Below are positions 1 through 64,000 of a DNA stretch of 64,000 bases, piece by piece. Each line of letters opens with the position of its first letter. The first letter of the stretch is position 1. Made by a program: the position numbers and the translations under genes. Source of the stretch: Caldilineales bacterium (GTDB taxonomy: Bacteria; Chloroflexota; Anaerolineae; J102); contig JAIBAP010000005.1 of assembly GCA_019695115.1 (NCBI GenBank), positions 62,001-126,000 on the forward strand, written 5' to 3'. Below the pieces are notes generated by a model. It did no database searches. It saw only the letters and a program-made list of their open reading frames with translations, and was not told where the DNA came from.

Positions 1-2
1 TG

Positions 3-515
3 CCCGAGTTCAGCGCCCTCCACCCGGGCGCCCACGAGAAATTCCCCTTCATCGCCACCCACGGCGATATCTACGTCGTTCCGCCCGTGCAGGAGTTCCT
101 GCAATGGGAACTGCGCGACCGCTACCTGGGCGGCAGCCGCGCCAGCCTGACCACCTCCAGCTACCAGATCATCTTCGAGCCGGACAAGGATGTGTACGAT
201 CCGGGCGAGAGCATCGGCTTGTGGACGACCATTCACACGGTCGCCGATGGGAAGCCGGTTTCACGGGCTTCGATCACGGCCAAACTGGTCTGGCGGCAAG
301 CCCTGCCTGGCCTGGATGAACCGGGCCGAACCCCGGCCGTGCTCGAAATCGACCTGCGCGAGCGCCCCGACCAGCCCGGCCGCTACGAAGGCGTCCTGGC
401 GGCTCCACAGCAAGAAGGCTACTACCAGATCAAGGCCAGCATCGCCATCCCGGGGCAGCGCAGCCTGGGGCTGGAGGAGTTGGTCGCGGTCGAGGGGATG
501 CCGGCAATCAACTGA
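3..515 (+). CDS. C-terminal part of a large protein with an Ig-like/MG2-like end
   Basis: The reading frame is open from the window edge to the TGA at 513-515, so this is the 3' end of a longer gene. The visible 170 residues end in a predicted beta-sandwich. The stretch with VYDPGESIGLW followed by DGKPVSRASITAKL resembles the macroglobulin-type (MG2) or invasin-like folds of bacterial surface proteins. I see no catalytic motif, membrane segment or anchor in this part. The next gene faces the other way, so this one ends its transcription unit. The function of the whole protein cannot be named from this fragment. Confidence 0.6.
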   Translation, partial: PEFSALHPGAHEKFPFIATHGDIYVVPPVQEFLQWELRDRYLGGSRASLTTSSYQIIFEPDKDVYDPGESIGLWTTIHTVADGKPVSRASITAKLVWRQALPGLDEPGRTPAVLEIDLRERPDQPGRYEGVLAAPQQEGYYQIKASIAIPGQRSLGLEELVAVEGMPAIN

Positions 516-600
516 GGCCAGCCGGCGTTGGCAACACGGCGCCGATCCGGGAGGGACGAAGGGCGGGCCAGTTGGCCGGGTGGAACGCGACTCGAAATCG

Positions 601-2202
601 TTATGATGCCAGTTCCGCTTCCCACCCGGCGATGTTGCGCGTCGTCGTATCGAAATTGATGCCAACAAGCATCACGCGCCTGCCGCCGGTACGATAACGT
701 TCGGCGTATCCTCTCGCCCGAATTTGTTCCAACCCGGCCGTCGCACTCTGATTGCACTTGAATTCGAACACAAAGACCTTGTCGCTGAATTCCACCGTCA
801 AGTCGATGCGACCGCGGTTCGTGAGCAATTCACTACTGGCATCCGCTCCCGACGTTGACAACATCAGATAGAAGATCGTGTGAAAATAGGCTTCGCTCTG
901 TGCGGCGCTCAGGCTGTAGGGTATCGAGGCGAAAACGGCTTGCATCGTGGTGAAGAATGCCTCCATGTCCTCGTTCCGCAGATGTTGCGCTAATTGCAGC
1001 ACCATTGATCGGCTCTGCTCCTCGACTCCCTGCTCGGGTGCAAACAGAAGTGATTTCAGAAAGGAGACTTTGACTTCCTGGTTGGGATAGTCGAGGCGAT
1101 AGATGCCGTTAGAGACATCGCCGATCGTCAGATAACCGGTCTGGAATAGCAGCGCCTCAAGCCGCAGATTGTCGATCTCGAACGTGGAGAAGGCTGAGGG
1201 ATCGACTTCTAACCCCTCGATGGCAGTAAGATCCCAACGTCCCTGACGCAAAAGATTGATCAAGAAGGTGGGTGTGCCGGAGGCGAACCAGTAGTTGCCG
1301 AATTTGCGTTCGCTCAGGGCATTGAGCACCGAAAACGGGTTGTAGACCCGCACATCGCGCTCGGAAAAACGGTAGCCGTTGTATTGCAGCTCCAGGCCGG
1401 CTCTTACTTCTGCTGGCGTCCAGCCCAGATGATCGGCAAAGGCGTCCATGTCAGTAGAAAAAGACCGCTCGATTTCCTCCTGCGTGTAACCCAGCATGTC
1501 GGCATAGGCATCGTTCATGCTCAGGTCTTGAAGATTATTCAGCTCGGAGAAGATGGAAACGCGGCTGAAGCGAGAAACACCGGCCAGAAGGACGAAACGC
1601 AGGGCAGGCGAGACGGTCCCCCCCTTCAGCACGGCGAAGAAGTTGCGCAGAATGTCGCGATGGCTGCGAGCGATGGCAAGACCGTCTTCGCCTTTGCCGA
1701 GGTGGTCGATCAGGGGCTTGTCGTATTCATCGATAAGCACCACCACCGGCTGGCGCGTCCGCTGATGGAGCGCCAGGATGAGTTCTGTAAAACCGGTCAC
1801 AATCCCGGACGCATCGATCTGCACCCGGTGTTGGCGGGCAATCCTCCGCAGACTGAAGGCAAGCCCACGCTCCAGGTTTGGCGGTGAGTCATGCTCGATC
1901 TCGTTGAAGTCGAGGAGAATGACCGGATGACTCTGCCAATCCCACTCCCCCTGTTCGGCAATCCAAAGCCCCTCGAATAGCTCTCGACGCCCCTCGAACA
2001 AGCATTTCAGGGTCGAAAGCAACAGGGATTTGCCAAAACGCCGGGGCCGGGCCAGAAAGTAGAACATCCCGGCTGTCGCCATCCGATGGATCCAGCGCGT
2101 TTTATCGACATAGGCGTAGCCTTGTCCGCGCATCGTCTCGAACGCTTGAATGCCAATGGGCAACTTCGATACTGGCTGCCTGGTGTTCAAAAAGGTGTTC
2201 AT
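601..2202 (-). CDS. AAA-ATPase-like / PD-(D/E)XK nuclease-like protein
   Basis: This 533-residue protein has the layout of the AAA-ATPase_like (PF09820) plus PD-(D/E)XK nuclease superfamily (PF08011) proteins. Near the N terminus is LPIGIQAFETMR, then a Walker A-like RPRRFGKS at about residues 52-59 and a Walker B-like IDEYDKP at about 157-163. The C-terminal 100 residues carry GRIDLTVEF and VFVFEFK, the D...E-x-K signature of the nuclease fold. I chose the ATG at 2202 because AGGAAG lies 8 bases upstream; an in-frame TTG at 2220 is less likely. The gene stands alone between unrelated neighbours. Its relatives occur in many copies in Bacteroidetes, Chloroflexi and anaerobes, with no established cellular role. 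The family call is firm; the function is unknown. Confidence 0.88.
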   Translation of the reverse strand: MNTFLNTRQPVSKLPIGIQAFETMRGQGYAYVDKTRWIHRMATAGMFYFLARPRRFGKSLLLSTLKCLFEGRRELFEGLWIAEQGEWDWQSHPVILLDFNEIEHDSPPNLERGLAFSLRRIARQHRVQIDASGIVTGFTELILALHQRTRQPVVVLIDEYDKPLIDHLGKGEDGLAIARSHRDILRNFFAVLKGGTVSPALRFVLLAGVSRFSRVSIFSELNNLQDLSMNDAYADMLGYTQEEIERSFSTDMDAFADHLGWTPAEVRAGLELQYNGYRFSERDVRVYNPFSVLNALSERKFGNYWFASGTPTFLINLLRQGRWDLTAIEGLEVDPSAFSTFEIDNLRLEALLFQTGYLTIGDVSNGIYRLDYPNQEVKVSFLKSLLFAPEQGVEEQSRSMVLQLAQHLRNEDMEAFFTTMQAVFASIPYSLSAAQSEAYFHTIFYLMLSTSGADASSELLTNRGRIDLTVEFSDKVFVFEFKCNQSATAGLEQIRARGYAERYRTGGRRVMLVGINFDTTTRNIAGWEAELAS

Positions 2203-2243
2203 GGCCGGCTTCCTGGTCAACAGTCTGGCGGTGTGGATGTTTC

Positions 2244-2272
2244 ATGATACTATGCGGCGCGCTGGCTGACAA
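2244..2272 (-). promoter_or_regulatory. Candidate sigma70-type promoter for the AAA-ATPase gene
   Basis: On the minus strand, TTGTCA (2267-2272) is separated by 17 bases from TATCAT (2244-2249), about 40 bases before the chosen ATG. Both boxes match the consensus at five of six positions. No operator-like palindrome is visible beside it. Confidence 0.5.
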
Positions 2273-2422
2273 GGCCAACCACGCCGCGTCGATGCGATTC
2301 CGCCCCCGCATTTGGACTCGCGATCGGTACGGCGTATCATCTGCTGTCTTCCGACCCTGTCCGTTCCCATCCGACCATCCCTCCTCCGCCTGAGCAACCC
2401 TGCCGCTCGCCCCAACCACCCC

Positions 2423-3325
2423 ATGCCCCGCAAACACGCCGCCATCTTCCTCGCCCTCAGCGCCATCTGGGGATCGTCCTACATGTTCATCAAGTTGGGG
2501 GTGAACGGCGGCTTCGAGCCTTTCAGCCTGGTGGCGGTGCGGTTGCTGTTGGGGGCGGTGCTGATGGCCGTGATCATGCGCCGGCAGGGGTTGGGGCTGC
2601 CGCGCCAGCGGCGGGTCATCACCGCGCTGGCCATCCTCGGCTTCATGAACAACTTCATCCCCTTCTCGCTCATCACCTGGGGCGAGCAGTTCATCGATTC
2701 CAACCTGGCCGCCATCCTCAACAGCACCACGCCCCTCTTTGCCGCCGTGCTATCGCATTTCTTCCTGGCCGACGAGCGGCTGACCTGGCGACGGGCGGCG
2801 GGGGTGGCGCTCGGCTTCCTCGGCGTCGTCATCCTGTTTGCGCCTGATCTGGTCGTGGGAGCAGGTGCAAACAAAGTCCTGGGCCAGGCGGCGGTCGTGC
2901 TGGCCGCCGTGGGCTACGCCGCCAGCACCGTCTTTGGCCGCCGCCGGCTGGTGGGCGTGCCGGCGCCGGTGGCTTCCACGCTCCAACTCAGCTTCGCCTT
3001 TTTGTGGACGCTCGGCCCCGCCCTGCTGGTCGAGCGTCCCTGGCAACTCCAGATCACCCCCCTGGCCTGGTTCTCGGCCATCTGGCTGGGATTACTCAGC
3101 ACCGGCCTGGCCTATCTGCTCTATTTCACCCTCCTCCACGTCATCGGCGCCACCCCAACCACCATGGTGACGTATGTGATCCCGCTTTTCGCCGTGCTGT
3201 TCGGCGTCGTCCTGCTCGATGAACCGCTGCGCTGGAGCCAGCCGCTGGCGCTGGCGACGATCTTCGCCGGGGTGTGGCTGGCCAACCGCCGCCCTGGCCG
3301 CCTGCGCACAGCCAAAATCGCTTGA
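2423..3325 (+). CDS. EamA (DMT-family) transporter
   Basis: A 300-residue membrane protein with about ten hydrophobic segments arranged as two similar halves, each an EamA domain of the drug/metabolite transporter superfamily. The N-terminal signature ALSAIWGSSYMFIKLG is typical, as is the end of the second repeat (PLFAVLFGVVLLDEPL). Family members usually export amino acids, nucleosides or metabolites at the inner membrane; the substrate cannot be read from sequence. The frame is open from 2312, but the ATG at 2423 starts directly at the first transmembrane helix, so I use it. The TGA overlaps the -35 box of the downstream ABC promoter. Confidence 0.9.
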   Translation: MPRKHAAIFLALSAIWGSSYMFIKLGVNGGFEPFSLVAVRLLLGAVLMAVIMRRQGLGLPRQRRVITALAILGFMNNFIPFSLITWGEQFIDSNLAAILNSTTPLFAAVLSHFFLADERLTWRRAAGVALGFLGVVILFAPDLVVGAGANKVLGQAAVVLAAVGYAASTVFGRRRLVGVPAPVASTLQLSFAFLWTLGPALLVERPWQLQITPLAWFSAIWLGLLSTGLAYLLYFTLLHVIGATPTTMVTYVIPLFAVLFGVVLLDEPLRWSQPLALATIFAGVWLANRRPGRLRTAKIA

Positions 3326-3350
3326 CATTTTTGGTGAAAAAGAATACACT
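3322..3350 (+). promoter_or_regulatory. Strong sigma70-type promoter for the ABC exporter operon
   Basis: A perfect TTGACA (3322-3327) is followed after 17 bases by TACACT (3345-3350). The TGA of the upstream exporter gene lies inside the -35 box. The palindrome GTTAAC follows at 3351-3356. The transcript would have a leader of about 80 bases before the ATPase gene. Confidence 0.75.
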
Positions 3351-3439
3351 GTTAACGTTGCCGGAAAGAGCGAACTGCTTTTTAGGCGCTTCGTTGGTTG
3401 CTGGCAATCGCCGCCATTCGCTTTGATTGGAGCAATTCC

Positions 3440-4312
3440 ATGAGCATCATCGAGGTATCTCAGCTAACCAAATATTACGGAAAGTCGCGGGGCATCGTCG
3501 ATGTCTCGTTCGCCGTGGAAGAGGGCGAAATCTTCGGCTTCATTGGGCCAAACGGCGCCGGGAAGTCCACCACCATCCGCCTGCTCCTCTCGCTCATCCA
3601 TCCCAGCAGCGGCAGCGCCAGGGTATTCGGCCAGGATGTGACCACGCATGGCCCCGCCATCCGCCGTGACATCGGCTACCTGCCCTCGGAAGTGTTCTAT
3701 TACGAGGGCATGAAGGTCATCGACTTGCTGAAGTATTCGGCCAGTTTTTATGCGGGCGATTGTAGCAAACGCATGAACGAATTGGCCGGCCTGATGGAAT
3801 TGGAGATGAACCGCCGTATCAGCGACCTGTCGTATGGGAACAAGAAGAAGGTGGGGATCGTACAGGGCCTGCTGCACAGCCCCAGGCTGCTGTTTCTGGA
3901 TGAACCGACCGCCGGCCTCGACCCGCTGATGCAGCGCAAGTTCTTCGACCTGATCCGGGCCGAGAACGGGCGCGGGGTGACGGTGTTCTTCTCCTCGCAC
4001 ATCCTGGGCGAGGTGCAACGGCTGTGCAACCGCGTCGGCATCATCCGCGAAGGCAAGATTGCCGAGATCTCCGACATCCGCACCCTCCAGCAGAGCAATT
4101 ACAAGAAGGTGAGCGTAACCGCCGCGGGTCTGACGGTCGATGCCTTCGATCTGCCGGGCGTCACCAACGTCCAGACCGAGAACGGGGCCACCCATTTCTT
4201 CTTCAAGGGCGATATCAACGCCGTGCTGCAACGGATTAGCCAGGTGCAGGTTGCCGATGTGACCATCGAAGAACCGACGCTGGAAGAAATCTTCATGCAC
4301 TACTACGAATAG
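3440..4312 (+). CDS. ABC-2 type transporter, ATP-binding protein
   Basis: A 290-residue ABC ATPase. Walker A GPNGAGKST is at about residues 38-46, the signature appears as LSYGNKKKVGI, Walker B as LLFLDEPTAGLD, and the H-loop as SSH. After the nucleotide-binding domain comes the 70-80 residue tail typical of exporters of the CcmA/NatA type. The next two genes encode its membrane subunits, so it very likely powers a heterodimeric exporter of a drug, peptide or lipid. I took the ATG at 3440, since an ATG in the same frame at 3398 would add 14 atypical residues. Confidence 0.93.
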   Translation: MSIIEVSQLTKYYGKSRGIVDVSFAVEEGEIFGFIGPNGAGKSTTIRLLLSLIHPSSGSARVFGQDVTTHGPAIRRDIGYLPSEVFYYEGMKVIDLLKYSASFYAGDCSKRMNELAGLMELEMNRRISDLSYGNKKKVGIVQGLLHSPRLLFLDEPTAGLDPLMQRKFFDLIRAENGRGVTVFFSSHILGEVQRLCNRVGIIREGKIAEISDIRTLQQSNYKKVSVTAAGLTVDAFDLPGVTNVQTENGATHFFFKGDINAVLQRISQVQVADVTIEEPTLEEIFMHYYE

Positions 4313-4321
4313 GCCACGGCC

Positions 4322-5131
4322 ATGAGCGCAAACATCTTCGCACACGAATTCCGGGCGCGCCTGAAATCGGTGATCATTTGGTCGCTGGCGCTGGCGTTCT
4401 TGATCTTGTTCTTCTTCTCCCTCTTCCCGGTCTTTGCCGACCAGGCGGCGCTGATGAACGAGTTCCTGGCCCGCTACCCGCAGGAACTGCGGGCGGCTTT
4501 CGGCCTGGACAACATGGACCTGGCGGCGGTGCTGGGTTTCTACAGCTTCATCTTTCTGTTCGTCCAGCTCTGCCTGGCGATCCAGGCCAGCAACTACGGC
4601 TTCGGGCTGGTTTCGATCGAGGAGAGCGAACTGACGGCAGACTTTCTGCTCAGCAAACCGGTCAGCCGTCCGCAGGTGCTGACAAGCAAACTACTGGCCG
4701 CACTGGCCTGTCTGGCGATCACCAGCCTGGTGGTGTGGGTGTGTAGCTTCATTGCCATCACGCTGTTCAGCGAGGCCCGCGCCTATGAACCGCGCACGCT
4801 GTTCTTGCTGCTGCTCAGCACCCTGATCTTCCAGTTCTTCTTCCTCGGCGTCGGGCTGTTGGTATCCCTGCTGGTCAGGCGCGTGCGCAGCGTCACCCCC
4901 TATGCGCTGGGCCTGGCTTTTGGCGCCTATGTCCTCAGCGCCTTCAGCGGCGTCTTCGGCGAGGTGGCGCTGGAATATCTCACGCCGTTCAAACACTTCG
5001 ATGCGGCCGCCATCGCCAAACAGGGCGCGTATGACATGCCCCTGGTGCTACTGAACCTTGCCGTCAGCCTGATCGCCGTGGCGGTCAGCTACTGGCGCTA
5101 TCAACATCGCGACATCCCGGCGGTGTCGTAA
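4322..5131 (+). CDS. ABC-2 type transporter, permease subunit 1
   Basis: A 269-residue membrane protein with about six hydrophobic helices, beginning with an amphipathic stretch (FRARLKSVIIWSLALAFLI) as in ABC-2 exporters. The segment ESELTADFLLSKPVSR is the characteristic coupling region after the second helix, also present in the next gene as ERDKTVEFSLVLPVSR. It starts 9 bases after the ATPase gene and is similar in plan to the following gene, so the two probably pair as a heterodimer. The substrate is unknown. Confidence 0.88.
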   Translation: MSANIFAHEFRARLKSVIIWSLALAFLILFFFSLFPVFADQAALMNEFLARYPQELRAAFGLDNMDLAAVLGFYSFIFLFVQLCLAIQASNYGFGLVSIEESELTADFLLSKPVSRPQVLTSKLLAALACLAITSLVVWVCSFIAITLFSEARAYEPRTLFLLLLSTLIFQFFFLGVGLLVSLLVRRVRSVTPYALGLAFGAYVLSAFSGVFGEVALEYLTPFKHFDAAAIAKQGAYDMPLVLLNLAVSLIAVAVSYWRYQHRDIPAVS

Positions 5132-5141
5132 GGAGGGTCCG

Positions 5142-5936
5142 ATGAACATCTTTCTGCGCGAACTCAGGGCCAATCTCAAATCGCTGCTGATCTGGAGCGT
5201 CATCGTCACGTTCCTGATCATCATGGCGATATCGAAATTCTCCGGCTTTGCCAACGACCCCGAGATGCTGAAGATGCTGGACTCGATGCCGCCGGCGCTG
5301 CTGGAGGCCCTGAGCATGAGCGCCTTCAACCTGACCACCCTCAGCGGCTTCTACGGCGTCATGTTCATCTACTTCAGCCTGTTGGCCGCCATCGCCGCCG
5401 CTCTCTGGGGCAGCGACATCATCTCGAAAGAAGAGCGCGACAAGACGGTCGAGTTCTCGCTGGTGCTGCCGGTCTCGCGCAACCGCGTGATCACGGCCAA
5501 AGCAGTGGCGGCCCTGGTCAACTGCATCGCCTTCGTCCTCATCACCTGGGGGGTGTCGCTGGTGGCGGTGCGCTCCTATCAGCCCGATCAGGCTTTCTAC
5601 GGCTTTCTGGCCCTGGAAATGCGGGCGATGTTTGCCATCGCCTTGATCTTCCTGGCCATCGGCCTCCTCCTGGGCTGCGCCCTCAAGCAGTACAAACGCG
5701 CTGCCTCGATCGCCGTCGCCATCATCCTGGTGGCCTACTTCACCTCGATCGCCACGGTGATGCAGGAGAAGCTGGAGTTCCTGAAGTATTTCACACCTTT
5801 CAAATACTTCGATGCCGGCGAACTCTTCCGCAGCGGCCGTATCGATGGCCTCTATCTGGCTCTCTCGGCGGCGATCATCCTCGTCTGCATGGCCGCGGCC
5901 TACTGGAGCTATAACCGGCGCGACCTGTATGTCTGA
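5142..5936 (+). CDS. ABC-2 type transporter, permease subunit 2
   Basis: A 264-residue homologue of the preceding permease, with six predicted helices and the same post-helix motif (DKTVEFSLVLPVSRNRV). A good ribosome binding site (AGGAGG) sits 6 bases before the ATG. It completes the three-gene operon. Its TGA (5934-5936) directly abuts the stop codon of the convergent gene (5937-5939), with no base between them and no visible terminator hairpin, so convergent transcripts may overlap. Confidence 0.88.
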   Translation: MNIFLRELRANLKSLLIWSVIVTFLIIMAISKFSGFANDPEMLKMLDSMPPALLEALSMSAFNLTTLSGFYGVMFIYFSLLAAIAAALWGSDIISKEERDKTVEFSLVLPVSRNRVITAKAVAALVNCIAFVLITWGVSLVAVRSYQPDQAFYGFLALEMRAMFAIALIFLAIGLLLGCALKQYKRAASIAVAIILVAYFTSIATVMQEKLEFLKYFTPFKYFDAGELFRSGRIDGLYLALSAAIILVCMAAAYWSYNRRDLYV

Positions 5937-7268
5937 TCAGGGCGCCTGGCCAAACTGCGCCGCCAGAATATCCCGCAGGTTGGGCCGGCCAAGCGGTTGC
6001 AGCTCGTAGCGCACGCGCTGGTGCGGGTGGCGGATGTCGATCAGCCGCGCCAGGTCGATGGGCGTGCCGATGAGCACCATATCGCAGGGAACCTGGTTGA
6101 TGGTGGCGGCCAGGTCGCGCAGTTGGGCCTCGCCATAGCCCATGGCCGGGAGCACAGGGCCGGTGCCAGGATAGGCGGCAAAAGTGGCGGCGATGGCATC
6201 CACCGCCCAGGGCCGGGGATCGATGATCTCGGCGGCGCCAAAACGCCGGGCGGCCACGAAACCGGCGCCGTAGGCCATCTCGCCGTGGGTCAGGGTGGGC
6301 CCATCCTCCACCACCAACACCCTTTTTCCCAGAATCGACTCGGGAGCAGCGACGAAGATGGGCGAAGCGGCCTCGACCACCTGGGCATGCGGGGCCAGAA
6401 GCTGCACATTGGCCCTGACCGTGGCTACGTCCTCCTCGTTGGCCGTGTCCACCTTGTTGATCACCACCACATCGGCCATGCGCACATTCGCCTCGCCCGG
6501 CCAGTAGCGCAACTCGTGCCCGGCCCGGTGCGGGTCCACCACCGTGATCTGCACATCCGGCCGGAAGAAGGAGAGATCGTTGTTGCCGCCGTCCCAGAGC
6601 ACGATGTCGGCCTCGGCCTCGGCCTGGCGCAAGATGCGTTCGTAATCCACCCCCGCATAGACGACCAGCCCTCGCTCCAAGTGCGGCTCATACTCCTCGC
6701 GCTCCTCGATGGTGCAATGGTGGCGGTCGAGGTCGGCGTAGGCGGCGAAGCGCTGCACGGCTTGCTCGGCCAGGTCGCCATAGGGCATGGGGTGCCGCAC
6801 CACCACCACCCTGCGCCCGAACGCACGCAAAAGGTCGGTCACATGCCGCGTGGTCTGGCTTTTGCCGCTGCCTGTGCGCGCGGCCGTGATCGCCACCACC
6901 GGCTTGCTGCTGACCAACATCGTCGCCCTGCTCCCCAACAGCCGGTAACTGGCCCCCGCCGCCACCGCCCGCGCCGCCAGATGCATCACCTGTTCGTGCG
7001 AGACATCGCTATAGGCGAACACCACCTCGTCGATCCCCTCGCTGGCGATGATCGCCTCCATTTCCTGCTGCGGCCAGATGGGGATGCCTTGTGGATAGAG
7101 CGGGCCGGCCAGGGCGGCCGGGTAAAGCCGTCCGGCGATATTCGGGATCTGCGTGGCCGTGAAGGCCACCACCTGGTACTGCTCATCCTCCCGAAACACG
7201 GTATTGAAATTGTGAAAATCTCGCCCTGCCGCGCCCAGAATGAGCAAGCGTTGTCGATTCTTCGCCAT
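5937..7268 (-). CDS. Cyclic 2,3-diphosphoglycerate synthetase-like P-loop protein
   Basis: The 443-residue protein begins with a Rossmann-like segment (RLLILGAAGRDFHNFNT). It has a P-loop ARTGSGKSQTTR near residue 145 and NKVDTA near 290, the order seen in the cyclic 2,3-diphosphoglycerate synthetase family of methanogens and its bacterial homologues. In methanogens the enzyme makes cyclic 2,3-DPG from 2,3-DPG and ATP. Bacterial homologues are common, but I know of no proven role. The ATG at 7268 is preceded by GGAGATGC; a longer frame to 7397 runs through the duplicated leader and is rejected. It faces away from the operon downstream and ends stop-to-stop with the ABC permease. Confidence 0.8.
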   Translation of the reverse strand: MAKNRQRLLILGAAGRDFHNFNTVFREDEQYQVVAFTATQIPNIAGRLYPAALAGPLYPQGIPIWPQQEMEAIIASEGIDEVVFAYSDVSHEQVMHLAARAVAAGASYRLLGSRATMLVSSKPVVAITAARTGSGKSQTTRHVTDLLRAFGRRVVVVRHPMPYGDLAEQAVQRFAAYADLDRHHCTIEEREEYEPHLERGLVVYAGVDYERILRQAEAEADIVLWDGGNNDLSFFRPDVQITVVDPHRAGHELRYWPGEANVRMADVVVINKVDTANEEDVATVRANVQLLAPHAQVVEAASPIFVAAPESILGKRVLVVEDGPTLTHGEMAYGAGFVAARRFGAAEIIDPRPWAVDAIAATFAAYPGTGPVLPAMGYGEAQLRDLAATINQVPCDMVLIGTPIDLARLIDIRHPHQRVRYELQPLGRPNLRDILAAQFGQAP

Positions 7269-7286
7269 CGAAGCATCTCCTTGTTT

Positions 7287-7459
7287 ATGACACAAATGGG
7301 GGAAACACAAATTGTCTTTTTTTGTCTTCCTGACAACTACCGCTGATAAAACCTCGTTAGCAGTTGATTGTTTTGATGACACAAATGGGAAAAACACAAA
7401 TTGTCTTTTTTTGTCTTCCTGACCACTACCGCCGATAAGACATCGTTAGCAGTTGATTG
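7287..7459 (-). repeat. Tandem duplication of an 84-bp leader segment
   Basis: Positions 7287-7370 and 7376-7459 are the same sequence at 89-bp spacing, with about six differences by eye. Each copy holds GACACAAATGGG, a T7 run flanked by GTC and CTTCC, and the end TAGCAGTTGATTG. The pair lies just upstream of the cyclic-DPG synthetase-like gene, so one or both copies could contain its promoter, but neither shows a convincing -35/-10 pair. Confidence 0.8.
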
Positions 7460-7486
7460 TTGACTGTTGACTGTTGATTGTTGACT
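7452..7486. repeat. Heptamer array, GTTGAYT family, five units
   Basis: Five consecutive 7-base units alternate between GTTGATT and GTTGACT in exact register. The last unit overlaps the stop codon of tatC (7485-7487). This is the smallest of the heptamer arrays in the window. Confidence 0.8.
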
Positions 7487-8270
7487 ATCCGCCTGTTTCG
7501 CTCGCAGCAGCCGGGCGGTTGCGGGGACGATAGGTGAATCGGGCCATCACCAGGCCCAGGACGTACAGCCCTAACAGCGGCACCATGACCACGCTCATCG
7601 TGAACGGATCGGGGGTGGGGGTGATGACGGCCGACACTATGGCGATGATGACGATAGCATAACGCCAGGTGGCCACCAACTGCCGCGGCGTCACCACGCC
7701 CAGACGGGCCATGAGGGCGATGACCAGCGGCGTCTCGAAGGCGACGCCCACCCACAAGACGAAATTGGCCACGAACGACATGTAATAGCCAACCGAATAC
7801 TCGGCCTTGAACAAGTCGGTGAGGAAGGTCTGCAAATAGCGGAGGGTGAACGGCAGGACGATGAAGGCGCAAAAGGCGACGCCGCCGCCGAACAAGAGCA
7901 GCGCCAATGGCATCGAGAGATACAACATGCGCTTTTCCTTGTCCGTCAGGCCAGGCACGACAAAGGCCAGCAGCTCATAGACGACCACCGGCGCCGCCAA
8001 AATGGCCCCCAGAATCAACGCCGCCTTGAAGTAAATGATGACGTTCTCGGTCGGGCGCAGTAGTTGCAGCTGACTCACCCCCTGCAAGGGTGCAATCAGA
8101 ACCTCCAGAAAGCGCCTGGCAAAGAACATCCCCACCACCACGCCCACCAACAAGGCCCCGGCCGACCAGATCAAGCGGTCGCGCAGCTCGCGGATATGCT
8201 CGATGATGGGAAGGGCTGGAGACGATTCGGCCATGGCTGCGTGGGGAGGGAAGGAGTCGCCCGCCGTCAT
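7485..8270 (-). CDS. tatC: Sec-independent protein translocase TatC
   Basis: A 261-residue protein with six hydrophobic helices. It opens with IIEHIRELRDRLIWS, the TatC N-terminal signature that forms the twin-arginine signal-peptide receptor. Later segments AAPVVVYELLAFVVPGLTDKEK and the FETPLVIALMARLG helix are also characteristic. With TatA it forms the membrane export machinery for folded proteins. The start codon overlaps the tatA stop by four bases (ATGA), so the two are translationally coupled. The stop codon touches the GTTGAYT heptamer array. Confidence 0.95.
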   Translation of the reverse strand: MTAGDSFPPHAAMAESSPALPIIEHIRELRDRLIWSAGALLVGVVVGMFFARRFLEVLIAPLQGVSQLQLLRPTENVIIYFKAALILGAILAAPVVVYELLAFVVPGLTDKEKRMLYLSMPLALLLFGGGVAFCAFIVLPFTLRYLQTFLTDLFKAEYSVGYYMSFVANFVLWVGVAFETPLVIALMARLGVVTPRQLVATWRYAIVIIAIVSAVITPTPDPFTMSVVMVPLLGLYVLGLVMARFTYRPRNRPAAASETGG

Positions 8271-8689
8271 GCCGGCCCCTCACCGGCTGGAGACTCGGCA
8301 GGGGTCGGATCGGCGGCGGGGGCAGTGGCGGCCAATTGCCGTGAAATCTGCGCCATGGGGTGGGCTGCAGGCTGAGCCGCGAGCGGGACAAAGGGAACCC
8401 CCGGAGTCGGCGCCGCAGCCGGGGGGGCAATGCTCGGAGTCGGCGGCAGTGAAGGGTCGAGGGCGGCGCCGATCTGCCGCATCGGATTCAGCTCCGTCGT
8501 CAGCGACTGAATCTCGCGGAGAGGTTTCAACTCATCGGCAAACTGGGTGTTGAGCTGCTGAACCACCTGGCGGACCTGGTACGCGATCTCGCCCAACTGC
8601 CGCATCAGCTTCGGCAAACGTTCAGGCCCCAGCGCGATCAGCGCCAGAAGGGCAATGAAGAGCATCTCGCCCAGGCCGATGTTGAACAT
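8267..8689 (-). CDS. Sec-independent translocase protein TatA/TatB
   Basis: A 140-residue protein starting MFNIGLGEMLFIALLALIAL, then GPERLPKLMRQLGE, that is one membrane helix, the conserved hinge GPxxLP and an amphipathic helix. The C-terminal half is Pro/Ala-rich and probably disordered. The N-terminal MFNIG and the length fit TatB as well as TatA; no second homologue is in the window. It lies 4 bases after nusB and overlaps tatC. A longer frame that starts inside nusB is not used. Confidence 0.9.
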   Translation of the reverse strand: MFNIGLGEMLFIALLALIALGPERLPKLMRQLGEIAYQVRQVVQQLNTQFADELKPLREIQSLTTELNPMRQIGAALDPSLPPTPSIAPPAAAPTPGVPFVPLAAQPAAHPMAQISRQLAATAPAADPTPAESPAGEGPA

Positions 8690-8693
8690 GGCG

Positions 8694-9146
8694 CTACCCC
8701 TGTTCCACCGTGACCGGTCGCGACAACAACCGTCGCAGATCGACTTCGCTGCGCGTCGCTGCTCCCAACACGCCATTGACGAAACGCGAGCTGGCGTCCG
8801 AGCCAAACACCTTTGCCAGCTCCACCGCCTCGTTGATCGCCACCTTCACCGGCGTGCGGTCGACGCCGATCTCCCACAAGGCGATGCGGAGCACATTGCG
8901 GTCGATGATCGCGATCTGATCCACCGGCCATTCCGGGGCGAAGTGGGCGATGATGTCATCGAGTTGCGGCCGGTAGACCACCACCCCGTGCACCAACTTG
9001 CTGGCGAACTCGACGCTTTCAGCCGCCAGCGGCTGCTCCTGGTCCTCAAGTCGAGCGGCCAGGACAACGCCCGGCGCATGTCCGGTCATGTCGATCTCGA
9101 AGAGCGCTTGCAGGGCCAGGCGGCGGGCGAGATGGCGCAGCTTCAT
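8694..9146 (-). CDS. nusB: Transcription antitermination factor NusB
   Basis: A 150-residue all-helical protein with the NusB signatures ARRLALQALFEID at the N terminus, IDRNVLRIALWEI in the middle and INEAVELAKVFGSDASSRFVNGVL near the end. NusB with NusE binds boxA RNA in rRNA antitermination complexes. The start overlaps the stop of the Asp23-family gene (ATGA, 9143-9146). Length is normal for the family. Confidence 0.95.
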   Translation of the reverse strand: MKLRHLARRLALQALFEIDMTGHAPGVVLAARLEDQEQPLAAESVEFASKLVHGVVVYRPQLDDIIAHFAPEWPVDQIAIIDRNVLRIALWEIGVDRTPVKVAINEAVELAKVFGSDASSRFVNGVLGAATRSEVDLRRLLSRPVTVEQG

Positions 9147-9508
9147 CGCAGATCCGGTTCAGAACGACGGAACGAGACATTGTCGATATAGACATCGACG
9201 CCGTCCACCTGCAAACCGACGATGTGTTCGATGGCGCGGGCGATCTCGGTCTGCAAGCTCTCGGCCAGCCGCATCATGTTGGCGCCGGGGTCCGCCACCA
9301 CGTGCACCGAGGCCTGCATCTTGCCATCATCGACGATGACCTCGATCCCAGGCGCCAGGGCACGGCGTCCGGCCGCCCGGCTGCGGTGCGGAAGCCGGGA
9401 GTTCAGTTGCAGCACGCCCTCGGTGCTCAGCGCCGTCTGGCGCACGATGGTCGTCAGCACCTGGGGGGCGATGGTGACACGTCCGGGGGGAGCGATTTCG
9501 TCGGCCAT
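9143..9508 (-). CDS. Asp23/Gls24 family envelope stress protein
   Basis: A 121-residue protein with the Asp23 fold: GRVTIAPQVLTTIVRQTALSTEGV at the start and a C-terminal amphipathic segment (LAESLQTEIARAIEHIVGL) followed by VDGVDVYIDNVSF. Members of this family act at the cell membrane; the gene commonly lies beside nusB in Firmicutes and Chloroflexota. I use the ATG at 9508; a GTG at 9526 overlapping the fabG stop as GTGA is an alternative start that would couple the two genes. No good Shine-Dalgarno sequence precedes either. Confidence 0.88.
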   Translation of the reverse strand: MADEIAPPGRVTIAPQVLTTIVRQTALSTEGVLQLNSRLPHRSRAAGRRALAPGIEVIVDDGKMQASVHVVADPGANMMRLAESLQTEIARAIEHIVGLQVDGVDVYIDNVSFRRSEPDLR

Positions 9509-9522
9509 AGTCGGATCCCAAC

Positions 9523-10272
9523 TCACATGGCCATGCCGCCATCGACGGCGATCACCTGGCCGGTGACAAAACCCGCCTCATCCGAGGCCAGGAAGGCGAC
9601 GACATGGGCGACATCCTCGACGCCGCCGATGCGACGCAAGGCAGTATGTTCCACGATCGTGTCCTTGATCTGCTCGATCAGGGCCTGGGTCAGGTCGGTG
9701 GGGATGAAGCCGGGGGCCACGGCGTTGACCGTGATGTTGCGCGGGCCGATCTCTTTGGCCAGCGACTTGGTCAGCCCGATCAGGCCCGCCTTCGAGGCCG
9801 AGTAGTTGCTCTGGCCGCCGTTGCCGGAGATGCCCGCCACGCTGCTGATGTTGATGATGCGGCCGCTGCTCTGCTTGAGCATGACCCGCGAGGCCGCCTT
9901 GCAGCAGTTCCAGGCGCTCTTGAGATTGGTGTCGATTACCAGATCCCAGTCATCTTCCTTCATCATCATGATCACGTTGTCGCGGGTCGTGCCGGCGTTG
10001 TTGACCAGGATATCCAGGCGGCCGAACTGCTTCTGCACGGCTTTGACCATCTCCGTCGCCTGGTCCAGCTTGCTGACATCGGCCGGCATGGCCACGGCCT
10101 GCCCCCCGGCTCCCGTGATCTCAGCCACCACGCGCTCGGCGGCTTCAGGGCTGCTATGATAGTTGACGACCACGGTAGCGCCGTCAGAGGCGAGGCGCCT
10201 GGCGATGGCGGCGCCGATGCCGCGGGAGGCGCCGGTGACGAGGGCGATTTTGCCGGTAAGTTTGTTCATCAT
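9523..10272 (-). CDS. fabG: 3-oxoacyl-[ACP] reductase FabG
   Basis: A 249-residue short-chain dehydrogenase with the cofactor motif TGASRGIG (residues 13-20), NNAG (91-94) and the catalytic set N116, S144, Y157, K161 (NISSVAG, YSASK). The motif GNGGQSNYSASKAG and the ending VDGGMAM are those of true FabG, the NADPH-dependent beta-ketoacyl-ACP reductase of fatty acid elongation. Its place after fabD in the same operon supports this over a generic SDR. The start has two adjacent ATGs and no clear ribosome binding site. Confidence 0.95.
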   Translation of the reverse strand: MMNKLTGKIALVTGASRGIGAAIARRLASDGATVVVNYHSSPEAAERVVAEITGAGGQAVAMPADVSKLDQATEMVKAVQKQFGRLDILVNNAGTTRDNVIMMMKEDDWDLVIDTNLKSAWNCCKAASRVMLKQSSGRIINISSVAGISGNGGQSNYSASKAGLIGLTKSLAKEIGPRNITVNAVAPGFIPTDLTQALIEQIKDTIVEHTALRRIGGVEDVAHVVAFLASDEAGFVTGQVIAVDGGMAM

Positions 10273-10351
10273 CAGGGCGAAGGGCGGGGGTCAGGAGAAG
10301 GGGGTGAGTGAGTGGAGACAAACACAAGACTACGCCACTACGCCGCGGCTG

Positions 10352-11302
10352 TCAAGCCAGTTTCGCGGCCAAATCCGCTACATCCTGCCAGGCGGCCAGG
10401 CCGGGGATGCCGCGCAGCCGGCGGTCGATGCGTTTCATCAGCCCGGCCAACACGCCGCCAGGCCCAAATTCGTAGAAGGTCTCGAAACCTTGCTCGATCA
10501 GATACTGCATCGAAGCCGTCCAGCGCACCGAGTTGCGCAATTGCCCGACCAGCTCAGTCCGGATGGCGTCGGCGGTGATCAACGGCCCGGCGGTGCTGTT
10601 GGCGATGACCGGGAAAGCCGGGGCGCGCAGATCGACGGCGTCCACCGCCTGGGCGAATTCGTCCTCGACCACGCCCATCAGCGGTGAATGGGCGGCGATG
10701 GTGATCGCCAGCCGCACGACCTTGCGGGCGCCGGCGGCCTGGCAACCGGCCATGGCCCTCACCAGCGCCTCCTCATCGCCCGAAATAACCACCTGACCGG
10801 GGCAGTTGTCGTTGGCAACGTGGACGAAGGCCCCCTTCTCGGCGCGCGCCTCGGCGCAGGCCTGTTCGATGGCTGGCGTATCGAGGGCGATGATGGCGGC
10901 CATGCCACCGGGCGCTCGTTCATCGGCCAGCTTCATCAAACGCCCGCGTTCACGCACCAGCCGCAGAGCAGCGGGAAAATCGAGCGCGCCCGCGGCCACC
11001 AGGGCGCTGTACTCGCCCATGCTGTGCCCGGCTGCGGCCCCGGCCTCCAGCTTGCGCCCCATGGCCTCCTCCAGCGCGGACAGGGCAGCGATGCTGGTGG
11101 TCAGCAGGGCAGGCTGGGCGTTGATGGTGTCGGTCAGTTCCTCCTCCGGGCCGGCAAAGCACAGTCGCGAGAGCGAGAAGCCGAGCAAGTTATCGGCCTG
11201 GGCAAAGATGGCGGCTGCCGCCGGCGAATGGGCCGCCAAATCAGCGCCCATACCCACCGCCTGGGCGCCCTGGCCAGGAAAGAGCAGAACAGGGAGGTTC
11301 AT
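10352..11302 (-). CDS. fabD: Malonyl-CoA:ACP transacylase FabD
   Basis: A 316-residue protein with FPGQGAQ (8-14), the nucleophile elbow GHSMGEYSAL (S94) and a later AAHSPLMG that carries the catalytic His. FabD loads malonyl groups from CoA onto acyl carrier protein. It lies between rpmF and fabG; plsX, fabH and acpP, often found in this cluster in other bacteria, are absent here. A terminator-like hairpin separates it from rpmF, so its expression may be reduced relative to the ribosomal gene. Confidence 0.95.
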   Translation of the reverse strand: MNLPVLLFPGQGAQAVGMGADLAAHSPAAAAIFAQADNLLGFSLSRLCFAGPEEELTDTINAQPALLTTSIAALSALEEAMGRKLEAGAAAGHSMGEYSALVAAGALDFPAALRLVRERGRLMKLADERAPGGMAAIIALDTPAIEQACAEARAEKGAFVHVANDNCPGQVVISGDEEALVRAMAGCQAAGARKVVRLAITIAAHSPLMGVVEDEFAQAVDAVDLRAPAFPVIANSTAGPLITADAIRTELVGQLRNSVRWTASMQYLIEQGFETFYEFGPGGVLAGLMKRIDRRLRGIPGLAAWQDVADLAAKLA

Positions 11303-11325
11303 GATCGGAGTGGCTTCAGAACACG

Positions 11326-11355
11326 AAAAGGGAACGGGGCGCTGGCCCCGTTCCC
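11326..11355 (-). terminator. Hairpin with T-run between rpmF and fabD
   Basis: Arms GGGAACGGGGC (11330-11340) and its exact complement (11345-11355) form an 11-bp stem with a 4-base loop. On the minus strand the stem is followed by TTTT. It lies inside the operon, so it probably acts as a partial terminator that lets only some transcripts reach fabD. Confidence 0.7.
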
Positions 11356-11436
11356 TCGTTGGCTGAAACAGCAGTGACGGCCACGAATGTCAAAGACCGA
11401 GCGAATGCAACCGTGGCCCGGACGCCTGGGCGGAAA

Positions 11437-11637
11437 TCAGGATTTCTTCTCGCCCTCTTCTTCGATCTCGACCACGGCGCGACCGCGATAGGAGCCGCAA
11501 TGTGGGCAAACCATGTGGGGTGGTCGCGGCTGCTTGCAGTTGGGGCAGGCCACCAGATGCGGCCGGCTGAGGGCATCGTGGGCGCGGCGACGGTCGCGGC
11601 GTCCTTTGGAGTGTTTGCGTTTGGGATGCGGGGTCAT
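11437..11637 (-). CDS. rpmF: 50S ribosomal protein L32
   Basis: A 66-residue protein. The start MTPHPKRKHSKGRRDRRRAH is the L32 signature, and a zinc-ribbon follows as CPNCKQPRPPHMVCPHCG, so this is the C+ (zinc-binding) form. The C terminus is extended and acidic (VVEIEEEGEKKS). GGAG lies upstream of the ATG. As in most bacteria, rpmF follows a yceD/DUF177 gene. Confidence 0.96.
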   Translation of the reverse strand: MTPHPKRKHSKGRRDRRRAHDALSRPHLVACPNCKQPRPPHMVCPHCGSYRGRAVVEIEEEGEKKS

Positions 11638-11663
11638 GGTGGGGAGATGCTCCTGAAAAGACG

Positions 11664-11698
11664 GAGGTTGGAGATTAGAGATTAGAGATTGGAGATTG
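11664..11698. repeat. Heptamer array, GAGATTR units
   Basis: Five 7-base units: GAGGTTG, then GAGATTA twice and GAGATTG twice, in exact register. The array lies between rpmF and the DUF177 gene. The same GAGATTG/GAGATTA words occur in the array upstream of serS. Confidence 0.75.
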
Positions 11699-11768
11699 GG
11701 TCGGGAGGTCGGGGGGACGGTCGATGGATGGCGGGCTGCGCTTGCTGGGCGAGCCGGTTGTCTAGGGT

Positions 11769-12344
11769 CTATCGTCCAGAGTCTGCAAGTTCGAGCAGGG
11801 CGCCGAGGCTCGACCAGCGGGCGTCGGTGGCATTGGCTTCGCAGTCGCACGGCTCCTGGTTGCGGTTGGCGCCGCAGACGGGACAGAGACCAGCGCAATC
11901 CTCGCGGCAGAGCGGCGTCAGCGGCAGGGCCAGGAGGATGGCCTGGCGCACCAACTCGCTGAGATCGAGGATGTGGTGGTCGTCGATGACAAGCGCCGTG
12001 TCATCGCCGGTGTCCTTGATCGTCCGGCCGGTGATGATGTCAAGGCTGGGGCGGAACTCCTCCTCAGCCTCGATCTCGATCTCGGCCTCGAACGGCTCCA
12101 GGCAGCGTCCGCATTCCAGCCGCACGCGCGTGGCGCCTTGCAGCCGGGTGAGGACGGTGTCGGTGGTGCGAAGCAGCCGGGCAACGCCCTCGAACGGGCC
12201 GATGACGTCGAAACTCTCGTCCAGGCGGTCGGCTTCGGACACCGGCGCCCGCAGTTCATAGACCCGGACGCCGCCGACCGGCCCTTTCAGCAGCCCGGCA
12301 ACATTGAATTGCAGGTCATCGAGATGAGCAACAGGCGTAGACAC
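11769..12344 (-). CDS. YceD/DUF177 family protein
   Basis: A 191-residue DUF177 protein, with LECGRCLEPFEAEIEIEAEEEF in the middle and a C-terminal CREDCAGLCPVCGANRN that carries a four-cysteine cluster. In other bacteria and in plastids, relatives affect 23S rRNA accumulation, and the gene is nearly always directly upstream of rpmF, as here. It is the first gene of the minus-strand operon that runs to tatC and has a promoter with a TATAAT box 9 bases upstream of the ATG. Confidence 0.88.
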   Translation of the reverse strand: MSTPVAHLDDLQFNVAGLLKGPVGGVRVYELRAPVSEADRLDESFDVIGPFEGVARLLRTTDTVLTRLQGATRVRLECGRCLEPFEAEIEIEAEEEFRPSLDIITGRTIKDTGDDTALVIDDHHILDLSELVRQAILLALPLTPLCREDCAGLCPVCGANRNQEPCDCEANATDARWSSLGALLELADSGR

Positions 12345-12352
12345 AAGCGGCC

Positions 12353-12382
12353 ATTATAGGCGGCGAAGGTGAAAAAGGCCAA
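12353..12382 (-). promoter_or_regulatory. Promoter of the yceD-to-tatC operon
   Basis: Minus strand TTGGCC (12377-12382), an 18-base spacer, then a perfect TATAAT (12353-12358). The -10 box ends 8 bases before the ATG of the DUF177 gene at 12344, so the transcript should begin at or within a few bases of the start codon. It is divergent to the hydrolase promoter. Confidence 0.65.
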
Positions 12383-12410
12383 AACGAAGCCCCTACAATG
12401 CGACAACGGC

Positions 12411-12441
12411 TTGAGCCTTCCGGGGCCGATCCCTGTATAAT
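12411..12441 (+). promoter_or_regulatory. Promoter with TATAAT 8 bases before the hydrolase start
   Basis: TATAAT (12436-12441) is followed by only 8 bases before the ATG at 12450, predicting a leaderless or nearly leaderless transcript. The best -35 is TTGAGC (12411-12416) at a long 19-base spacing. No Shine-Dalgarno sequence is present. Confidence 0.6.
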
Positions 12442-12449
12442 CCGCTGCC

Positions 12450-13907
12450 ATGTCGCGCCTTCGCTCCGCCGTCCTCCTCATCGCCCTCGTCCTGGTCGCC
12501 CTCTCCTGGCAGCAGGTGGGGGCCGCGCGCAGCGGTTTGACCGTGCGCCCGCTGAACGAAGATGGCCTGCCCGCCATCTTCATGGCTCCGTCCGGGGCGG
12601 AAAGCCGGCCGGGGGTGCTGGTCGCGCACGGGTTCAGCGGTTCCAAGCAGCTGATGCTGGCCTATGGCCATGTCCTGGCCCATGCTGGCTATGCCGTCCT
12701 CTTGTGGGACTTCGACGGCCACGGCGCCAACCCGGTCCCGTCCGGCCAGGATTCATTGGCGGCCAACATCGAGACGGCCTTCGCCCTCCTCAGCGCCCAA
12801 CCAGAAGCCGACCCCGGCCGTGTGGCCCTGCTCGGCCATTCCATGGGCAGCGGCGCCGTGATGGCCGCCGGCATCACCCACCCCCAACGCTACGCCGCCG
12901 TCATTGCCATCTCGCCCACCGGCGCCGATGTCAGCCCAACCCTGCCGCCCAACCTGCTCTTGCAGGCGGGCGCGCTGGAAGGCCGGTTCGTGGCCAATGC
13001 CGAACGGCTGCTGGCCCAGGCGGGCGGCCTCAACCAGGATCTGGCCGGCGGCCTGGCCCGAAAGCTGACCGTCATCCCGCTCGCTGAGCACATCTCGATC
13101 CTGTTCCGCTCGCCCAGCCATCTGGCGGCCCTGGCCTGGCTGGATGGCGTCTTCGGGCCCCAGGCCCCGTCTGCCTACAGCGACCGGCGCATCGGCTGGT
13201 TCTTCGTCCATCTGCTGGCCTGGCTGGCGGCGGTGATGGCGGCTGCGCCCTGGTGGCGACGGCTGGCGGGCGATGGCCCCCGGCCGGGCATGGCCACGAG
13301 ACCCTGGCGGAGCGGGTTGGGCGTGTTGGCGGGGCCGCTGGCAGCCGCCGGTCTCCTGGCCCTGCTCAACCTGCTGACGCCGGTCGCGGGGTTGGGGGGC
13401 CTGCAGGTGGGGATGGCGATGGCGCTTTGGTTCGGGTTGGCGGGGCTGGTGTGGCTGCTGGTGGGCGGACAGCGACCGGGTCGGCCAGATCGCCGGGCGC
13501 TGCTCCTGGGGCTGGCGATGTTCTGCCTGCTCACGGTCGCCTTCGGGCTAATGGCGCAGGCGGTGTGGATGCAGTGGTGGCTGGTCGGGCCGCGGCTGCT
13601 GCGCTGGCCGCTCATGGCCTTGCTGACCCTGCCCTGGTTTGCGGCCTCGGCCAGCGCCCGTGGCGGCGATGCGCGGCGGGCGGTCTGGTGGCTGGTGGAG
13701 AGCCTGGGGCTGCTGGTCGGGCTGGCGGCCGTGGTGGTCTTCGTGCCGGGGATGTTCTTTGTTTTTCTGCTCCTGCCCCTCGTCCCCTTCCTGATCGGGA
13801 TCCTGGCCCTGGCCGGGGTCGGCTTTGGCCGGCCGTGGAGCTACGCCCTGGGCAGCGCGCTGTTCTTTGGCTGGGTGTTGGCGGCGGTGTTTCCGCTGGC
13901 GGGGTAG
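12450..13907 (+). CDS. Membrane-bound alpha/beta hydrolase
   Basis: A 485-residue protein with an N-terminal membrane anchor or signal (AVLLIALVLVALSWQQV), an alpha/beta-hydrolase domain and about seven C-terminal hydrophobic helices. The nucleophile elbow is GHSMGSGAV near residue 130; VLVAHGFSGSKQ marks the oxyanion-hole strand and an Asp lies in LLWDFDGHGAN. The membrane topology would place the hydrolase domain outside the cytoplasm. The substrate cannot be told; DUF-type dienelactone hydrolase or lysophospholipase relatives are candidates. It is alone on the plus strand between two minus-strand operons. Confidence 0.82.
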   Translation: MSRLRSAVLLIALVLVALSWQQVGAARSGLTVRPLNEDGLPAIFMAPSGAESRPGVLVAHGFSGSKQLMLAYGHVLAHAGYAVLLWDFDGHGANPVPSGQDSLAANIETAFALLSAQPEADPGRVALLGHSMGSGAVMAAGITHPQRYAAVIAISPTGADVSPTLPPNLLLQAGALEGRFVANAERLLAQAGGLNQDLAGGLARKLTVIPLAEHISILFRSPSHLAALAWLDGVFGPQAPSAYSDRRIGWFFVHLLAWLAAVMAAAPWWRRLAGDGPRPGMATRPWRSGLGVLAGPLAAAGLLALLNLLTPVAGLGGLQVGMAMALWFGLAGLVWLLVGGQRPGRPDRRALLLGLAMFCLLTVAFGLMAQAVWMQWWLVGPRLLRWPLMALLTLPWFAASASARGGDARRAVWWLVESLGLLVGLAAVVVFVPGMFFVFLLLPLVPFLIGILALAGVGFGRPWSYALGSALFFGWVLAAVFPLAG

Positions 13908-13924
13908 CGGCTGGGGTCAGTGCA

Positions 13925-15877
13925 TCAGCGCGGGGCCAGCCAGACGAAACCGTACGGTTCCAACACCAGTTCGGCGCCGAGTGAGAGCGGGCGGTTGGCA
14001 ACCAGATCGACGAATTCGTAGGCGAGGCCGTGGGTGCGCACGATGTTGGCCGCCACCGTTTGCCCGCTCTCGCTGAAATTGGCCAACACCAGCACCCGCT
14101 CGCCCTGATGATGGCGGACGAAAGCGAGGACATGGGGATTGCCGGCGTCGATGACCGTCATCTCGGCGCCGGCCAGGGCCGGCGTCTGCTGGCGCAAAGC
14201 GATCAGGCGGTGCAGAGCCGAGAACAGGCGGCCGGCGATGGTCTCCGGCTGGCGGCGGGCGGCCATCCTGTCCTCGTCGGCTGCCGGCCGGTGTACCCAG
14301 CGGCTGTCGGCAGCCTTGCCGGGGTCGGTGCGATAGCCGTAATCGTTGAGCATGCCGATCTCGTCGCCCAGGTAGATGAGGGGGATGCCGCCAATCGCCA
14401 GGATGATGCTGTGGATGAGGAGGATACGGCGGAGGGCCAGATCGATTTCGGCCTCGCCTTCCTCGCGCAGGGCCTTCTCCAGCCCGGCCAACGAGGCGCA
14501 TGTGCCCGAAATGCGGCAATCGCCCGTCCGGGGGTTCTCCTGAAAGGGCAGGCCGCGGGCGAAGCTGCCCTCGAAGCGCCCGGTGTAGAACTGATTGAGA
14601 AACTGGCGATGCCAGTAGCCATCGAGTCCGACCTGGGCGGCGTCACCGTCATCGAACGTCCAGCCGATGTCGTCGTGGCAGCGCACATAGTTCACCCAGG
14701 CGCAGCCCGGCTGGATCTTGAAGCGGTCGGCGAGCGAGCGCCGGAGCAGCCTGACCTCGCGCGTGGCCAGCGACTCCCACAGCAGCGCCATCAGCAGCGG
14801 GTTGTAGGAAAGCTGGCACTCGTCCAGGCCGATGTATCTGGCCACCTCGTCGGGGTGGACGATGGCCTCGGATTTGAAGAGCAGGGCGGGGGCGGCGATG
14901 CGGGCGAGGGCGTTGAACGCCTGGATGAGCATGTGCGCTTCGGGCAGATTTTCGCAATTCGTGCCCATCTGCTTCCAGATGAAGGCAACGGCATCCAACC
15001 GCAACACCTCCACCCCAGCGTTGGTCAGCGCCAGCATTTCTTCGGCCATGGCCCGAAAGACGGCAGGGTTGCCGTAGTTCAGGTCCCACTGGAAGCTGTA
15101 GAACGTCGTCCACACCCACTGCTTCATGTCCGACCGCCAGGTGAAGCTGCCCGGACGCGCTTCGGGGAAGATCTCGCGCAGGGTGCGCTCGTAGGCGTCG
15201 GGCAGCGTCCGGTCGGGGAAGATGTAGTAGAAATCCTGGTAGTCCGGGTCGCCGGCCTGGGCCTGACGCGCCCAGGTGTGCTCGTCGGAGGTGTGGTTGA
15301 AGACGAAATCGACCACCAGGCTGATGCCTCGCCGCCGCATATCGGCGGCCAGGGCCGAGAGATCGGCCATCGTGCCCAAAGGCGGGTGCACCTGGCGGTA
15401 GCTGCTGACGGCGTAGCCGCCATCGTTCTCGCCGGCAGGCCGGGCAAAGAGGGGCATCAGGTGCAGATAGGTCAGGCCGAGTTCCTCGAAGTAGGGCAGG
15501 CGCTGGCGGATGCCGGCCAGTGTCCCGGCATAGAGATCGACATAGCAGACGCCCCCCAGCATTTCTTGGGACTGAAACCAGCCGGCGTCGTCCTCGCGCT
15601 GGGCGTCCAGGGCCTTGAGGTCGGCGGGGCGAGCCAGCCACATGCTGGCAGCCGTGGCCAGGATCTGTTCGAGATGGTGGAAGAAGTCGTATTGGTCGCC
15701 GTACAGCCTGACCAGCAGTCCGAACAGGGACGGGAAATGGCGCCGCAACCGGGGCGCAAAGGCCGCCCAGTCTTGCGGGTCGGCGTCGGCAAAACGGGCT
15801 TCCAGCCGCGGCAGCAGGCGGTCGAGGGAGAGTTGGGCCTGGCGCTCGAACCAGGCCGGGGTGGGTTCAGCAGTCAT
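13925..15877 (-). CDS. Amylosucrase-like GH13 enzyme
   Basis: A 650-residue GH13 protein with the architecture of amylosucrase (EC 2.4.1.4): a helical N domain ([21 protein letters not shown]), then a (beta/alpha)8 barrel. The catalytic triad is visible as Asp in VLRLDAVAF (about 292), Glu in FKSEAIV (about 335) and Asp in [10 protein letters not shown] (about 401). Amylosucrase moves glucose from sucrose to an alpha-glucan. Related sucrose hydrolases share this plan, so specificity is not certain. The gene begins 2 bases after treS and is last in the alpha-glucoside operon. The frame is open far upstream, but only the ATG at 15877 gives the family N terminus. Confidence 0.85.
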
Positions 15878-15879
15878 CC

Positions 15880-17505
<1,626 letters not shown>

Positions 17506-17538
17506 CGTATGAACTCCTGTATTCGGGTATGGCGGGAA

Positions 17539-17740
17539 GCGTGAAACGTGAGGCGTGAAGGCGTGAAACGTGAAGGCGTGAAACGTGAAGGCGTGAAACG
17601 TGAAGGCGTGAAACGTGAAGGCGTGAAACGTGAAGGCGTGAAACGTGAAGGCGTGAAACGTGAAGGCGTGATGCGTGAGAAGAGTCGCACTGATCCCACG
17701 CATCACGCATCACGCATCACGCATCACGTTTCACGTTTCA
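17539..17740. repeat. CACG-family array with orientation switch
   Basis: From 17561 to 17665 seven exact copies of the 15-mer GCGTGAAACGTGAAG follow one another (a heptamer plus an octamer of the CGTG family). After a short gap, from about 17698 the opposite strand's words appear (CATCACG repeated, then TTTCACG). The two halves are inverted relative to each other and can form a long imperfect hairpin between malG-type permease and treS. Confidence 0.85.
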
Positions 17741-17772
17741 TATCCGCTACACCAAGTGCAATTGGGTGGTTG

Positions 17773-18912
17773 TCAACCCTTGACCGAACCAGCCAGCAGG
17801 CCGCGCACGAAGAAACGCTGCAGGCTGAAGAAGACGATCAGCGGCAGGATCATCGAGATGAGCGCGCCGGCCGTCATCAGGTGCCAGTCGTTGCCGCGCG
17901 AGCCGACGATGTTCGCCAGGAACATGGTCAGGACCTGGTTGCCCGGCGTCGCGCCCAGGAAGACCAGGGCCACCAGGTAGTCGTTCCATACCCACAAGAA
18001 CTGGAAGATGGCGAAGGATGCCAGCGCCGGGACAGAGAGCGGAAAGATCAGCCGGAGGAAGATGGTGAAGTGCGAGGCGCCGTCGATGAAGGCCGACTCC
18101 AGGATATCGCGCGGCAGGTTGCTGATGTAGTTGTAGAGCAGATAGACGGCCAGCGCCAGACCGAAGCCGGTGTGCGCCAGCCAGACGCCCAAGAAGGTGC
18201 CATTAAGCTGAAGCTTGCTATAGTCCTTGAGGATCGGCACGAAGGCGATCTGCAAGGGCACGACCAGTAACGCCACGATCATGATGAAGAACGGACGGCG
18301 CCCCGGAAACTTCATCCAGGCGAAGGCATAAGCGGCGAAGGCTGCAATCAGGATCGGGATCAGCGTGGCCGGGATGCTGACGATCAAGCTGTTCAAGAAG
18401 GGAGCGAGCATGTCGGTGCCCTGCACCTGAACCGTGGAGCCATCTGGCTTGCGAATCTCGAAAGTCTTGCCGCCGATCACCTCTTTGTAGTTATCCAGGG
18501 TGAAGTTCGTGTTTGTCGTAAAACTCTGCTTCTGGACCTGGATGTTGCCCGTGCGCCGGTTGCCGATCCAGACCAGGCGGTTGTCCCCCACCTGCACGCC
18601 TTCGCGGAATTGCTCGAAGGTGCCCTGCCCGCCCTGGATCTGCATGACCCCATTGCGGTCCACCCCTTCCGGCACGGGGATTGTCTCGACCGTCTGCCAT
18701 TCGCGGTGCGGGACGATCGTCCACCAGCCAGACGTTTGGATGTCGAACCGCGTCCGGAAGGAGGAGACGACAAGGCTCACAACGGGAATGAGCCAAGCGA
18801 TCACGATCAATGCCAGGGCGCCGTTGACGAGGATATCCCCCAGCAGGTGGCTCTGTTTCTTCGGCTTGGCGCCGGTTGTCGCAGGCTTAGCAGCAGTAGT
18901 GGTTGCGGCCAT
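17773..18912 (-). CDS. Carbohydrate ABC transporter permease, MalG type
   Basis: A 379-residue permease with six predicted helices and the EAA loop as ESAFIDGASHFTIFLRLIFPLSVPAL. After the first helix there is an extracytoplasmic insertion of about 80 residues (roughly 55-135, including FEQFREGVQVGDNRLVWIGN) before the usual FTLDNYKEVI. Ordinary MalG proteins are near 280-300 residues. The start overlaps the stop of the partner permease gene (TAATG). Together with the binding protein it imports an alpha-glucoside; no ATPase gene is present, so a shared MsiK-like ATPase elsewhere is likely. Confidence 0.9.
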   Translation of the reverse strand: MAATTTAAKPATTGAKPKKQSHLLGDILVNGALALIVIAWLIPVVSLVVSSFRTRFDIQTSGWWTIVPHREWQTVETIPVPEGVDRNGVMQIQGGQGTFEQFREGVQVGDNRLVWIGNRRTGNIQVQKQSFTTNTNFTLDNYKEVIGGKTFEIRKPDGSTVQVQGTDMLAPFLNSLIVSIPATLIPILIAAFAAYAFAWMKFPGRRPFFIMIVALLVVPLQIAFVPILKDYSKLQLNGTFLGVWLAHTGFGLALAVYLLYNYISNLPRDILESAFIDGASHFTIFLRLIFPLSVPALASFAIFQFLWVWNDYLVALVFLGATPGNQVLTMFLANIVGSRGNDWHLMTAGALISMILPLIVFFSLQRFFVRGLLAGSVKG

Positions 18913-20039
18913 TAGAACGCCTCCTGGGTGCGGAACTGGCGCAGGTTGTAGATCATCACCGGGATGACGGCAATCAACAGCACGATGGCGATGGCGGACC
19001 CGTAGCCAGCATTCTGGTTGGTGAAGTATTCGCGGTAGAACTGGGTGGCGATCACTTGGGAATTGAACTGGCCACCGGTCATGACCCAGACCACATCGAA
19101 GATCTTCAACGTGAAGATGATGACCGTGGTGCTGACCGTGATGATGGTGCCCATGATGTAGGGGATCGTGATTTTGAAGAACACCTGCACCTCGCTGGCG
19201 CCATCCACGCGGGCGGCCTCCAAAAGATCACCCGGGATGCCCTTGATGGCAGCCGAGAACAAGGTCATGGCATAACCTGCCTGCAGCCAGATCATGATCA
19301 CGATCAAGAACAGGTTGTTCCACGGCTGGTTGGCGGCCGTCCACGCCACCGGTTGGTTGCCGGTCAGACCTGTGTAAATGGCGTTCACCAGGCCGATGTT
19401 CGGGTTGACAGCGTAGATCAGGTTCCAGATGATGGCGCCGCCCACCATCGAGATGGCCATCGGCATAAAGATCATGGCCTTGGCAAAGCGTTCGAAGCGA
19501 CTGCGGTCGGCCAGCACCGCGACCAGGAGCCCAAGAATCACGGAGCCAGAGGCGCCAAAGAGGATCCACATGATGTTGTTGCGAAATGCCACCATCATGG
19601 GGCTGTTGGCCTGCAGCGAAAAGACGGCCAGGTAGTTCTTCAGCCCGACGAACTCCCGGCCAGTGGGGCCAAACAGGCTGGCGTAGAACGTGCGCACGGT
19701 GGGTAACGCCAGGTACCAGATGAGGATGGCGACCGCCGGGCCAACGAAGACGAAGGGCTGCAGGCGACCACGCCATCGATCGCCCAGGCGTTCCACAAAG
19801 GTGTTGGAGACGAAATACAGCGCAGCGACGCCGCCCACGCCCCAGACGATCGCCACCACCGCGGTAATCCATCTGGGCGCATCGCTGTCTCGTAGGAAGA
19901 CGAAGCCTGCATAAAGCACGACGAAGGTCACAAACGGTACGAACAGCGACAACAGTAGCCGTGCGATGAATGTTCCGGTTCTCCCGATCAATCCGGCCGG
20001 CCGGGCGCGTGCCGATAAATCTGCCATCGGTGCGGTCAT
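18912..20039 (-). CDS. Carbohydrate ABC transporter permease, MalF type
   Basis: A 375-residue permease with three N-terminal helices before the core, as in MalF-type subunits, and the EAA loop EAARVDGASEVQVFFKITIPYI. The ATG at 20039 has AGGAGG 8 bases upstream; the longer frame that begins at 20135 lies in the hairpin region and is rejected. It pairs with the following MalG-type permease, with which it overlaps by one base. Confidence 0.9.
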   Translation of the reverse strand: MTAPMADLSARARPAGLIGRTGTFIARLLLSLFVPFVTFVVLYAGFVFLRDSDAPRWITAVVAIVWGVGGVAALYFVSNTFVERLGDRWRGRLQPFVFVGPAVAILIWYLALPTVRTFYASLFGPTGREFVGLKNYLAVFSLQANSPMMVAFRNNIMWILFGASGSVILGLLVAVLADRSRFERFAKAMIFMPMAISMVGGAIIWNLIYAVNPNIGLVNAIYTGLTGNQPVAWTAANQPWNNLFLIVIMIWLQAGYAMTLFSAAIKGIPGDLLEAARVDGASEVQVFFKITIPYIMGTIITVSTTVIIFTLKIFDVVWVMTGGQFNSQVIATQFYREYFTNQNAGYGSAIAIVLLIAVIPVMIYNLRQFRTQEAF

Positions 20040-20101
20040 GGGTGCATTCCTCCTGGGTAGGTAGCCGCCTGACGGAGGCTGCCAGGGTTTGGACGAGGAA
20101 C

Positions 20102-20137
20102 GGGTGCAGGGTGACGTTGCGGCGTCACCCTGCACCC
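20102..20137 (-). promoter_or_regulatory. Intercistronic hairpin between binding protein and permease genes
   Basis: A perfect 15-bp inverted repeat (20102-20116 and 20123-20137, loop TTGCGG) sits between the binding-protein stop and the permease ribosome binding site. There is no T-run, so it is not a classical terminator. In sugar ABC operons such hairpins protect the upstream mRNA from 3' decay and allow the binding protein to be made in excess; that role here is inferred. Confidence 0.7.
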
Positions 20138-20196
20138 AGGATGGCGAGCCAGGCGCTCCACGAAGGCGCAGGAGCGCTGTGCTCGTCAGATACCCG

Positions 20197-21624
20197 TTAC
20201 TGCGCTGGCCACGAAGCGTCGATCTGCTTCAAAACCGTGTCCAGGTCGGCCGCGCCGGAGAAGTAGTCGGTGAAGCCCTTCCACTCCGAGCCTGCGCCGA
20301 CCGCGCCGGGCATCATGTCGGAGGCATCAAAGCGTAGGGTTGTCGCCGCGGCGCCCAACTCGGCGATCGTGCGCTCCAGCGGAATGCCGTACATATCCGG
20401 CGTCACGTCGTTCTGCGGACCGAACGCACCGCCGGCGGCCAGCCAGGTTTCGACGCTGGCGGCGGTCGTCATCCATTGCATGACGGCGCAGACTTCAGGC
20501 CGGTCCTGGGTGGCAACCACCTGATCGCCGGCCACCAGGAAGGGCTTGCCATACTGCGAATCAATAGGCGGAAGGTAGAACACGTCATAATCCGCACCGG
20601 CCTTCACTTCCTGGGGGAAGAAGGAAGTGATGAAGGTGCCCTGGCGATGGAGCCAGCATTTGGGCGGGTCCTGGAACATCGGCGCTGGCGCATCGCTGAA
20701 CTGAGTGGATACGATCGCGGCCTTGCCGCCGTAGACCATCTTGTCGTTGTTCCAGATGTCGGCGAAGGTCTGGACAGCCTTCCTGACCTCTGGCGAGTCG
20801 AACTTCAGCTCACCCTTGATCCACTTGTCGTAGTTCTCGGGCGAGGTGGTGCGCAGCATGATGTCCTCGGTCCAGTCGGTGGCCGGCCAGCCGGTGGCCG
20901 CGCCCGAGCCGATGCCGATGCACCAAGGGGTGTCGCCGTCGGCCACGATCTGATCCTGGAGCTTCAGCAGCTCATCCCAGGTGGTCGGCACCTTGTAGCC
21001 GGCCGCGTCGAACTTGGCCTTGGGATACCACACCAGGCTCTTGCCATTGTAGCGCCACCAGAGGCCGTCCATCGCCGGCTGGCCGTCGGGGCCGGGCACG
21101 GTGGCCATGTCGAGCCACGACTGCTTGTAGTTCTCCTTCAGCCAGGACTCGGGCACAAGCTTGGTGATCGGAATGATCTTGCCCTGCTTGAAGAAGCCAG
21201 CCGCCAAGCCGGGCTGCGGGAAGTCGATGACGTCCGGGGCCGTTCCAGCAGCCATCTGAGTGCCGATGTTCGCCTCGAATTCCTTCGTGCCCACGTACTC
21301 GATAGTGATGCCGGTGGCTGCCTCGAATGCCTTCTTAGTTTCGTTGAACCTCGCTTCGTCAGCGGTGACGAAAGGGCCGGTCATGCTGACCTTGGCGCCC
21401 TTCATCTTGCCATTGTAAGCGTCGGCCAGGCAGGTCAGGCCCTTGGCGGCGGCGCCTTCGGCGCTGCCGCCGACGCCCGTGCCGGCGGTCATCGCCGCGG
21501 CGGGAGCTTCAGATGCAGCAGGGGCTTCCGTGGGAGCTGCGGCCGGTTGGGCGCCGCCACCACACGCAGCTAAAGCCAGAACCACCAGCAACATCGCAGA
21601 AAACAAAATCAGAAAACGCTTCAT
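20197..21624 (-). CDS. Sugar ABC transporter substrate-binding lipoprotein
   Basis: A 475-residue extracytoplasmic solute-binding protein of family 1. A lipoprotein signal peptide ends in the lipobox LAAC (Cys at 21), followed by a Pro/Ala-rich linker. Typical features include FEAATGITIEYVGTKEFE, AAGTAPDVIDFPQPGL and VPTTWDELLKL. Neighbouring trehalose synthase and amylosucrase-like genes point to maltose, trehalose or sucrose as ligand. GAGGAG precedes the ATG. It is the first structural gene of the operon, directly after the lacI-type regulator. Confidence 0.92.
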   Translation of the reverse strand: MKRFLILFSAMLLVVLALAACGGGAQPAAAPTEAPAASEAPAAAMTAGTGVGGSAEGAAAKGLTCLADAYNGKMKGAKVSMTGPFVTADEARFNETKKAFEAATGITIEYVGTKEFEANIGTQMAAGTAPDVIDFPQPGLAAGFFKQGKIIPITKLVPESWLKENYKQSWLDMATVPGPDGQPAMDGLWWRYNGKSLVWYPKAKFDAAGYKVPTTWDELLKLQDQIVADGDTPWCIGIGSGAATGWPATDWTEDIMLRTTSPENYDKWIKGELKFDSPEVRKAVQTFADIWNNDKMVYGGKAAIVSTQFSDAPAPMFQDPPKCWLHRQGTFITSFFPQEVKAGADYDVFYLPPIDSQYGKPFLVAGDQVVATQDRPEVCAVMQWMTTAASVETWLAAGGAFGPQNDVTPDMYGIPLERTIAELGAAATTLRFDASDMMPGAVGAGSEWKGFTDYFSGAADLDTVLKQIDASWPAQ

Positions 21625-21718
21625 TGGTTTCTTCTCCTCAGGAAGAAATTGAGAGTGTGTCGACTAAGTTGGTTCGATGAACAAGGGAATAGAAGGTCTC
21701 GGTATTGGTTCACCTCCT

Positions 21719-21731
21719 GATCGAAACGATC
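21719..21731 (-). promoter_or_regulatory. Possible LacI-family operator before the transport operon
   Basis: GATCG-AAA-CGATC is a perfect inverted repeat with 5-base arms, just after the regulator stop codon and 95 bases before the binding-protein ATG. It has the CGAAACG core common in LacI-family sites, but it differs from the palindrome at the regulator's own promoter. I see no clear promoter between it and the gene. Confidence 0.35.
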
Positions 21732-21744
21732 GCTAGAGCACAAC

Positions 21745-22806
21745 CTAGGCGGCACCTGTCAGGGCGCCCAAGGAGTGTTTGTGTAAAGTATGGTTTGGGG
21801 AAGGCGGCGCTGTCGTTTGCCGCACCACAGGTCTGACATCGAGTGACACGGTGCTTGCAACTCGATCGGGCTGTTGGATCAGATCCAGAAGCAAGGCAAC
21901 GCCTTCGACGCCGGATGTAAACAGAGGCTGATGAATCGTGGTGAGATGCATGTACTCGGCCAGATAGATGTCATCAAAGCCGATGATCGAGAGGTCGTTG
22001 GGGACCTGCAATCCCGCATCCTGCGCCGCCTGCATCACACCGATAGCCTGAACATCGCTGGAAGCAAAGATAGCCGTTGGCCGCGGCGTAAGCCGCAAAA
22101 GTTCGGCGGCTGCCTGCCTAGCCTGTGGCACGCCGTGCCACAGGGCGGCGGCATGATAGTCAGGTCGGATCGGCAGGCCGGCCGCGCTCAGGGCCTGATG
22201 ATAACCTTCCAGCCGGTGCCTGCCGGCAACGAAGCCGAACGGGCTGCCAAGCTGGTCGCTGACATAGCCGATGCGTTCGTGTCCGAGCGAGATCAGGTGC
22301 TCGGTGGCCAACCGGCCGCCGCAGACATCGTCGATGACCACACGCCGGAATGCCGGCTGTCGGGAATCGATCAGAACCGTTGGCAGCCCGGAATGAGAAA
22401 GCGAGGCCGCTTCACGATCCGAAAGCGGCAGAGAGACGATCAGCAGGCCGTCGAAACGCTGCCGCCGGGGCAGGGTCTTCAGATAATGGTCACGGCGTTC
22501 GACCGTCTCGACATTGTAGATAACGACATCATACGCCGTTTCCTCCAACGCCGCCACCACACCCTGCAGCCGCTCGACGAACGAAGGCAGAGTGAAGAAG
22601 GGGACGATGGCAGCGATGGTATAGGTTTTCCCGGATTGCAGCCGTCGGGCGCTGGGGCTGGGCGTGAACTCCAACTGAGCGATGGCTGTTTCCACTGCTT
22701 CGCGCGCGGATGGACTGACCGAAGGGTGGTTGTTGAGCACCCTCGAAACCGTGCCGACGCCGACGCCGGCAAGTTTCGCCACATCGCGAATGGTGACGCT
22801 GGCCAT
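21745..22806 (-). CDS. LacI-family transcriptional regulator
   Basis: A 353-residue regulator. The N-terminal helix-turn-helix reads VTIRDVAKLAGVGVGTVSRV, with the hinge-helix region FTPSPSARRLQSGKT, then a periplasmic-binding-protein-like sensor domain (ELLRLTPRPTAIFASSDVQAIGV and DLSIIGFDDI). It lies at the head of the sugar uptake operon and probably represses it in the absence of an alpha-glucoside. A palindrome at its own start of transcription suggests autoregulation. Confidence 0.93.
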   Translation of the reverse strand: MASVTIRDVAKLAGVGVGTVSRVLNNHPSVSPSAREAVETAIAQLEFTPSPSARRLQSGKTYTIAAIVPFFTLPSFVERLQGVVAALEETAYDVVIYNVETVERRDHYLKTLPRRQRFDGLLIVSLPLSDREAASLSHSGLPTVLIDSRQPAFRRVVIDDVCGGRLATEHLISLGHERIGYVSDQLGSPFGFVAGRHRLEGYHQALSAAGLPIRPDYHAAALWHGVPQARQAAAELLRLTPRPTAIFASSDVQAIGVMQAAQDAGLQVPNDLSIIGFDDIYLAEYMHLTTIHQPLFTSGVEGVALLLDLIQQPDRVASTVSLDVRPVVRQTTAPPSPNHTLHKHSLGALTGAA

Positions 22807-22875
22807 AGACTCCGTTGAGAAAAGGGCTAAGCGGAAGCTTCCCGCACCGTCCAGTAATCGCTGTGGATCGATGCG

Positions 22876-22893
22876 CTTGGAAACGGTTCCAAG
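22876..22893 (-). promoter_or_regulatory. LacI-type operator at the regulator's own promoter
   Basis: CTTGGAA-ACGG-TTCCAAG, arms of 7 bases, lies 6 bases downstream of the -10 box of the regulator promoter, covering the expected transcription start. The GGAAACGGTTCC core resembles LacI/CcpA-type sites. This position would block initiation, so the regulator likely controls itself. Confidence 0.7.
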
Positions 22894-22899
22894 TGCCCT

Positions 22900-22928
22900 A
22901 TACTAGCACCACCTTTTCGTCTTGTCAA
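22900..22928 (-). promoter_or_regulatory. Promoter of the LacI-family regulator
   Basis: Minus strand: perfect TTGACA (22923-22928), 17 bases, then TAGTAT (22900-22905) preceded by TGC, an extended -10. The operator palindrome follows directly downstream. Confidence 0.75.
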
Positions 22929-22944
22929 TAGGCTAATTTTGTCA

Positions 22945-22975
22945 GCGGTCGGAGCGCTGCGAGCGCTCCGACCGC
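22945..22975 (-). terminator. Hairpin after serS
   Basis: A perfect 14-bp inverted repeat (22945-22958 and 22962-22975, loop GCG) begins 13 bases beyond the serS stop codon. The following minus-strand bases are TGACAAAATT, only a weak T-run, so termination may be inefficient or Rho-assisted. It also separates serS from the regulator promoter. Confidence 0.6.
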
Positions 22976-22988
22976 TCCGATCCCAACT

Positions 22989-24266
22989 TCACCCGATCAC
23001 ATCCGCCCCCACATACGGCCGCAATACCTCCGGCACGGCCACCGTGCCATCGGGCTGCTGGTAATTCTCCAGGATAGCGATCATCACCCGCGGCAGCGCC
23101 AGCCCCGAACCGTTGAGCGTGTAGACGAAGCGCGGTCGCGCGCCTGGCTCCGGCCGGTAGCGGATATTGGCGCGGCGGGCCTGGAAATCGGTGAACATCG
23201 AACACGAGCTGACCTCCAGCCATTCGCCGCAGCCCGGCGCCCACACTTCCAGGTCGAACTTGATCGCCGCCACGAAGCTGAGGTCGCCGGTGCACATCTG
23301 CACGACGCGGTAGGGCAGGTCGAGCAGCCGGCAGATGTCCTCGGCGTTGTCTACCAATTGGTCCAGTTCATCACGGCCCGTCTCGGGGGTGCAGAACTTG
23401 ACCATCTCCACCTTGTCGAACTGGTGCCCGCGCTTGATCCCGCGCGTATCCTTGCCCGCGCTCATTTTCTCGCGACGGAAGCACGGCGTGTAGGCCACGT
23501 GTTTGATCGGCAGTTGCCCGGCGTCGAGGATTTCATCGCGATAGAGATTGGTGACGGGCACCTCGGCGGTCGGGATCAGCCAGAGGTCGTCCTCGATATC
23601 GCGGTAGAGGTTTTCGCCGAACTTGGGCAGGTTGCCGGTTCCCACCAGGCAGGACTCGCGCACCACAAAGGGCGGGTACACCTCGGTGTAGCCGTGCTGC
23701 TGGACATGGACATCCAGCATCCAGGTGATCAAGGCCCGTTGCAGCCGTGCGCCCAGGCCCTTGAGCACGTAGAAACGGCTGCCCGACAATTTGACGCCGC
23801 GATCGAGGTCGAGGATACCGAGGGCCTCGCCGACCTCCCAGTGTGGCTTGGGCGCAAAGCCCAGGTCGCGCGGGCCGGCGGGCGTGCGCACAACGACGTT
23901 TTCGCTGTCGTCCTTGCCCACGGGCACTTCGGGCAGCGGCAGGTTGGGGATGGTGAGCATGGCCTGGTCGAGCTCGGCCTCCACCTGTTTCAGTTCGGTT
24001 TCCAGGCTGTCGATGCTTTCGCCCAACTGGGCCATGGCCTGCTTCTGTTGCTCGGCCTCTGCCTGCTTGCCCTCGCGCATCAGCCCGCCGATGGCCTTCG
24101 AGCCGGCGTTGCGCTCGGCCTTCAGCCGCTCCACCTCGACCAGAATCTCGCGGCGGCGCAGGTCGAGGGCGATGGCGCTTTCCAACGGCGCGGGGTCGGC
24201 GTCCAGATCGCGCATCGCCGCCCGCACGCGCTCGCTTTCTTCACGGATGAGACGAATATCTAACAT
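22989..24266 (-). CDS. serS: Seryl-tRNA synthetase
   Basis: A 425-residue class II synthetase. The first 105 residues form the long coiled-coil arm that grips the tRNA-Ser variable arm. Motif 2 is around CFRREKMSAGKDTRGIKRGH, motif 3 is NGSGLALPRVMIAILENYQ, and the serine-binding region contains IPTAEVPVTNLY. AGGAG lies 9 bases before the ATG. Its long leader holds a T-box for uncharged tRNA-Ser, so expression responds to serine starvation. Confidence 0.97.
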   Translation of the reverse strand: MLDIRLIREESERVRAAMRDLDADPAPLESAIALDLRRREILVEVERLKAERNAGSKAIGGLMREGKQAEAEQQKQAMAQLGESIDSLETELKQVEAELDQAMLTIPNLPLPEVPVGKDDSENVVVRTPAGPRDLGFAPKPHWEVGEALGILDLDRGVKLSGSRFYVLKGLGARLQRALITWMLDVHVQQHGYTEVYPPFVVRESCLVGTGNLPKFGENLYRDIEDDLWLIPTAEVPVTNLYRDEILDAGQLPIKHVAYTPCFRREKMSAGKDTRGIKRGHQFDKVEMVKFCTPETGRDELDQLVDNAEDICRLLDLPYRVVQMCTGDLSFVAAIKFDLEVWAPGCGEWLEVSSCSMFTDFQARRANIRYRPEPGARPRFVYTLNGSGLALPRVMIAILENYQQPDGTVAVPEVLRPYVGADVIG

Positions 24267-24285
24267 GATAGCAACTCCTGTAAGA

Positions 24286-24393
24286 ATTGGTTATTGGTTA
24301 TTGGTTATTGGAGATTAGAGATTAGAGACTGGAGATTGGAGATTGGAGATTATCAATAACCAATCTCTAATAACCAATCTCCAATAACCAATA
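24286..24393. repeat. CCAATNN/ATTGG heptamer array with orientation switch
   Basis: Nine heptamers run from 24286 to about 24348 (ATTGGTT three times, ATTGGAG, ATTAGAG twice, ACTGGAG, ATTGGAG twice). Then the reverse-complement words ATAACCA and ATCTCCA follow to 24393. The two halves can pair over some 40 bases. The array fills the space between the T-box terminator and the serS ribosome binding site. Confidence 0.85.
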
Positions 24394-24426
24394 AAAACGC
24401 CCCTCGTCTGCCAGGACGAGGGGCGT
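24391..24426 (-). terminator. Rho-independent terminator of the serS T-box
   Basis: A perfect 12-bp stem (24397-24408 with 24415-24426, loop of 6) is followed on the minus strand by TTTTTAT. It lies directly behind the T-box sequence, the standard position for the terminator that competes with the antiterminator. Confidence 0.9.
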
Positions 24427-24509
24427 TCGTGGTGCCACCTGGATTTGTCGCTCGTAGCGAAACGAGCAACCTTGGGGCCGATAACGAGGCCAAGCGGCGG
24501 GTTTTAGTC

Positions 24510-24562
24510 GGTTATTGGGTATTGGTTATTGGATCACGCTCCAATAACCAATCACTAATAAC
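24510..24562. repeat. Heptamer words forming a hairpin inside the T-box leader
   Basis: GGTTATTGG-type words run to 24532 and then, after ATCACGCT, CCAATAACCAAT-type words run back. This is the same CCAATNN vocabulary as the arrays at 24286 and 25970. It occupies the variable part of the T-box leader between stems I and III. Confidence 0.8.
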
Positions 24563-24692
24563 TTTTCCAACCAGCGGCTCGGGAGTGGATTTCGGCGGTT
24601 CGTCGCCATTGCCTCGCACCTGCCGGCAACTCTCTGCTGACTCGAAGCGCTTAGTTGTCTCCGTCGATGCCGTTGCTGATTCAACTGAAAAA

Positions 24693-24721
24693 ACTATAGC
24701 ATGGCCGGGGAAAAACTGCAA
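24693..24721 (-). promoter_or_regulatory. Promoter of serS
   Basis: Minus strand TTGCAG (24716-24721), 17-base spacer, TATAGT (24693-24698), with TGC directly before the -10 (extended -10). Transcription would start near 24686, just before stem I of the T-box. The -35 box starts 6 bases after the end of the upstream flavoprotein gene. Confidence 0.75.
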
Positions 24722-24726
24722 ACACA

Positions 24727-25884
24727 TCAAATGACATGCCTCTCCCCATCCAGCCGCCCGCCGGCAAAGCGATCGCAGCTCAGTTCGCCAATATCGACCG
24801 TGCTAGCCGCCCCATCCAGGATCATCTCCGCCATCAGCAGCCCGCAGACTGGCCCCTGCATAAAGCCGTGCCCGCTGAAACCGGTGCAGGTGTACAGCCC
24901 GTCCACCGGCAGCGGCCCGATGATCGGCTGGCTGTCGGGCGTCACCTCATACAGCCCGGCCCATTGCGTCAGCAATTCCGCCCGTTCCAGCAAGGGGAAG
25001 CGGGCGATGGCGCGGTCGAAGTGGTGCAGCGTCCACTCGTGGTCGACATCCAGCTTCTCGCCCGGCGTCTCGTTCGGGTTGGACATGCCGGTGAGGATGC
25101 CGCCGGTCTCGTAATGGAAATAGAGGCTCTGGTCGAAATCGATCAGAAACGGCATTTCGCGCGGGATGCCGAGCGGCCGGGTGACGGCGATCTGCCGGCG
25201 GAGCGGAACCACGGGCAGATCGACGCCCGCCGTCGCCGCCAACGGGGCCGACCACGGCCCGGCCGCCAGGAGAACGACCGGCGCTGCCACCGGGCCGGCC
25301 TCGGTCTCCACGCCCACCACTCGCCCCGCCTCGGTGCGGATGGCCGTGACGCCGGCGCCCGTCAGCAGCGTGGCTCCCCGCCGCCGCGCCTGCGTCACAT
25401 AGCCCTGCACCACCGAATTGGGGTCGCACAGCCCATCGCGGCCATAGAACGTCCCGGCGATGATGGCCGGCGCCGCAGCCAGGTCGAGCAAGGGCGCCCG
25501 GCGGGCGATCTCATCCACCTGTAGCCATTCGGTGGCCACGCCCAACGAGTGTTGCAGGGCCACATTCTTCTCGAACTCGGCCACGGTGGCAGGCGAACTC
25601 AGCATCAGCAGATAGCCGCATTGATGCAAGCCGATCTCCTGCTCCATCTCCTGCGGGAAACGCGCCAACATCTCGATACTCAGCTTCGATAGCCGGATAT
25701 TGATGGCAGCCGAAAACTGGTGGCGGATGCCGCCGGCGCAGGTTCCGGTGGCGCCCTGGCCGAAGAACGGCCCCTTCTCGAGCAGCAGGATGCGCCCCGC
25801 CCCGCGCAAGGCCAGGTGATAGGCGGCGCTCACGCCCATCACCCCACCGCCAATGATGACAATGTCAGCCGTTTTGGGTAGCAT
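24727..25884 (-). CDS. FAD-dependent oxidoreductase, D-amino-acid/sarcosine oxidase family
   Basis: A 385-residue DAO-superfamily flavoprotein. The N-terminal dinucleotide fold reads DIVIIGGGVMGVSAAYHLA, followed by ERGxxxxGAT-like GPFFGQGATGTCAGGIRHQ, and the C terminus has the FAD-binding signature YTCTGFSGHGFMQGP. Proteins of this kind oxidise sarcosine, glycine, proline or other secondary amines, or act as beta subunits of heterotetrameric sarcosine oxidase. Without partners nearby the substrate is open. Its position just upstream of serS is suggestive of a glycine/serine link but is not evidence of one. Confidence 0.87.
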   Translation of the reverse strand: MLPKTADIVIIGGGVMGVSAAYHLALRGAGRILLLEKGPFFGQGATGTCAGGIRHQFSAAINIRLSKLSIEMLARFPQEMEQEIGLHQCGYLLMLSSPATVAEFEKNVALQHSLGVATEWLQVDEIARRAPLLDLAAAPAIIAGTFYGRDGLCDPNSVVQGYVTQARRRGATLLTGAGVTAIRTEAGRVVGVETEAGPVAAPVVLLAAGPWSAPLAATAGVDLPVVPLRRQIAVTRPLGIPREMPFLIDFDQSLYFHYETGGILTGMSNPNETPGEKLDVDHEWTLHHFDRAIARFPLLERAELLTQWAGLYEVTPDSQPIIGPLPVDGLYTCTGFSGHGFMQGPVCGLLMAEMILDGAASTVDIGELSCDRFAGGRLDGERHVI

Positions 25885-25969
25885 GTTACCTCATCGTCTC
25901 ACAGAAGATAGAAAGCCCGGCGATTGTACCCCCCCTCCCCCTCTGCCCCCAAGCCCGCCCGACCACTCC

Positions 25970-26074
25970 CCAATAACCAATCTCCAGTCCCCAATAACCA
26001 ATCTCCAATCTCCAGTCCCCAATAACCAATCCCCAATAACCAATCCCCAATCTCCAATCCCCAATCCCCAATCT
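25970..26074. repeat. CCAATNN heptamer array, 15 units in register
   Basis: Fifteen consecutive heptamers drawn from four words (CCAATAA, CCAATCT, CCAATCC, CCAGTCC) run without a register break. Six C residues then lead directly to the ATG of the aminotransferase at 26081. The array thus replaces the usual 5' leader of that gene. Confidence 0.9.
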
Positions 26075-26080
26075 CCCCCC

Positions 26081-27349
26081 ATGCCCACCCTCACCCCCAC
26101 CCTCATCCGCCACCACTTCCCCGCCCTGGCCGAGACCGACGACCGTGGCCAGCCCCTCATCTTCTTCGATGGCCCCGGCGGCAGCCAGGTCACGCAATCC
26201 GTCATCGACGCCATGAGCGACTACCTGACCCGTCGCAACGCCAACACCCACTCGCCCTTCCTCACCTCACAGCGCACCGACGAGACCCTGGCCGCCGCCC
26301 ATCTGGCCCTGGCCGACCTGCTCAACGCCCCCTCGCCCGACGAAATCATCTTCGGGCCAAACATGACCACGCTGACCTTCGCCTTCAGCCGCGCCCTGGC
26401 CCGATCCTGGCAACCCGGCGACGAGGTCATCGTCACCCGGCTCGACCACGATGCCAACATCGCCCCCTGGCTGGCCTTGCAGGAGCAGGGCATCGCCATC
26501 CGCTGGCTGGACTTCGACCCCGCCGACTGCACTCTGCGCCTGGATGAACTCGACCATCTGCTCGGCCCGCGCACCCGGCTGGTGGCTGTGGGCGGCGCCT
26601 CCAACGCCGTTGGCACCCTCAACCCTATCGCCGCCATCGTCGCCCGCGCCCATGCCGCCGGCGCCCTGGTCTTCGTGGATGCCGTCCACCTGGCCCCGCA
26701 CTTCCCCATCGACGTGCAGGCGCTGGGCTGCGATTTCCTGGCCTGCTCCGCCTACAAATTCTACGGCCCCCATATCGGCATTCTCTGGGGACGCTACCAC
26801 CTCCTCGACGCCCTCCCCGCCTACAAAGTCCGCCCCTCGCACCCCCACCCGCCCGGCAAGTGGATGACCGGCACCCAGAACCACGAAGGCCTGGCTGGGA
26901 CCACCGCCGCCGTCGATTATCTGGCCGGGCTGGGCGATGCCTTTGGGCAGGACTGGGCCGGGCAGTTCCCTGCCTTCTCCGGCCGCCGGCTCTCGCTCAA
27001 GCTGGGCCTCAGCGCCATCGCTGCTTACGAACGCGGCCTCTTCGCTGCCATGCTCGATGGCCTGGAAACGATCCCCGGTCTGACGGTCTACGGCCTCACC
27101 GAGCGCAAACGTTTGCACGAACGCGCGCCCACCGCCGCCGTCCGGCTTGAAGGCTACACCCCGGCCGAACTCTCGGCCCGGCTGGCCCAGCACGGCATCG
27201 CCGCCTACGCCGGGCATTTCTACGCCGTCGAGGTCATCCAGCGGCTGGGCCTGGCAGAAAAGGGCGGCGTCCTCCGCCTGGGCCTGAGCCACTACAACAC
27301 CCAGGCCGAGATCGACCGCCTGCTGGAGATTCTGTCGGACTGGGCCTGA
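26081..27349 (+). CDS. Class V aminotransferase / cysteine desulfurase-like protein
   Basis: A 422-residue PLP enzyme of the class V fold. The PLP lysine lies in [13 protein letters not shown], the cofactor Asp and His in [11 protein letters not shown], and [13 protein letters not shown] and [16 protein letters not shown] mark the N domain. Relatives are annotated as cysteine desulfurase-like (SufS/CsdA-like) proteins, kynureninase or isopenicillin-N epimerase-like enzymes. The conserved Cys loop of SufS is not evident, so a desulfurase role is unproven. There is no Shine-Dalgarno sequence; the leader is the CCAATNN array followed by C6. Confidence 0.85.
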
Positions 27350-27375
27350 GCCATCCACCCATCCACCCCGCAAAG

Positions 27376-27404
27376 TTGACAGCTTCGCACATGCGTGCTA
27401 ATCT
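27376..27404 (+). promoter_or_regulatory. Candidate promoter upstream of a possible small RNA
   Basis: Perfect TTGACA (27376-27381), 17-base spacer, then TAATCT (27399-27404) preceded by TGC. The -10 is weak, but the extended -10 and spacing match other promoters of this window. No coding start follows for 320 bases. Confidence 0.45.
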
Positions 27405-27410
27405 TCAGCC

Positions 27411-27632
27411 TGATTCTACCCAACTTTCCCTCTCTACTCCGATGCCCACCATTTTCCGGCGAAACGCCTTTTCTACGGACAGCAACGATCAACGCCCCAA
27501 CCCCTTGGCGACAAGTGGTTGCTTTGCCCTACCCAGTTCCGACCCGCTTCGCCGGTAAGTGGCCAGGTTGACCAAAACCTGCTACAAACGCCTCATTCCA
27601 GAAGAGCGGGCCAAACGCCCGCTCTTTTCTTT
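27411..27632 (+). ncRNA. Candidate small RNA of about 220 nt
   Basis: Between a TTGACA/TAATCT promoter and a strong terminator hairpin lies about 220 bases without a convincing reading frame. It contains a local hairpin near CCGGCGAAACGCC (27457-27469). It does not match a known RNA family that I can recognise; 6S RNA or a leader of the HNH gene are possible alternatives. The 90 bases between the terminator and the HNH ATG show nothing further. Confidence 0.35.
27602..27632 (+). terminator. Rho-independent terminator before the HNH gene
   Basis: AAGAGCGGG (27602-27610) and its complement (27618-27626) form a 9-bp stem with a 7-base loop, followed by TTCTTTT. Plus-strand orientation. The aminotransferase stop is 250 bases upstream, so it ends either a long 3' leader of that gene or a separate small RNA. 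Confidence 0.7.
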
Positions 27633-27722
27633 TGCTGCATTTTCGGTCATTGCCGCCGACGCCAGCCGTCCCAAACACCGCAAAGGATGTATTTCCCGTC
27701 CCCTTCTAGCCGGAGTCACCCC

Positions 27723-28247
27723 ATGGCCGCCGTTCTCCTGCTCAACGCCACCTACGAACCCCTGGCCGTCATCTCGCGGCAGCGGGCGCTGTCGCTGCTG
27801 CTGCGCGAGCGCGTGGATGTCGCCACCGACCAGATGTTGTCGCTCGTCGGCGTCCAGACCGCCTTCACCATCCCCACCGTGCTGCGCATGAAGCGTTATG
27901 TCAATGTCCCTCGTCGCGAGGCGGCATGGAGCAAGCGCGGGGTGCTGCGGCGCGATGGCTATCGCTGCATCTACTGCGGCGCGACCGCCGGCGAGATGAA
28001 GGAAGGCCACTTCTTGAACAAGGACGACTTCGGCGTCGACCACATCATCCCGCGCAGCCGCAACGGCAAGAATACCTGGGGCAACACCGCCTGCGCCTGC
28101 AAGTGGTGTAATCATCGCAAGGGCGGCCGCACCCCGCACGAGGCCGGGATGAAGATGCACTGGGAGCCAAAGACCCCCCGCGTCAACTATCTCATCCTCT
28201 CTGGCGACATCCCCGACGCCTGGAAGGTGTATTTGCAGGTGCCGTGA
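27723..28247 (+). CDS. HNH endonuclease family protein
   Basis: A 174-residue protein. The N-terminal half (VLLLNATYEPLAVISRQRAL) is the signature of a widespread bacterial HNH family. The C-terminal half has the zinc cysteines CIYC and CKWC, the HNH core DHIIPRSRNGKNTWGNTACACKWCNHRKGGR and so all expected catalytic residues. Such genes are chromosomal, common in Actinobacteria, Cyanobacteria and Chloroflexota, and of uncertain function; they are not obviously homing enzymes. GTGGTCA heptamers begin four bases after the stop. Confidence 0.9.
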   Translation: MAAVLLLNATYEPLAVISRQRALSLLLRERVDVATDQMLSLVGVQTAFTIPTVLRMKRYVNVPRREAAWSKRGVLRRDGYRCIYCGATAGEMKEGHFLNKDDFGVDHIIPRSRNGKNTWGNTACACKWCNHRKGGRTPHEAGMKMHWEPKTPRVNYLILSGDIPDAWKVYLQVP

Positions 28248-28251
28248 GGAA

Positions 28252-28293
28252 GTGGTCGGTGGTCAGTGGTCAGTGGTCAGTAGTCAGTGGTCA
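28252..28293. repeat. GTGGTCA heptamer array, six units
   Basis: GTGGTCG, then GTGGTCA three times, GTAGTCA and GTGGTCA, in exact register, starting four bases after the HNH stop codon. Confidence 0.85.
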
Positions 28294-28310
28294 GTCACGG
28301 CCGGCTCATT

Positions 28311-28499
28311 GCGACCTGCGACTGGCGACCTGCCCCCTGCCACTTGCGACCTGCCACCTGCCACCTGCCACCTGCCACCTGCCACCTGCCACTTGCCACT
28401 TGCGACCTGCCACCTGCCACCTGCCACTTGCGACCTGCCACCTGCCACTTGCGACTTGCGACTTGCGACCTGCCACTTGCGACCTGCGACCTGCGACCT
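28311..28499. repeat. GC[C/G]AC[C/T]T heptamer array, 27 units in register
   Basis: Twenty-seven consecutive heptamers, almost all of them GCCACCT, GCGACCT, GCCACTT or GCGACTT (two exceptions: GCGACTG, GCCCCCT). The register never breaks over 189 bases. The array fills the space between the convergent HNH gene and FHA-LysM gene. Confidence 0.92.
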
Positions 28500-28513
28500 G
28501 CCCCCCACCCCCC

Positions 28514-29338
28514 TCACGGCCGCCTGGGCACATAGAGAATCTGCCCCCACTTGATCTGGTTGTTCTGCAAACAGTTGGCCTGGCGCAGGCGTACTACGCG
28601 GATGCCGTAACGCCTCGCCAGGCCGCGCAGGGTTTCGCCCTGCCGGACGACTTTCTTCACCCAGCCGTCGGGGATGGGGCAGCTGCGCGCGGGGGCAAGG
28701 GTGGCGGATGGGGTTGGGCTGGGTGTGGGGCTGGAGGTCGAGGTGGCGGATGGGGTCGGGGTCGGGCTGGGGGTGGGAGTGGGCGTGCTCGTGGGTGAAG
28801 TCACGAGGGTCGGTTCGGGCGTCGCAGTCGCGGGAGCGGGGACGATCACCCGGTAGAGCGGCGGGCGACACGGCGTCGCCGGCGCTGGCGAGCAAATGGT
28901 TGGCGTGGGCAGCGGCGCTGGCGGCGTGGGGGTGATGAGCGATTGTTGCCGCCAGCGGCTTTGCTGCCACATGGCCAGGGCCAGGGCCGAGACGACGATG
29001 ACGGCCAGCAGGACATCGCCCCAGGCCCGCGGCGGGGCCGTCCCCGCCAGATCCTCCGGCGTCGCCATCTGCCAGTGCAGGTCGGTGGCCCCCACCGTCA
29101 GCACATCCCCATCCTGCAGCCGGGCCAGACCAGTCAGGACTGCGCCGTTGAGCCTGGTGGCGGCGCTCAGCGAGAGCGTCGCCGCCTGCCAGGCATCGTC
29201 GCTCACCCGCTGCAAGATCAGGTGCCGGGCCGCCGCCTGCGGATCGACCAGCCGCAGATCGCATCCGGCGTCGACGCCGATGATAAAGCCATCGTGGACA
29301 TCGACGGTGCGGCCGGAGGGGAGGCGAAGACCAGGCAT
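28514..29338 (-). CDS. FHA-like, single-membrane-span, LysM protein
   Basis: A 274-residue protein. Residues 1-100 look like a divergent FHA domain (PSGRTVDVHDGFIIGVDAGCDLRL, then LNGAVLTGLARLQDGDVLTVG). One membrane helix follows (VLLAVIVVSALALAMW), then a Pro/Thr/Ser linker of about 75 residues, and a C-terminal LysM domain (VKKVVRQGETLRGLARRYGI). This would put the phosphothreonine-binding-like domain in the cytoplasm and the peptidoglycan-binding domain outside, a plausible wall sensor. I chose the ATG at 29338 because it starts the FHA strand; no Shine-Dalgarno is visible. Confidence 0.8.
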   Translation of the reverse strand: MPGLRLPSGRTVDVHDGFIIGVDAGCDLRLVDPQAAARHLILQRVSDDAWQAATLSLSAATRLNGAVLTGLARLQDGDVLTVGATDLHWQMATPEDLAGTAPPRAWGDVLLAVIVVSALALAMWQQSRWRQQSLITPTPPAPLPTPTICSPAPATPCRPPLYRVIVPAPATATPEPTLVTSPTSTPTPTPSPTPTPSATSTSSPTPSPTPSATLAPARSCPIPDGWVKKVVRQGETLRGLARRYGIRVVRLRQANCLQNNQIKWGQILYVPRRP

Positions 29339-29498
29339 GAGCGAAAGCAAGGGGAGGATGCAACCGAGATCGTGCACCACGAGGGGCGGGCATGTCAACG
29401 TTGAAGACGTGATTCGCCGTCCGGGGGCGCGCTTCGGGCGGAGGCGGTTTCGTGATACGATTGCGCCTGCTGGAACCCCTCGCGCAGGAGCAAGAACG

Positions 29499-30875
29499 AT
29501 GCCCGACCCTTCCCCCACCCTCCTCTACCGCAGCCTGGATGAGCGCCGTCTGGCCGTGTTCATCGGCGACCGCGTCGCTGCCGATGAACTCTACGCCTTC
29601 CATCGCCGGCTGGCCGATTTCATCCTGCGCTACGAAGTCGCCACGGTTGTCCTGAGCGCCACCGACCCCGACCTTCTGCAGAGCTTCGATGAGTTTGGAG
29701 CCGGGTTCGACCACATCGTGACCGACGCCGACCTGGCCGCCATGCAACCCGACCAGCCCACCCTGTTCAGTCTGGCCGGCCTGACCGACGCCCGGCCCCT
29801 GACGGCAACCGCGTATGACCAGCTGGCCGCGGCTGCTGACCGGCCCCAGCTGCTGGCGGTGCTGCGGCAGAGGCTGGCCGGCCAGACCGTGGTCTGCTAT
29901 GGCGTCGACCCGGCCCAGGCCTGGTCGCTCCCGGCCGTCTCCGGCTGGCCGGGCGTCGACGCCGACCAGCCGCTGTTCCTGGTGTGGGAACAGGCCATCG
30001 ACGCCCTCGACTTGCCGGCCCACGTCCTCATCATCGCCCACGACCCCTTCGACCTGCTGCACGAACCGGAGTATCAAGCGGCTATGGATGATGATGGCCA
30101 GAGCAAGGGCGCCGACGATGTCGATTTCGACCCCCATCACGATGATTCATCGCCCGGAGATCGCCCACCCTCGCCGCCCCCACCGCCTGACGAAAGCATG
30201 CGTCTGCGCGCCGAAACCCTGCGCATCGACGCCGCTGTACCCGAACGCGTGGAGGTGAACCGCGCCTTCGTGTTGGCGGTGGCCGTCCGGCAGCTGACCT
30301 CACCCCGGCTGGCCGAAGACGACCTGAGCGTGATGGCTTCGGGCGAGGCGCAGGTCGTCTTCGAGGGCGAAGGCCCGATCCATCTGCGGCTGCGGGTCAG
30401 CGCGCCCGACTGCAAGATCGACGGCGCCGACGCCACTTCCTTCCGGCTGTGGCCGGGCAAAGACTCGCCGTCGTTCCACTTCAATCTGACGCCGGCGCGC
30501 ACCGGGGCCATCAGTATCGTCATCCAACTGTTCCAGGAAGATGATTTCTTGGGGAGTTCGCGGCTGGCGACGCAGGCAGAAAGCGAGCCAGCGAGCCAGG
30601 CCGAGCTGGCCGGCAGGGCTGAGTTGGCCGGCCAGGTGGAGATGCTGGTGATGAGCCAGCCATTGTCCGCTCCTTCGGATCAAGCCAGGCGACAGATCGA
30701 GGAAACAGGCGCGCAGCGCAAGTTGGCGAACATCCTCCTCGACCGGCTGAAAGCGAATCTGGCGCTGCTCACAGCGGGGGCGCAGAAGGCTGAGGTCGAG
30801 GCGCAGATCGTGGTTCAGGAGTCGCTGGTCAAAGAGCTGGAGCGCCGTCTCGACGAGTTGATGCAACCCGGATGA
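29499..30875 (+). CDS. SIR2-like (degenerate) protein with beta-sandwich and helical tail
   Basis: A 458-residue protein, no signal peptide. The first 190 residues follow the order of SIR2_2-type domains: LAVFIGDRVAADEL, then VVLSATDPDLLQSF where active proteins have TTNYDxLLE, then TLFSLAGLTDARPL in place of KLHGxxDxP, then VVCYGVDPAQAW for the GYSxxDP strand. The catalytic Asn and His positions are Thr and Ala, so NADase activity is unlikely. A Pro/Asp-rich linker leads to a beta-rich domain (about 235-345) and a coiled helical C terminus (about 380-458). CAGGAG lies 9 bases before the ATG. The SIR2 reading is my inference from motif order; the rest is unassigned. Confidence 0.6.
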   Translation: MPDPSPTLLYRSLDERRLAVFIGDRVAADELYAFHRRLADFILRYEVATVVLSATDPDLLQSFDEFGAGFDHIVTDADLAAMQPDQPTLFSLAGLTDARPLTATAYDQLAAAADRPQLLAVLRQRLAGQTVVCYGVDPAQAWSLPAVSGWPGVDADQPLFLVWEQAIDALDLPAHVLIIAHDPFDLLHEPEYQAAMDDDGQSKGADDVDFDPHHDDSSPGDRPPSPPPPPDESMRLRAETLRIDAAVPERVEVNRAFVLAVAVRQLTSPRLAEDDLSVMASGEAQVVFEGEGPIHLRLRVSAPDCKIDGADATSFRLWPGKDSPSFHFNLTPARTGAISIVIQLFQEDDFLGSSRLATQAESEPASQAELAGRAELAGQVEMLVMSQPLSAPSDQARRQIEETGAQRKLANILLDRLKANLALLTAGAQKAEVEAQIVVQESLVKELERRLDELMQPG

Positions 30876-30884
30876 TCGCCGCCG

Positions 30885-30965
30885 TGCGCACGTGGGCGTG
30901 CGCACTCCGCTTTTCTTCACTGCTGCGCCGCCCCCTTCATGCGCACGTGGGCGTGCGCACTCCGC
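30885..30965. repeat. Two identical 26-bp palindrome-bearing repeats
   Basis: TGCGCACGTGGGCGTGCGCA plus CTCCGC occurs at 30885-30910 and again, identical, at 30940-30965. Each has self-complementary arms. Diverged copies occur at 37024-37048 and 37061-37074 (GCACGTAGGCGTGC then TCGCTCCGC). It looks like a dispersed palindromic element. Confidence 0.75.
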
Positions 30966-30996
30966 AGGCTTACGGAACCCGGAACCCGGAACACCC

Positions 30997-31320
30997 ATGA
31001 CCTCCAACTTCCTCCACCCCCTCGATCACGCCCAGGCCCGGGCCGACAAAGCCTTCAAGACGACCTTTCTCCACAGCCCGCGGCTGCTGGTGGGGCTGAA
31101 CACCCTCTTGCCCGGCCAGACCCAGGCCCTGCACGAACACGCCGACCAGGACAAGTTCTACCTCGTCCTGGCAGGGGCGGGGCGCTTCACGGTCGGAGAT
31201 GAAACCCGCCTCTGCGGTTCCGGCGACCTGATCCTGGCCCCAGCCGGCATCGCCCACGGGGTGGTCAACCATGGCGAAGACATGCTCAGCTTCGTGACTG
31301 TGATCGCGCCGGCCCCCTAG
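30997..31320 (+). CDS. Small cupin-domain protein
   Basis: A 107-residue single-domain cupin. Motif 1 reads LPGQTQALHEHADQDKFYLVLAGAG with the two His of HEH and a later Tyr/Asp instead of the usual Glu. Motif 2 is GDLILAPAGIAHGVVNHG. Metal-binding cupins of this size include mannose-6-phosphate isomerase-like and polyketide-cyclase-like proteins; no substrate can be assigned. It is convergent with the thioredoxin-fold gene and probably has its promoter within the palindromic repeats upstream, though none is clear. Confidence 0.82.
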   Translation: MTSNFLHPLDHAQARADKAFKTTFLHSPRLLVGLNTLLPGQTQALHEHADQDKFYLVLAGAGRFTVGDETRLCGSGDLILAPAGIAHGVVNHGEDMLSFVTVIAPAP

Positions 31321-31358
31321 CCCTCATCCCCTGGCCCCACGGGCCATTCGGCGATCCC

Positions 31359-31814
31359 TCACTCCGGGCATTGGCGCTCGGCAAAGGCCAGCCAGTTCGC
31401 TGCTTCCACCACCAGGTCGCTTTCCGGAGCTTCCTGCCCCACCCAGGCGGCAAAGGGTGCGCCGTGCTGGTCGAGCACGAAAAGGAACAAGCAGCCGGTG
31501 GTGTCGAATTCCAACAGCCGGGCATAGCGGGAGCGAAGCCGCCCGTCGCGATCGCTGAGCGAATGGCCGCTGAGTGGGGCGCTGGCCGGGGCGCTGGCCG
31601 GGGCGTTGGCCGGGGATGATACCAGCACGATCTCGGCCCCCAATTCGGCCCAGGTTGCCTGATGCGCCGCGAGCCGCCCCACAAGCTGGGCGCAACGGGG
31701 ACAGCCGGGGCCGTGGCCGAAGAACACCACCTGGCTCGCCCGCCCGCGCAGATCGAGGGCGTCGGCCAGCGCGGGTGCAGCCGGTTCGTGCGGGCCAAAC
31801 CGAATCCAGGTCAT
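31359..31814 (-). CDS. Thioredoxin-fold (AhpC/TSA-like) protein
   Basis: A 151-residue protein with GPGCPRCAQLVGRL, a CxxC motif at the expected N-terminal position of a thioredoxin fold, and RSRYARLLEFDTTGCLFLFVLDQHG, typical of peroxiredoxin-like or redoxin proteins. A short Ala-Pro-Ala-Ser repeat is inserted in the middle (31577-31615). It follows the M23-type gene with one base between and is the last gene of the three-gene minus-strand operon. Possible reductant for extracytoplasmic cysteines, but there is no signal peptide. Confidence 0.7.
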   Translation of the reverse strand: MTWIRFGPHEPAAPALADALDLRGRASQVVFFGHGPGCPRCAQLVGRLAAHQATWAELGAEIVLVSSPANAPASAPASAPLSGHSLSDRDGRLRSRYARLLEFDTTGCLFLFVLDQHGAPFAAWVGQEAPESDLVVEAANWLAFAERQCPE

Positions 31815-31815
31815 C

Positions 31816-33825
31816 TCATTCCGGCGGGACGACATCGGGCACGCAGACCGAATCGGGCACGCCCTTAGGCCGTTTGCGCCCGCGCGTCTTGGGCAGATAA
31901 GGTTCGGGGTCGTAGAACCAGGCGTCCGGGATGGTGGCGATCTTGTAGCCCTGGTTGGGCCTGCCGGCAAAGGCGAGGCTAAAGTGCAGGTGATGGCCGG
32001 TCGACGAAGGCGTGCCGTCGCTGTTCCTGCCGGTCGAATCGGCCAGGCCAACCACCTCGCCGGTCTTGACCTGCCGCCCCACCTGCAAACCATCAGCCAT
32101 CGACTGCAAGTGAGCATAGATGGTGTAGCCCGTCTGCGCTCCCCACTGGTGTTCGAGGATGACGCGGATGCCGTAGGCCCCACCGATGTCGCCACAGCGG
32201 AAGACGACGCCATCGGCCGCCGCCTTCACGAGTGTCCCTGGAGGGCAGGGGTAGTCGATGCCCTCGTGCCCGTCCAACCCGCTCTTCCGGTAGTATTCCG
32301 GGCGCTCGCCAAATCGCTGCCCGCGGGCGACGGTGATCGGTTCCTGCAAGGTGATCTGGGGGATGGGTTTGGGGCCAGGTTCCAGGTCGGTCTGCAAGGC
32401 CCTGACCGTCGCCAGGAGATCAGCGATCTGTTTTTGCAGGGCCGGCGCCTTCCCGGCTTCGGCAAGCGATGCCGCCAGGGTGGGTTTGATCTCAGTCAAG
32501 ACCTGAGCCAGGCCGGCGGCGTCCTGAAGACGGCGCTGCAATGCCTTCAATTCGCCCCCGATGAGCACCAGGTCGCCGGCTGAGACAGTCTGCGCTCCGG
32601 CTTTTGCCGATTCGAACTGCTGGACGAGGGTGTCTGCCGCTGCCAGGGCAGCAGAAACGCCGACCAACAACTGGTCAAGCTCGGCCAGCTGCGGCTGCAA
32701 CCGGGCGGCCTGCGCGCTGAGGTCGCTCGTCCCCTTGAGCCCAGTGCTCAATTGGGTATTCAGGGCAGCCGCCCGTGTGCGCAGGGCCGTGAGATCGACC
32801 GGCGGCGGGGGAGGAGGAGGAGGCGGCGGAGGAGGAGGCGGCGGGCCAGGATCGGGCAGGTTCTTCATCTCGATGATGCGGCGCATCAACCCGATCTCGC
32901 GGCCCTCGTCCACATCTTGCTGCGAGGTCAGATGCCGGAACGACGCCCACTTGCCCGAATGCCCTACCTGATAAAGGCAGGCGCCCATGACATAGTCATC
33001 CTGCAGCAATTCCTTGTTGTACCACAAGAGCGAGTCCCAGTATTGATCCTCGCTCAGCGGCTGTTGCCTCTGCTCGTCGTTGCGATAGAGCCAGCCCTCG
33101 TCCGGCCCCTGGTTGCCATAGGCCCGCGTCAGCCCCGCCTCGGTCATGATCACCTTGTGGCGGTCGCCGTACTTCGCCCGGATCGCCTGCATACAATCGC
33201 GATAGAACAGCGCCCCCGACACCGATTCGCGCTGTAGCCGCGGCCAGCCATATTCGTGGAAGCCCAGGTAGATGTGCGAGGCCAGCGTTTGCGGGAACCA
33301 GCGCAGATAGTGTTCGGGGTGGGTGAAGTTCCCGGCGGCAAAGTTGAAGGCCACCGCCTCGATGCCTTTGGTTTGCAATTGCTGGCGAAAGGCCACCATC
33401 AGGGCGTCGTAGGCAGGCGCGCGGCGCGCCAGTAGCTTCATCTTTTCGGACGAAGGATTGTCATATTCGGCGGTGAAGCTGGCCGGGCCGGCCAGACACT
33501 CGTTCAGGCTCATCCAGGCGTCCACCAGCCGCCGGCCGTTGACTTCCTCGGTGGCGTAGCCGAAATCGTAGTTCAGTATCTGGTTGGCCAGCTCGCGACC
33601 GGCGCCGGCCGGGTCGGAGCTATCGAGCATGGCATCCTGCTCACGGATGTCCAGAAACCAGCGCCCAACGATGAACGAATCGGGTGAGAGCTGCCGCCGG
33701 ATTTCCTGCAAGCCGCCGCGGTCGCCGCGGTGCCAGAGGATGACGGGCGGCTTGACATCCCGCAAGGATTCCACCAGCCAACGGACAGTCGAGATCTCGA
33801 CATAGAAACCGAGCTTGTTCTTCAT
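31816..33825 (-). CDS. Glycosidase-like domain plus M23 peptidase
   Basis: A 669-residue protein without a signal peptide. Residues 1-320 resemble a TIM-barrel glycoside hydrolase-like domain and match the N-terminal domain plan of the upstream gene (both have HLTS/NEP-type barrel segments; here IMTEAGLTRAYG). Fifteen consecutive prolines (about 327-341) lead to a coiled-coil region, then an M23 endopeptidase with GHEGIDYP (about 520) and HHLHFSL (about 611) carrying the HxxxD and HxH zinc ligands. The C terminus is basic. It should cut peptidoglycan cross-bridges. Poly-Pro of this length predicts dependence on EF-P. Confidence 0.78.
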   Translation of the reverse strand: MKNKLGFYVEISTVRWLVESLRDVKPPVILWHRGDRGGLQEIRRQLSPDSFIVGRWFLDIREQDAMLDSSDPAGAGRELANQILNYDFGYATEEVNGRRLVDAWMSLNECLAGPASFTAEYDNPSSEKMKLLARRAPAYDALMVAFRQQLQTKGIEAVAFNFAAGNFTHPEHYLRWFPQTLASHIYLGFHEYGWPRLQRESVSGALFYRDCMQAIRAKYGDRHKVIMTEAGLTRAYGNQGPDEGWLYRNDEQRQQPLSEDQYWDSLLWYNKELLQDDYVMGACLYQVGHSGKWASFRHLTSQQDVDEGREIGLMRRIIEMKNLPDPGPPPPPPPPPPPPPPPVDLTALRTRAAALNTQLSTGLKGTSDLSAQAARLQPQLAELDQLLVGVSAALAAADTLVQQFESAKAGAQTVSAGDLVLIGGELKALQRRLQDAAGLAQVLTEIKPTLAASLAEAGKAPALQKQIADLLATVRALQTDLEPGPKPIPQITLQEPITVARGQRFGERPEYYRKSGLDGHEGIDYPCPPGTLVKAAADGVVFRCGDIGGAYGIRVILEHQWGAQTGYTIYAHLQSMADGLQVGRQVKTGEVVGLADSTGRNSDGTPSSTGHHLHFSLAFAGRPNQGYKIATIPDAWFYDPEPYLPKTRGRKRPKGVPDSVCVPDVVPPE

Positions 33826-33834
33826 CGTTTGCTC

Positions 33835-36675
33835 CTATGACGGCCGGGGCTTACTGCGCCGGCGCGGGCGCTTGGGCACGTCGATCAGGTCAGGCTCCGA
33901 CAGCGTCTCCGGGCCGAAATCCAGATCAGGCGCGGGCATCGCCCCCAGGCCGGCGGCGATTTCTTCGGGCCAGCGAACACCGGCCGCCACCAGCTGGTCG
34001 AGCATGGCCCTGGTCCCGGCCTCGTCGGCCCCGGCCAGCCGGTGGAGGATGACCCCGGCCGCCTTCAGACGCTCGCCCTCGGTCTGGGCAACGCCGCCGT
34101 AGCCGCCGACGATGGTGACATGCTCGGCCTGCATGGCATCATTCACCGAGAAACCGGTCGTGGGTCGGAAACGCTCGATATAGGCCTGGGCGTTGCGCCA
34201 GTCGGCTTTGGCCCAGGCATCGCCGCCGTGGTCCCAGAACAAGAGGTAGTGCTCGATCGGCTTGCGGGGGCGAGAGGCGGTCGTGCGGGCGGCCTCGATC
34301 TGCTGCAACAGGGTCTGTTTCCAGTTGGCGCCCGTGTTCCACTCCTCGCCGGGGCCGGCGTGCGGCTGCACTTCTTTGCGACCCACGATGCCGTTGTCAG
34401 TGGTTCGGGGCAGTTCCTGCCGCAGCCAGGCCAGCAGGCTGCCGGCCGCCGCCAACTGCGCTGCCGTGGGCAACTGATCCTCGCGCGGCTGTTCGACATT
34501 GTTTTTCAAGCGCATGAAATAGCCCACCAGACAGACTTCGACAGTAGAAAAACCCTGGTTGTTGAAGAGCTGATTGAGAGCTGTCGTCAGGCGCTGAGTC
34601 TGGAAGATCGTCCCATCGGGCGTAATTACGAAATGATAGCCGATGCCCCACCAGCCACTGCGGATGTAGGCAAGGGCGATGCGTTCGGGCAGCACGGACT
34701 TATCGGAGCCGCTATGGCTGATGACGATGCGAGTGATGGCGGCCGGGTCCTGAGACGGAAAGGGTGCAGCATCGGGCTTCTTGGGCAACGAATCCACGAT
34801 ATCGGACATGGCTGGCGGATTGAGCCTGGACGGTGCGACCTCTCCTTTGCACCTGGCCAGCTCATCCTGCAAGCGCCCTACTTCGGCCTGGGAGTCACTC
34901 AGTTGCCTCTCTAGATCGGCCACCTGCCGGCGCAGGCGATCAAGCTCATCGGAGATGGGCGGCGGTGAGAGATAATCGTTGACCAGTTTGAGCAAGGCCT
35001 CTTTGTAGCGCGCACCCTGAAGCCACTGTCGCCCTGGCGAGGGGGCCGTCGTCTCGCCCAACTCGCTGCGCCCCACCACGGTCTCGGCCCCCAACTTCAG
35101 GTCGGTCAACAGCCAGGCCAACAGGCGGGCGGCGGATTCCATCTGCTCGGTCGAGGGCGGGGCCGGGTTGAAGTCACCCACCAGAGCAAGGGCGATGCTG
35201 TCGATATTGTTCTCTGGCCGGGTGCAGGCGCCAACCACGGTTTCCAAATCTTGCACCCACGAGATGACGCCATCGGGGGCGATGAGGAAATGGTAGTTGA
35301 TGCCGGGTTTACCCTGACGAATGGTGCTTTGGGCGAACTGAAGAGGGGTGGCTACATTGCCGGTGTGATGGATGATGAGGCGGCGGATGTCGGCCCGGCT
35401 GCGGGTGGTGAACCGAGCTGTAGCGTGGGTGGGGAGTTGCTGGCGCAGGTCCTGCATGGGCGGCGGGCTGACCGGCTGCCAGGGGCCGGGGGAGCGTAGC
35501 TTGCCCACCACTTCCTTCAGTCTGTCCAACTCTGGTTGCCACCCAGCCAGGGTGCGCGCCGGCTGCAGTAAACCATCGACCCGCGTCTGTGCACCGGCAA
35601 GGGCAGCGGCGCTCGTCGCTGCCGTCTGACTGGCGGACAAGATGGCCTTTGCCGCCGCTTCCAGCGCCTCCAAACGCTTGAGCAGGGCGGTCAGGTCGAT
35701 GGGAACGGGGGAGGCGCTCGCCGGCCATTTCAGTCCCCGGTCGAGCGCCTGGCGGAAATCGTCCAGCACCTGGTCGCGGCTGCTGATGTCCCAGGGTTGG
35801 TTTGGCTCGTACTGCCAGCGGAACAAGACCAACGAGCGGATCGTCTGCGGCTGTTCGCGGTTCCAGAGGTCGATCTCCTGATAGGCGGCGTCGACCCAGC
35901 CGTCGTTGCGGTTTTCCCAGGCCGGGTCTAGCTCGCTCAGGCGCTGCGGATTGGCCTCGGTGATGAATACGGGCAGATGGCGCATCTCCGCCGGGATGGC
36001 CTCCATGTAGTCGCGATAGGTGCGAAATTCCCAGCGCAGGTGCGTAAAGCCGGGCGAAGGACAGCGGGCGTCGGAGGTGATGAGCGCCTTCTGATGGCCG
36101 TGGGTGTAGGTGTGGAGGGTGATGCCATCCAGGTTGGTGGGGCCGATGGCCGCCAGCATGTCCTTGAAATACTTGACCCAGTCGCCCAGGGCGGCGTTCC
36201 AGGGCGCCACCGCCGCCGGCAACACCAGGTCGTTCTCGTGGCCGGGCAGGGCGTGGATGGCCTGGCGGGCGAGGCGGAAGCACTCGGCGTAGTTCTGGGG
36301 GGTGATGATCTCGGCCTGACGCATGGCCTCGGCCAGGTCGAAGCTCCCGCCCGGCCATTCGCTCTGATGATTGGGTTCGTTGCCGATGATCCAGATGGCG
36401 GCGCCGGCTGAACGCTGCACGAAGTCGGCGCAGCGCCGGGCGAAATTGCCATACTCCGCCCGCCGCGGGATGGTGCCCGCGCCCAGATAGCCGTGGTTGA
36501 GCCGCACCATGACGCCAAAGTCCTCGTCGCTGAGGTCGCGATAGCTGCGCGCCCCGCCATCGACCTGTTCAGTCACCAACACCCACCCGCGCACGTTCTT
36601 CTGGCGCATGATGGCCTCGGCGCCGCGGTCGTGGACGCCATAGAGATACTCGGAATCGAACAATGGCCGCGACAT
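33835..36675 (-). CDS. Large multidomain cell-wall enzyme: GH-A barrel, two amidase_2 domains
   Basis: A 946-residue protein. Residues 1-315 form a clan GH-A-like barrel with the acid/base motif IIGNEPNH (about 100) and a nucleophile-like FITEANPQ (about 240). A helical linker leads to a PGRP/amidase_2 domain (LIIHHTGN, about 433, with YHFLI), a coiled coil, a second amidase_2 domain (VISHSGSD, about 653, with YHFVI and QPHAGPG), and an unassigned C-terminal domain (HYLLFWDHGG...TIVGGYGGVAQTEGERLKAAGV). In the first amidase domain the third zinc ligand seems missing (GETTAPSPGRQ). No signal peptide. GGAGG precedes the ATG at 36675. Substrate is presumably peptidoglycan. Confidence 0.75.
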   Translation of the reverse strand: MSRPLFDSEYLYGVHDRGAEAIMRQKNVRGWVLVTEQVDGGARSYRDLSDEDFGVMVRLNHGYLGAGTIPRRAEYGNFARRCADFVQRSAGAAIWIIGNEPNHQSEWPGGSFDLAEAMRQAEIITPQNYAECFRLARQAIHALPGHENDLVLPAAVAPWNAALGDWVKYFKDMLAAIGPTNLDGITLHTYTHGHQKALITSDARCPSPGFTHLRWEFRTYRDYMEAIPAEMRHLPVFITEANPQRLSELDPAWENRNDGWVDAAYQEIDLWNREQPQTIRSLVLFRWQYEPNQPWDISSRDQVLDDFRQALDRGLKWPASASPVPIDLTALLKRLEALEAAAKAILSASQTAATSAAALAGAQTRVDGLLQPARTLAGWQPELDRLKEVVGKLRSPGPWQPVSPPPMQDLRQQLPTHATARFTTRSRADIRRLIIHHTGNVATPLQFAQSTIRQGKPGINYHFLIAPDGVISWVQDLETVVGACTRPENNIDSIALALVGDFNPAPPSTEQMESAARLLAWLLTDLKLGAETVVGRSELGETTAPSPGRQWLQGARYKEALLKLVNDYLSPPPISDELDRLRRQVADLERQLSDSQAEVGRLQDELARCKGEVAPSRLNPPAMSDIVDSLPKKPDAAPFPSQDPAAITRIVISHSGSDKSVLPERIALAYIRSGWWGIGYHFVITPDGTIFQTQRLTTALNQLFNNQGFSTVEVCLVGYFMRLKNNVEQPREDQLPTAAQLAAAGSLLAWLRQELPRTTDNGIVGRKEVQPHAGPGEEWNTGANWKQTLLQQIEAARTTASRPRKPIEHYLLFWDHGGDAWAKADWRNAQAYIERFRPTTGFSVNDAMQAEHVTIVGGYGGVAQTEGERLKAAGVILHRLAGADEAGTRAMLDQLVAAGVRWPEEIAAGLGAMPAPDLDFGPETLSEPDLIDVPKRPRRRSKPRPS

Positions 36676-36730
36676 AGACGGAACCTCCAATTCCCCGGCC
36701 CGCCAGTGAGCCGGCGGGCGCTTGCTGGCG

Positions 36731-36757
36731 TGACGATGAGACGATAGACGATAGACG
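36731..36757. repeat. GACGATA-type heptamers
   Basis: GACGATGA, then GACGATA repeated twice and GACGTTA, near-perfect 7-base period. It lies just upstream of the large cell-wall gene in the 450-base gap that ends at xerC. Confidence 0.6.
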
Positions 36758-36941
36758 TTAACGGGTCCTGCCTTCCGGCGGGCCGATCATCCAGCGACGA
36801 TGACACCTCGTCCTTGCCAGACCGATTGCTCTCGAAACGACTTCAGTTCAGTGGGCACTTTACCACGCTAAATGATTCCGCGCAAACAGGTGGGGCCGCC
36901 AAAAGGGGCCAGTGCGCCCGCCCTGCACCACCCGCCCCCGG

Positions 36942-36971
36942 TTGGAATCCGCCTCCCGCCCCTGCTACAAT
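36942..36971 (+). promoter_or_regulatory. Candidate promoter for the xerC-type gene
   Basis: TTGGAA (36942-36947), 18-base spacer, TACAAT (36966-36971) preceded by TGC. It would give a leader of about 150 bases, largely made of CACG-family heptamers and a diverged copy of the palindromic repeat. Apart from these elements the 450-base gap shows nothing I can name. Confidence 0.6.
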
Positions 36972-37002
36972 GCCTCACTGAATGTGCTCCCTCCTCATCT
37001 CA

Positions 37003-37122
37003 CGAAACACGAAACACCCCGCTTCGCACGTAGGCGTGCTCGCTCCGCAAGTCACAGGACGGCGTGCTCGCTCCTCAGCCTCACGGAACACGGAACACGA
37101 AACACGGAACACGGAACACATC
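37003..37122. repeat. CACGNNN heptamers and palindromic repeats before xerC
   Basis: Two blocks of CACGAAA/CACGGAA heptamers (37003-37017 and 37083-37120) flank two diverged copies of the GCACGTAGGCGTGC element. In the second block five heptamers run in register, followed directly by TCCCCCCC and the ATG of the recombinase. Confidence 0.8.
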
Positions 37123-37128
37123 CCCCCC

Positions 37129-38040
37129 ATGGAACCCGACCTCACCCGCTTCCTCCTCTACCTCGACCTCGAGCGCGGGGCATCGCCCTACACCCTGCGC
37201 AACTACGGGGCTGAGATCGGCGCCTTCATCGGCTTTGCCCGAAGGAGGGGGGTGGAGCGGTGGGACGGGGTGCAGGCGGGGCTGATCCGCTCCTGGCTGG
37301 CCGAGTTGCACCGGCAGGGCATCGAAGCGGCGTCGGTGGGTCGCCGGCTCTACGAGCTTCGCTCCTGCTTCCGCTTCCTCATGCGCGAGGGCGTGGTGGA
37401 GCAGAACCCCGCCCTGGCCATCCACATTCCCTCGGCCCCCCATCGCCTGCCCGAATACCTGACCATCGAGCAGATCATCGAGCTGCTGAGCGGGCCGGAT
37501 GTGGGCGAGCCGTTGGGCCAGCGTGACGCCGCTATCCTGGAGGTGCTGTACGGGGCCGGGGTGCGCCGGGGCGAGTTGCTGGCGATCGAGGTAAGGGATC
37601 TGACTCTGGAACGGGGGGAAATCCTGGTTCACGGCAAGGGCGGCAAGGAACGGATCGCGCTGATCGGCAAACCGGGCGTGCTGGCGCTGCGCCGCTATCT
37701 GGATGATGGCCGGGAGCAGTTGCTGGCGAAGGCAACAGAAGGGGGGCGAAAGCCGGCGGCGCTGTTCCTCAATCGTTTTGGCCGGGCGATCAGCGAACCC
37801 AAGACGATCAGCGACCTCCTCGACAAGTACGTGCAGATGGCCGATCTGCCACGCCAGGTGACGCCGCACACGCTGCGCCACTCCTTTGCCACCCATCTGC
37901 TGGAGGGCGGGGCCGACCTGCGCGCCGTGCAGGAGTTGCTGGGGCACGAGAACGTGCAGACGACCACGATCTACACACGGGTGACGGTGGGCCGGCTGCG
38001 GCAGGTGGTGAACAGCGCCCATCCGCGGGCGTCGGGCTAG
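37129..38040 (+). CDS. Tyrosine recombinase XerC/XerD
   Basis: A 303-residue site-specific recombinase. The catalytic residues are all present: R146 (AGVRRGEL), K170 (HGKGGKER), H247 and R250 (PHTLRHSF), H273 (LLGHENVQ) and Y282 (TTIYTRV). The N-terminal SAM-like domain (FLLYLDLERGASPYTLRNY) and full length match chromosomal XerC/XerD, which resolve chromosome dimers at dif. No second Xer gene or dif site is in the window, so XerC and XerD cannot be told apart. There is no Shine-Dalgarno sequence; the heptamer array runs to within 8 bases of the ATG. Confidence 0.93.
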   Translation: MEPDLTRFLLYLDLERGASPYTLRNYGAEIGAFIGFARRRGVERWDGVQAGLIRSWLAELHRQGIEAASVGRRLYELRSCFRFLMREGVVEQNPALAIHIPSAPHRLPEYLTIEQIIELLSGPDVGEPLGQRDAAILEVLYGAGVRRGELLAIEVRDLTLERGEILVHGKGGKERIALIGKPGVLALRRYLDDGREQLLAKATEGGRKPAALFLNRFGRAISEPKTISDLLDKYVQMADLPRQVTPHTLRHSFATHLLEGGADLRAVQELLGHENVQTTTIYTRVTVGRLRQVVNSAHPRASG

Positions 38041-38066
38041 GGCAGCCCTGTCAACTTTCAGGATAG

Positions 38067-38094
38067 TTGGCAACGCCGCCCCAGCGTGTATAAT
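38067..38094 (+). promoter_or_regulatory. Promoter for the membrane protein upstream of the CHAT gene
   Basis: TTGGCA (38067-38072), 16-base spacer, perfect TATAAT (38089-38094). The -35 lies in an imperfect inverted repeat (GTCAACTTTC with TAGTTGGCAAC) similar to the perfect one at 50972-51004. The ATG follows 68 bases downstream. Confidence 0.65.
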
Positions 38095-38162
38095 CCCTGC
38101 CAACGGCTCCCTCGCGACGTCACTCCGTCTCCTTCTCCCCCCGACCGCCACCCTTCTTCCCC

Positions 38163-39410
38163 ATGGCCCGCATCCCCACGACCTCGAACGCCGCCGCCAA
38201 AGTGCAGGAAAGGCTGAACACGCTCAGCCCGCTTGCCCGCTACTTGCTCGTGTTCGGGGCGGGCCTGCTCATCGGGCTGGTGTTGTTCGGGTGGGTGCTC
38301 TTCCCGGTGCAGTGGACGCAGACCTACCCCAACGATCTGCAAGCCGATATCCAGAACGACTATTTGGCGCTGACGGCAGATAGCTACAACCTGACGGGTG
38401 ATCTCGACCGGGCGGTGCAGCGACTGAACTACTGGAAGGCGCTCGACCTGATCCAGATGGCCAATCGGTTCGCCGACCGCCTCCAGGCCGAGGGCAGGGA
38501 TCAGGAGGCCGGCCGGCTGCGGGCCTTGATCGAGGACGCCTCGATCTACCAGCTCAGCCTAAGCCCACAGGCAGAGGTGACGCCATCGGCGGGGTCAGCC
38601 AGCACCGCCGCCAGCCTCGACCCCGCCACACAGCGCCTGTTGCTGTATTTGCTGCTCGGCATCCTGGCCCTGGCTGTGCTGCTGGTGCTCATGCGCCTGC
38701 TGCGCATCCCGCTGTTGGGGCCGCGGCGCGAGGAGGAAGAGGCCGAGGCGGAGCCGGACGAGATCGAGGGAGTGGCGCTGCCGCCCATGCCCGTCCGCAG
38801 GCCGCCGCCGCCGCCCGCCTACACGCCCGTCGCCGTCGAGGAGACGCCGGACGAGGCAGACGACAAGGAGTTGCAGGAGGATGGAGCAGCGGCGGATGAA
38901 GAGCAGACGGATGTCGACGATTCGAGCGCGGAAGAAGAAGACCTGCCGCCGACAGCGACGCCGACAGCGCCTCCCGCCGGCGCGCCCCCATGGCAGCGCG
39001 GCGCCGCCGCCGAGGTTCTGCGCTTCGACGGCGAACCCTCCTACAACGAAATCCGGGACATCAACGACCGCGGGGAGTATGCCGGCGAGTTCGGCATCGC
39101 CAGCGGCAAAGAGGACGCCGACACACCTGGCGCCGTCTATGCGCTGGAAATCTGGCTCTTCGACAAGAGCGATATTCACACCGTCACCGCCGTGCTGATG
39201 CACCCCGACAGCTATGCCGACGAAAGCCGTCGCCAGCAGTTGGCCGGGAACTACCAGCCCCTGGCCGCCGAGAACGGCGCCCCCATCCACCTGAACACCA
39301 AGTCACTGGAATTGAACGGGCGCGTGCGGCGGGTCGATTTCGGTCGCGCCGGCAGCAAAGGCCCCACCATCCGCCATCTCGAAGTGGAACTGGAAGGCCG
39401 TCGTTTGTAG
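38163..39410 (+). CDS. Two-helix membrane protein with disordered linker and C-terminal beta domain
   Basis: A 415-residue protein of no family I recognise. Helix 1 is at about 25-47 (YLLVFGAGLLIGLVLFGWVL), then an extracytoplasmic helical region (WTQTYPNDLQADIQNDY ... LDRAVQRLNYWKAL), helix 2 at about 160-180, then a long acidic, Pro-rich linker and a C-terminal domain of about 110 residues (ALEIWLFDKSDIHTVTAVLM) with a beta-rich character. The C-terminal domain is cytoplasmic in the simplest topology. It precedes the CHAT protease gene in the same direction and may be its membrane partner; that is inference from position only. Confidence 0.7.
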   Translation: MARIPTTSNAAAKVQERLNTLSPLARYLLVFGAGLLIGLVLFGWVLFPVQWTQTYPNDLQADIQNDYLALTADSYNLTGDLDRAVQRLNYWKALDLIQMANRFADRLQAEGRDQEAGRLRALIEDASIYQLSLSPQAEVTPSAGSASTAASLDPATQRLLLYLLLGILALAVLLVLMRLLRIPLLGPRREEEEAEAEPDEIEGVALPPMPVRRPPPPPAYTPVAVEETPDEADDKELQEDGAAADEEQTDVDDSSAEEEDLPPTATPTAPPAGAPPWQRGAAAEVLRFDGEPSYNEIRDINDRGEYAGEFGIASGKEDADTPGAVYALEIWLFDKSDIHTVTAVLMHPDSYADESRRQQLAGNYQPLAAENGAPIHLNTKSLELNGRVRRVDFGRAGSKGPTIRHLEVELEGRRL

Positions 39411-39546
39411 CAGCGTTCCCCCGGCCGGGCTGCCGTGCGGCCCGCCACGACTTCATCGCCACGTCTGCCAGGGCGAGTGGGGAAGAATCTGTGTTCATCC
39501 GTGTCATCCGCGTCCACCACAATAGCTGTGCGAAAGGAGAACTGCC

Positions 39547-41190
39547 ATGCAATACGTTGATTTCACGATCCGAGTGCAGAAGGACGGCGATGGCTTTTCC
39601 GTCCGCGCCGCAGCGGTCGACGCGAGCGGCCGCAAGACGGGCGAAGCAGGGCCGGAGCCACTGGACTGGGCCGCGCTCCAGCAGCAACCGGCCTGGGAGA
39701 AGATCGCCTTGATCCGCGAGTCGCCCTTTCAGGTCAAGGCCAGGGACTACACCGAGGTGGGCGGGATGCTGTTCGACGCCCTCTTCCGGGGCCAGGTGTT
39801 GCGGCTGTTCACCGGCCTCTACGACCACGCCGTCGAACCCAGCAAGGACACGGCCCTGCGCCTCCGCCTCGACATCGACGAGCGGTCGCCGGAGGCGGCG
39901 GTCGTGCCCTGGGAATTCCTCTATTGGCGCGACAAACGGCTCCATTTTGCCACCAACAGCCAGATCCTGATGACCCGACAGCTCCTGAACATCGATTACG
40001 GAGCCATCGAAGCTCTCAAGATCGATGGCCTACCGCGAGTCTTGATGGTCATCCCGGAGGGATCGGGGCTGAATACCGATACCGAACGAGAAATCGTCAA
40101 GAAGGCGTTGCAGGCGGTGGGCATCGAACCGGCGCTTCTGGAGGGGAAGGTCGATCTTGGCCGGCTGGACGACGAGCTTGCCGACAACGGCCCCTACCAC
40201 ATCCTCCACTTCATCGGCCACGGCGATTTCGAAGAGGATGACGGTGAGGGCATCGGCTACTTGCGCTTCAATTCCCCCGACGATTCTGCCGATGAGGTCT
40301 GGATCGAGCACTCCCGCATTCAGAACCTGCTCCAGACCTATCGCGATGACCTCCGGCTCGTCATCCTCAATGCCTGCTCGGTCGGCCAGGTCTCGGCCCG
40401 GCAGAGCGTCGAACGCACGGGCCGCGGCTTCGTCGGCATGGCGCCCTCGATCCTCAAGGCCGGCGTCCCGGCCGTCCTGGCCATGCAGTACGAGATCCGC
40501 GACACGATCGCCATCCAATTTGCCAAGACCCTGTATGAGCGGCTGACCAAAGGCCGTTGGGCCGGGAAGATCGACGCCGCCGTGACTCTGGCCCGCAATG
40601 CCTGCTTGCTCATCGACCCCGACGACCGCGGCTACGCGACCTCGATCCTCTATCTGCGTGCGGAGGATGGCATCATCTTCGACCTGCAGACGCCACCCCC
40701 GCAACCCGGTGGCAAACCCACGGCCACGACCGGCGACTCCACTCCCTGCCCCGCCCCCGAAAAACCCGACGACGACGTGCTCGCCGCCTACCGCTTCGAC
40801 ACCGCCTCCGGGCTATGGGGCCGGATGCAGATCGCCCGCAACACCCTGCTGACCCAGAATGACCTCATCAAGCGCCTGGAAGCTCAGGCCGGCCCCATGC
40901 AGTTCACCAACCCAGCAGGGTGGGCGGTTCTGATGATGCAGATCGAGCAAATGAAGACACAGCGGGATGCGGCGCAGAAAGAACTCGAAGGGCAGACGAC
41001 CGTATTGGCCTGGCTGGTCTATGGCGAGTGCCAGAAATATGAAGCCAACAAGACCGAGTTGAACGGGCTGCTGGCCAAACCCCAGCGCAACCTGACCGAA
41101 AACCGCCGCGTCAGCGAATTCAAGAGGGCCATCGCCGAATACGAAGACCTGGCCAAAGAGACAAAGCCCTACTTCGACAGCCCGGCGTGA
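39547..41190 (+). CDS. CHAT-domain (caspase-like) protease
   Basis: A 547-residue protein. Residues 1-80 are a beta-rich leader domain common in CHAT proteins (FTIRVQKDGDGFSVRAA ... GMLFDALF). The CHAT protease follows with PWEFLYW, the catalytic His225 in HFIGHGDF and Cys277 in ILNACSVG, then GRGFVGMAPSILKAGVPAVLAMQ, all canonical. The last 150 residues are helical (MQFTNPAGWAVLMMQIEQMKTQRD...), possibly an oligomerisation or effector-associated region. AAGGAG precedes the ATG. CHAT proteases act in bacterial immunity and programmed proteolysis when coupled to sensors; here the only neighbour in the same direction upstream is a membrane protein. Confidence 0.9.
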   Translation: MQYVDFTIRVQKDGDGFSVRAAAVDASGRKTGEAGPEPLDWAALQQQPAWEKIALIRESPFQVKARDYTEVGGMLFDALFRGQVLRLFTGLYDHAVEPSKDTALRLRLDIDERSPEAAVVPWEFLYWRDKRLHFATNSQILMTRQLLNIDYGAIEALKIDGLPRVLMVIPEGSGLNTDTEREIVKKALQAVGIEPALLEGKVDLGRLDDELADNGPYHILHFIGHGDFEEDDGEGIGYLRFNSPDDSADEVWIEHSRIQNLLQTYRDDLRLVILNACSVGQVSARQSVERTGRGFVGMAPSILKAGVPAVLAMQYEIRDTIAIQFAKTLYERLTKGRWAGKIDAAVTLARNACLLIDPDDRGYATSILYLRAEDGIIFDLQTPPPQPGGKPTATTGDSTPCPAPEKPDDDVLAAYRFDTASGLWGRMQIARNTLLTQNDLIKRLEAQAGPMQFTNPAGWAVLMMQIEQMKTQRDAAQKELEGQTTVLAWLVYGECQKYEANKTELNGLLAKPQRNLTENRRVSEFKRAIAEYEDLAKETKPYFDSPA

Positions 41191-41217
41191 TCGCCAGACC
41201 AGCCCTCCGCCCCCCCC

Positions 41218-41255
41218 TCCCTGCGTCCCTGCGTCCCTGCGTCTCCCCTCCCCCC
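41218..41255. repeat. CCCTGCGT 8-mer repeat and C-rich tract up to the MBL start
   Basis: Three CCCTGCGT units followed by a C/T tract ending at the ATG at 41256. A related block lies before the gene at 56141. The period is 8, not 7, but the placement directly before a start codon is the same. Confidence 0.7.
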
Positions 41256-42029
41256 ATGCCCCCCCCGGCCGCCACCCTTCACTACCTCGGCCACGCCACC
41301 CTCATGGTCGAGATGAACGGCCGCAGCATCCTCACCGACCCAGTTCTCGGCGACCGCGTCTTCCACCTGCGGCGCCGCCGTCTCTCTGGCCGGCACTGGT
41401 ACCAGCGCCAGAGCGAGCCTGACCTCCTCCTCCTCTCACACCTCCACCTCGACCACCTCCATCTGCCCAGCCTGCGCAAACTGCCCGCCCACCTGACCAT
41501 CGTCGTCCCGCGCGGGGCCGGCGCCTGGCTGCGCTTCGTCATCCCCCAGACCATCGTCGAACTTGGCCCCGGCGAGGACCTGACCCTGGGCGACATCACC
41601 ATCACCGCCACCCCCGCCCTCCACAACAGCAAGGCCGGCCTGTTCTTCGCCCTTCTCGACCTCGCCCAGGGCTATCTCATCCGCGGCGCCCGCACCATCT
41701 ACTTCCCCGGCGACACCGACCTCTTCCCCGAAATGGCGGCCATCGGCGACGCCGGCCTCGACCTGGCCCTGATGCCGGTGTGGGGATGGGGGCCAACCCT
41801 GGGCGCCGGCCATCTCGACCCCTACCGCGCCGCCCAGGCCCTGGCCTTGCTCCGCCCCCGGCTTGCCATCCCCATCCACTGGGCCAGCTTCCGGCCCCTC
41901 GGCGCCATCTGGGAGCGAGCCAGCTTCCTCCACAGCCCCGGCCCCGAATTCCAACGCCTGGCCGCCGCGCACGCCCCTGACACCGCCATCCACCTCGTCG
42001 CCCCCGGCGACAGCTTCGACCTGCGGTAA
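41256..42029 (+). CDS. MBL-fold metallohydrolase, UlaG-like
   Basis: A 257-residue metallo-beta-lactamase-fold protein. The zinc motif is SHLHLDHLH, with a later YFPGDTDL Asp and a His in IPIHWASFRPL. The beginning LHYLGHATLMVEMNGRSILTDPVL is typical of the UlaG / NAPE-PLD-like branch. These hydrolases cleave lactones or phosphodiesters, but the substrate here is unknown. The gene begins 66 bases after the CHAT gene, in the same direction, and may be co-transcribed with it. No Shine-Dalgarno; C-rich leader. Confidence 0.88.
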   Translation: MPPPAATLHYLGHATLMVEMNGRSILTDPVLGDRVFHLRRRRLSGRHWYQRQSEPDLLLLSHLHLDHLHLPSLRKLPAHLTIVVPRGAGAWLRFVIPQTIVELGPGEDLTLGDITITATPALHNSKAGLFFALLDLAQGYLIRGARTIYFPGDTDLFPEMAAIGDAGLDLALMPVWGWGPTLGAGHLDPYRAAQALALLRPRLAIPIHWASFRPLGAIWERASFLHSPGPEFQRLAAAHAPDTAIHLVAPGDSFDLR

Positions 42030-42037
42030 CAGAATAG

Positions 42038-42120
42038 AGGTGCGACGCACTTCACGAGCGGCGATGACCCAGATTTCAGCACCATGCAAGTCATGAAGTC
42101 GCTCGAAGTGCGTCGCACCT
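42038..42120. repeat. Long imperfect inverted repeat between MBL and acyl-CoA synthetase genes
   Basis: AGGTGCGACGCACTT-CACGAGCG (42038-42060) and CGCTCG-AAGTGCGTCGCACCT (42100-42120) are complementary except for a two-base bulge, with a loop of about 39 bases. No T-run follows. It may be a small dispersed element (MITE-like) or a processing hairpin. Confidence 0.75.
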
Positions 42121-42141
42121 GAACTGATACAAAAGCGGATC

Positions 42142-44313
42142 ATGGATCAACCTTCACCCTCGCCTCGCCCCGATCTCGCGCCCTTCTTCGCTCCGACCGG
42201 GGTCGCTGTCGTCGGCGCCTCGGCCACGCCCGGCAAACTCGGCTACGGCGTCCTCCACAACCTCATCCGCCAGGGCTACCGGGGCGCCGTCCACCCCGTC
42301 AATGCCCGCTGCACCGCCGGCGAGACCCTCCTCGGCCTCCCCTGCTACCCCGACCTGGCCCTCGTCCCCGACCCCGTCGATCTCGCCGTCATCATCGTCC
42401 CCGCCCCGGCCGTGGCCCAGGTCCTGCGCAGCTGTGGCCGCCGCGCCATCCCCGCCGCCATCATCCTCTCCGGCGGCTTTGCCGAGGCCGGCGCCGAGGG
42501 CGAGAGCCGACAGGCCGAGATCAGCGCCATCGCCCGCGCGCACGGCATCCGCTTGATCGGCCCCAACTGCGCCGGCGTCCTTCACACCGGCAGCCGGCTC
42601 GACGCCACCTTCATCGAGCACATGCCCGACCCCGGCCCCCTTGCCTTCCTCTCGCAATCGGGGGCCATCGGCGGCGCCCTCATCGACTGGGCCAAAGGCC
42701 ACGGCGTGGGCGTGTGCTACTTCGCCAGCCTGGGCAACATGGCCGACGTCAACGAAAGCGACCTGGTGGCGCAACTGGCCGACGACCCCGCCGCCGGCGT
42801 CATCGCCCTCTACCTCGAGGGCCTGGGCAACGGCCGCCGCTTCCTCGAAGTCGCCGCCCAGACCGCCCGCCACAAACCCATCGTCGTCCTCAAAGCCGGC
42901 CGCACCGCCGCTGGCGCCGCCGCCGTCTCCTCGCACACCGCCAGCCTGGCCGGCTCCGACGCCGCCTACCGCGCCGCCTTCCGGCAGCATGGCATCGTCG
43001 TGGCCGACGACACCGACGAGCTTTTCGGCGCCGCCGTGGCCCTGGCCTACCAGCCCACCCCCGCCGCCCCGGCCGGGCGACCGCGCGTCGCCATCCTCAC
43101 CAACGCCGGCGGGCCGGGCGCCATCGCCGCCGACGCCCTGGCCGGCGGCGGCCTGCTCGTCCCCCCGCCCGACCCCGCCACCCTGACCGCCCTGCGCGCC
43201 GCCCTCGGCCCCAGCCCCCAACTTCGCAACCCCTTCGACCTCCTCGGCGCCGCCTCCACCCCCGAATTCAGCGCCGCCGCCCGCCTCCTCCTGGCCGAAA
43301 ACGCCTACGACGCCCTCCTCGTCGTCCTCGTCCCCAACACCGCCAGCGACCCCGTCGGCATCGCCGACGCCCTCGCCCAGGTCAGCGCCGAGCAGCGCCA
43401 CCCTCCCGGCGGCGTCCCCAAACCCGTCTACGTCTGCTACATGGGCGACATCAGCGTGCGCGCCGGTCGCCTGCGCCTGCACCAACACCGCCTGCCGCCC
43501 TTTGCCTTCCCCGAAGCCGCCGCCCGCGCCCTGGCCGCCGCCTGGGCCTGGCGGCAGTGGCAGAACCGGCCGCCCGCCGTCCCCGAACCCATCCCGGCCC
43601 TGCCCCCGACCCTCCACAGCCGCCTGCACGACTTCAGCGCCGCCGGACGGCTCGCCCTGACCGAGACCGAACTCTACCCCCTCCTGGCCGATCTCGACCT
43701 CCCCCTCGCCCCCGCCCGCCTGGCCCGCAGCGCCGACGAAGCCGCCGCCCATGCCATCCGTCTCGGCTCGCCCGTCGCCCTCAAGATCGCCTCGCCCGAC
43801 CTCATCCACAAATCCGACGCCGGCGGCGTCATCCTGGGGCTAGATGGCCCGGCCGCCGTCGCCGCCGCCTACCGCCGCCTGCTCGCCGGATTGGAGCACA
43901 GCCACCCCGGCATCGCCATCGATGGCGCCCTCGTCCAGAAAATGGCCGCCCCCGGCGCCGAAGTCATCATCGGCGCCCGCCGCGACCCCACCTTCGGCCC
44001 CATGCTCCTCTTCGGCGGCGGCGGCGTCTACGTCGAAGCCTTTGCCGATTTCGCCCTGCGCACCGCCCCCCTGTCCGTAACCGAGGCGCGGGCGATGATG
44101 GCCGAAACGGTGGCCGGGCGGCTGCTGGAGGGTGCGCGCGGCCGTCCTCCCGCCGACCTCGACGCCCTCGCCCACCTCATGGCCCGCATCGCCGGCCTGG
44201 CCTGCGCCGCCCCCGAACTGGCTGAGATCGAATTCAACCCCGTCATCGTCCACCCCGCCGGCCAGGGCCTGACCATCGTCGATGCCCGCGCCCTCCTCGT
44301 CCCTGCCTCCTGA
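42142..44313 (+). CDS. Acyl-CoA synthetase (ADP-forming), fused alpha and beta subunits
   Basis: A 723-residue protein of the acetate-CoA ligase (ADP-forming) family. Order: CoA-binding Rossmann domain (VAVVGASATPGKLGYGVL), succinyl-CoA-ligase-like domains with the phospho-His region SSHTASLAGSDAAY (about 275), a second ligase-like domain, and an ATP-grasp domain with VALKIASPDLIHKSDAGGV and an ending FNPVIVHPAGQG. These enzymes make ATP from acyl-CoA in fermentation or use it in reverse for activation. The fused order is normal for bacteria and archaea. Its stop overlaps the birA start (TGATG). Confidence 0.9.
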   Translation: MDQPSPSPRPDLAPFFAPTGVAVVGASATPGKLGYGVLHNLIRQGYRGAVHPVNARCTAGETLLGLPCYPDLALVPDPVDLAVIIVPAPAVAQVLRSCGRRAIPAAIILSGGFAEAGAEGESRQAEISAIARAHGIRLIGPNCAGVLHTGSRLDATFIEHMPDPGPLAFLSQSGAIGGALIDWAKGHGVGVCYFASLGNMADVNESDLVAQLADDPAAGVIALYLEGLGNGRRFLEVAAQTARHKPIVVLKAGRTAAGAAAVSSHTASLAGSDAAYRAAFRQHGIVVADDTDELFGAAVALAYQPTPAAPAGRPRVAILTNAGGPGAIAADALAGGGLLVPPPDPATLTALRAALGPSPQLRNPFDLLGAASTPEFSAAARLLLAENAYDALLVVLVPNTASDPVGIADALAQVSAEQRHPPGGVPKPVYVCYMGDISVRAGRLRLHQHRLPPFAFPEAAARALAAAWAWRQWQNRPPAVPEPIPALPPTLHSRLHDFSAAGRLALTETELYPLLADLDLPLAPARLARSADEAAAHAIRLGSPVALKIASPDLIHKSDAGGVILGLDGPAAVAAAYRRLLAGLEHSHPGIAIDGALVQKMAAPGAEVIIGARRDPTFGPMLLFGGGGVYVEAFADFALRTAPLSVTEARAMMAETVAGRLLEGARGRPPADLDALAHLMARIAGLACAAPELAEIEFNPVIVHPAGQGLTIVDARALLVPAS

Positions 44314-45044
44314 TGCTCCTCCTCCGCTTCCCTTCCCTGCCCTCCACCCAAGACTGGCTGCGCCATTGGGCCAGATTGGGCGCCGCCGAGGGCTTGGCCG
44401 TCCAGTCCGCTGAACAGACGGCCGGCCGGGGCCGGCTCGACCGCTCGTGGTGGTCGCCGTCCGGCGGCGGCCTCTACCTGTCGGTCCTCCTGCGCCCCGC
44501 CATCCCCCTGGGCCGCGCCTCCCACCTGACCATGCTCGTCTCGCTGGCTGCCATCGACGCCTGCCGGACCGTGGCCCAGGTCGATCCCCGCCCCAAATGG
44601 CCCAACGACCTCCTCGTTTCGGGCCGCAAGCTGGCGGGCGTGCTGACCGAGATCGAAGCCAACGATGACCGCCTGCACTTTGCCATCATCGGCCTGGGCT
44701 TGAACGTGAACATGTCCTTTGCCCACACCCCCCTGGCCGAAACCGCCATCAGCCTGAGCGAAGCCGCCGGTCGCGAGATCGACATCGAGGCCGTGCGCGA
44801 CGCCTTCCTGACCGCTCTGGAAAGGCGCTACCGGCGCTTCACAGCCGGCGAATCACCTCTGGCCGAATGGCAAGGGCGGCTGGAGCCGTTGGGCCGCCGC
44901 GTTCGCGTCCAGATGGATGGCCGGCCCGAGCTTATCGGCAGGGCCAGCGGCGTTCATCCCGACGGCGGTTTGCTGGTCGAAGACGACGCCGGCCTCGTCC
45001 ACACCCTCTGGGCCGGCGATGTGATCCCTCTCCCTGACCCCTGA
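44313..45044 (+). CDS. birA: Biotin-[acetyl-CoA carboxylase] ligase
   Basis: A 243-residue enzyme with the BirA core motifs: STQDWLRHWA, TAGRGRLDRSWWSPSGGGLYLSVLLRP (biotin-binding GRGR loop), KWPNDLLVSGRKLAGVL and GLGLNVN, plus the SH3-like C-terminal domain. It lacks the N-terminal DNA-binding helix-turn-helix of E. coli BirA, so it is the non-regulatory, single-function class. It attaches biotin to acetyl-CoA carboxylase. It overlaps the upstream ligase gene by one base. Confidence 0.93.
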   Translation: MLLLRFPSLPSTQDWLRHWARLGAAEGLAVQSAEQTAGRGRLDRSWWSPSGGGLYLSVLLRPAIPLGRASHLTMLVSLAAIDACRTVAQVDPRPKWPNDLLVSGRKLAGVLTEIEANDDRLHFAIIGLGLNVNMSFAHTPLAETAISLSEAAGREIDIEAVRDAFLTALERRYRRFTAGESPLAEWQGRLEPLGRRVRVQMDGRPELIGRASGVHPDGGLLVEDDAGLVHTLWAGDVIPLPDP

Positions 45045-45047
45045 CCC

Positions 45048-46358
45048 GTGCCTTCATCGTTCGACTTCAACTGGAACGAAGGCGAGGATGGCGGCTTCGA
45101 CGCTCGACGCGCCGACTACCAGCCGCCGCCGGCCATCGTCCGCGCCGACGCACCCCCCGCCGAACCGGCCCTGCCCCGGCCAGAGGGCAGGGGACGCCTG
45201 GGGCGGTTGGGCTTGCTGGTCATCGGCGTCGCCCTGGGCATGGTGGTGGGGTTGGCTGCCCTGGGTTGGCAGGGCCAGGCCGCGGCCCGCAACGATGTCG
45301 CCCCCCTCTTCACCCTCGTGCAGCAGGCGCTGGCCGATGGCGATGCGGACATCTACCGCAGCCTTTTCGATGAGACGCAGCCGGAGTATGGCGACGCTGC
45401 CGCGGCAAGCATGGCGCAGACGGCCCTTCTCAGCGACGCCGAGGCGCCGCCGCGCCTGACCGGTCTGCGCATCAGCGGCGATGAAGCCGAGGCCGAGATC
45501 GAGACCCGCTACCAGGGCAAGCCCTACCGGCGGGTCGAGACAATCCGCCGCCGCAATGGGCAATGGCGGCTATCCCTGCCCGACGACAGCGGCTGGGGCG
45601 CGACCTCGGCCGAAGAGGGACAAACCATCACTCTGCATGTGCACGGCAAGGATGCCGACCTGGCTCGCCTGCTGCCGCGGCTGGAGACCATCGCCGAGGG
45701 CTTCTGCCGGCGCTACAACCCGCCCCCGCCCTGCCAGATCGACCTCACCCTGGCCGCCGACGCCGACCTGCTGCCCTTCACACCCGGCGGTGGGGCCTTG
45801 CCGCCCTCGCAATCCCTCGCCCGATTGCAAAACAGGGACAGCCTACGATGGGTGACTCAGTTGGGCGAGGACGCCGATGGGACGAATGGCCCTATCCCAC
45901 TTCGCTTTCCTTCCCCACGCCTGGTGGGGCTGAATGGGCGCGAGCCGCACCCCTTGTGGTGGTTGGGCGTCAGTGAGGCCATTGGCGATGTCATCGCCCG
46001 GCGGGCGTTGGGGCCGGTTATCGGCGAAGCGCAAGCTGTGTTTACGGCATGGGCGGCGCTGGCCGGGGATGTGGCCATCTGGGCCGAGCGATTCAGCGAG
46101 GTCAGGCTGCCGTCGGGGGATGAAAGCGCCAGGCCGGCAGACCCGGCCGAGATCGGGCGCAACCAGCTCACGCCTCATCTCGGCCAGCGTCAGGCCGCCC
46201 GCGCCTTTGCCCTGCGCCTGCACGAACGCTTCGGCGAGGCCAAAACCCTGGCCTGGCTGCTAAGCCTGCGCGGGCAGACCCTGGCCGCCGCTTCTCCGGC
46301 CATCGACGACCTGACCATCGACCAACTGCGCCAGGTAGGGCGTGCGGGGAGCGACTGA
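45048..46358 (+). CDS. Membrane-anchored hypothetical protein
   Basis: A 436-residue protein. The first 45 residues are acidic and Pro-rich, then one membrane helix (LLVIGVALGMVVGLAALGW), then about 365 residues outside the cytoplasm. Within it, DIYRSLFDETQPEYG and YRRVETIRRRNGQWRLSLPDD resemble the ketosteroid-isomerase-like or DUF4878-like stress folds; the remaining 230 residues are helical with no motif I recognise. The start is GTG at 45048, 3 bases after the birA stop. It is the last gene of the acyl-CoA synthetase operon. Confidence 0.65.
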   Translation: MPSSFDFNWNEGEDGGFDARRADYQPPPAIVRADAPPAEPALPRPEGRGRLGRLGLLVIGVALGMVVGLAALGWQGQAAARNDVAPLFTLVQQALADGDADIYRSLFDETQPEYGDAAAASMAQTALLSDAEAPPRLTGLRISGDEAEAEIETRYQGKPYRRVETIRRRNGQWRLSLPDDSGWGATSAEEGQTITLHVHGKDADLARLLPRLETIAEGFCRRYNPPPPCQIDLTLAADADLLPFTPGGGALPPSQSLARLQNRDSLRWVTQLGEDADGTNGPIPLRFPSPRLVGLNGREPHPLWWLGVSEAIGDVIARRALGPVIGEAQAVFTAWAALAGDVAIWAERFSEVRLPSGDESARPADPAEIGRNQLTPHLGQRQAARAFALRLHERFGEAKTLAWLLSLRGQTLAAASPAIDDLTIDQLRQVGRAGSD

Positions 46359-46456
46359 CAAGAGCATGATGGTTGCGCGGGCTACTTTCGCATCGATTCG
46401 GGCGATTTGAAGCCACGATTGATCGCCAGGTTGATTTGTTAGGAAGGTCATCGACC

Positions 46457-46576
46457 GTGAAACGTGAAACGTGAAGCGTGAAACGTGAAACGTGAGAAGA
46501 CGTCGGCGCTTTTCACGCCTCACGCCTCACGCCTCACGCCTCACGCCTCACGCCTCACGCCTCACGCCTCACGTTC
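46457..46576. repeat. CACGNNN array with orientation switch, supplying a stop codon
   Basis: Six heptamers of GTGAAAC/GTGAAGC type run from 46457 to 46498. After GACGTCGGCGCTTT the same family appears in the reverse sense, with CACGCCT eight times (46514-46569) and CACGTTC. The stop codon of the metallophosphoesterase (46562-46564) and its last residues come from this array. Confidence 0.9.
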
Positions 46577-47554
46577 TATAACTGGCAACAGATCGATGAC
46601 GGCCACCTGGGGCGGGCAACGGAAACGGAAGGGTGTCGACTCGCCCATCCCGCGCGAGACGAACATGCGCCCGCCGTTGGGCAGGTCATCGAACCAGCCG
46701 GAGGCATGGCGGCGGGGCAGCCGCGTGCCCTGCGTGTGTACGGCCCCCAGCCAGGGCAGCACCACCTGGCCGCCGTGCGTATGTCCCGAAAGCGCCAGCG
46801 CCAGGCCGGGCGGAGTCTGGTAGGCCAGGTCGGGGTGATGAGTCAGAAGCAGCACCGGCGCCGCGGATGGGATGCCGGCCCAGGCTTGCGCCAGGTCGGG
46901 CGCGCCCTCGATGGGGTCATCCACACCCGCCAGCCACAGGCCAGGCTGGCCGGGAATGGGAACGGCGGTGTTGTCCAGCAGGCAGACATCGTAGAGTTCG
47001 AGCAGGGCGCGCAGCTCGCGGGTGTCGTTTGCCACGCGGGCAAAGCGCAACCGCTCGTTGCGCAGGATGCGTAGCCCCAGCCCCACCACCTGGCCCACCC
47101 CCGCGCCGGCGGCTGCCAGCTTGCGCCGCAGCCCCCTCGCCGCCCCCACCGCCTGCCCAACGCCGCCGAAGAACCGCCCCCACGAGTATTCGGCGTAGTC
47201 GTGGTTGCCCAACACGGCATAGACGCCCAAGCGGGCCGGTGGCAACAGCCGCAGCAAGTCCTCGACGGCAGCCAGACCGGTATCGTTGTGCAAGAAATCG
47301 CCGGTGAAAAGAATCAGGTCCGGGCGCAGATCGGGCAGCAGGCGGCGGAGATGCTGCATCCGTCGCTTCTGCACCCAGTTTTCGGGGCCGAGGTGCTGGT
47401 CGGCCAGGTGCAGGAGGCGCAGACCAGCGCCCACGCCGCCCGGCAGGGCGATCTCGTAGCGATCCAGCCGCATCTGTGGCCGCTCGCCTGCCCAGGCGTA
47501 GCCGAGCGCCGCCGCCCCCGCCAGCCCCATCATCCCGATCAGCTTGCCTGTCAT
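46562..47554 (-). CDS. Membrane-anchored metallophosphoesterase
   Basis: A 330-residue calcineurin-like phosphoesterase. After an N-terminal membrane helix (IGMMGLAGAAALGYAWAG) all five metal blocks are present: LADQHLG (DxH), GDFLHND, LGNHDYAEY, THHPD and GHTHGGQVVLPWLG. It resembles the YkuE/YaeI branch that hydrolyses UDP-2,3-diacylglucosamine or acts on phospholipid head groups. The start overlaps the HEAT-gene stop (ATGA). Its last two residues and stop codon lie inside the CACG heptamer array. Confidence 0.88.
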   Translation of the reverse strand: MTGKLIGMMGLAGAAALGYAWAGERPQMRLDRYEIALPGGVGAGLRLLHLADQHLGPENWVQKRRMQHLRRLLPDLRPDLILFTGDFLHNDTGLAAVEDLLRLLPPARLGVYAVLGNHDYAEYSWGRFFGGVGQAVGAARGLRRKLAAAGAGVGQVVGLGLRILRNERLRFARVANDTRELRALLELYDVCLLDNTAVPIPGQPGLWLAGVDDPIEGAPDLAQAWAGIPSAAPVLLLTHHPDLAYQTPPGLALALSGHTHGGQVVLPWLGAVHTQGTRLPRRHASGWFDDLPNGGRMFVSRGMGESTPFRFRCPPQVAVIDLLPVIEREA

Positions 47555-48036
47555 GATTGGCGGCCCTCCACCGCCGCCAACGCTCGCCGCGCCGCCTGGC
47601 TGATCCCCCAGTCCCGGCCGGCGGCCAGTTTGCGCAGGGCAGGTCGCGCCGCCGCCGTGCCAAAACGTTCCAGCCCCTCGACCGCAGCCAGCACCAGCCA
47701 ACGGTTGCTGTCGGCCAGGGCGTCGAGCAGGGGCAGGGTGGCGGCGGGGTCGCCCAGGTCGCGCATGGCTTCGGCGGCGGCGCGGCGGACTTCCTGGCGG
47801 CGGTCGCTGAGCAGGTCGGCCAGCCGGATGAGGGTGCGGTCGTCGGCGCGGGCGATGAGGGCAGGGGCAGCGACGGCGCGGATGCGGGCATCGGCGGCAA
47901 AGGTGGCCTCGTAGAGGGCGACGTGGGCCTCCGGCTCGGCCCCGCGCCCGGCCAGGGCACGGGCAGCCTCGACCTGGGTTTCGCCGTCGCCGTGCCGCAG
48001 CAGATAGATCAGGCGTTCGGTGGGGAGGTCGTCCAT
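47551..48036 (-). CDS. HEAT-repeat protein
   Basis: A 161-residue all-helical protein with four to five HEAT repeats, e.g. QEVRRAAAEAMRDLGDPAATLPLLDAL and RWLVLAAVEGLERFGTAAARPALRKL. No catalytic motif. HEAT proteins of this size mediate protein-protein contacts, and this one is coupled to the phosphoesterase by a 4-base overlap, suggesting it assists that enzyme. A frame that starts further upstream would add 31 basic residues and is rejected. Confidence 0.82.
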   Translation of the reverse strand: MDDLPTERLIYLLRHGDGETQVEAARALAGRGAEPEAHVALYEATFAADARIRAVAAPALIARADDRTLIRLADLLSDRRQEVRRAAAEAMRDLGDPAATLPLLDALADSNRWLVLAAVEGLERFGTAAARPALRKLAAGRDWGISQAARRALAAVEGRQS

Positions 48037-48420
48037 GGCGGTAGTGTGTGGGGATGAGTTGTCCGGTGTCAAGTTGGGCTTCCAGCCGCGTCGGCTCCAC
48101 TTTTCTCGGCGCCGATGTCGCCCGAGCAATTAACTCCCATCTTGGTCTTTCCGAGCGGGTCGATCAGGCGCTCCCTCACTTCGAGCAGCCAGCGAGGAGC
48201 CTGCCCTGAGCGCAGTCGAAGGGTCCCCCAAGCCGGAAGTTCACAAACAGCGACGACGAAATCAGCATTCTCCTCCGTTGGGGGGATTGCTTCACTTCGC
48301 CCGGCGAAAACATGCCGGACTCCGTTCGCAATGACTCGCGCCCTTGCCAAGGTGGCCGATGTCGAACCGCCGGAATTCGACCGGTTGTGATCGGATCCAA
48401 GAAAGCAAGTGCTAGACAAC
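48037..48420. repeat. Gene-free stretch with two known-style dispersed repeats
   Basis: About 380 bases without a convincing gene. It holds GCCTGCCCTGAGCGCAGTCG followed by AAGGGT (48199-48226), which matches the widespread CTGAGCGNAGTCGAAGG element, and GATTGCTTCACTTCG...CGTTCGCAATGAC (48285-48335), which matches the equally widespread GATTGCTTCG/CGCAATGAC element. Both are small palindrome-like elements known from many genomes, with no known function. Confidence 0.65.
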
Positions 48421-48452
48421 AAAACGCCCTGGTCGGATGACCAGGGCGTTTT
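48421..48452 (-). terminator. Terminator of the phasin-like gene
   Basis: A perfect 14-bp stem (48421-48434 with 48439-48452, loop GGAT). The outer bases are A4 on one side and T4 on the other, so it can act in either direction. It lies 20 bases beyond the phasin stop. Confidence 0.9.
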
Positions 48453-48472
48453 CGGAACGAAATGAAAGGGGA

Positions 48473-49012
48473 TCAGGCGGCGAGCTTTTTGCTCAGGTCG
48501 TCCACTTTGCGCGAGAGATCGGCGATCTTCTTGCCCAGTTCTTCCACATCGCTGCGGGAGGGGACATTCATGCGCGAGAGGATGCCCTCGACGCGGCCAT
48601 CCAGCACGCCTTCGACCTTGATCTCGGGCTTGGGCAGTTCCTTTGGCCGGCGCTCGAACAGGTCGGTGATCATCTCGCGGCCGTCTTTCTCGGCGATCTC
48701 GCCGCGCTCGACCAACCGGCTGACGATGGCTTCGATCTCCTCTTTGCCCAGGGCGACGGTGCCGATGGCGGCCAGGAGGACATTGCGGACGACTTTGGTC
48801 ACGGGGTTCTTGCCGTTCACTTCGGTGGCCTTCTCGACCACTTTCCCGGCCGTAGCCTGAGCGGTCTTGGCGGTCTTGGCGACGGCGGCGCGGGCGGTTT
48901 TGACGGTCTTTTCGGCGGTAGTCGGGGCGACAGCCGGGGCGATAGCCGGGGCGATCTTGGCGACCTCTTCGGTCACGGACTCGACGGTTTTGGCGGTTCT
49001 TGCAGCAGGCAT
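48473..49012 (-). CDS. Phasin-like polyhydroxyalkanoate granule protein
   Basis: A 179-residue protein with an Ala/Lys/Thr-rich N-terminal half (AVAKTAKTAQATAGKVVEKA) and a C-terminal helical half with LLAAIGTVALGKEEIEAIVSRLVERGEIAEKDGREM and a final coiled coil with heptad pattern. This fits the PhaI/PhaF-type granule-associated phasins (PF05597), which coat PHA granules. No PHA synthase is in the window. AAGGAG precedes the ATG. It has its own promoter, an operator-like palindrome and its own terminator, so it is a monocistronic regulated gene. Confidence 0.82.
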   Translation of the reverse strand: MPAARTAKTVESVTEEVAKIAPAIAPAVAPTTAEKTVKTARAAVAKTAKTAQATAGKVVEKATEVNGKNPVTKVVRNVLLAAIGTVALGKEEIEAIVSRLVERGEIAEKDGREMITDLFERRPKELPKPEIKVEGVLDGRVEGILSRMNVPSRSDVEELGKKIADLSRKVDDLSKKLAA

Positions 49013-49080
49013 CTTGGCGTCTCCTTGGCGCCCCACGAACAGGGGCGGTGTGGTTGATTGAATGGGGGTGTCGATACGAA

Positions 49081-49097
49081 ATGACGCACTGCGTCAT
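49081..49097 (-). promoter_or_regulatory. Operator-like palindrome upstream of the phasin-like gene
   Basis: ATGACGCA-C-TGCGTCAT is a perfect 8+1+8 palindrome just downstream of the -10 box. A half-like copy, ATGACGCGCTGTGC, lies in the -35/-10 spacer (about 49113-49126). This arrangement predicts repression by an unknown dimeric regulator. Confidence 0.75.
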
Positions 49098-49106
49098 AAC
49101 AGCGCC

Positions 49107-49135
49107 ATCTTAGCACAGCGCGTCATGGCTGTCAA
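49107..49135 (-). promoter_or_regulatory. Promoter of the phasin-like gene
   Basis: Minus strand: perfect TTGACA (49130-49135), 17-base spacer, TAAGAT (49107-49112) preceded by TGC. One of the best promoters of the window. It gives a leader of about 90 bases with the palindrome near its start. Confidence 0.8.
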
Positions 49136-49143
49136 GACCCAAA

Positions 49144-49392
49144 ATCCCCCCATCCCCCCACACGAAGAGATGAATGATCCGCTCATCCCAACCATCCGCC
49201 CATCCCAACCATCCGCCCATCTCCCCCCCCAATCCGCCCATCCCAGCCATCCGCCCATCCCCCCAATCCGCCCATCCCAGTAATCCGCCCATCCCCTCAA
49301 TCCGCCCATCCCCCCACAATCCGCCCATCCCAGCCATCCGCCCATCTCCCCCCCCAATCCGCCCATCCCCCAATCCGCCCATCCTCCCACAA
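49144..49392. repeat. CATCC-type C-rich repeat array
   Basis: About 250 bases made of CCATCCGCCCATCCC-like words with 7-9 base spacing and occasional CCCCCC tracts. The register is looser than in the other arrays. It fills most of the gap between the phasin promoter and the deaminase gene; the last 140 bases (49393-49539) show nothing I can name. Confidence 0.75.
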
Positions 49393-49539
49393 AACCGGCT
49401 GCCAGCCACGCCTTTGTGGAGGCAGCCATCAGGCGGCGCACCGCCTATGTAGCGAAGCATACCCCAGGCGGGCGGCGAAAGTCAAACGGGCCGGGTGCAA
49501 TGTGCGGACAATCACCCGCTCCCTGCCCCGCACCAGCGT

Positions 49540-50865
49540 TCAGAGATCGTAGCGCCGGAACTGCGCCAAAGGCGCGGCCAGCATCCCCGCCACCGCCGCC
49601 TGGAATCCGGCCAGCACCTGGGCTTCATCGATGGTCAGCAACCGCCGCTGGCGCATCAGCCAGCGCCCCGCCACCATCACATCACACACATCGGCCGGCT
49701 GCGTGCACCACACCAGGTTGGCGACCACATCGTGCAGGGGCTGGAAGTGGGCGGCGGTCGTATCGACCACAATCAGGTCGGCGGCATAGCCGGGGGCCAG
49801 CACGCCCGCCCGCTCGAAGCCCAGGGCGCGCGCCCCGTTCGGCCCGGCCAGGTGCAGCGGCGTCGCCCCCGCCAAAAGGGTGGCGTCGCCCTGCGCCTGC
49901 CGCTGGCTGAGCACGGCCAGCCGCAGCTCGTGCCAGAGGTTCAGGGCCGTGCTGCTGCCGGCGCCATCTGTGCCCAGGGCGACGTTGACGCCAAGATTCA
50001 GCATCTCGGGCAGGCGGGCCACGCCCATGCCATATTTCATGTGCGTGCTGGGGCAGACGACGACGTTGACCTCCTCGCCGGCCAGGATGTCGAGGTCGAT
50101 ATCGGTGGCATGGATGGCGTGGGCGACGATGCTATGGGTCTCGAACAGACCGCGGTGGGCCAGGAATTCGATCGGGGTCATGTCGTGGGCGGCCAGCGAC
50201 TGCAAGACCTGGGCGGCGGTTTCGGCGGCGTGGATGTGGATGCCGATATTCTCGCGCACGGCCACGGCCGCCGTGCGGGCCAGGAAGGCGTCGGGGCACT
50301 GGTAGGGCGAGTGGGGGCCAAAGAGGGCGCGCAGCCGGCCATCGGCGGCGCCATCATAGGCGCGCACGAATTCCAGCGTTTGCGGAATGGTGATGCCCAC
50401 TTCTTGCTCGCCAGCGGCGCCGAACACTGCCCAGGCCAGGTTGGCCCGCACGCCCGTTTCCTCGACCGCACGAGCGACCTGATCCATGTGGAAGTAGTGG
50501 TCGCCAAAGCCGATCACCCCGCCCTTGACCATCTCGACAATGGCCAACATCGTCCCCCAATAGACCATCTCCGGCGTCAGGGCTGATTCCAGCCGCCAAA
50601 TCCGCTCGTTGAACCAGCGATCGAGGGGCAGGTCTTCGGCGTAGCCGCGGGCGAAGGTCATGGCGGCGTGGGTGTGGGTGTTGTAGAGGCCGGGCATGAG
50701 CACGCGCCCGCCCAGGTCGATGACCTCGTCGGGCGTGAACCCGGCCGGCGGCCGGCCCACGGACACGATCATCTCGCCGCTGATGGCCACGCTGGCGTCG
50801 CTCAGAATGCGGTCGTGCTCGTCGAGGGTGAGGAGGGTGGCGTGGGTGAGGAGGGTGGCAGGCAT
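49540..50865 (-). CDS. Amidohydrolase, MTA/SAH deaminase family
   Basis: A 441-residue amidohydrolase. Metal and catalytic sites: NTHTHAAMTFARGYAEDLPL (HxH plus the MTA/SAH deaminase signature), FGPHSPYQCPD, HIHAAET, VAHAIH and LGTDGAGSSTALN. These fit 5'-methylthioadenosine/S-adenosylhomocysteine deaminase or the related SsnA/chlorohydrolase group. The ATG at 50865 is chosen because the family N-terminal beta strands start there; the frame continues upstream into a hairpin region. Confidence 0.88.
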   Translation of the reverse strand: MPATLLTHATLLTLDEHDRILSDASVAISGEMIVSVGRPPAGFTPDEVIDLGGRVLMPGLYNTHTHAAMTFARGYAEDLPLDRWFNERIWRLESALTPEMVYWGTMLAIVEMVKGGVIGFGDHYFHMDQVARAVEETGVRANLAWAVFGAAGEQEVGITIPQTLEFVRAYDGAADGRLRALFGPHSPYQCPDAFLARTAAVAVRENIGIHIHAAETAAQVLQSLAAHDMTPIEFLAHRGLFETHSIVAHAIHATDIDLDILAGEEVNVVVCPSTHMKYGMGVARLPEMLNLGVNVALGTDGAGSSTALNLWHELRLAVLSQRQAQGDATLLAGATPLHLAGPNGARALGFERAGVLAPGYAADLIVVDTTAAHFQPLHDVVANLVWCTQPADVCDVMVAGRWLMRQRRLLTIDEAQVLAGFQAAVAGMLAAPLAQFRRYDL

Positions 50866-50971
50866 GGCTCCAACTCTACCATCGATGGAACGGGGCGGAC
50901 AAGTGGCGGGGGGATGAGGTGCATCCCTGGCCATCGCTGGCGGAGTCAGCACCCCCAGGTGCGGCTGGCGC

Positions 50972-51004
50972 AGAGTTGCCAACTTCTGCAAAGTTGGCAA
51001 CTCT
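50972..51004 (-). repeat. 14-bp perfect inverted repeat after the sugar transferase gene
   Basis: AGAGTTGCCAACTT (50972-50985) and its exact complement (50991-51004), loop of 5, just beyond the stop of the glycan transferase. Without a T-run it is not a classical terminator. A degenerate relative lies at 38050-38074, which suggests a dispersed element rather than a dedicated terminator. Confidence 0.8.
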
Positions 51005-51010
51005 CGGGAA

Positions 51011-52411
51011 TCAATACGCATTGCGGTCGCTGAACAGGCGAAACGCCGTCTGCACGCAGATCTTGAAATCGAGCCACAGCGACCAGTTTTCGATGTACCA
51101 GAGGTCGTACTTGGTGCGCTCGACGATGCTGGTGTCGCCCCGCAGCCCGTTCACCTGCGCCCAGCCGGTCAGCCCCGCCTTCTCGCGGTGCCGCTCCATG
51201 TAGCGGGGGATGACCTGCCGGAATTGCTCGACATAGACCGGGCGCTCGGGCCGCGGCCCCACCAGGCTCATGTCCCCGCGCACGACGTTGATCAGTTGCG
51301 GCAGCTCGTCGAACGAGATGCGGCGCAGGAGGGCGCCGAGGCGGGTTTTGCGGGGGTCGTTGGCCGTCGTCCAGCCGGGGCCTTGCTTTTCGGCGTCGCT
51401 CCGCATCGAGCGGAACTTGAGCATGGGGAAGGGCCGGGCGTCGAGGCCCATCCGCTCCTGGATGTAGAAGATGGGGCCGGGCGATTCCAGCTTGATCAGC
51501 AGGGCGATGAACAACATCAGGGGCGAGAAGAAGATCAGCATCAGCCCGCCGAAAAGGAGGTCGTAGCCGCGCTTCATCGACAGCCGCCACCCGCGCAGGG
51601 CCACGTCGCGCACGGTCAGCAGCGGCAGCCCGGCCAGGTCGCTGACCGAAACCTCGGTGGCCATGATCTGGAAGACGTCGGGGAAGACCTTGATGCTGAC
51701 TTTCTCGCGCTCGCAGAGGGCGATCAGTTGCACGAGCTGGCGGTGCGAGCCTTCGGGCAGACCGATGACGACCTCATCGACGCTGTGCGTCTCGATGATG
51801 GCGGGCAGGTCGGCGGGATGGCCGAGGGCGGGGACGCCGACGACGGTGGGGGATTCGGGGTTGGTGTCGACAAAGCCGACCACTTCGTGGGCGATGCCGC
51901 CGGCGCTCTGGAGCTTCTGCACCAACATGCGCCCCACCTCGCCGGTGCCCACCACCAGCACCCTATCGCGGCCCACATGCCGCGCCTGCAGGAAGGCGAA
52001 GATGCGGGCCAGGAAGAAACGGCCCAGGCTGATGTAGAGGATGCTGAAAGCCCAGGCATAGACCGGGAAGGCCCGCGGATAGTTGACAGGTTCGGCCTCG
52101 CCAGGCGTGCGCAAGAAGAAAGCGATGCCGGCCAGGACGATGAGGTTGGCGATCGTCAGCGGCCCGGCCACCGCCGATAGGCTGTTGATCAGGCCCTGGG
52201 GTTGGCGGCGGTGGTAGCGCCGGTAGAAATAGAGGACGAGAAGGGTGGCGCCAATCAGCAGCAGCAGGTAGGGCGCATAGGCCAGCAGTCGGTCGACCGA
52301 ATCGGGTTTGACCAGCCGTTGCAGGCGATGGGCGGTGAAAACGGCCGCACAGATGGCAACAATGTCCGTGGCCAGGGTGACGATCACGAAGACGAAGCGT
52401 GCCCGGTTCAT
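51011..52411 (-). CDS. Polyprenyl-phosphate sugar phosphotransferase (WcaJ/WbaP type)
   Basis: A 466-residue initiator of exopolysaccharide synthesis. Four to five N-terminal helices, a CoA-binding-like Rossmann domain ([15 protein letters not shown]), one more helix ([24 protein letters not shown]), and the catalytic sugar-transferase domain with [32 protein letters not shown] and [12 protein letters not shown]. It moves a hexose-1-phosphate onto undecaprenyl phosphate at the membrane. The start overlaps the stop of the upstream glycosyltransferase (ATGA), so the two form an operon. Confidence 0.93.
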
Positions 52412-53334
52412 GGTCGCACCCCTGCCGCCGGCGAGGCCGGAAGACGAGACCGCAGCCAGGTGAGGCCGACATCCACCCCGCCCTTGATGGCGATCCCGGC
52501 CAGGATCAGGGCGTAGAGCGGGAGCGGCGTCTGGCGGCGGTAGTGCTTGCGGACGAAGATGTGCATGGCCTGGTAGAAGGCATAGCGGACGCGCGGGTTG
52601 CCGCGCGAGGCGGCGCCCTTGTGATGAAGGACGCGCACCTGGGGATGATACCACACCCGCCAGCCCGCCGCTTTGATGCGGTAGGCCCAGTCCAGGTCTT
52701 CGCCGTGCATGAAAAAGGCTTCGTCCAGCAGCCCGGCCTGGACGATGGCCTGGCGGCGGACGAGCATGAAGGCGCCCACCACCGAATCGACTTCGGTTTC
52801 CTGGTCTTCGGGCAGATAGGTCAGGTTGTACTGGGCCAGCCGCCTGCTGCCGGGGAAGAGTTTGCTCAGGCCCAGGCCGCGGTAGATGAACGAGGCCGGG
52901 CTGGGGAAGGAGCGACGACAGGCTTTGTCGAGGCTGCCATCGGGCAGCACCAGTTTGGGGCCAGAGGCGCCCAGGTCGGGCCGCTGATCCATCAGGTCGA
53001 GCATGGCGGCCAGGGCGGTGGGGGGGAGTTCGGTGTCGGGGTTGAGCAGGAGGGCGTAGCGCGGCAGCCCGGCCGGGTCGGCCATCTCCCCAAAACCATA
53101 GCTGCGCAGGCCGATGTTGTTGGCATAGGCGAAGCCGCCGTTGCGCGGGGCGGCGATGGCGCCGGCCTGCGGGAATTCCTGCCGCACCATGTCCAGGCTG
53201 CCATCGGCGCTGGCGTTATCGACGACGGTGACATGGAAGACAAAATCGCCTTCGCTGGCAAAGACCGAACGAAGGCAGGTGCGGAGCAAATCTCTGGTGT
53301 TGTAGCTGACGATGACGATGGCCAGGTCGAGCAT
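52408..53334 (-). CDS. Glycosyltransferase family 2
   Basis: A 308-residue GT2 enzyme of the WbbL/rhamnosyltransferase type: [59 protein letters not shown] and [19 protein letters not shown] with the ED catalytic motif. It probably adds a deoxysugar to a lipid-linked glycan begun by the following gene. The 150 bases upstream hold no array; a weak TAAAAT box lies about 40 bases before the ATG. Confidence 0.9.
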
Positions 53335-53483
53335 GCGTCGGTGGATGGGATGGGAGTGTAGGTTCGGCTCTATTTTAGCATCGGGTGGGGGGATGGACAA
53401 AGGGACGGCGGTTAGCGGTGGGGGCGAGGTTGGCGTCGCCAGGGGTCGAGAGCGAGACAAGGATTCAGTTCGCCAGCCTCATG

Positions 53484-55055
53484 CTACTCGAACAGCGACA
53501 GCTGCTGAACAGGTGGTTCTGGCTGGCTGGGAAGGACGGCAAGAATCCTGTCGGCCGGGGCCTGGGCCAGTTCGCTCGGCTCCAATTTGTGCAAACCACC
53601 GCCGTACACCCGACCTTCGGCCAACAGCTCGTGGGCGCCGATCTGGTTGAGCGCCTGCCACAGTTTTCTCGATAGGCTGGCATCTCGCGCCAGCGCCTGG
53701 GCCAGGGCAGCCTTTGGATAGAGCAGGAGGTAGACATTAGCAGCAGTGGCCTGCGAATGATTGAGGATGAAGCGAAATGGACGGCCGTTCCTGGCGTCGC
53801 CCCGGCCGATGTAGGTGCATACGAAAGGAGTAGGGGGGCGGTCCTCCTGCGCATACCAGGGAGTGCGGTGACGGCACAAGTAGCGACCGGCCACATCGGG
53901 CTTGCCGCTTTGCAGGTAGCGCCAAAGCGATGGATATCGGGTCTGGATTTCATCCTCTGGCAGGCGGCAATCCAAGAGGAAGAGGGAGCGTTCGATGGCA
54001 GGGTTGCCATCATGGTCGGTAATCACTTCGTCCGCGGCCAAGAAGCGCGGCCCCGGCAAGATCGGTCGGAAGCACTCCATCGGCAGGCCGAGCGAGGCGA
54101 TGCGGTCTTTGCTGAGGATGAAGAATTGATTGCCACCGGTGGCAATCCCGCGTCTGATCGTGAAAAGGTCGCCCAGGGTGACGCCTTTGTTTGCCTTTCG
54201 CCCTTCGGCCAGTGGGAAACGCGTCCATTTCGGCTCCTGGCTGAGCAGGGAGGTAGGAATCTTCCTGGCGATTCTGGGCGCCGCTACCGAGCCGCCAAAG
54301 GTAAATTCGACCTGGTGTTCGGGCGGCGGCGCGGTATTGCGCAGCCAAAGCACCGCTGACGAAACCAGGGCGTCCTCGAATTGCACCTCTGCCGGGTCAA
54401 AACGATGGATGCGTAGCAGGGTGACACGATCCAGGAGGTGATGCTGGATGGCCTTGCCATAGTTGACGCCCATGAACTCGCTGGGGATCAGCCAGGCAGC
54501 GATGCCATCGCTTCTCATCCACCCGTGCGCCAATGCCAGGAAATAGCAGTAAAGCCCAGACAATCCAGAGAGCGATAGCCCGGCGCGCTGTGCTGCCAGA
54601 TGATGCAGCCGCGCCTTCTCGTCGGCGGCGAGATGGTGATGGCGGACATAGGGGGGATTGCAGATGATCAGATTGAAGCGGCCGGCGTCGGTTTCAGGGG
54701 CCGCAGTGCGTGTGAAGTCAGCCAAATGCACTCGAAGTCCTGCCGCCGACCATAGCCCCTGCGCCGGAATGCCGTAGTGTGGATCGAGTTCGTAGCCCTC
54801 GGCGGCTTCGATCCGGTCAGGGCTGGCGCTGTGACGAAGGGCCGAGAAAAAGGCGCCGGCGCCGACGGCCGGATCTAGAAAGCGGAGCGGCGCGCTCTGC
54901 GGCAGCAAAGTGATGGCATACTCGGTGATGTGGCAGGCGAGTTCGAACGGTGTAGCAAACTGCCCCAGGCGGTTTCTCTCGGCCTGGGTTTTCTGGCTGT
55001 CAAGTGCAGCCTGCACGGTCTGACGTTCTTGTTCAAGTTGGTGCAATTCGTTCAT
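53484..55055 (-). CDS. N6-adenine DNA methyltransferase, Eco57I/TaqI-like, orphan
   Basis: A 523-residue methylase. It has GQFATPFELACHI, motif I LDPAVGAGAFFSAL, a middle D in VHLADF and catalytic motif IV NPPYVRHHH, followed by a TaqI-like target-recognition region at the C terminus. No endonuclease gene is next to it: the neighbours are a glycosyltransferase and trmD. It may be a solitary regulatory or protective methylase, or a remnant of a restriction system. The base composition is slightly less GC-rich than that of its neighbours, compatible with transfer, but I have not measured it. Confidence 0.88.
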   Translation of the reverse strand: MNELHQLEQERQTVQAALDSQKTQAERNRLGQFATPFELACHITEYAITLLPQSAPLRFLDPAVGAGAFFSALRHSASPDRIEAAEGYELDPHYGIPAQGLWSAAGLRVHLADFTRTAAPETDAGRFNLIICNPPYVRHHHLAADEKARLHHLAAQRAGLSLSGLSGLYCYFLALAHGWMRSDGIAAWLIPSEFMGVNYGKAIQHHLLDRVTLLRIHRFDPAEVQFEDALVSSAVLWLRNTAPPPEHQVEFTFGGSVAAPRIARKIPTSLLSQEPKWTRFPLAEGRKANKGVTLGDLFTIRRGIATGGNQFFILSKDRIASLGLPMECFRPILPGPRFLAADEVITDHDGNPAIERSLFLLDCRLPEDEIQTRYPSLWRYLQSGKPDVAGRYLCRHRTPWYAQEDRPPTPFVCTYIGRGDARNGRPFRFILNHSQATAANVYLLLYPKAALAQALARDASLSRKLWQALNQIGAHELLAEGRVYGGGLHKLEPSELAQAPADRILAVLPSQPEPPVQQLSLFE

Positions 55056-55057
55056 CT

Positions 55058-55108
55058 CTACAACCCAAATTGCTCCAAGTCATCGAGGCGATGCTCCCAA
55101 GGCCATGA
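55058..55108 (-). pseudogene. Possible C-terminal gene remnant upstream of the methylase
   Basis: Directly upstream of the methylase ATG, one frame reads SWPWEHRLDDLEQFGL and then TAG, with a stop 18 codons earlier. The peptide looks like the end of a real protein, but the rest is absent: trmD starts to occupy the space just beyond. It could be the relic of a gene that once preceded the methylase, or chance. Confidence 0.25.
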
Positions 55109-55116
55109 TCGTCACC

Positions 55117-55860
55117 TCACTCGTCTCTGAACGCGCCCTCATAGCCCTGGCCCCGCAGCCACACCCGCTCTTTCGCCGTCAGCGGGGCCGTGGCCAGCAG
55201 GTCGGGGCGCCGGGCCAACGTCCGCAGCAGGGCCTGTTGCCGGCGCCAGGCGTCGATCTTGGCATGATGCCCGGAGCTGAGCACCTCGGGCACAGGCCAG
55301 TCGCGAAAGACCGGCGGGCGCGTATAGTGCGGGCCTTCCAGCACACCGGTCGCATGCGAATCCATGGCCGCCGAATGCTCGTAGCCGAGCGCGCCCGGCA
55401 GCAGCCGCACCACCGCATCCACCACCACCAGCGCCGCCGGCTCCCCGCCCGACAGCACATAATCGCCAATCGACAGTTCATCCGTGGCCAGATACTCGCG
55501 CACCCGCTCATCCACCCCCTCGTAGCGGCCGCAAATCAGCATGAAACGCGGCAAGGCCGCCAACTCCTGCGCCGCCGCCTGGGTGAACACCCGGCCCTGG
55601 GGCGTCAGCAGGATGACCGGGCAGATTTCCTCGCCCCGCACCGCCTCCACCGCCGCAAAGAGCGGTTCCGGCTTCATCACCATGCCGCCGCCGCCGCCGT
55701 AGGGCGCATCATCGGTCAGCTGGTGCTTGTCGGTGGCGTAATCGCGGATGTTGTGCGCCCACACCTCCACCAGCCCGCGCTCGCGCGCCCGTTTGATGAT
55801 CGAAGCATCGAACGGGCCGTTGAATAGCTCTGGAAAGATGGTGAAGATGTCGATGCGCAT
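55117..55860 (-). CDS. trmD: tRNA (guanine-N1)-methyltransferase TrmD
   Basis: A 247-residue SPOUT-class enzyme with [13 protein letters not shown] at the start, [15 protein letters not shown], the knot motifs [13 protein letters not shown] and [15 protein letters not shown], and GPHYTRPP near the end. It makes m1G37 in tRNAs with a G36. The usual neighbours rpsP, rimM and rplS are missing here, so it stands alone. The ATG has no Shine-Dalgarno sequence; instead CACGNNN heptamers run to within a few bases of it. Confidence 0.96.
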
Positions 55861-55863
55861 GGG

Positions 55864-55918
55864 TTTCGTGGTGCGTGTTTCGTGTTCCGTGGTGCGTGTT
55901 CCGTGGTGCGTGTTCTGG
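55864..55918. repeat. CACGNNN heptamer array before trmD
   Basis: On the minus strand CACGGAACACGCAC and CACGAAACACGCAC words alternate with near-7-base period, reaching to within 4 bases of the trmD ATG. Same vocabulary as the array before xerC. Confidence 0.8.
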
Positions 55919-56082
55919 GGGGCGGGGTGCGGGCGCTGTTGGCTCGCCAATCATAGCCCAGTCGTAGCAGCCGCCCAAATCGCCCTGGCTGCGCCTCTGC
56001 CGCCTGCCGCCGGCGGCCCACACCACACCCTCACCCCCGCCGCTTTCTCCCTTCCCAATCGCACCCATTACAATAGCCCTCC

Positions 56083-56140
56083 CCCCTCCCTGCGTCCCTC
56101 CGTCTCCCCCTCCCTGCGTCCCCCCTCCCTGCGTCCCCCC
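56083..56140. repeat. CCCTGCGT-type C-rich repeat up to the CapA-M23 start
   Basis: CCCTGCGTCC and CCCTCCGTCT words and C tracts run directly into the ATG at 56141, as before the MBL gene at 41256. A TACAAT box lies at the start of the block (56068-56073). Confidence 0.7.
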
Positions 56141-58810
56141 ATGCCCCTCCGTCTGCTCACCCTCTGCCTCCTCATCCTGCTCCTGGCCGCGTGCAACCCC
56201 CAGGTCGAACCCACCCTGCCGCCGCCCACCCCCACCAGCAGCGCCCCGGCCGAGACGCCGGCTCCCACCGCCACCCAGCCGGAACCCTCCCCCACCCTGC
56301 CCCCGGCCACAGCCACCCCCGCACCGCCGCCCACCCCGGCCGCCATCTTCGTCGGCCTCAGCGCCAACATCCCCGCCGAGCTACGCGGTCAACTGGAAAC
56401 CGTCTTCGGCCAGCCCGACCTCCTGCCGGGCGGCCAGACCGTGGAGAAGCAAGAAAGCGCGGGCGCAGGCGCCAACTTCGTGGCTTTTGCGCCCCTGGCC
56501 GCGAGCGAGGGTGAGAAACTGGCCGAGCGCGTCTACGCTGTCGTCGCGCCCTTCGCCACCGTGCGCGACGAGATCACCCTGGACGAGTTGACAACGCGCT
56601 GGTCGGGCGCAGGCGATGGCTCAGTATTCGCCAGCGAAGACGCCGCCCTGGCCCTCGGACCCGTCTTCGCCAGCCTCCCCGCCCAGATCGTCCCCGCTGC
56701 CGACCTACCCGCCCGCCTGGCCGCCGAACCGGGCAGCCTGGGCATCCTCCCCTTCGAGGAACTCGACCCCACCTACAAAGTCCTGGCCGTCGATGGCGTC
56801 AACCCGCTCGACAACCGCCTGCAACCGGAAACCTACCCCCTGACCGTCGCCCTCGCCCTCACCGGCCCCGACGCCGCCGAACTGGCCCCGGCCCTGCGCG
56901 CCGCCATCGCCCCCGCCACCAACCGCGACCCCAGCCGCCTGACGGCCCTGGTCATGACCGGCGTCACCGCCATGTCGCGCGGGACGGCCAAGAAAATGGA
57001 GGAAAAAGGCTACACCTATCCAGCCCAGGTCATCTCCGCCACCCTCGCCGCCGCCGACATCACCCATGTCAGCAACGAAGTCCCCTTCATCGACGGCTGC
57101 AAGGTCAACGACACCTACATGAACCTGGTGCTGTGCTCCGACTATCCCTACTGGCAGGCGCTGCAGGCCATCGGCACGGACATCGTTGGGCTGAGCGGCA
57201 ACCATGTCAACGATTTCGGTCGCGATGGGGCGCGGGAGTCGCTGCAATTCTACCGCGACCGCGGCATCCCCATCTATGGCAGCGGCCTGAACGAGACCGA
57301 AGCCTGCCAGCCGCTGCTGTGGGAAGACCACGGCAACACCTTCGCCTTCCTGGCCGCCCTGGCCTGGTGGCCGGATTCGGCCTGGGCCACCGCCGACAAA
57401 CCCGGCGCCTGCTATTTTTATGACAACTACGACCCGATCATCGCCCAGATCGGCGAATTGAGCCAGACGGTGGATATCGTCGCCGTCGAGCTGCAATACC
57501 ACGAAACCTACAACCCCTGGCCCATCCCCGAACAAGTGGAGGAATTCCGGGCCTTGCGCGCAGCCGGGGCCGACATCGTCACCGGGGTGCAGAGCCACGT
57601 CCCCCAGGCCAGCGAACCCTACGGAACCAGCGATGCGGGCGGGCCGGGCATCATCAACTACGGCCTCGGCAACCTCTTCTTCGACCAGATGCAGGATTGG
57701 GACACCCGCACCGAACTCATCGCCCGCCACACCATCTACGACGGCCGCCTGCTCAGCACCGAACTCCTGACCACCATCCTCGAAGATTTCGCCCAACCGC
57801 GCTGGGCCACGCCCGCAGAACGGGCCGACCTCCTCCGCCGCGTCTTCGATGCCGCGCCCAAACGCCCCGCCGCTGGTCAAAGCCAACTGCCCTCGGCCCG
57901 CCCCACCCTGGCCCCGCTGGCTGAACCGGAGGCAGCGACGCCCACACCCGAAAGCGCCCCGGTCACAACCACCGTCCCCGCCGCCACCACTGCCTTCCTC
58001 GCCCAACCCACCGCCCTCCTGGCCTGGCCCACGCCCTCCCCAGCGCCAGAGGACCACTACCTACTCGGCCGGCCCACCGCCCCCACCGCCAACCAGATCC
58101 CCGGCCCCATCTACACCTTCGGCGACACGCAAAGCGGCCGGCGGCGCCCGCATCATGGCGTCGATGTCCCCAACCCGCTGGCCACCCCGGTTCTGGCTCC
58201 GGCTGATGCCACCATCTACTACGCCGGGCCAGACCAGCCCCCGCACATCTTCGGCCCCCGCCCCGACTTCTTCGGCAACACCGTTGTCTTCCGGCTGGAT
58301 GCCGTCTGGCGCGACCAGCCGGTCTACGTCCTCTACGGCCATCTCAACACCATCGCCGTGCAGACGGGCGAACGCGTGACGACCGGGCAGCCGGTGGGCG
58401 CGGTAGGGATGACCGGCATCGCCATCGGCCCGCACACACACATCGAGGTGCGATTGGGCAGCCCTGATTTTGGCAACTCCCACAACCCCGGCCTCTGGCT
58501 CAGGCCGCTGGCTGGGGCAGGCACGGTGGCCGGACAGCTGGTCACGCCCGAGGGCCGCGCCTGGACGGGGCTGAACATCCTCCTCTACCGGCTGGAGGAA
58601 GGCGGCGCCCGGCTGGTGCGGGTGCTCCCCACCTATGCCAACGACCCCGACCTGCGCCCCGACCCCGAATGGGCCGAGACCTTCGTCGGCGCCGACCTGC
58701 CTGCGGGCGACTACGAGCTGGCCTTCAAGCTCCTGGGGAAGGTCTATCGTGGCCGGCTGACGGTGGAGCCGGGCAAGACCAGCTACCAACGCTTCGTCGT
58801 CCCGGCGTAA
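56141..58810 (+). CDS. CapA-like / M23 peptidase fusion lipoprotein
   Basis: An 889-residue lipoprotein. Lipobox LLLAAC (Cys18) is followed by a Pro/Thr-rich linker to about residue 65. A solute-binding-like segment (about 70-260) precedes a CapA/PGA_cap phosphoesterase-like domain (about 265-530) with LSGNHVNDFGRDG (about 347) and GVQSHVPQ (about 483). A second Pro/Thr linker leads to an M23 domain with HHGVDVPN (about 671) and GPHTHIEVRL (about 765), both zinc motifs complete. A final beta domain closes the protein (about 790-889). CapA and M23 functions both act on the cell envelope. The fusion is unusual. The leader is C-rich with no Shine-Dalgarno. Confidence 0.85.
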   Translation: MPLRLLTLCLLILLLAACNPQVEPTLPPPTPTSSAPAETPAPTATQPEPSPTLPPATATPAPPPTPAAIFVGLSANIPAELRGQLETVFGQPDLLPGGQTVEKQESAGAGANFVAFAPLAASEGEKLAERVYAVVAPFATVRDEITLDELTTRWSGAGDGSVFASEDAALALGPVFASLPAQIVPAADLPARLAAEPGSLGILPFEELDPTYKVLAVDGVNPLDNRLQPETYPLTVALALTGPDAAELAPALRAAIAPATNRDPSRLTALVMTGVTAMSRGTAKKMEEKGYTYPAQVISATLAAADITHVSNEVPFIDGCKVNDTYMNLVLCSDYPYWQALQAIGTDIVGLSGNHVNDFGRDGARESLQFYRDRGIPIYGSGLNETEACQPLLWEDHGNTFAFLAALAWWPDSAWATADKPGACYFYDNYDPIIAQIGELSQTVDIVAVELQYHETYNPWPIPEQVEEFRALRAAGADIVTGVQSHVPQASEPYGTSDAGGPGIINYGLGNLFFDQMQDWDTRTELIARHTIYDGRLLSTELLTTILEDFAQPRWATPAERADLLRRVFDAAPKRPAAGQSQLPSARPTLAPLAEPEAATPTPESAPVTTTVPAATTAFLAQPTALLAWPTPSPAPEDHYLLGRPTAPTANQIPGPIYTFGDTQSGRRRPHHGVDVPNPLATPVLAPADATIYYAGPDQPPHIFGPRPDFFGNTVVFRLDAVWRDQPVYVLYGHLNTIAVQTGERVTTGQPVGAVGMTGIAIGPHTHIEVRLGSPDFGNSHNPGLWLRPLAGAGTVAGQLVTPEGRAWTGLNILLYRLEEGGARLVRVLPTYANDPDLRPDPEWAETFVGADLPAGDYELAFKLLGKVYRGRLTVEPGKTSYQRFVVPA

Positions 58811-59050
58811 TCAGGGTACGCGGATAAACGCGGATGAACGCGGATATTTTTTTTCTTGGTTTCATTCGCATTTCTCCGCGCAAATCCGCGTACCAATTGC
58901 AATCATATAGGCTTCTATCCGCGTTTCTCCGCGTTCATCCGCGTACCAATTGCAGTTATATAGGGTTTTATCCGCGTCCCTCCGCGTTCATCCGCGTACC
59001 AATTGCAGTTAAATAGGGTTTTATCCGCGTCCCTCCGCGTTCATCCGCGT
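58811..59050. repeat. 53-bp tandem repeats built from CCGCGT words
   Basis: The segment TACCAATTGCA... recurs at 58891, 58944, 58997 and (truncated) 59050, exactly 53 bases apart. Each unit holds ACCAATTGCAGTTATATAGG and two to three ATCCGCGT words. Just upstream, ACGCGGATAA/ACGCGGATGA words occur in the opposite sense, followed by T8. The last unit supplies the stop codon of the glycosyltransferase. Confidence 0.88.
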
Positions 59051-60324
59051 ACCACAACCAACTCAATTGCCTGAGCCGCGTGTTCGGCCCCGCCCAGGCC
59101 GGCCATCTCGGCCGCCCACCACTCGGCGCTGGTGCAAAAGGAGGGGTCGCCGAGCAACTGCGAGACCAGCACCGGCGCGCGGGCCAGGTCGAAATCGGCC
59201 GGGCGGACGCCATAGCCCACGCCTGCCTGCGTCACGCGCCCGGCTTGGGGCAACTGATCGCCGGCGTGGGGAACGACGATCTGGGGCAGGCCATGCACCA
59301 GGGCGGCATGGGTGGTGCCGACCCCGCCGTGGTGGATGATGGCCGCCAGCCGCGGGAAGACGGCGCCGTACTCGACCCATTCACTCACCCGAACCCCCTC
59401 CGGCAGCCCGGCCGGCCTGGCCCCGCCCCGGCCCAGCACCAACCACGGCTGCGCTCCGGCTTGGATCACGGCCCCGGCGGCAATGCGAAAAAAGGCATCG
59501 TCATGGTTGAAGGTCGAACCCAGGGTGATCAGCACCAGAGGCGGCGCGGATTCCGGCGCGGGAGACGCCAACGCCGAACCGCCGCAGAAAACCGTCTGCT
59601 CGCCCACCGCCGTCAGGTCGGCATACCACCCGCGGCAGAAGAAATCGAGATGCAGGTGGGGTGAAGAAGGCGTCCCGCGCGCCCGGTCCCAGTAGTCGCC
59701 CGCGACCCCGGCCATCTCGCGCAGCCGGGCGATGGCCTCTGCGGCCGGGCCGCGAATAGCGGCCGGGGGGCCGGGAACGGCGGCTGGGGGGCCGGGAACG
59801 GCGGCTGGGGGGCCGGGAACGGCGGCTGGGGGGCCGGGAACGGCGGCTGGGGGGAGGGCCGGACGGCCGATCACCACCAGCGGCAGCCCTGCTCTTTCGG
59901 CCAGGAGCGCGCCCGCAGCCACGAACGGCTCGATCAGGACGGCGTCGGGGCGGAAGCCATCCGCCACGGCGCTGAATGCAGCCAACGCCGGCCCCACCGC
60001 CTCGGTTTGCAGCCACACCGCCAGCCCACGCGCCCGTCGCACCTGCTCGCGTTCCTCGGCCCCAAGATCCGGCGGCAAGGGCGGCAGGTGGCCGTGCCAG
60101 CCGGTGGAGGCAACGGCGACGAAACGCACGCCCGCTGCAACCACGCTTGCCGCCACCTCCGGGCCGCTGGCCCACAGCACCTCATGCCCGCGCCGGGCCA
60201 GCGCCGCCGCCGTCGCCAGATAGCCGCCCCAATCCAGGTGGCCGGGGAAGGGATGGGAGAGGCAGAGAAAGCGCAAGGGAAGAAATGCGGATTCGGATTG
60301 CGAAATGCGAAATCCGTCGCTCAC
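59041..60324 (-). CDS. Glycosyltransferase, MGT/UGT type (GT1-like)
   Basis: About 427 residues, GT-B fold. N domain: LRFLCLSHPFPGHLDWGGYLATAAALARRGHEV. C domain: LVLITLGSTFNHDD, then the donor-binding signature IIHHGGVGTTHAALVHGLPQIVVPHAGDQ. Members glycosylate macrolides, sterols or carotenoids. GTG at 60324 overlaps the stop of the CBS gene (GTGA); the first 14 residues come from GGATTTCGC heptamers, so an in-frame TTG at about 60279 may be the true start. A 7-residue repeat (AVPGPPA) inserted at about 155-190 is in the loop between domains. The stop codon and last residues come from the 53-bp repeat. Confidence 0.8.
   Translation of the reverse strand: MSDGFRISQSESAFLPLRFLCLSHPFPGHLDWGGYLATAAALARRGHEVLWASGPEVAASVVAAGVRFVAVASTGWHGHLPPLPPDLGAEEREQVRRARGLAVWLQTEAVGPALAAFSAVADGFRPDAVLIEPFVAAGALLAERAGLPLVVIGRPALPPAAVPGPPAAVPGPPAAVPGPPAAVPGPPAAIRGPAAEAIARLREMAGVAGDYWDRARGTPSSPHLHLDFFCRGWYADLTAVGEQTVFCGGSALASPAPESAPPLVLITLGSTFNHDDAFFRIAAGAVIQAGAQPWLVLGRGGARPAGLPEGVRVSEWVEYGAVFPRLAAIIHHGGVGTTHAALVHGLPQIVVPHAGDQLPQAGRVTQAGVGYGVRPADFDLARAPVLVSQLLGDPSFCTSAEWWAAEMAGLGGAEHAAQAIELVVVRG
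59757..59868. repeat. In-frame 21-bp tandem repeat inside the glycosyltransferase
   Basis: About five copies of a 21-base unit (GGGGGGCCGGGAACGGCGGCT) encode a tandem AVPGPPA heptapeptide. 21 bases is three times 7, so the coding frame survives changes in copy number. Confidence 0.85.
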
Positions 60325-60905
60325 GTCGTGCGGATGTCCATGACTTCGACGCTGAGGTCGGAGAGGATGTCTTCGACCTCGCGCTGGGTCATGTCCCGGA
60401 TCTTCATCATCACCAGTTCCGTGTCAGGGTCGGGTGTGCCGACTGTGACCATGCTGATGAAGATGCCGCCGGCATTGGTGATGGCATTGGTGAGGTCGGC
60501 CAACATGCCGCGCATCTCCGGCACCAGCAGCGTCACTCGCACCCCGCGCTGGCGGGCGCCCATGGCCTCGACCGCCAACCGGAAGAGGTCGGTCTGGGTG
60601 ATGATACCCGCCAGATGGCCGTCGACCATCACCGGCAGCGAACTGACCTTGTTATCGGCCATCACCCGCGCCGCCTCCTCGATGGGCATGTCGGGCCGGG
60701 CCGTGGCCGGGTTGCGCACCATGCAGTGCTTGACCGGGCCTTCGCCCATGAGGTGATGGGCATCGACGATGCCCACCAGTTTCTCGCCCTCCATCACCGG
60801 CACGCGGCGGAAATCGGAGACGGCCAGCAGCTGCCGCACCTCGGCCACCGTGCAGTTCGATTGCACGGTAACAACATTTTGGGTCATAAAATCGCTTACA
60901 AGCAT
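60321..60905 (-). CDS. CBS-pair plus ACT domain protein, AcuB-like
   Basis: A 194-residue protein. Two CBS domains (VSDFMTQNVVTVQSNCTVAEV; VMADNKVSSLPVMVDGHLAGIITQTDLFRL) occupy residues 1-130 and an ACT domain (VRVTLLVPEMRGMLADLTNAITNAGG) the rest. This is the AcuB architecture; CBS pairs bind adenosine nucleotides and ACT domains bind amino acids. No acetoin genes are nearby, so it is more likely a general regulator. GAGG lies 6 bases before the ATG at 60905. It overlaps the glycosyltransferase by GTGA. Confidence 0.88.
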   Translation of the reverse strand: MLVSDFMTQNVVTVQSNCTVAEVRQLLAVSDFRRVPVMEGEKLVGIVDAHHLMGEGPVKHCMVRNPATARPDMPIEEAARVMADNKVSSLPVMVDGHLAGIITQTDLFRLAVEAMGARQRGVRVTLLVPEMRGMLADLTNAITNAGGIFISMVTVGTPDPDTELVMMKIRDMTQREVEDILSDLSVEVMDIRTT

Positions 60906-60983
60906 GGTTTCCTCACAAAAGGGTAAGTTCGGATTGCGAATTTCGGATTGCGAATTTCGGATTTCGGACTGCGAATTGCGCCT

Positions 60984-61095
60984 CACGTTTCACGGAACAC
61001 GTTTCACGCCTCACGTTTCACACCTCACGTTTCACGGAACACGTTTCACGCCTCACGCCTCACGTTTCACGGAACACATTTCACGCCTCACGCCC
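60984..61095. repeat. CACGNNN heptamer array, 16 units in register
   Basis: Sixteen consecutive heptamers, mostly CACGTTT, CACGGAA and CACGCCT in mixed order, without a break. Upstream (60930-60980) a related GGATTGCGAATTTC repeat of 14 bases occurs. The stop codon of the GDPD-like gene (61088-61090) lies in the last but one heptamer. Confidence 0.92.
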
Positions 61096-61972
61096 CGAAC
61101 GCATCTTGCGCCAGCTCTGGTCGGGCGGTGACGATGCCATCGGCGCCCAGGGCCAGCAGGCGGCTGATCTCGGCCGGGTCGTCCACGCCGCTGAAGAAGA
61201 TCTTCTGGTTGAGGGCGTGGACGCTGGCGATAAAACGCGGGCTATCATAGCGAAAGCGACCGGCCCTCACCGGCGTCTCGTAGACATCGCCCAAAGCACG
61301 GTGCAGGCCGATCAGCCCGAAGCTCTGCAACAACGAGAAGGTGCGCAATTCGTTACGGCCAACGACCGTGGCCACATCAGGCGAGAGGCGGCGAAAGCGG
61401 CGCAGGACGTCCTCGTGTGGGCTGCCCACGATCACCCGATCCTGGGCCTGGGCAGCGATGATGGCATTGGTGAGCCGCTCCGCCGCCGCCAGGGAGTCGT
61501 CCTGCAAGGCGATTTGTAACCGTGCGCTGGGAAAGGCCGCCATCACCTCGGCCAGAGTCGAAAGCGTCACGCCTTTGCTGCGGTAGGGATAGGTGATGCC
61601 GCCGTCGGGGATGAAGCGAAAACCTGCGTCCAGGGCCTTGATCTGGGCCAGGGTCAAGTCGCTGACCTTGCCAGCGCCGTCGGTGGTGCGATCGACCGTC
61701 TCATCGCGCAGGACGATCAACTCGCCATCGGCGCTGAGCCGGACGTCGAGCGCCAGGACATCGGCGCCCAGGTCGAGCGCGGTCTGGAAGGCGGCCAGGG
61801 TGTTTTCGGGTGCCAGGGATGCCGCCCCGCCTTGCGCCACCAGCATGGCCTCGGCGGACTGCAAGGCCGGGCGGCCGGCGCGCGGGGCCACGGTGATGGC
61901 CCGGTGCAGGCTGAACATCAGAAAGAAGATGACGACCGAGGCGAGCAGGCGCAGAAAGATGTCGCGGCTCAT
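61088..61972 (-). CDS. GDPD-like protein lacking the catalytic residues
   Basis: A 294-residue protein with one N-terminal membrane helix and a glycerophosphodiester phosphodiesterase TIM-barrel fold: APENTLAAFQTALDLGAD, LDVRLSADGELIVLRDETVDRTTDG and GADGIVTARPELA are all in the expected order. The catalytic residues are not: the HR of the first motif is Gln47-Gly48, the metal-binding Glu is Ala74, and the His of HD is Arg89. It is therefore likely a pseudoenzyme, perhaps a lipid or sugar-phosphate binding protein. The -10 box lies 6 bases before the ATG. The stop codon is inside the CACG array. Confidence 0.82.
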   Translation of the reverse strand: MSRDIFLRLLASVVIFFLMFSLHRAITVAPRAGRPALQSAEAMLVAQGGAASLAPENTLAAFQTALDLGADVLALDVRLSADGELIVLRDETVDRTTDGAGKVSDLTLAQIKALDAGFRFIPDGGITYPYRSKGVTLSTLAEVMAAFPSARLQIALQDDSLAAAERLTNAIIAAQAQDRVIVGSPHEDVLRRFRRLSPDVATVVGRNELRTFSLLQSFGLIGLHRALGDVYETPVRAGRFRYDSPRFIASVHALNQKIFFSGVDDPAEISRLLALGADGIVTARPELAQDAFGA

Positions 61973-61978
61973 GGGCAG

Positions 61979-61984
61979 ATTATA
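61979..61984 (-). promoter_or_regulatory. Extended -10 promoter, leaderless mRNA predicted
   Basis: TGC-TATAAT on the minus strand lies just 6 bases before the ATG of the GDPD-like gene, so transcription should begin at the start codon itself. No -35 match is visible, which fits an extended -10 promoter. Confidence 0.6.
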
Positions 61985-62071
61985 GCACCGATCATGTCGC
62001 GATGCGTTATCGACGCAGCCTCGTGGCCCGAACCGGGCGGAGTTGGGCGCGGGCCGGCGCTGCCTCAGCGT

Positions 62072-63817
62072 TCAGGGCTGCGTCAGGCGCAGGACGACGC
62101 TGGAGGCAGCGGGGATCTCGACGTAGGGAACGTAGTCGGCGAAGCCGCCGGCCGGCGTGGCCGTGAAGGCGGCAGGGTTGGCCGGGCCGAGGATGACTTC
62201 CACGTTCAACGGGCCGCGGAAGGGGCCGGCGGCCAGGTTGAGCTTGTACAAGTCCGCGGTCAAGGGGCGGGGATGCACGTTCACCAGCACCAGGAAGGCC
62301 TCGTCCTTATCATAGCGCAGCAGGCTGAACAGCCGCGGCGTGCCCGGATCGATGATGGCGGTGGCGCCGGTGCGCAGGGCGGCGTGGCTGGCCCGCAGCT
62401 GCAGCAAGGTGCGATAGTGGTTGAGCAGAGAGGCGGGGTCGTTCTGCTGCAAGGCCACGCTGCGCTCCTTCCAGTCGGACGCCGGCGCGCGCCAGGGGAA
62501 GATGTCGGAGAAGCCGACCTTGACCGTGTCGCTATCCCACTGCATGGGCCGGCGGATGTCCTCGTCCGGCTTGACGCCGGTCATGCCGATCTCCTCGCCG
62601 TAGTAAAGGAAGGGAATGCCGGGCGAGGTGAGCAGCATCGTCGCCGCCAGTTTGGCCCGCTCGTCGTCCCGCAGTTGTGAATTCACCCGATCCTGGTCGT
62701 GGTTGGTCAGGAAGGTGGCGTAGCGGCCTTCCGGATAACTGTCCATCACGAATTGCAGGTATTGCAGGGTGGAGTTGGCGATGGGGCCTTGTGCAGCGGT
62801 GATGAATTTCGCGGCCAGGTCGAACTCGAAGGCGCTATCCAGTTCGTTATCCAGATAGGGGATGATGTTGGCGGTATCGGTCCAGGCTTCGCCGACGGTG
62901 AAGGCCTCGGGCTTGAGGCTGCGATAGAAGGCGCCGAAGTCTTTCAGCCAGGCGTGCGTCTGCGGCGAGTTCTCCTGCACCGCGCCCATCTCCACATAGT
63001 GCCGCACCGCGTCCAGGCGGAAGCCATCCACGCCTACCTCGGCCAGCCAGAAGCGAATGACATTGTAGATTTCGTCCCGCACCGCCGGATTGCTCAGGTT
63101 CAGATCGGGCATCTGGTCCCAGAAGATGCCGTAGTAGAAGCGGCCGTTGCTGGCTTTGTGCCACACCGGCTGCCCCCAGGGGCCGCGGAAGCCGGGGTTG
63201 TCATCGCTCCACACATACCAATCGGCGTAGGCCGGGTCGCCGGCCAGGGATTTCTGGAACCAGGGATGCTGGATGCTGCTGTGGTTGATCACCAAGTCGA
63301 TGATGACGTGGATGCCACGTTCATGGGCCGCGGCCACGAACTGGCGGAAGTCGTCCATGGTGCCGTACTGCGGGTTGATGCCGTAGTAATCGGTGATATC
63401 GTAGCCGTGGTAGCTGGGCGAGGGGTGGATGGGCATCAGCCAGAGGCCGGTGATGCCCAGATCGGTTGTGGTGGCCGGGTCGCCATCGTTGAGATAGTCC
63501 AGTTTCTGGGTCAGGCCGCGGAAATCGCCGATGCCGTCGCCGTCGCTGTCGTAGAAGCTACGCACGAAAACTTCGTAGAAGATGGCGTCTCGCCACCACG
63601 CTTGATCGGTCTCCGCCGGCGGGGGCAGGGCGGCGGCGGGCTGGGGCGTGGGCGTAGGGGGAGGCTGGGGCGTGGGGGCGATGGCAGCGGTGGTAGGCGT
63701 GGCCGGGATCGCCGTCGCCGTTGGCGCTTGCGCCCGATTGCAGGCAGTCAGCAGGAGGGTCAGGAGCGCGATCAGGCCGATGTCAAATGCTTTGCGATGC
63801 ATGGGGTGTGTTCTCAT
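62072..63817 (-). CDS. GH13 alpha-amylase family lipoprotein
   Basis: A 581-residue secreted glycosidase. Lipoprotein signal ends in LLTAC, followed by a Pro/Thr linker. The barrel has DAIFYEVFVRSFYDSDGDGIGD at the start, catalytic Asp in GFRLDAVRH (about 265), Glu in VGEAW (about 307) and Asp in TNHDQDR (about 373). The plan fits alpha-glucosidases and oligo-1,6-glucosidase/trehalose-related enzymes; being outside the membrane, it likely produces the sugars imported by the ABC system. Start at 63817 or 63802 cannot be decided; neither has a good ribosome binding site. Confidence 0.9.
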   Translation of the reverse strand: MRTHPMHRKAFDIGLIALLTLLLTACNRAQAPTATAIPATPTTAAIAPTPQPPPTPTPQPAAALPPPAETDQAWWRDAIFYEVFVRSFYDSDGDGIGDFRGLTQKLDYLNDGDPATTTDLGITGLWLMPIHPSPSYHGYDITDYYGINPQYGTMDDFRQFVAAAHERGIHVIIDLVINHSSIQHPWFQKSLAGDPAYADWYVWSDDNPGFRGPWGQPVWHKASNGRFYYGIFWDQMPDLNLSNPAVRDEIYNVIRFWLAEVGVDGFRLDAVRHYVEMGAVQENSPQTHAWLKDFGAFYRSLKPEAFTVGEAWTDTANIIPYLDNELDSAFEFDLAAKFITAAQGPIANSTLQYLQFVMDSYPEGRYATFLTNHDQDRVNSQLRDDERAKLAATMLLTSPGIPFLYYGEEIGMTGVKPDEDIRRPMQWDSDTVKVGFSDIFPWRAPASDWKERSVALQQNDPASLLNHYRTLLQLRASHAALRTGATAIIDPGTPRLFSLLRYDKDEAFLVLVNVHPRPLTADLYKLNLAAGPFRGPLNVEVILGPANPAAFTATPAGGFADYVPYVEIPAASSVVLRLTQP

Positions 63818-63845
63818 GGGGTTGGCAGACCAGGTGGGGGGCGGA

Positions 63846-64000
63846 TCAGACGAGAATGGCCCCGGTCTGCGGCGGCAAGGTCAGGCGCAGCCCGCCGGGG
63901 GCCGCGCTTGCGCCCGGCCCGCCCAGCAGGTCGCCCCCCCGCACGCCCTCCGCCGCCGGCAAAACGAGCTCGCGGGCGGCGAGGCCGGCGTTGAGGGCGA
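63846..64000 (-). CDS. C-terminal end of a probable GH13 glycosidase
   Basis: The minus-strand frame is open from the window edge to TGA at 63846-63848. The last residues LRLTLPPQTGAILV are typical of the beta domain that closes GH13 enzymes. It precedes the GH13 lipoprotein in the same direction, so the two form part of a longer alpha-glucan operon that continues outside the window. Confidence 0.55.
   Translation of the reverse strand, partial: ALNAGLAARELVLPAAEGVRGGDLLGGPGASAAPGGLRLTLPPQTGAILV

Follow-up and report, generated by a model that had tools for sequence, protein, structure and literature searches.

The STRR heptanucleotides of the cyanobacterium Calothrix are dispersed tandem repeats with a heptanucleotide unit. 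In many bacteria, long simple sequence repeats more often have a unit of seven bases than of any other length, an abundance for which slippage was put forward (Mrazek 2007, as cited in PMC4679880). The TAACTGA repeats of Beggiatoaceae, cyanobacteria and Bacteroidetes are 7-base direct repeats found in intergenic regions and scattered across phyla, and their insertions and deletions between close strains occur mostly in 7-nt steps (MacGregor 2015, PMC4679880). Changes of repeat length between Cyanothece strains follow mostly the same 7-nt steps (PMC4679880). In Xanthomonas and Nostoc, the GGGNATC and GGGGA(C/T)T repeats also have a 7-base unit, comprise 2-26 units and are intergenic at many loci (Rehm et al. 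2015, PMC4692102). Many of the Xanthomonas repeats constitute inverted 'convergent' pairs, apparently of the same polarity as the pairs reported below, and their length differs between relatives (PMC4692102). Heptamer repeats have been noted in this way in several bacterial phyla, the slippage explanation being unproven so far.

The case investigated here belongs to these bacterial heptanucleotide satellites by its unit length, its dispersal and its unit-wise change. The focal array consists of head-to-tail 7-base units in many copies with no indels, such arrays are dispersed at many, chiefly intergenic loci, and changes of copy number by whole units can be observed in the CACG arms of one element. 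The case is set apart by its lineage, by the several word families present in one genome, by the absence of G-runs and by growth inside the copies of a MITE-like element. The TAACTGA repeats are mostly limited to one word, count 2-6 copies and, in the Beggiatoa genome, directly precede start codons (PMC4679880), whereas the arrays described here are long, use many words and are arranged in inverted pairs. The Xanthomonas and Nostoc repeats are made of other words, and no GGG is present in the focal words; in Xanthomonas, 83% of the repeats occupy the same place in both of two species (PMC4692102), whereas the two places tested here are empty in same-genus species. Compared with STRR and other long simple sequence repeats, arms located inside MITE-like elements are undescribed in the papers found, and the lineage is Chloroflexota, for which no description of heptamer satellites was found in the open-licence literature searched. 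The focal array is probably heptanucleotide satellite DNA that represents the overgrown arm of an intergenic hairpin.

The focal array and its neighbours

The window, i.e. the whole analysed stretch of 64,000 nucleotides, was annotated with gene calls from a simple model made for this analysis. C-type designates the strand of the focal words and G-type the opposite strand. The features of the focal region are the following.

27723-28247, plus strand: HNH endonuclease gene, left neighbour of the focal array, convergent, stop at 28247
28251-28295, plus strand: partner array of 6.4 copies of AGTGGTC, G-type arm, immediately 3' of the HNH stop codon
28296-28310, plus strand: 15-base spacer separating the two arrays
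28311-28499, plus strand: focal array, 27 heptamers GC[C/G]AC[C/T]T, C-type arm
28514-29380, minus strand: LysM/FHA-domain gene, right neighbour of the focal array, convergent, stop at 28514

The interval 28311-28499 can be split exactly into 27 heptamers, in agreement with the uninterrupted series that the first-pass annotation had reported between the two convergent genes, and TRF delimits at 28310-28502 a repeat of period 7 with 27.6 copies and 0% indels. The words are GCGACCT (9 units), GCCACCT (8), GCCACTT (6), GCGACTT (2), GCGACTG (1) and GCCCCCT (1). Both the conserved register and the restricted vocabulary claimed for the array are therefore confirmed, 25 of the 27 units being one of four words. 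A 28-base unit outscores the 7-base unit in TRF (267 vs 225). Judging from their sequences, the focal array and the AGTGGTC array, which the first-pass annotation leaves unmentioned, can be regarded as a pair of opposed arms. GACCACT, the reverse complement of the partner word, is similar to the focal words; the two arms are derived from unlike word families (AGTGGTC and GCCACCT) and do not represent a simple inverted copy.

The sequence TCACGGCCG is present at 28295-28303 and 28514-28522, on both sides of the focal array, and these are its sole two forward copies in the window. This pair could be either a target duplication or the result of chance. Around the focal array, no TIR was recognised and no dispersed partner flank was found. 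The closest relatives of the HNH gene belong to Chloroflexota MAGs (Caldilineales, Ardenticatenaceae and others), which makes an uncultured representative of the Anaerolineae the most likely host. A coding reading of the array was rejected: open reading frames cross it and encode heptapeptides of the PATCHLP type, but any stop-free heptamer array gives this result, and both flanking genes end outside the array.

Heptamer arrays in the genome and in its relatives

The pattern (GCSACYT)x4 was searched in the own genome (5.99 Mb, 135 contigs) and gave 389 matches. Arrays of the focal words are far above chance, since the reversed control gave 0. A comparison of periods was performed on 464 kb, combining the window with parts of three contigs: 78 arrays have a period of 7, and the other periods from 4 to 25, multiples of 7 excluded, count 0-22 arrays each. 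In a sample of 864 kb of the genome, a word-based caller counted 184 such arrays, of which 177 (96%) are intergenic, yet the coding fraction of this sample is ~88% by gene calls. The focal array had been announced as one example of a general phenomenon, and these three counts, with period 7 alone standing out, support this view. The words fall into the families GCSACYT (F1), CACGNNN (F2), CARTNNN (F3), GAYYACT (F5) and TACTCCY (F7). Arrays of these few families occupy intergenic regions genome-wide, mostly as inverted pairs of one polarity. Three other examples from the window are given below.

17531-17741, plus strand: CGTGAAA-type array (15-base tandem repeat), then a CACGCAT heptamer arm
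25963-26077, plus strand: array of CCAATNN/CCAGTNN heptamers, 5' of a class-V aminotransferase gene
60924-61096, plus strand: GCGAATT/GCGGATT (G-type) and CACGNNN (C-type) heptamer arrays

Two other sequences accompany certain arrays. The first, TCCTTCGTTTCACTCAGGACAAGCTCT, is a further dispersed sequence that breaks up GCSACYT arrays, at times twice in succession (C6:57290-57374, C2:69391-69473, C3:67072-67123, C8:38270-38400). A conserved segment of ~45 bp (beginning with GGATCGATCACGAATGGCACGAATGG) is located 5' of AGTAATC/AGTCATC arrays (C2:88845-88889, C6:2859-2903, C6:88024-88067, C6:57155-57207, C3:14722). A single register common to all word families was also considered and is not established by the ~14 junctions available, some of which are duplicates.

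The polarity of the pairs is pronounced. Neighbouring arrays no more than 400 bp apart follow the order G-then-C rather than C-then-G at a ratio of 26:6 in the discovery set and 23:6 on independent contigs; when all sampled neighbours no more than 200 bp apart are considered, 40 are G-C, 2 C-G, 9 C-C and 9 G-G. The same polarity is found in the listed pairs of other genera of the class (G077, G132). Since unlike families are combined in about two fifths of the G-C pairs, among them the focal pair, full base pairing is not the whole cause of polarity. Single arrays are G-type in the outward direction from the nearest gene at 35:13 (p 0.003), mostly at gene starts (25:5), where an avoidance, on the sense strand, of G-type words resembling start codons or Shine-Dalgarno sequences may contribute. 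An orientation set by gene 3' ends was rejected, as tandem genes do not conform to it, with sense C-type ratios of 41:25 and 44:36.

Relatives were compared using one genome per species, and 120 genomes of the class were surveyed. CACGNNN x4 is present in 55 of these 120 genomes and the focal words in 13. CACGNNN x4 has 1419 matches in the own genome, whereas the same-genus species G001 and G002 have 3 and 0, respectively; species-specific bursts of particular words would fit such counts. In G001, 21 bases separate the aminotransferase gene from the LysM gene at the place comparable to the focal junction, and neither an array nor an HNH gene is present. In G002, the HNH gene precedes a short array whose word, GACGATR, is another one, and the neighbour gene is different. 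A fixed placement of the arrays across relatives is contradicted by two comparable places, the serS leader and the convergent aminotransferase-LysM junction, that are devoid of arrays in same-genus species; insertion and deletion both fit this situation.

The focal words can be observed in a different context in G007, which belongs to another genus of the same family. Three of the four words occur there together as the 3-unit arms of a dispersed hairpin, for instance GCCACTT GCGACTT GCCACCT and GCCACCT GCCACCT GCGACTT. This hairpin lies inside a dispersed palindromic element present in many copies with 73-100% identity, and in the same genus the palindrome also exists without it: in G013, G014 and G016, query positions 1-51 almost abut positions 137-181, leaving the outer palindrome with the centre AAAGAATTCTTGG and no heptamer hairpin.

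L185-L200 (G007) and L256-L260 (G013, G016): versions of the dispersed palindrome that have or lack the central heptamer hairpin

The heptamer hairpin behaves as one unit, which a palindromic repeat either has or lacks at its centre. A related genus offers both the filled and the unfilled version, and the origin of such hairpins is thereby testable.

Growth by whole heptamers and order of the words

Several CACG-family pairs have in common a 19-base centre, AAAATCGCCGACGTTTTCT, which occurs 25 times in the genome with at most 2 mismatches. Reading outward from this centre reveals a dispersed element of ~150 bp with the imperfect inverted ends TATAGATGGCTAG / TATTGATCGCTAG, present in about 20-25 copies in the genome, with 18 left and 20 right ends among the copies read. 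One copy is located in the window.

46417-46576, minus strand: copy of the MITE-like element whose CACG/CGTG heptamer arms, on either side of the core AAAAGCGCCGACGTCTTCT, are enlarged
C2:64860-64993, C2:82074-82207 and C7:29063-29197: further example copies of the ~150-bp element

In its usual form, this element has a left arm of three heptamers and a right arm of two to three. Left arms of 21, 28, 35, 70, 91, 140 and 203 nt were measured, all 19 of 19 being 0 mod 7, whereas right arms of 17, 24, 31, 38, 45 and 178 nt are 3 mod 7 in 22 of 22 copies. These arm lengths are a direct demonstration that whole heptamers are gained or lost at unrelated sites of one genome. The expansion by whole heptamers advanced by the first-pass annotation is thus verified on the arms of one dispersed CACG-family element, which differ only by 7n; growth in place holds for this word family and not for the focal array itself. 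With ~20 copies bearing unequal arms, a single genome offers a natural experiment on whole-heptamer growth at fixed sites, from which the rate, the arm bias and the word turnover are measurable.

The element is comparable to MITEs and REP-type palindromic repeats by its small size, its dispersal, its hairpin arms and its imperfect terminal inverted repeats, such repeats being found for the ~150-bp element only. In contrast to these systems, neither a parent transposase nor a target duplication is established, and most arrays, the focal one included, are outside recognisable elements. Exact copies of the element ends number 16, of which 14 belong to copies with the core and the other two, close to contig ends, enclose an interior that is different or cut; no full parent transposon was found in the genome by means of these exact copies.

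The variation between units was counted on 187 units from 14 sampled arrays of the focal word family in the own genome. Position 3 (C/G) and position 6 (C/T) vary in 40% and 38% of the units, position 7 in 10% and the others in at most 2%. The initial statement that only two positions vary is accurate for the dominant ones and overlooked a third, weaker one. Compared with within-array shuffles, identical words recur in excess at lags 2 and 4 in the focal family (z 2.0 and 2.6) and in the CART family (z 6.6 and 3.8), an excess shared by GAYYACT (z 3.6 at lag 2), and at lag 1 in the CACG family (z 4.0). This excess fits the duplication of blocks of one or two units, of which the word order bears the trace. 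The variety of words looks inherited and shuffled through duplication rather than written, because the 3-unit arms of the G007 element already combine three of the four focal words. Such variants can thus predate a long array and be multiplied together with it. Striking 'coded' arrays, and this should serve as a warning, can come from inherited variants and duplication.

On the basis of these observations, short hairpins with heptamer-periodic arms would have spread within small MITE-like or REP-like elements. One arm, as in the focal array, would then gain 7, 14 or 28 bases at a time through replication slippage or unequal exchange, a process that would shuffle a few inherited word variants and preserve the register. 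The array-rich families would differ between species because the bursts are recent. Slippage alone leaves unexplained the presence of one word set at many loci without common flanks, as well as the polarity between unlike arms. A broader proposal, tentative and on balance doubtful, is that the heptamer-arm hairpins are a mobile or self-propagating module which grows after it has entered, in one polarity, a palindrome centre or an intergenic site. Lineages would swap word sets in bursts, and the arrays would be satellites with their own life cycle across the Anaerolineae.

Function, dedicated machinery and the code

The arrays could instead be functional RNA or DNA elements, such as bidirectional terminators, mRNA-end hairpins or leader elements, that are kept by selection and tolerate unit variation since the hairpin or a binding protein reads the core only. 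This explanation is considered improbable. The intergenic location of 177 of the 184 arrays, the strict G-then-C polarity and the outward G-type orientation of single arrays are in its favor, although comparable same-genus sites are devoid of arrays, the orientation relative to genes is inconsistent in tandem regions, and the polarity near starts may reflect only selection against G-type words that resemble start codons or Shine-Dalgarno sequences. Folding gives a divided answer: compared with shuffles, the minus strand of the focal region folds better (z -4.6) but the plus strand does not (z -1.2), and many pairs combine unlike families that are unable to pair fully. Behind the orthologous HNH genes of other Chloroflexota MAGs (L103, L105, L107), a hairpin with ATTGG-type units and a T run is located directly 3' of the gene and is a plausible terminator. 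No T run follows the arms at 28499 or in the listed G-C pairs of the own genome, so that these lack a defining feature of intrinsic terminators. A G-quadruplex function was rejected, given that the G-strand words AGGTGGC, AAGTGGC, AGGTCGC and AAGTCGC contain no GGG and do not provide at least four tracts of at least three G.

A very strong fold was obtained for an array in the leader of serS.

24409-24676, minus strand: T-box leader of serS, 84.9 bits, under the gathering score of 93, E 5e-19
24283-24395: heptamer hairpin between the T-box leader and the serS start codon, an ATTGGTT/ATTGGAG arm followed by a CCAATAA/CCAATCT arm

The fold of this hairpin has a z value of -10.7, which argues for a functional element, and the hairpin is missing in both same-genus species, G001 and G002. 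A search of the window against Rfam returned nothing at gathering score, and weak microRNA matches on this hairpin were dismissed as chance matches to a long stem. An effect of the focal array on transcript ends or leaders is possible; no specific function is needed to account for its existence.

A dedicated machinery, for example a transposase or a reverse transcriptase, might write the heptamers or move the hairpins, the hairpin being in this case a mobile element whose enzyme sets the words. Some observations would agree with such a machinery: one dispersed palindrome has or lacks the whole hairpin at its centre, single species show bursts of certain words, word families and genera share one polarity, and the direct repeat TCACGGCCG, which flanks the focal array, has no further copy on that strand of the window. 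This explanation is nevertheless very unlikely: no conserved target-site duplication was found across arrays, beside which direct repeats show no clear general excess, nearly all exact copies of the ends of the ~150-bp element sit in short copies, and ordinary slippage already explains the block-duplication statistics and the 7-nt steps. Finally, the two-position, binary-like and information-bearing code proposed by the first-pass annotation can be practically abandoned: nearly all variation of the focal family in the own genome is indeed at positions 3 and 6, but the word order fits block duplication, the words pre-exist in the short arms of the G007 element, comparable sites of same-genus species have no arrays, and a code common to the lineage is unlikely because the words of G001, of the same genus, are mainly GC[C/T]ACCT and vary at C/T instead, the variable positions differing between species.

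Longer tandem repeats are also present in the window, at 7287-7461 (89-bp x2) and 58884-59054 (53-bp x3.2). The former directly adjoins a GTTGACT heptamer array.
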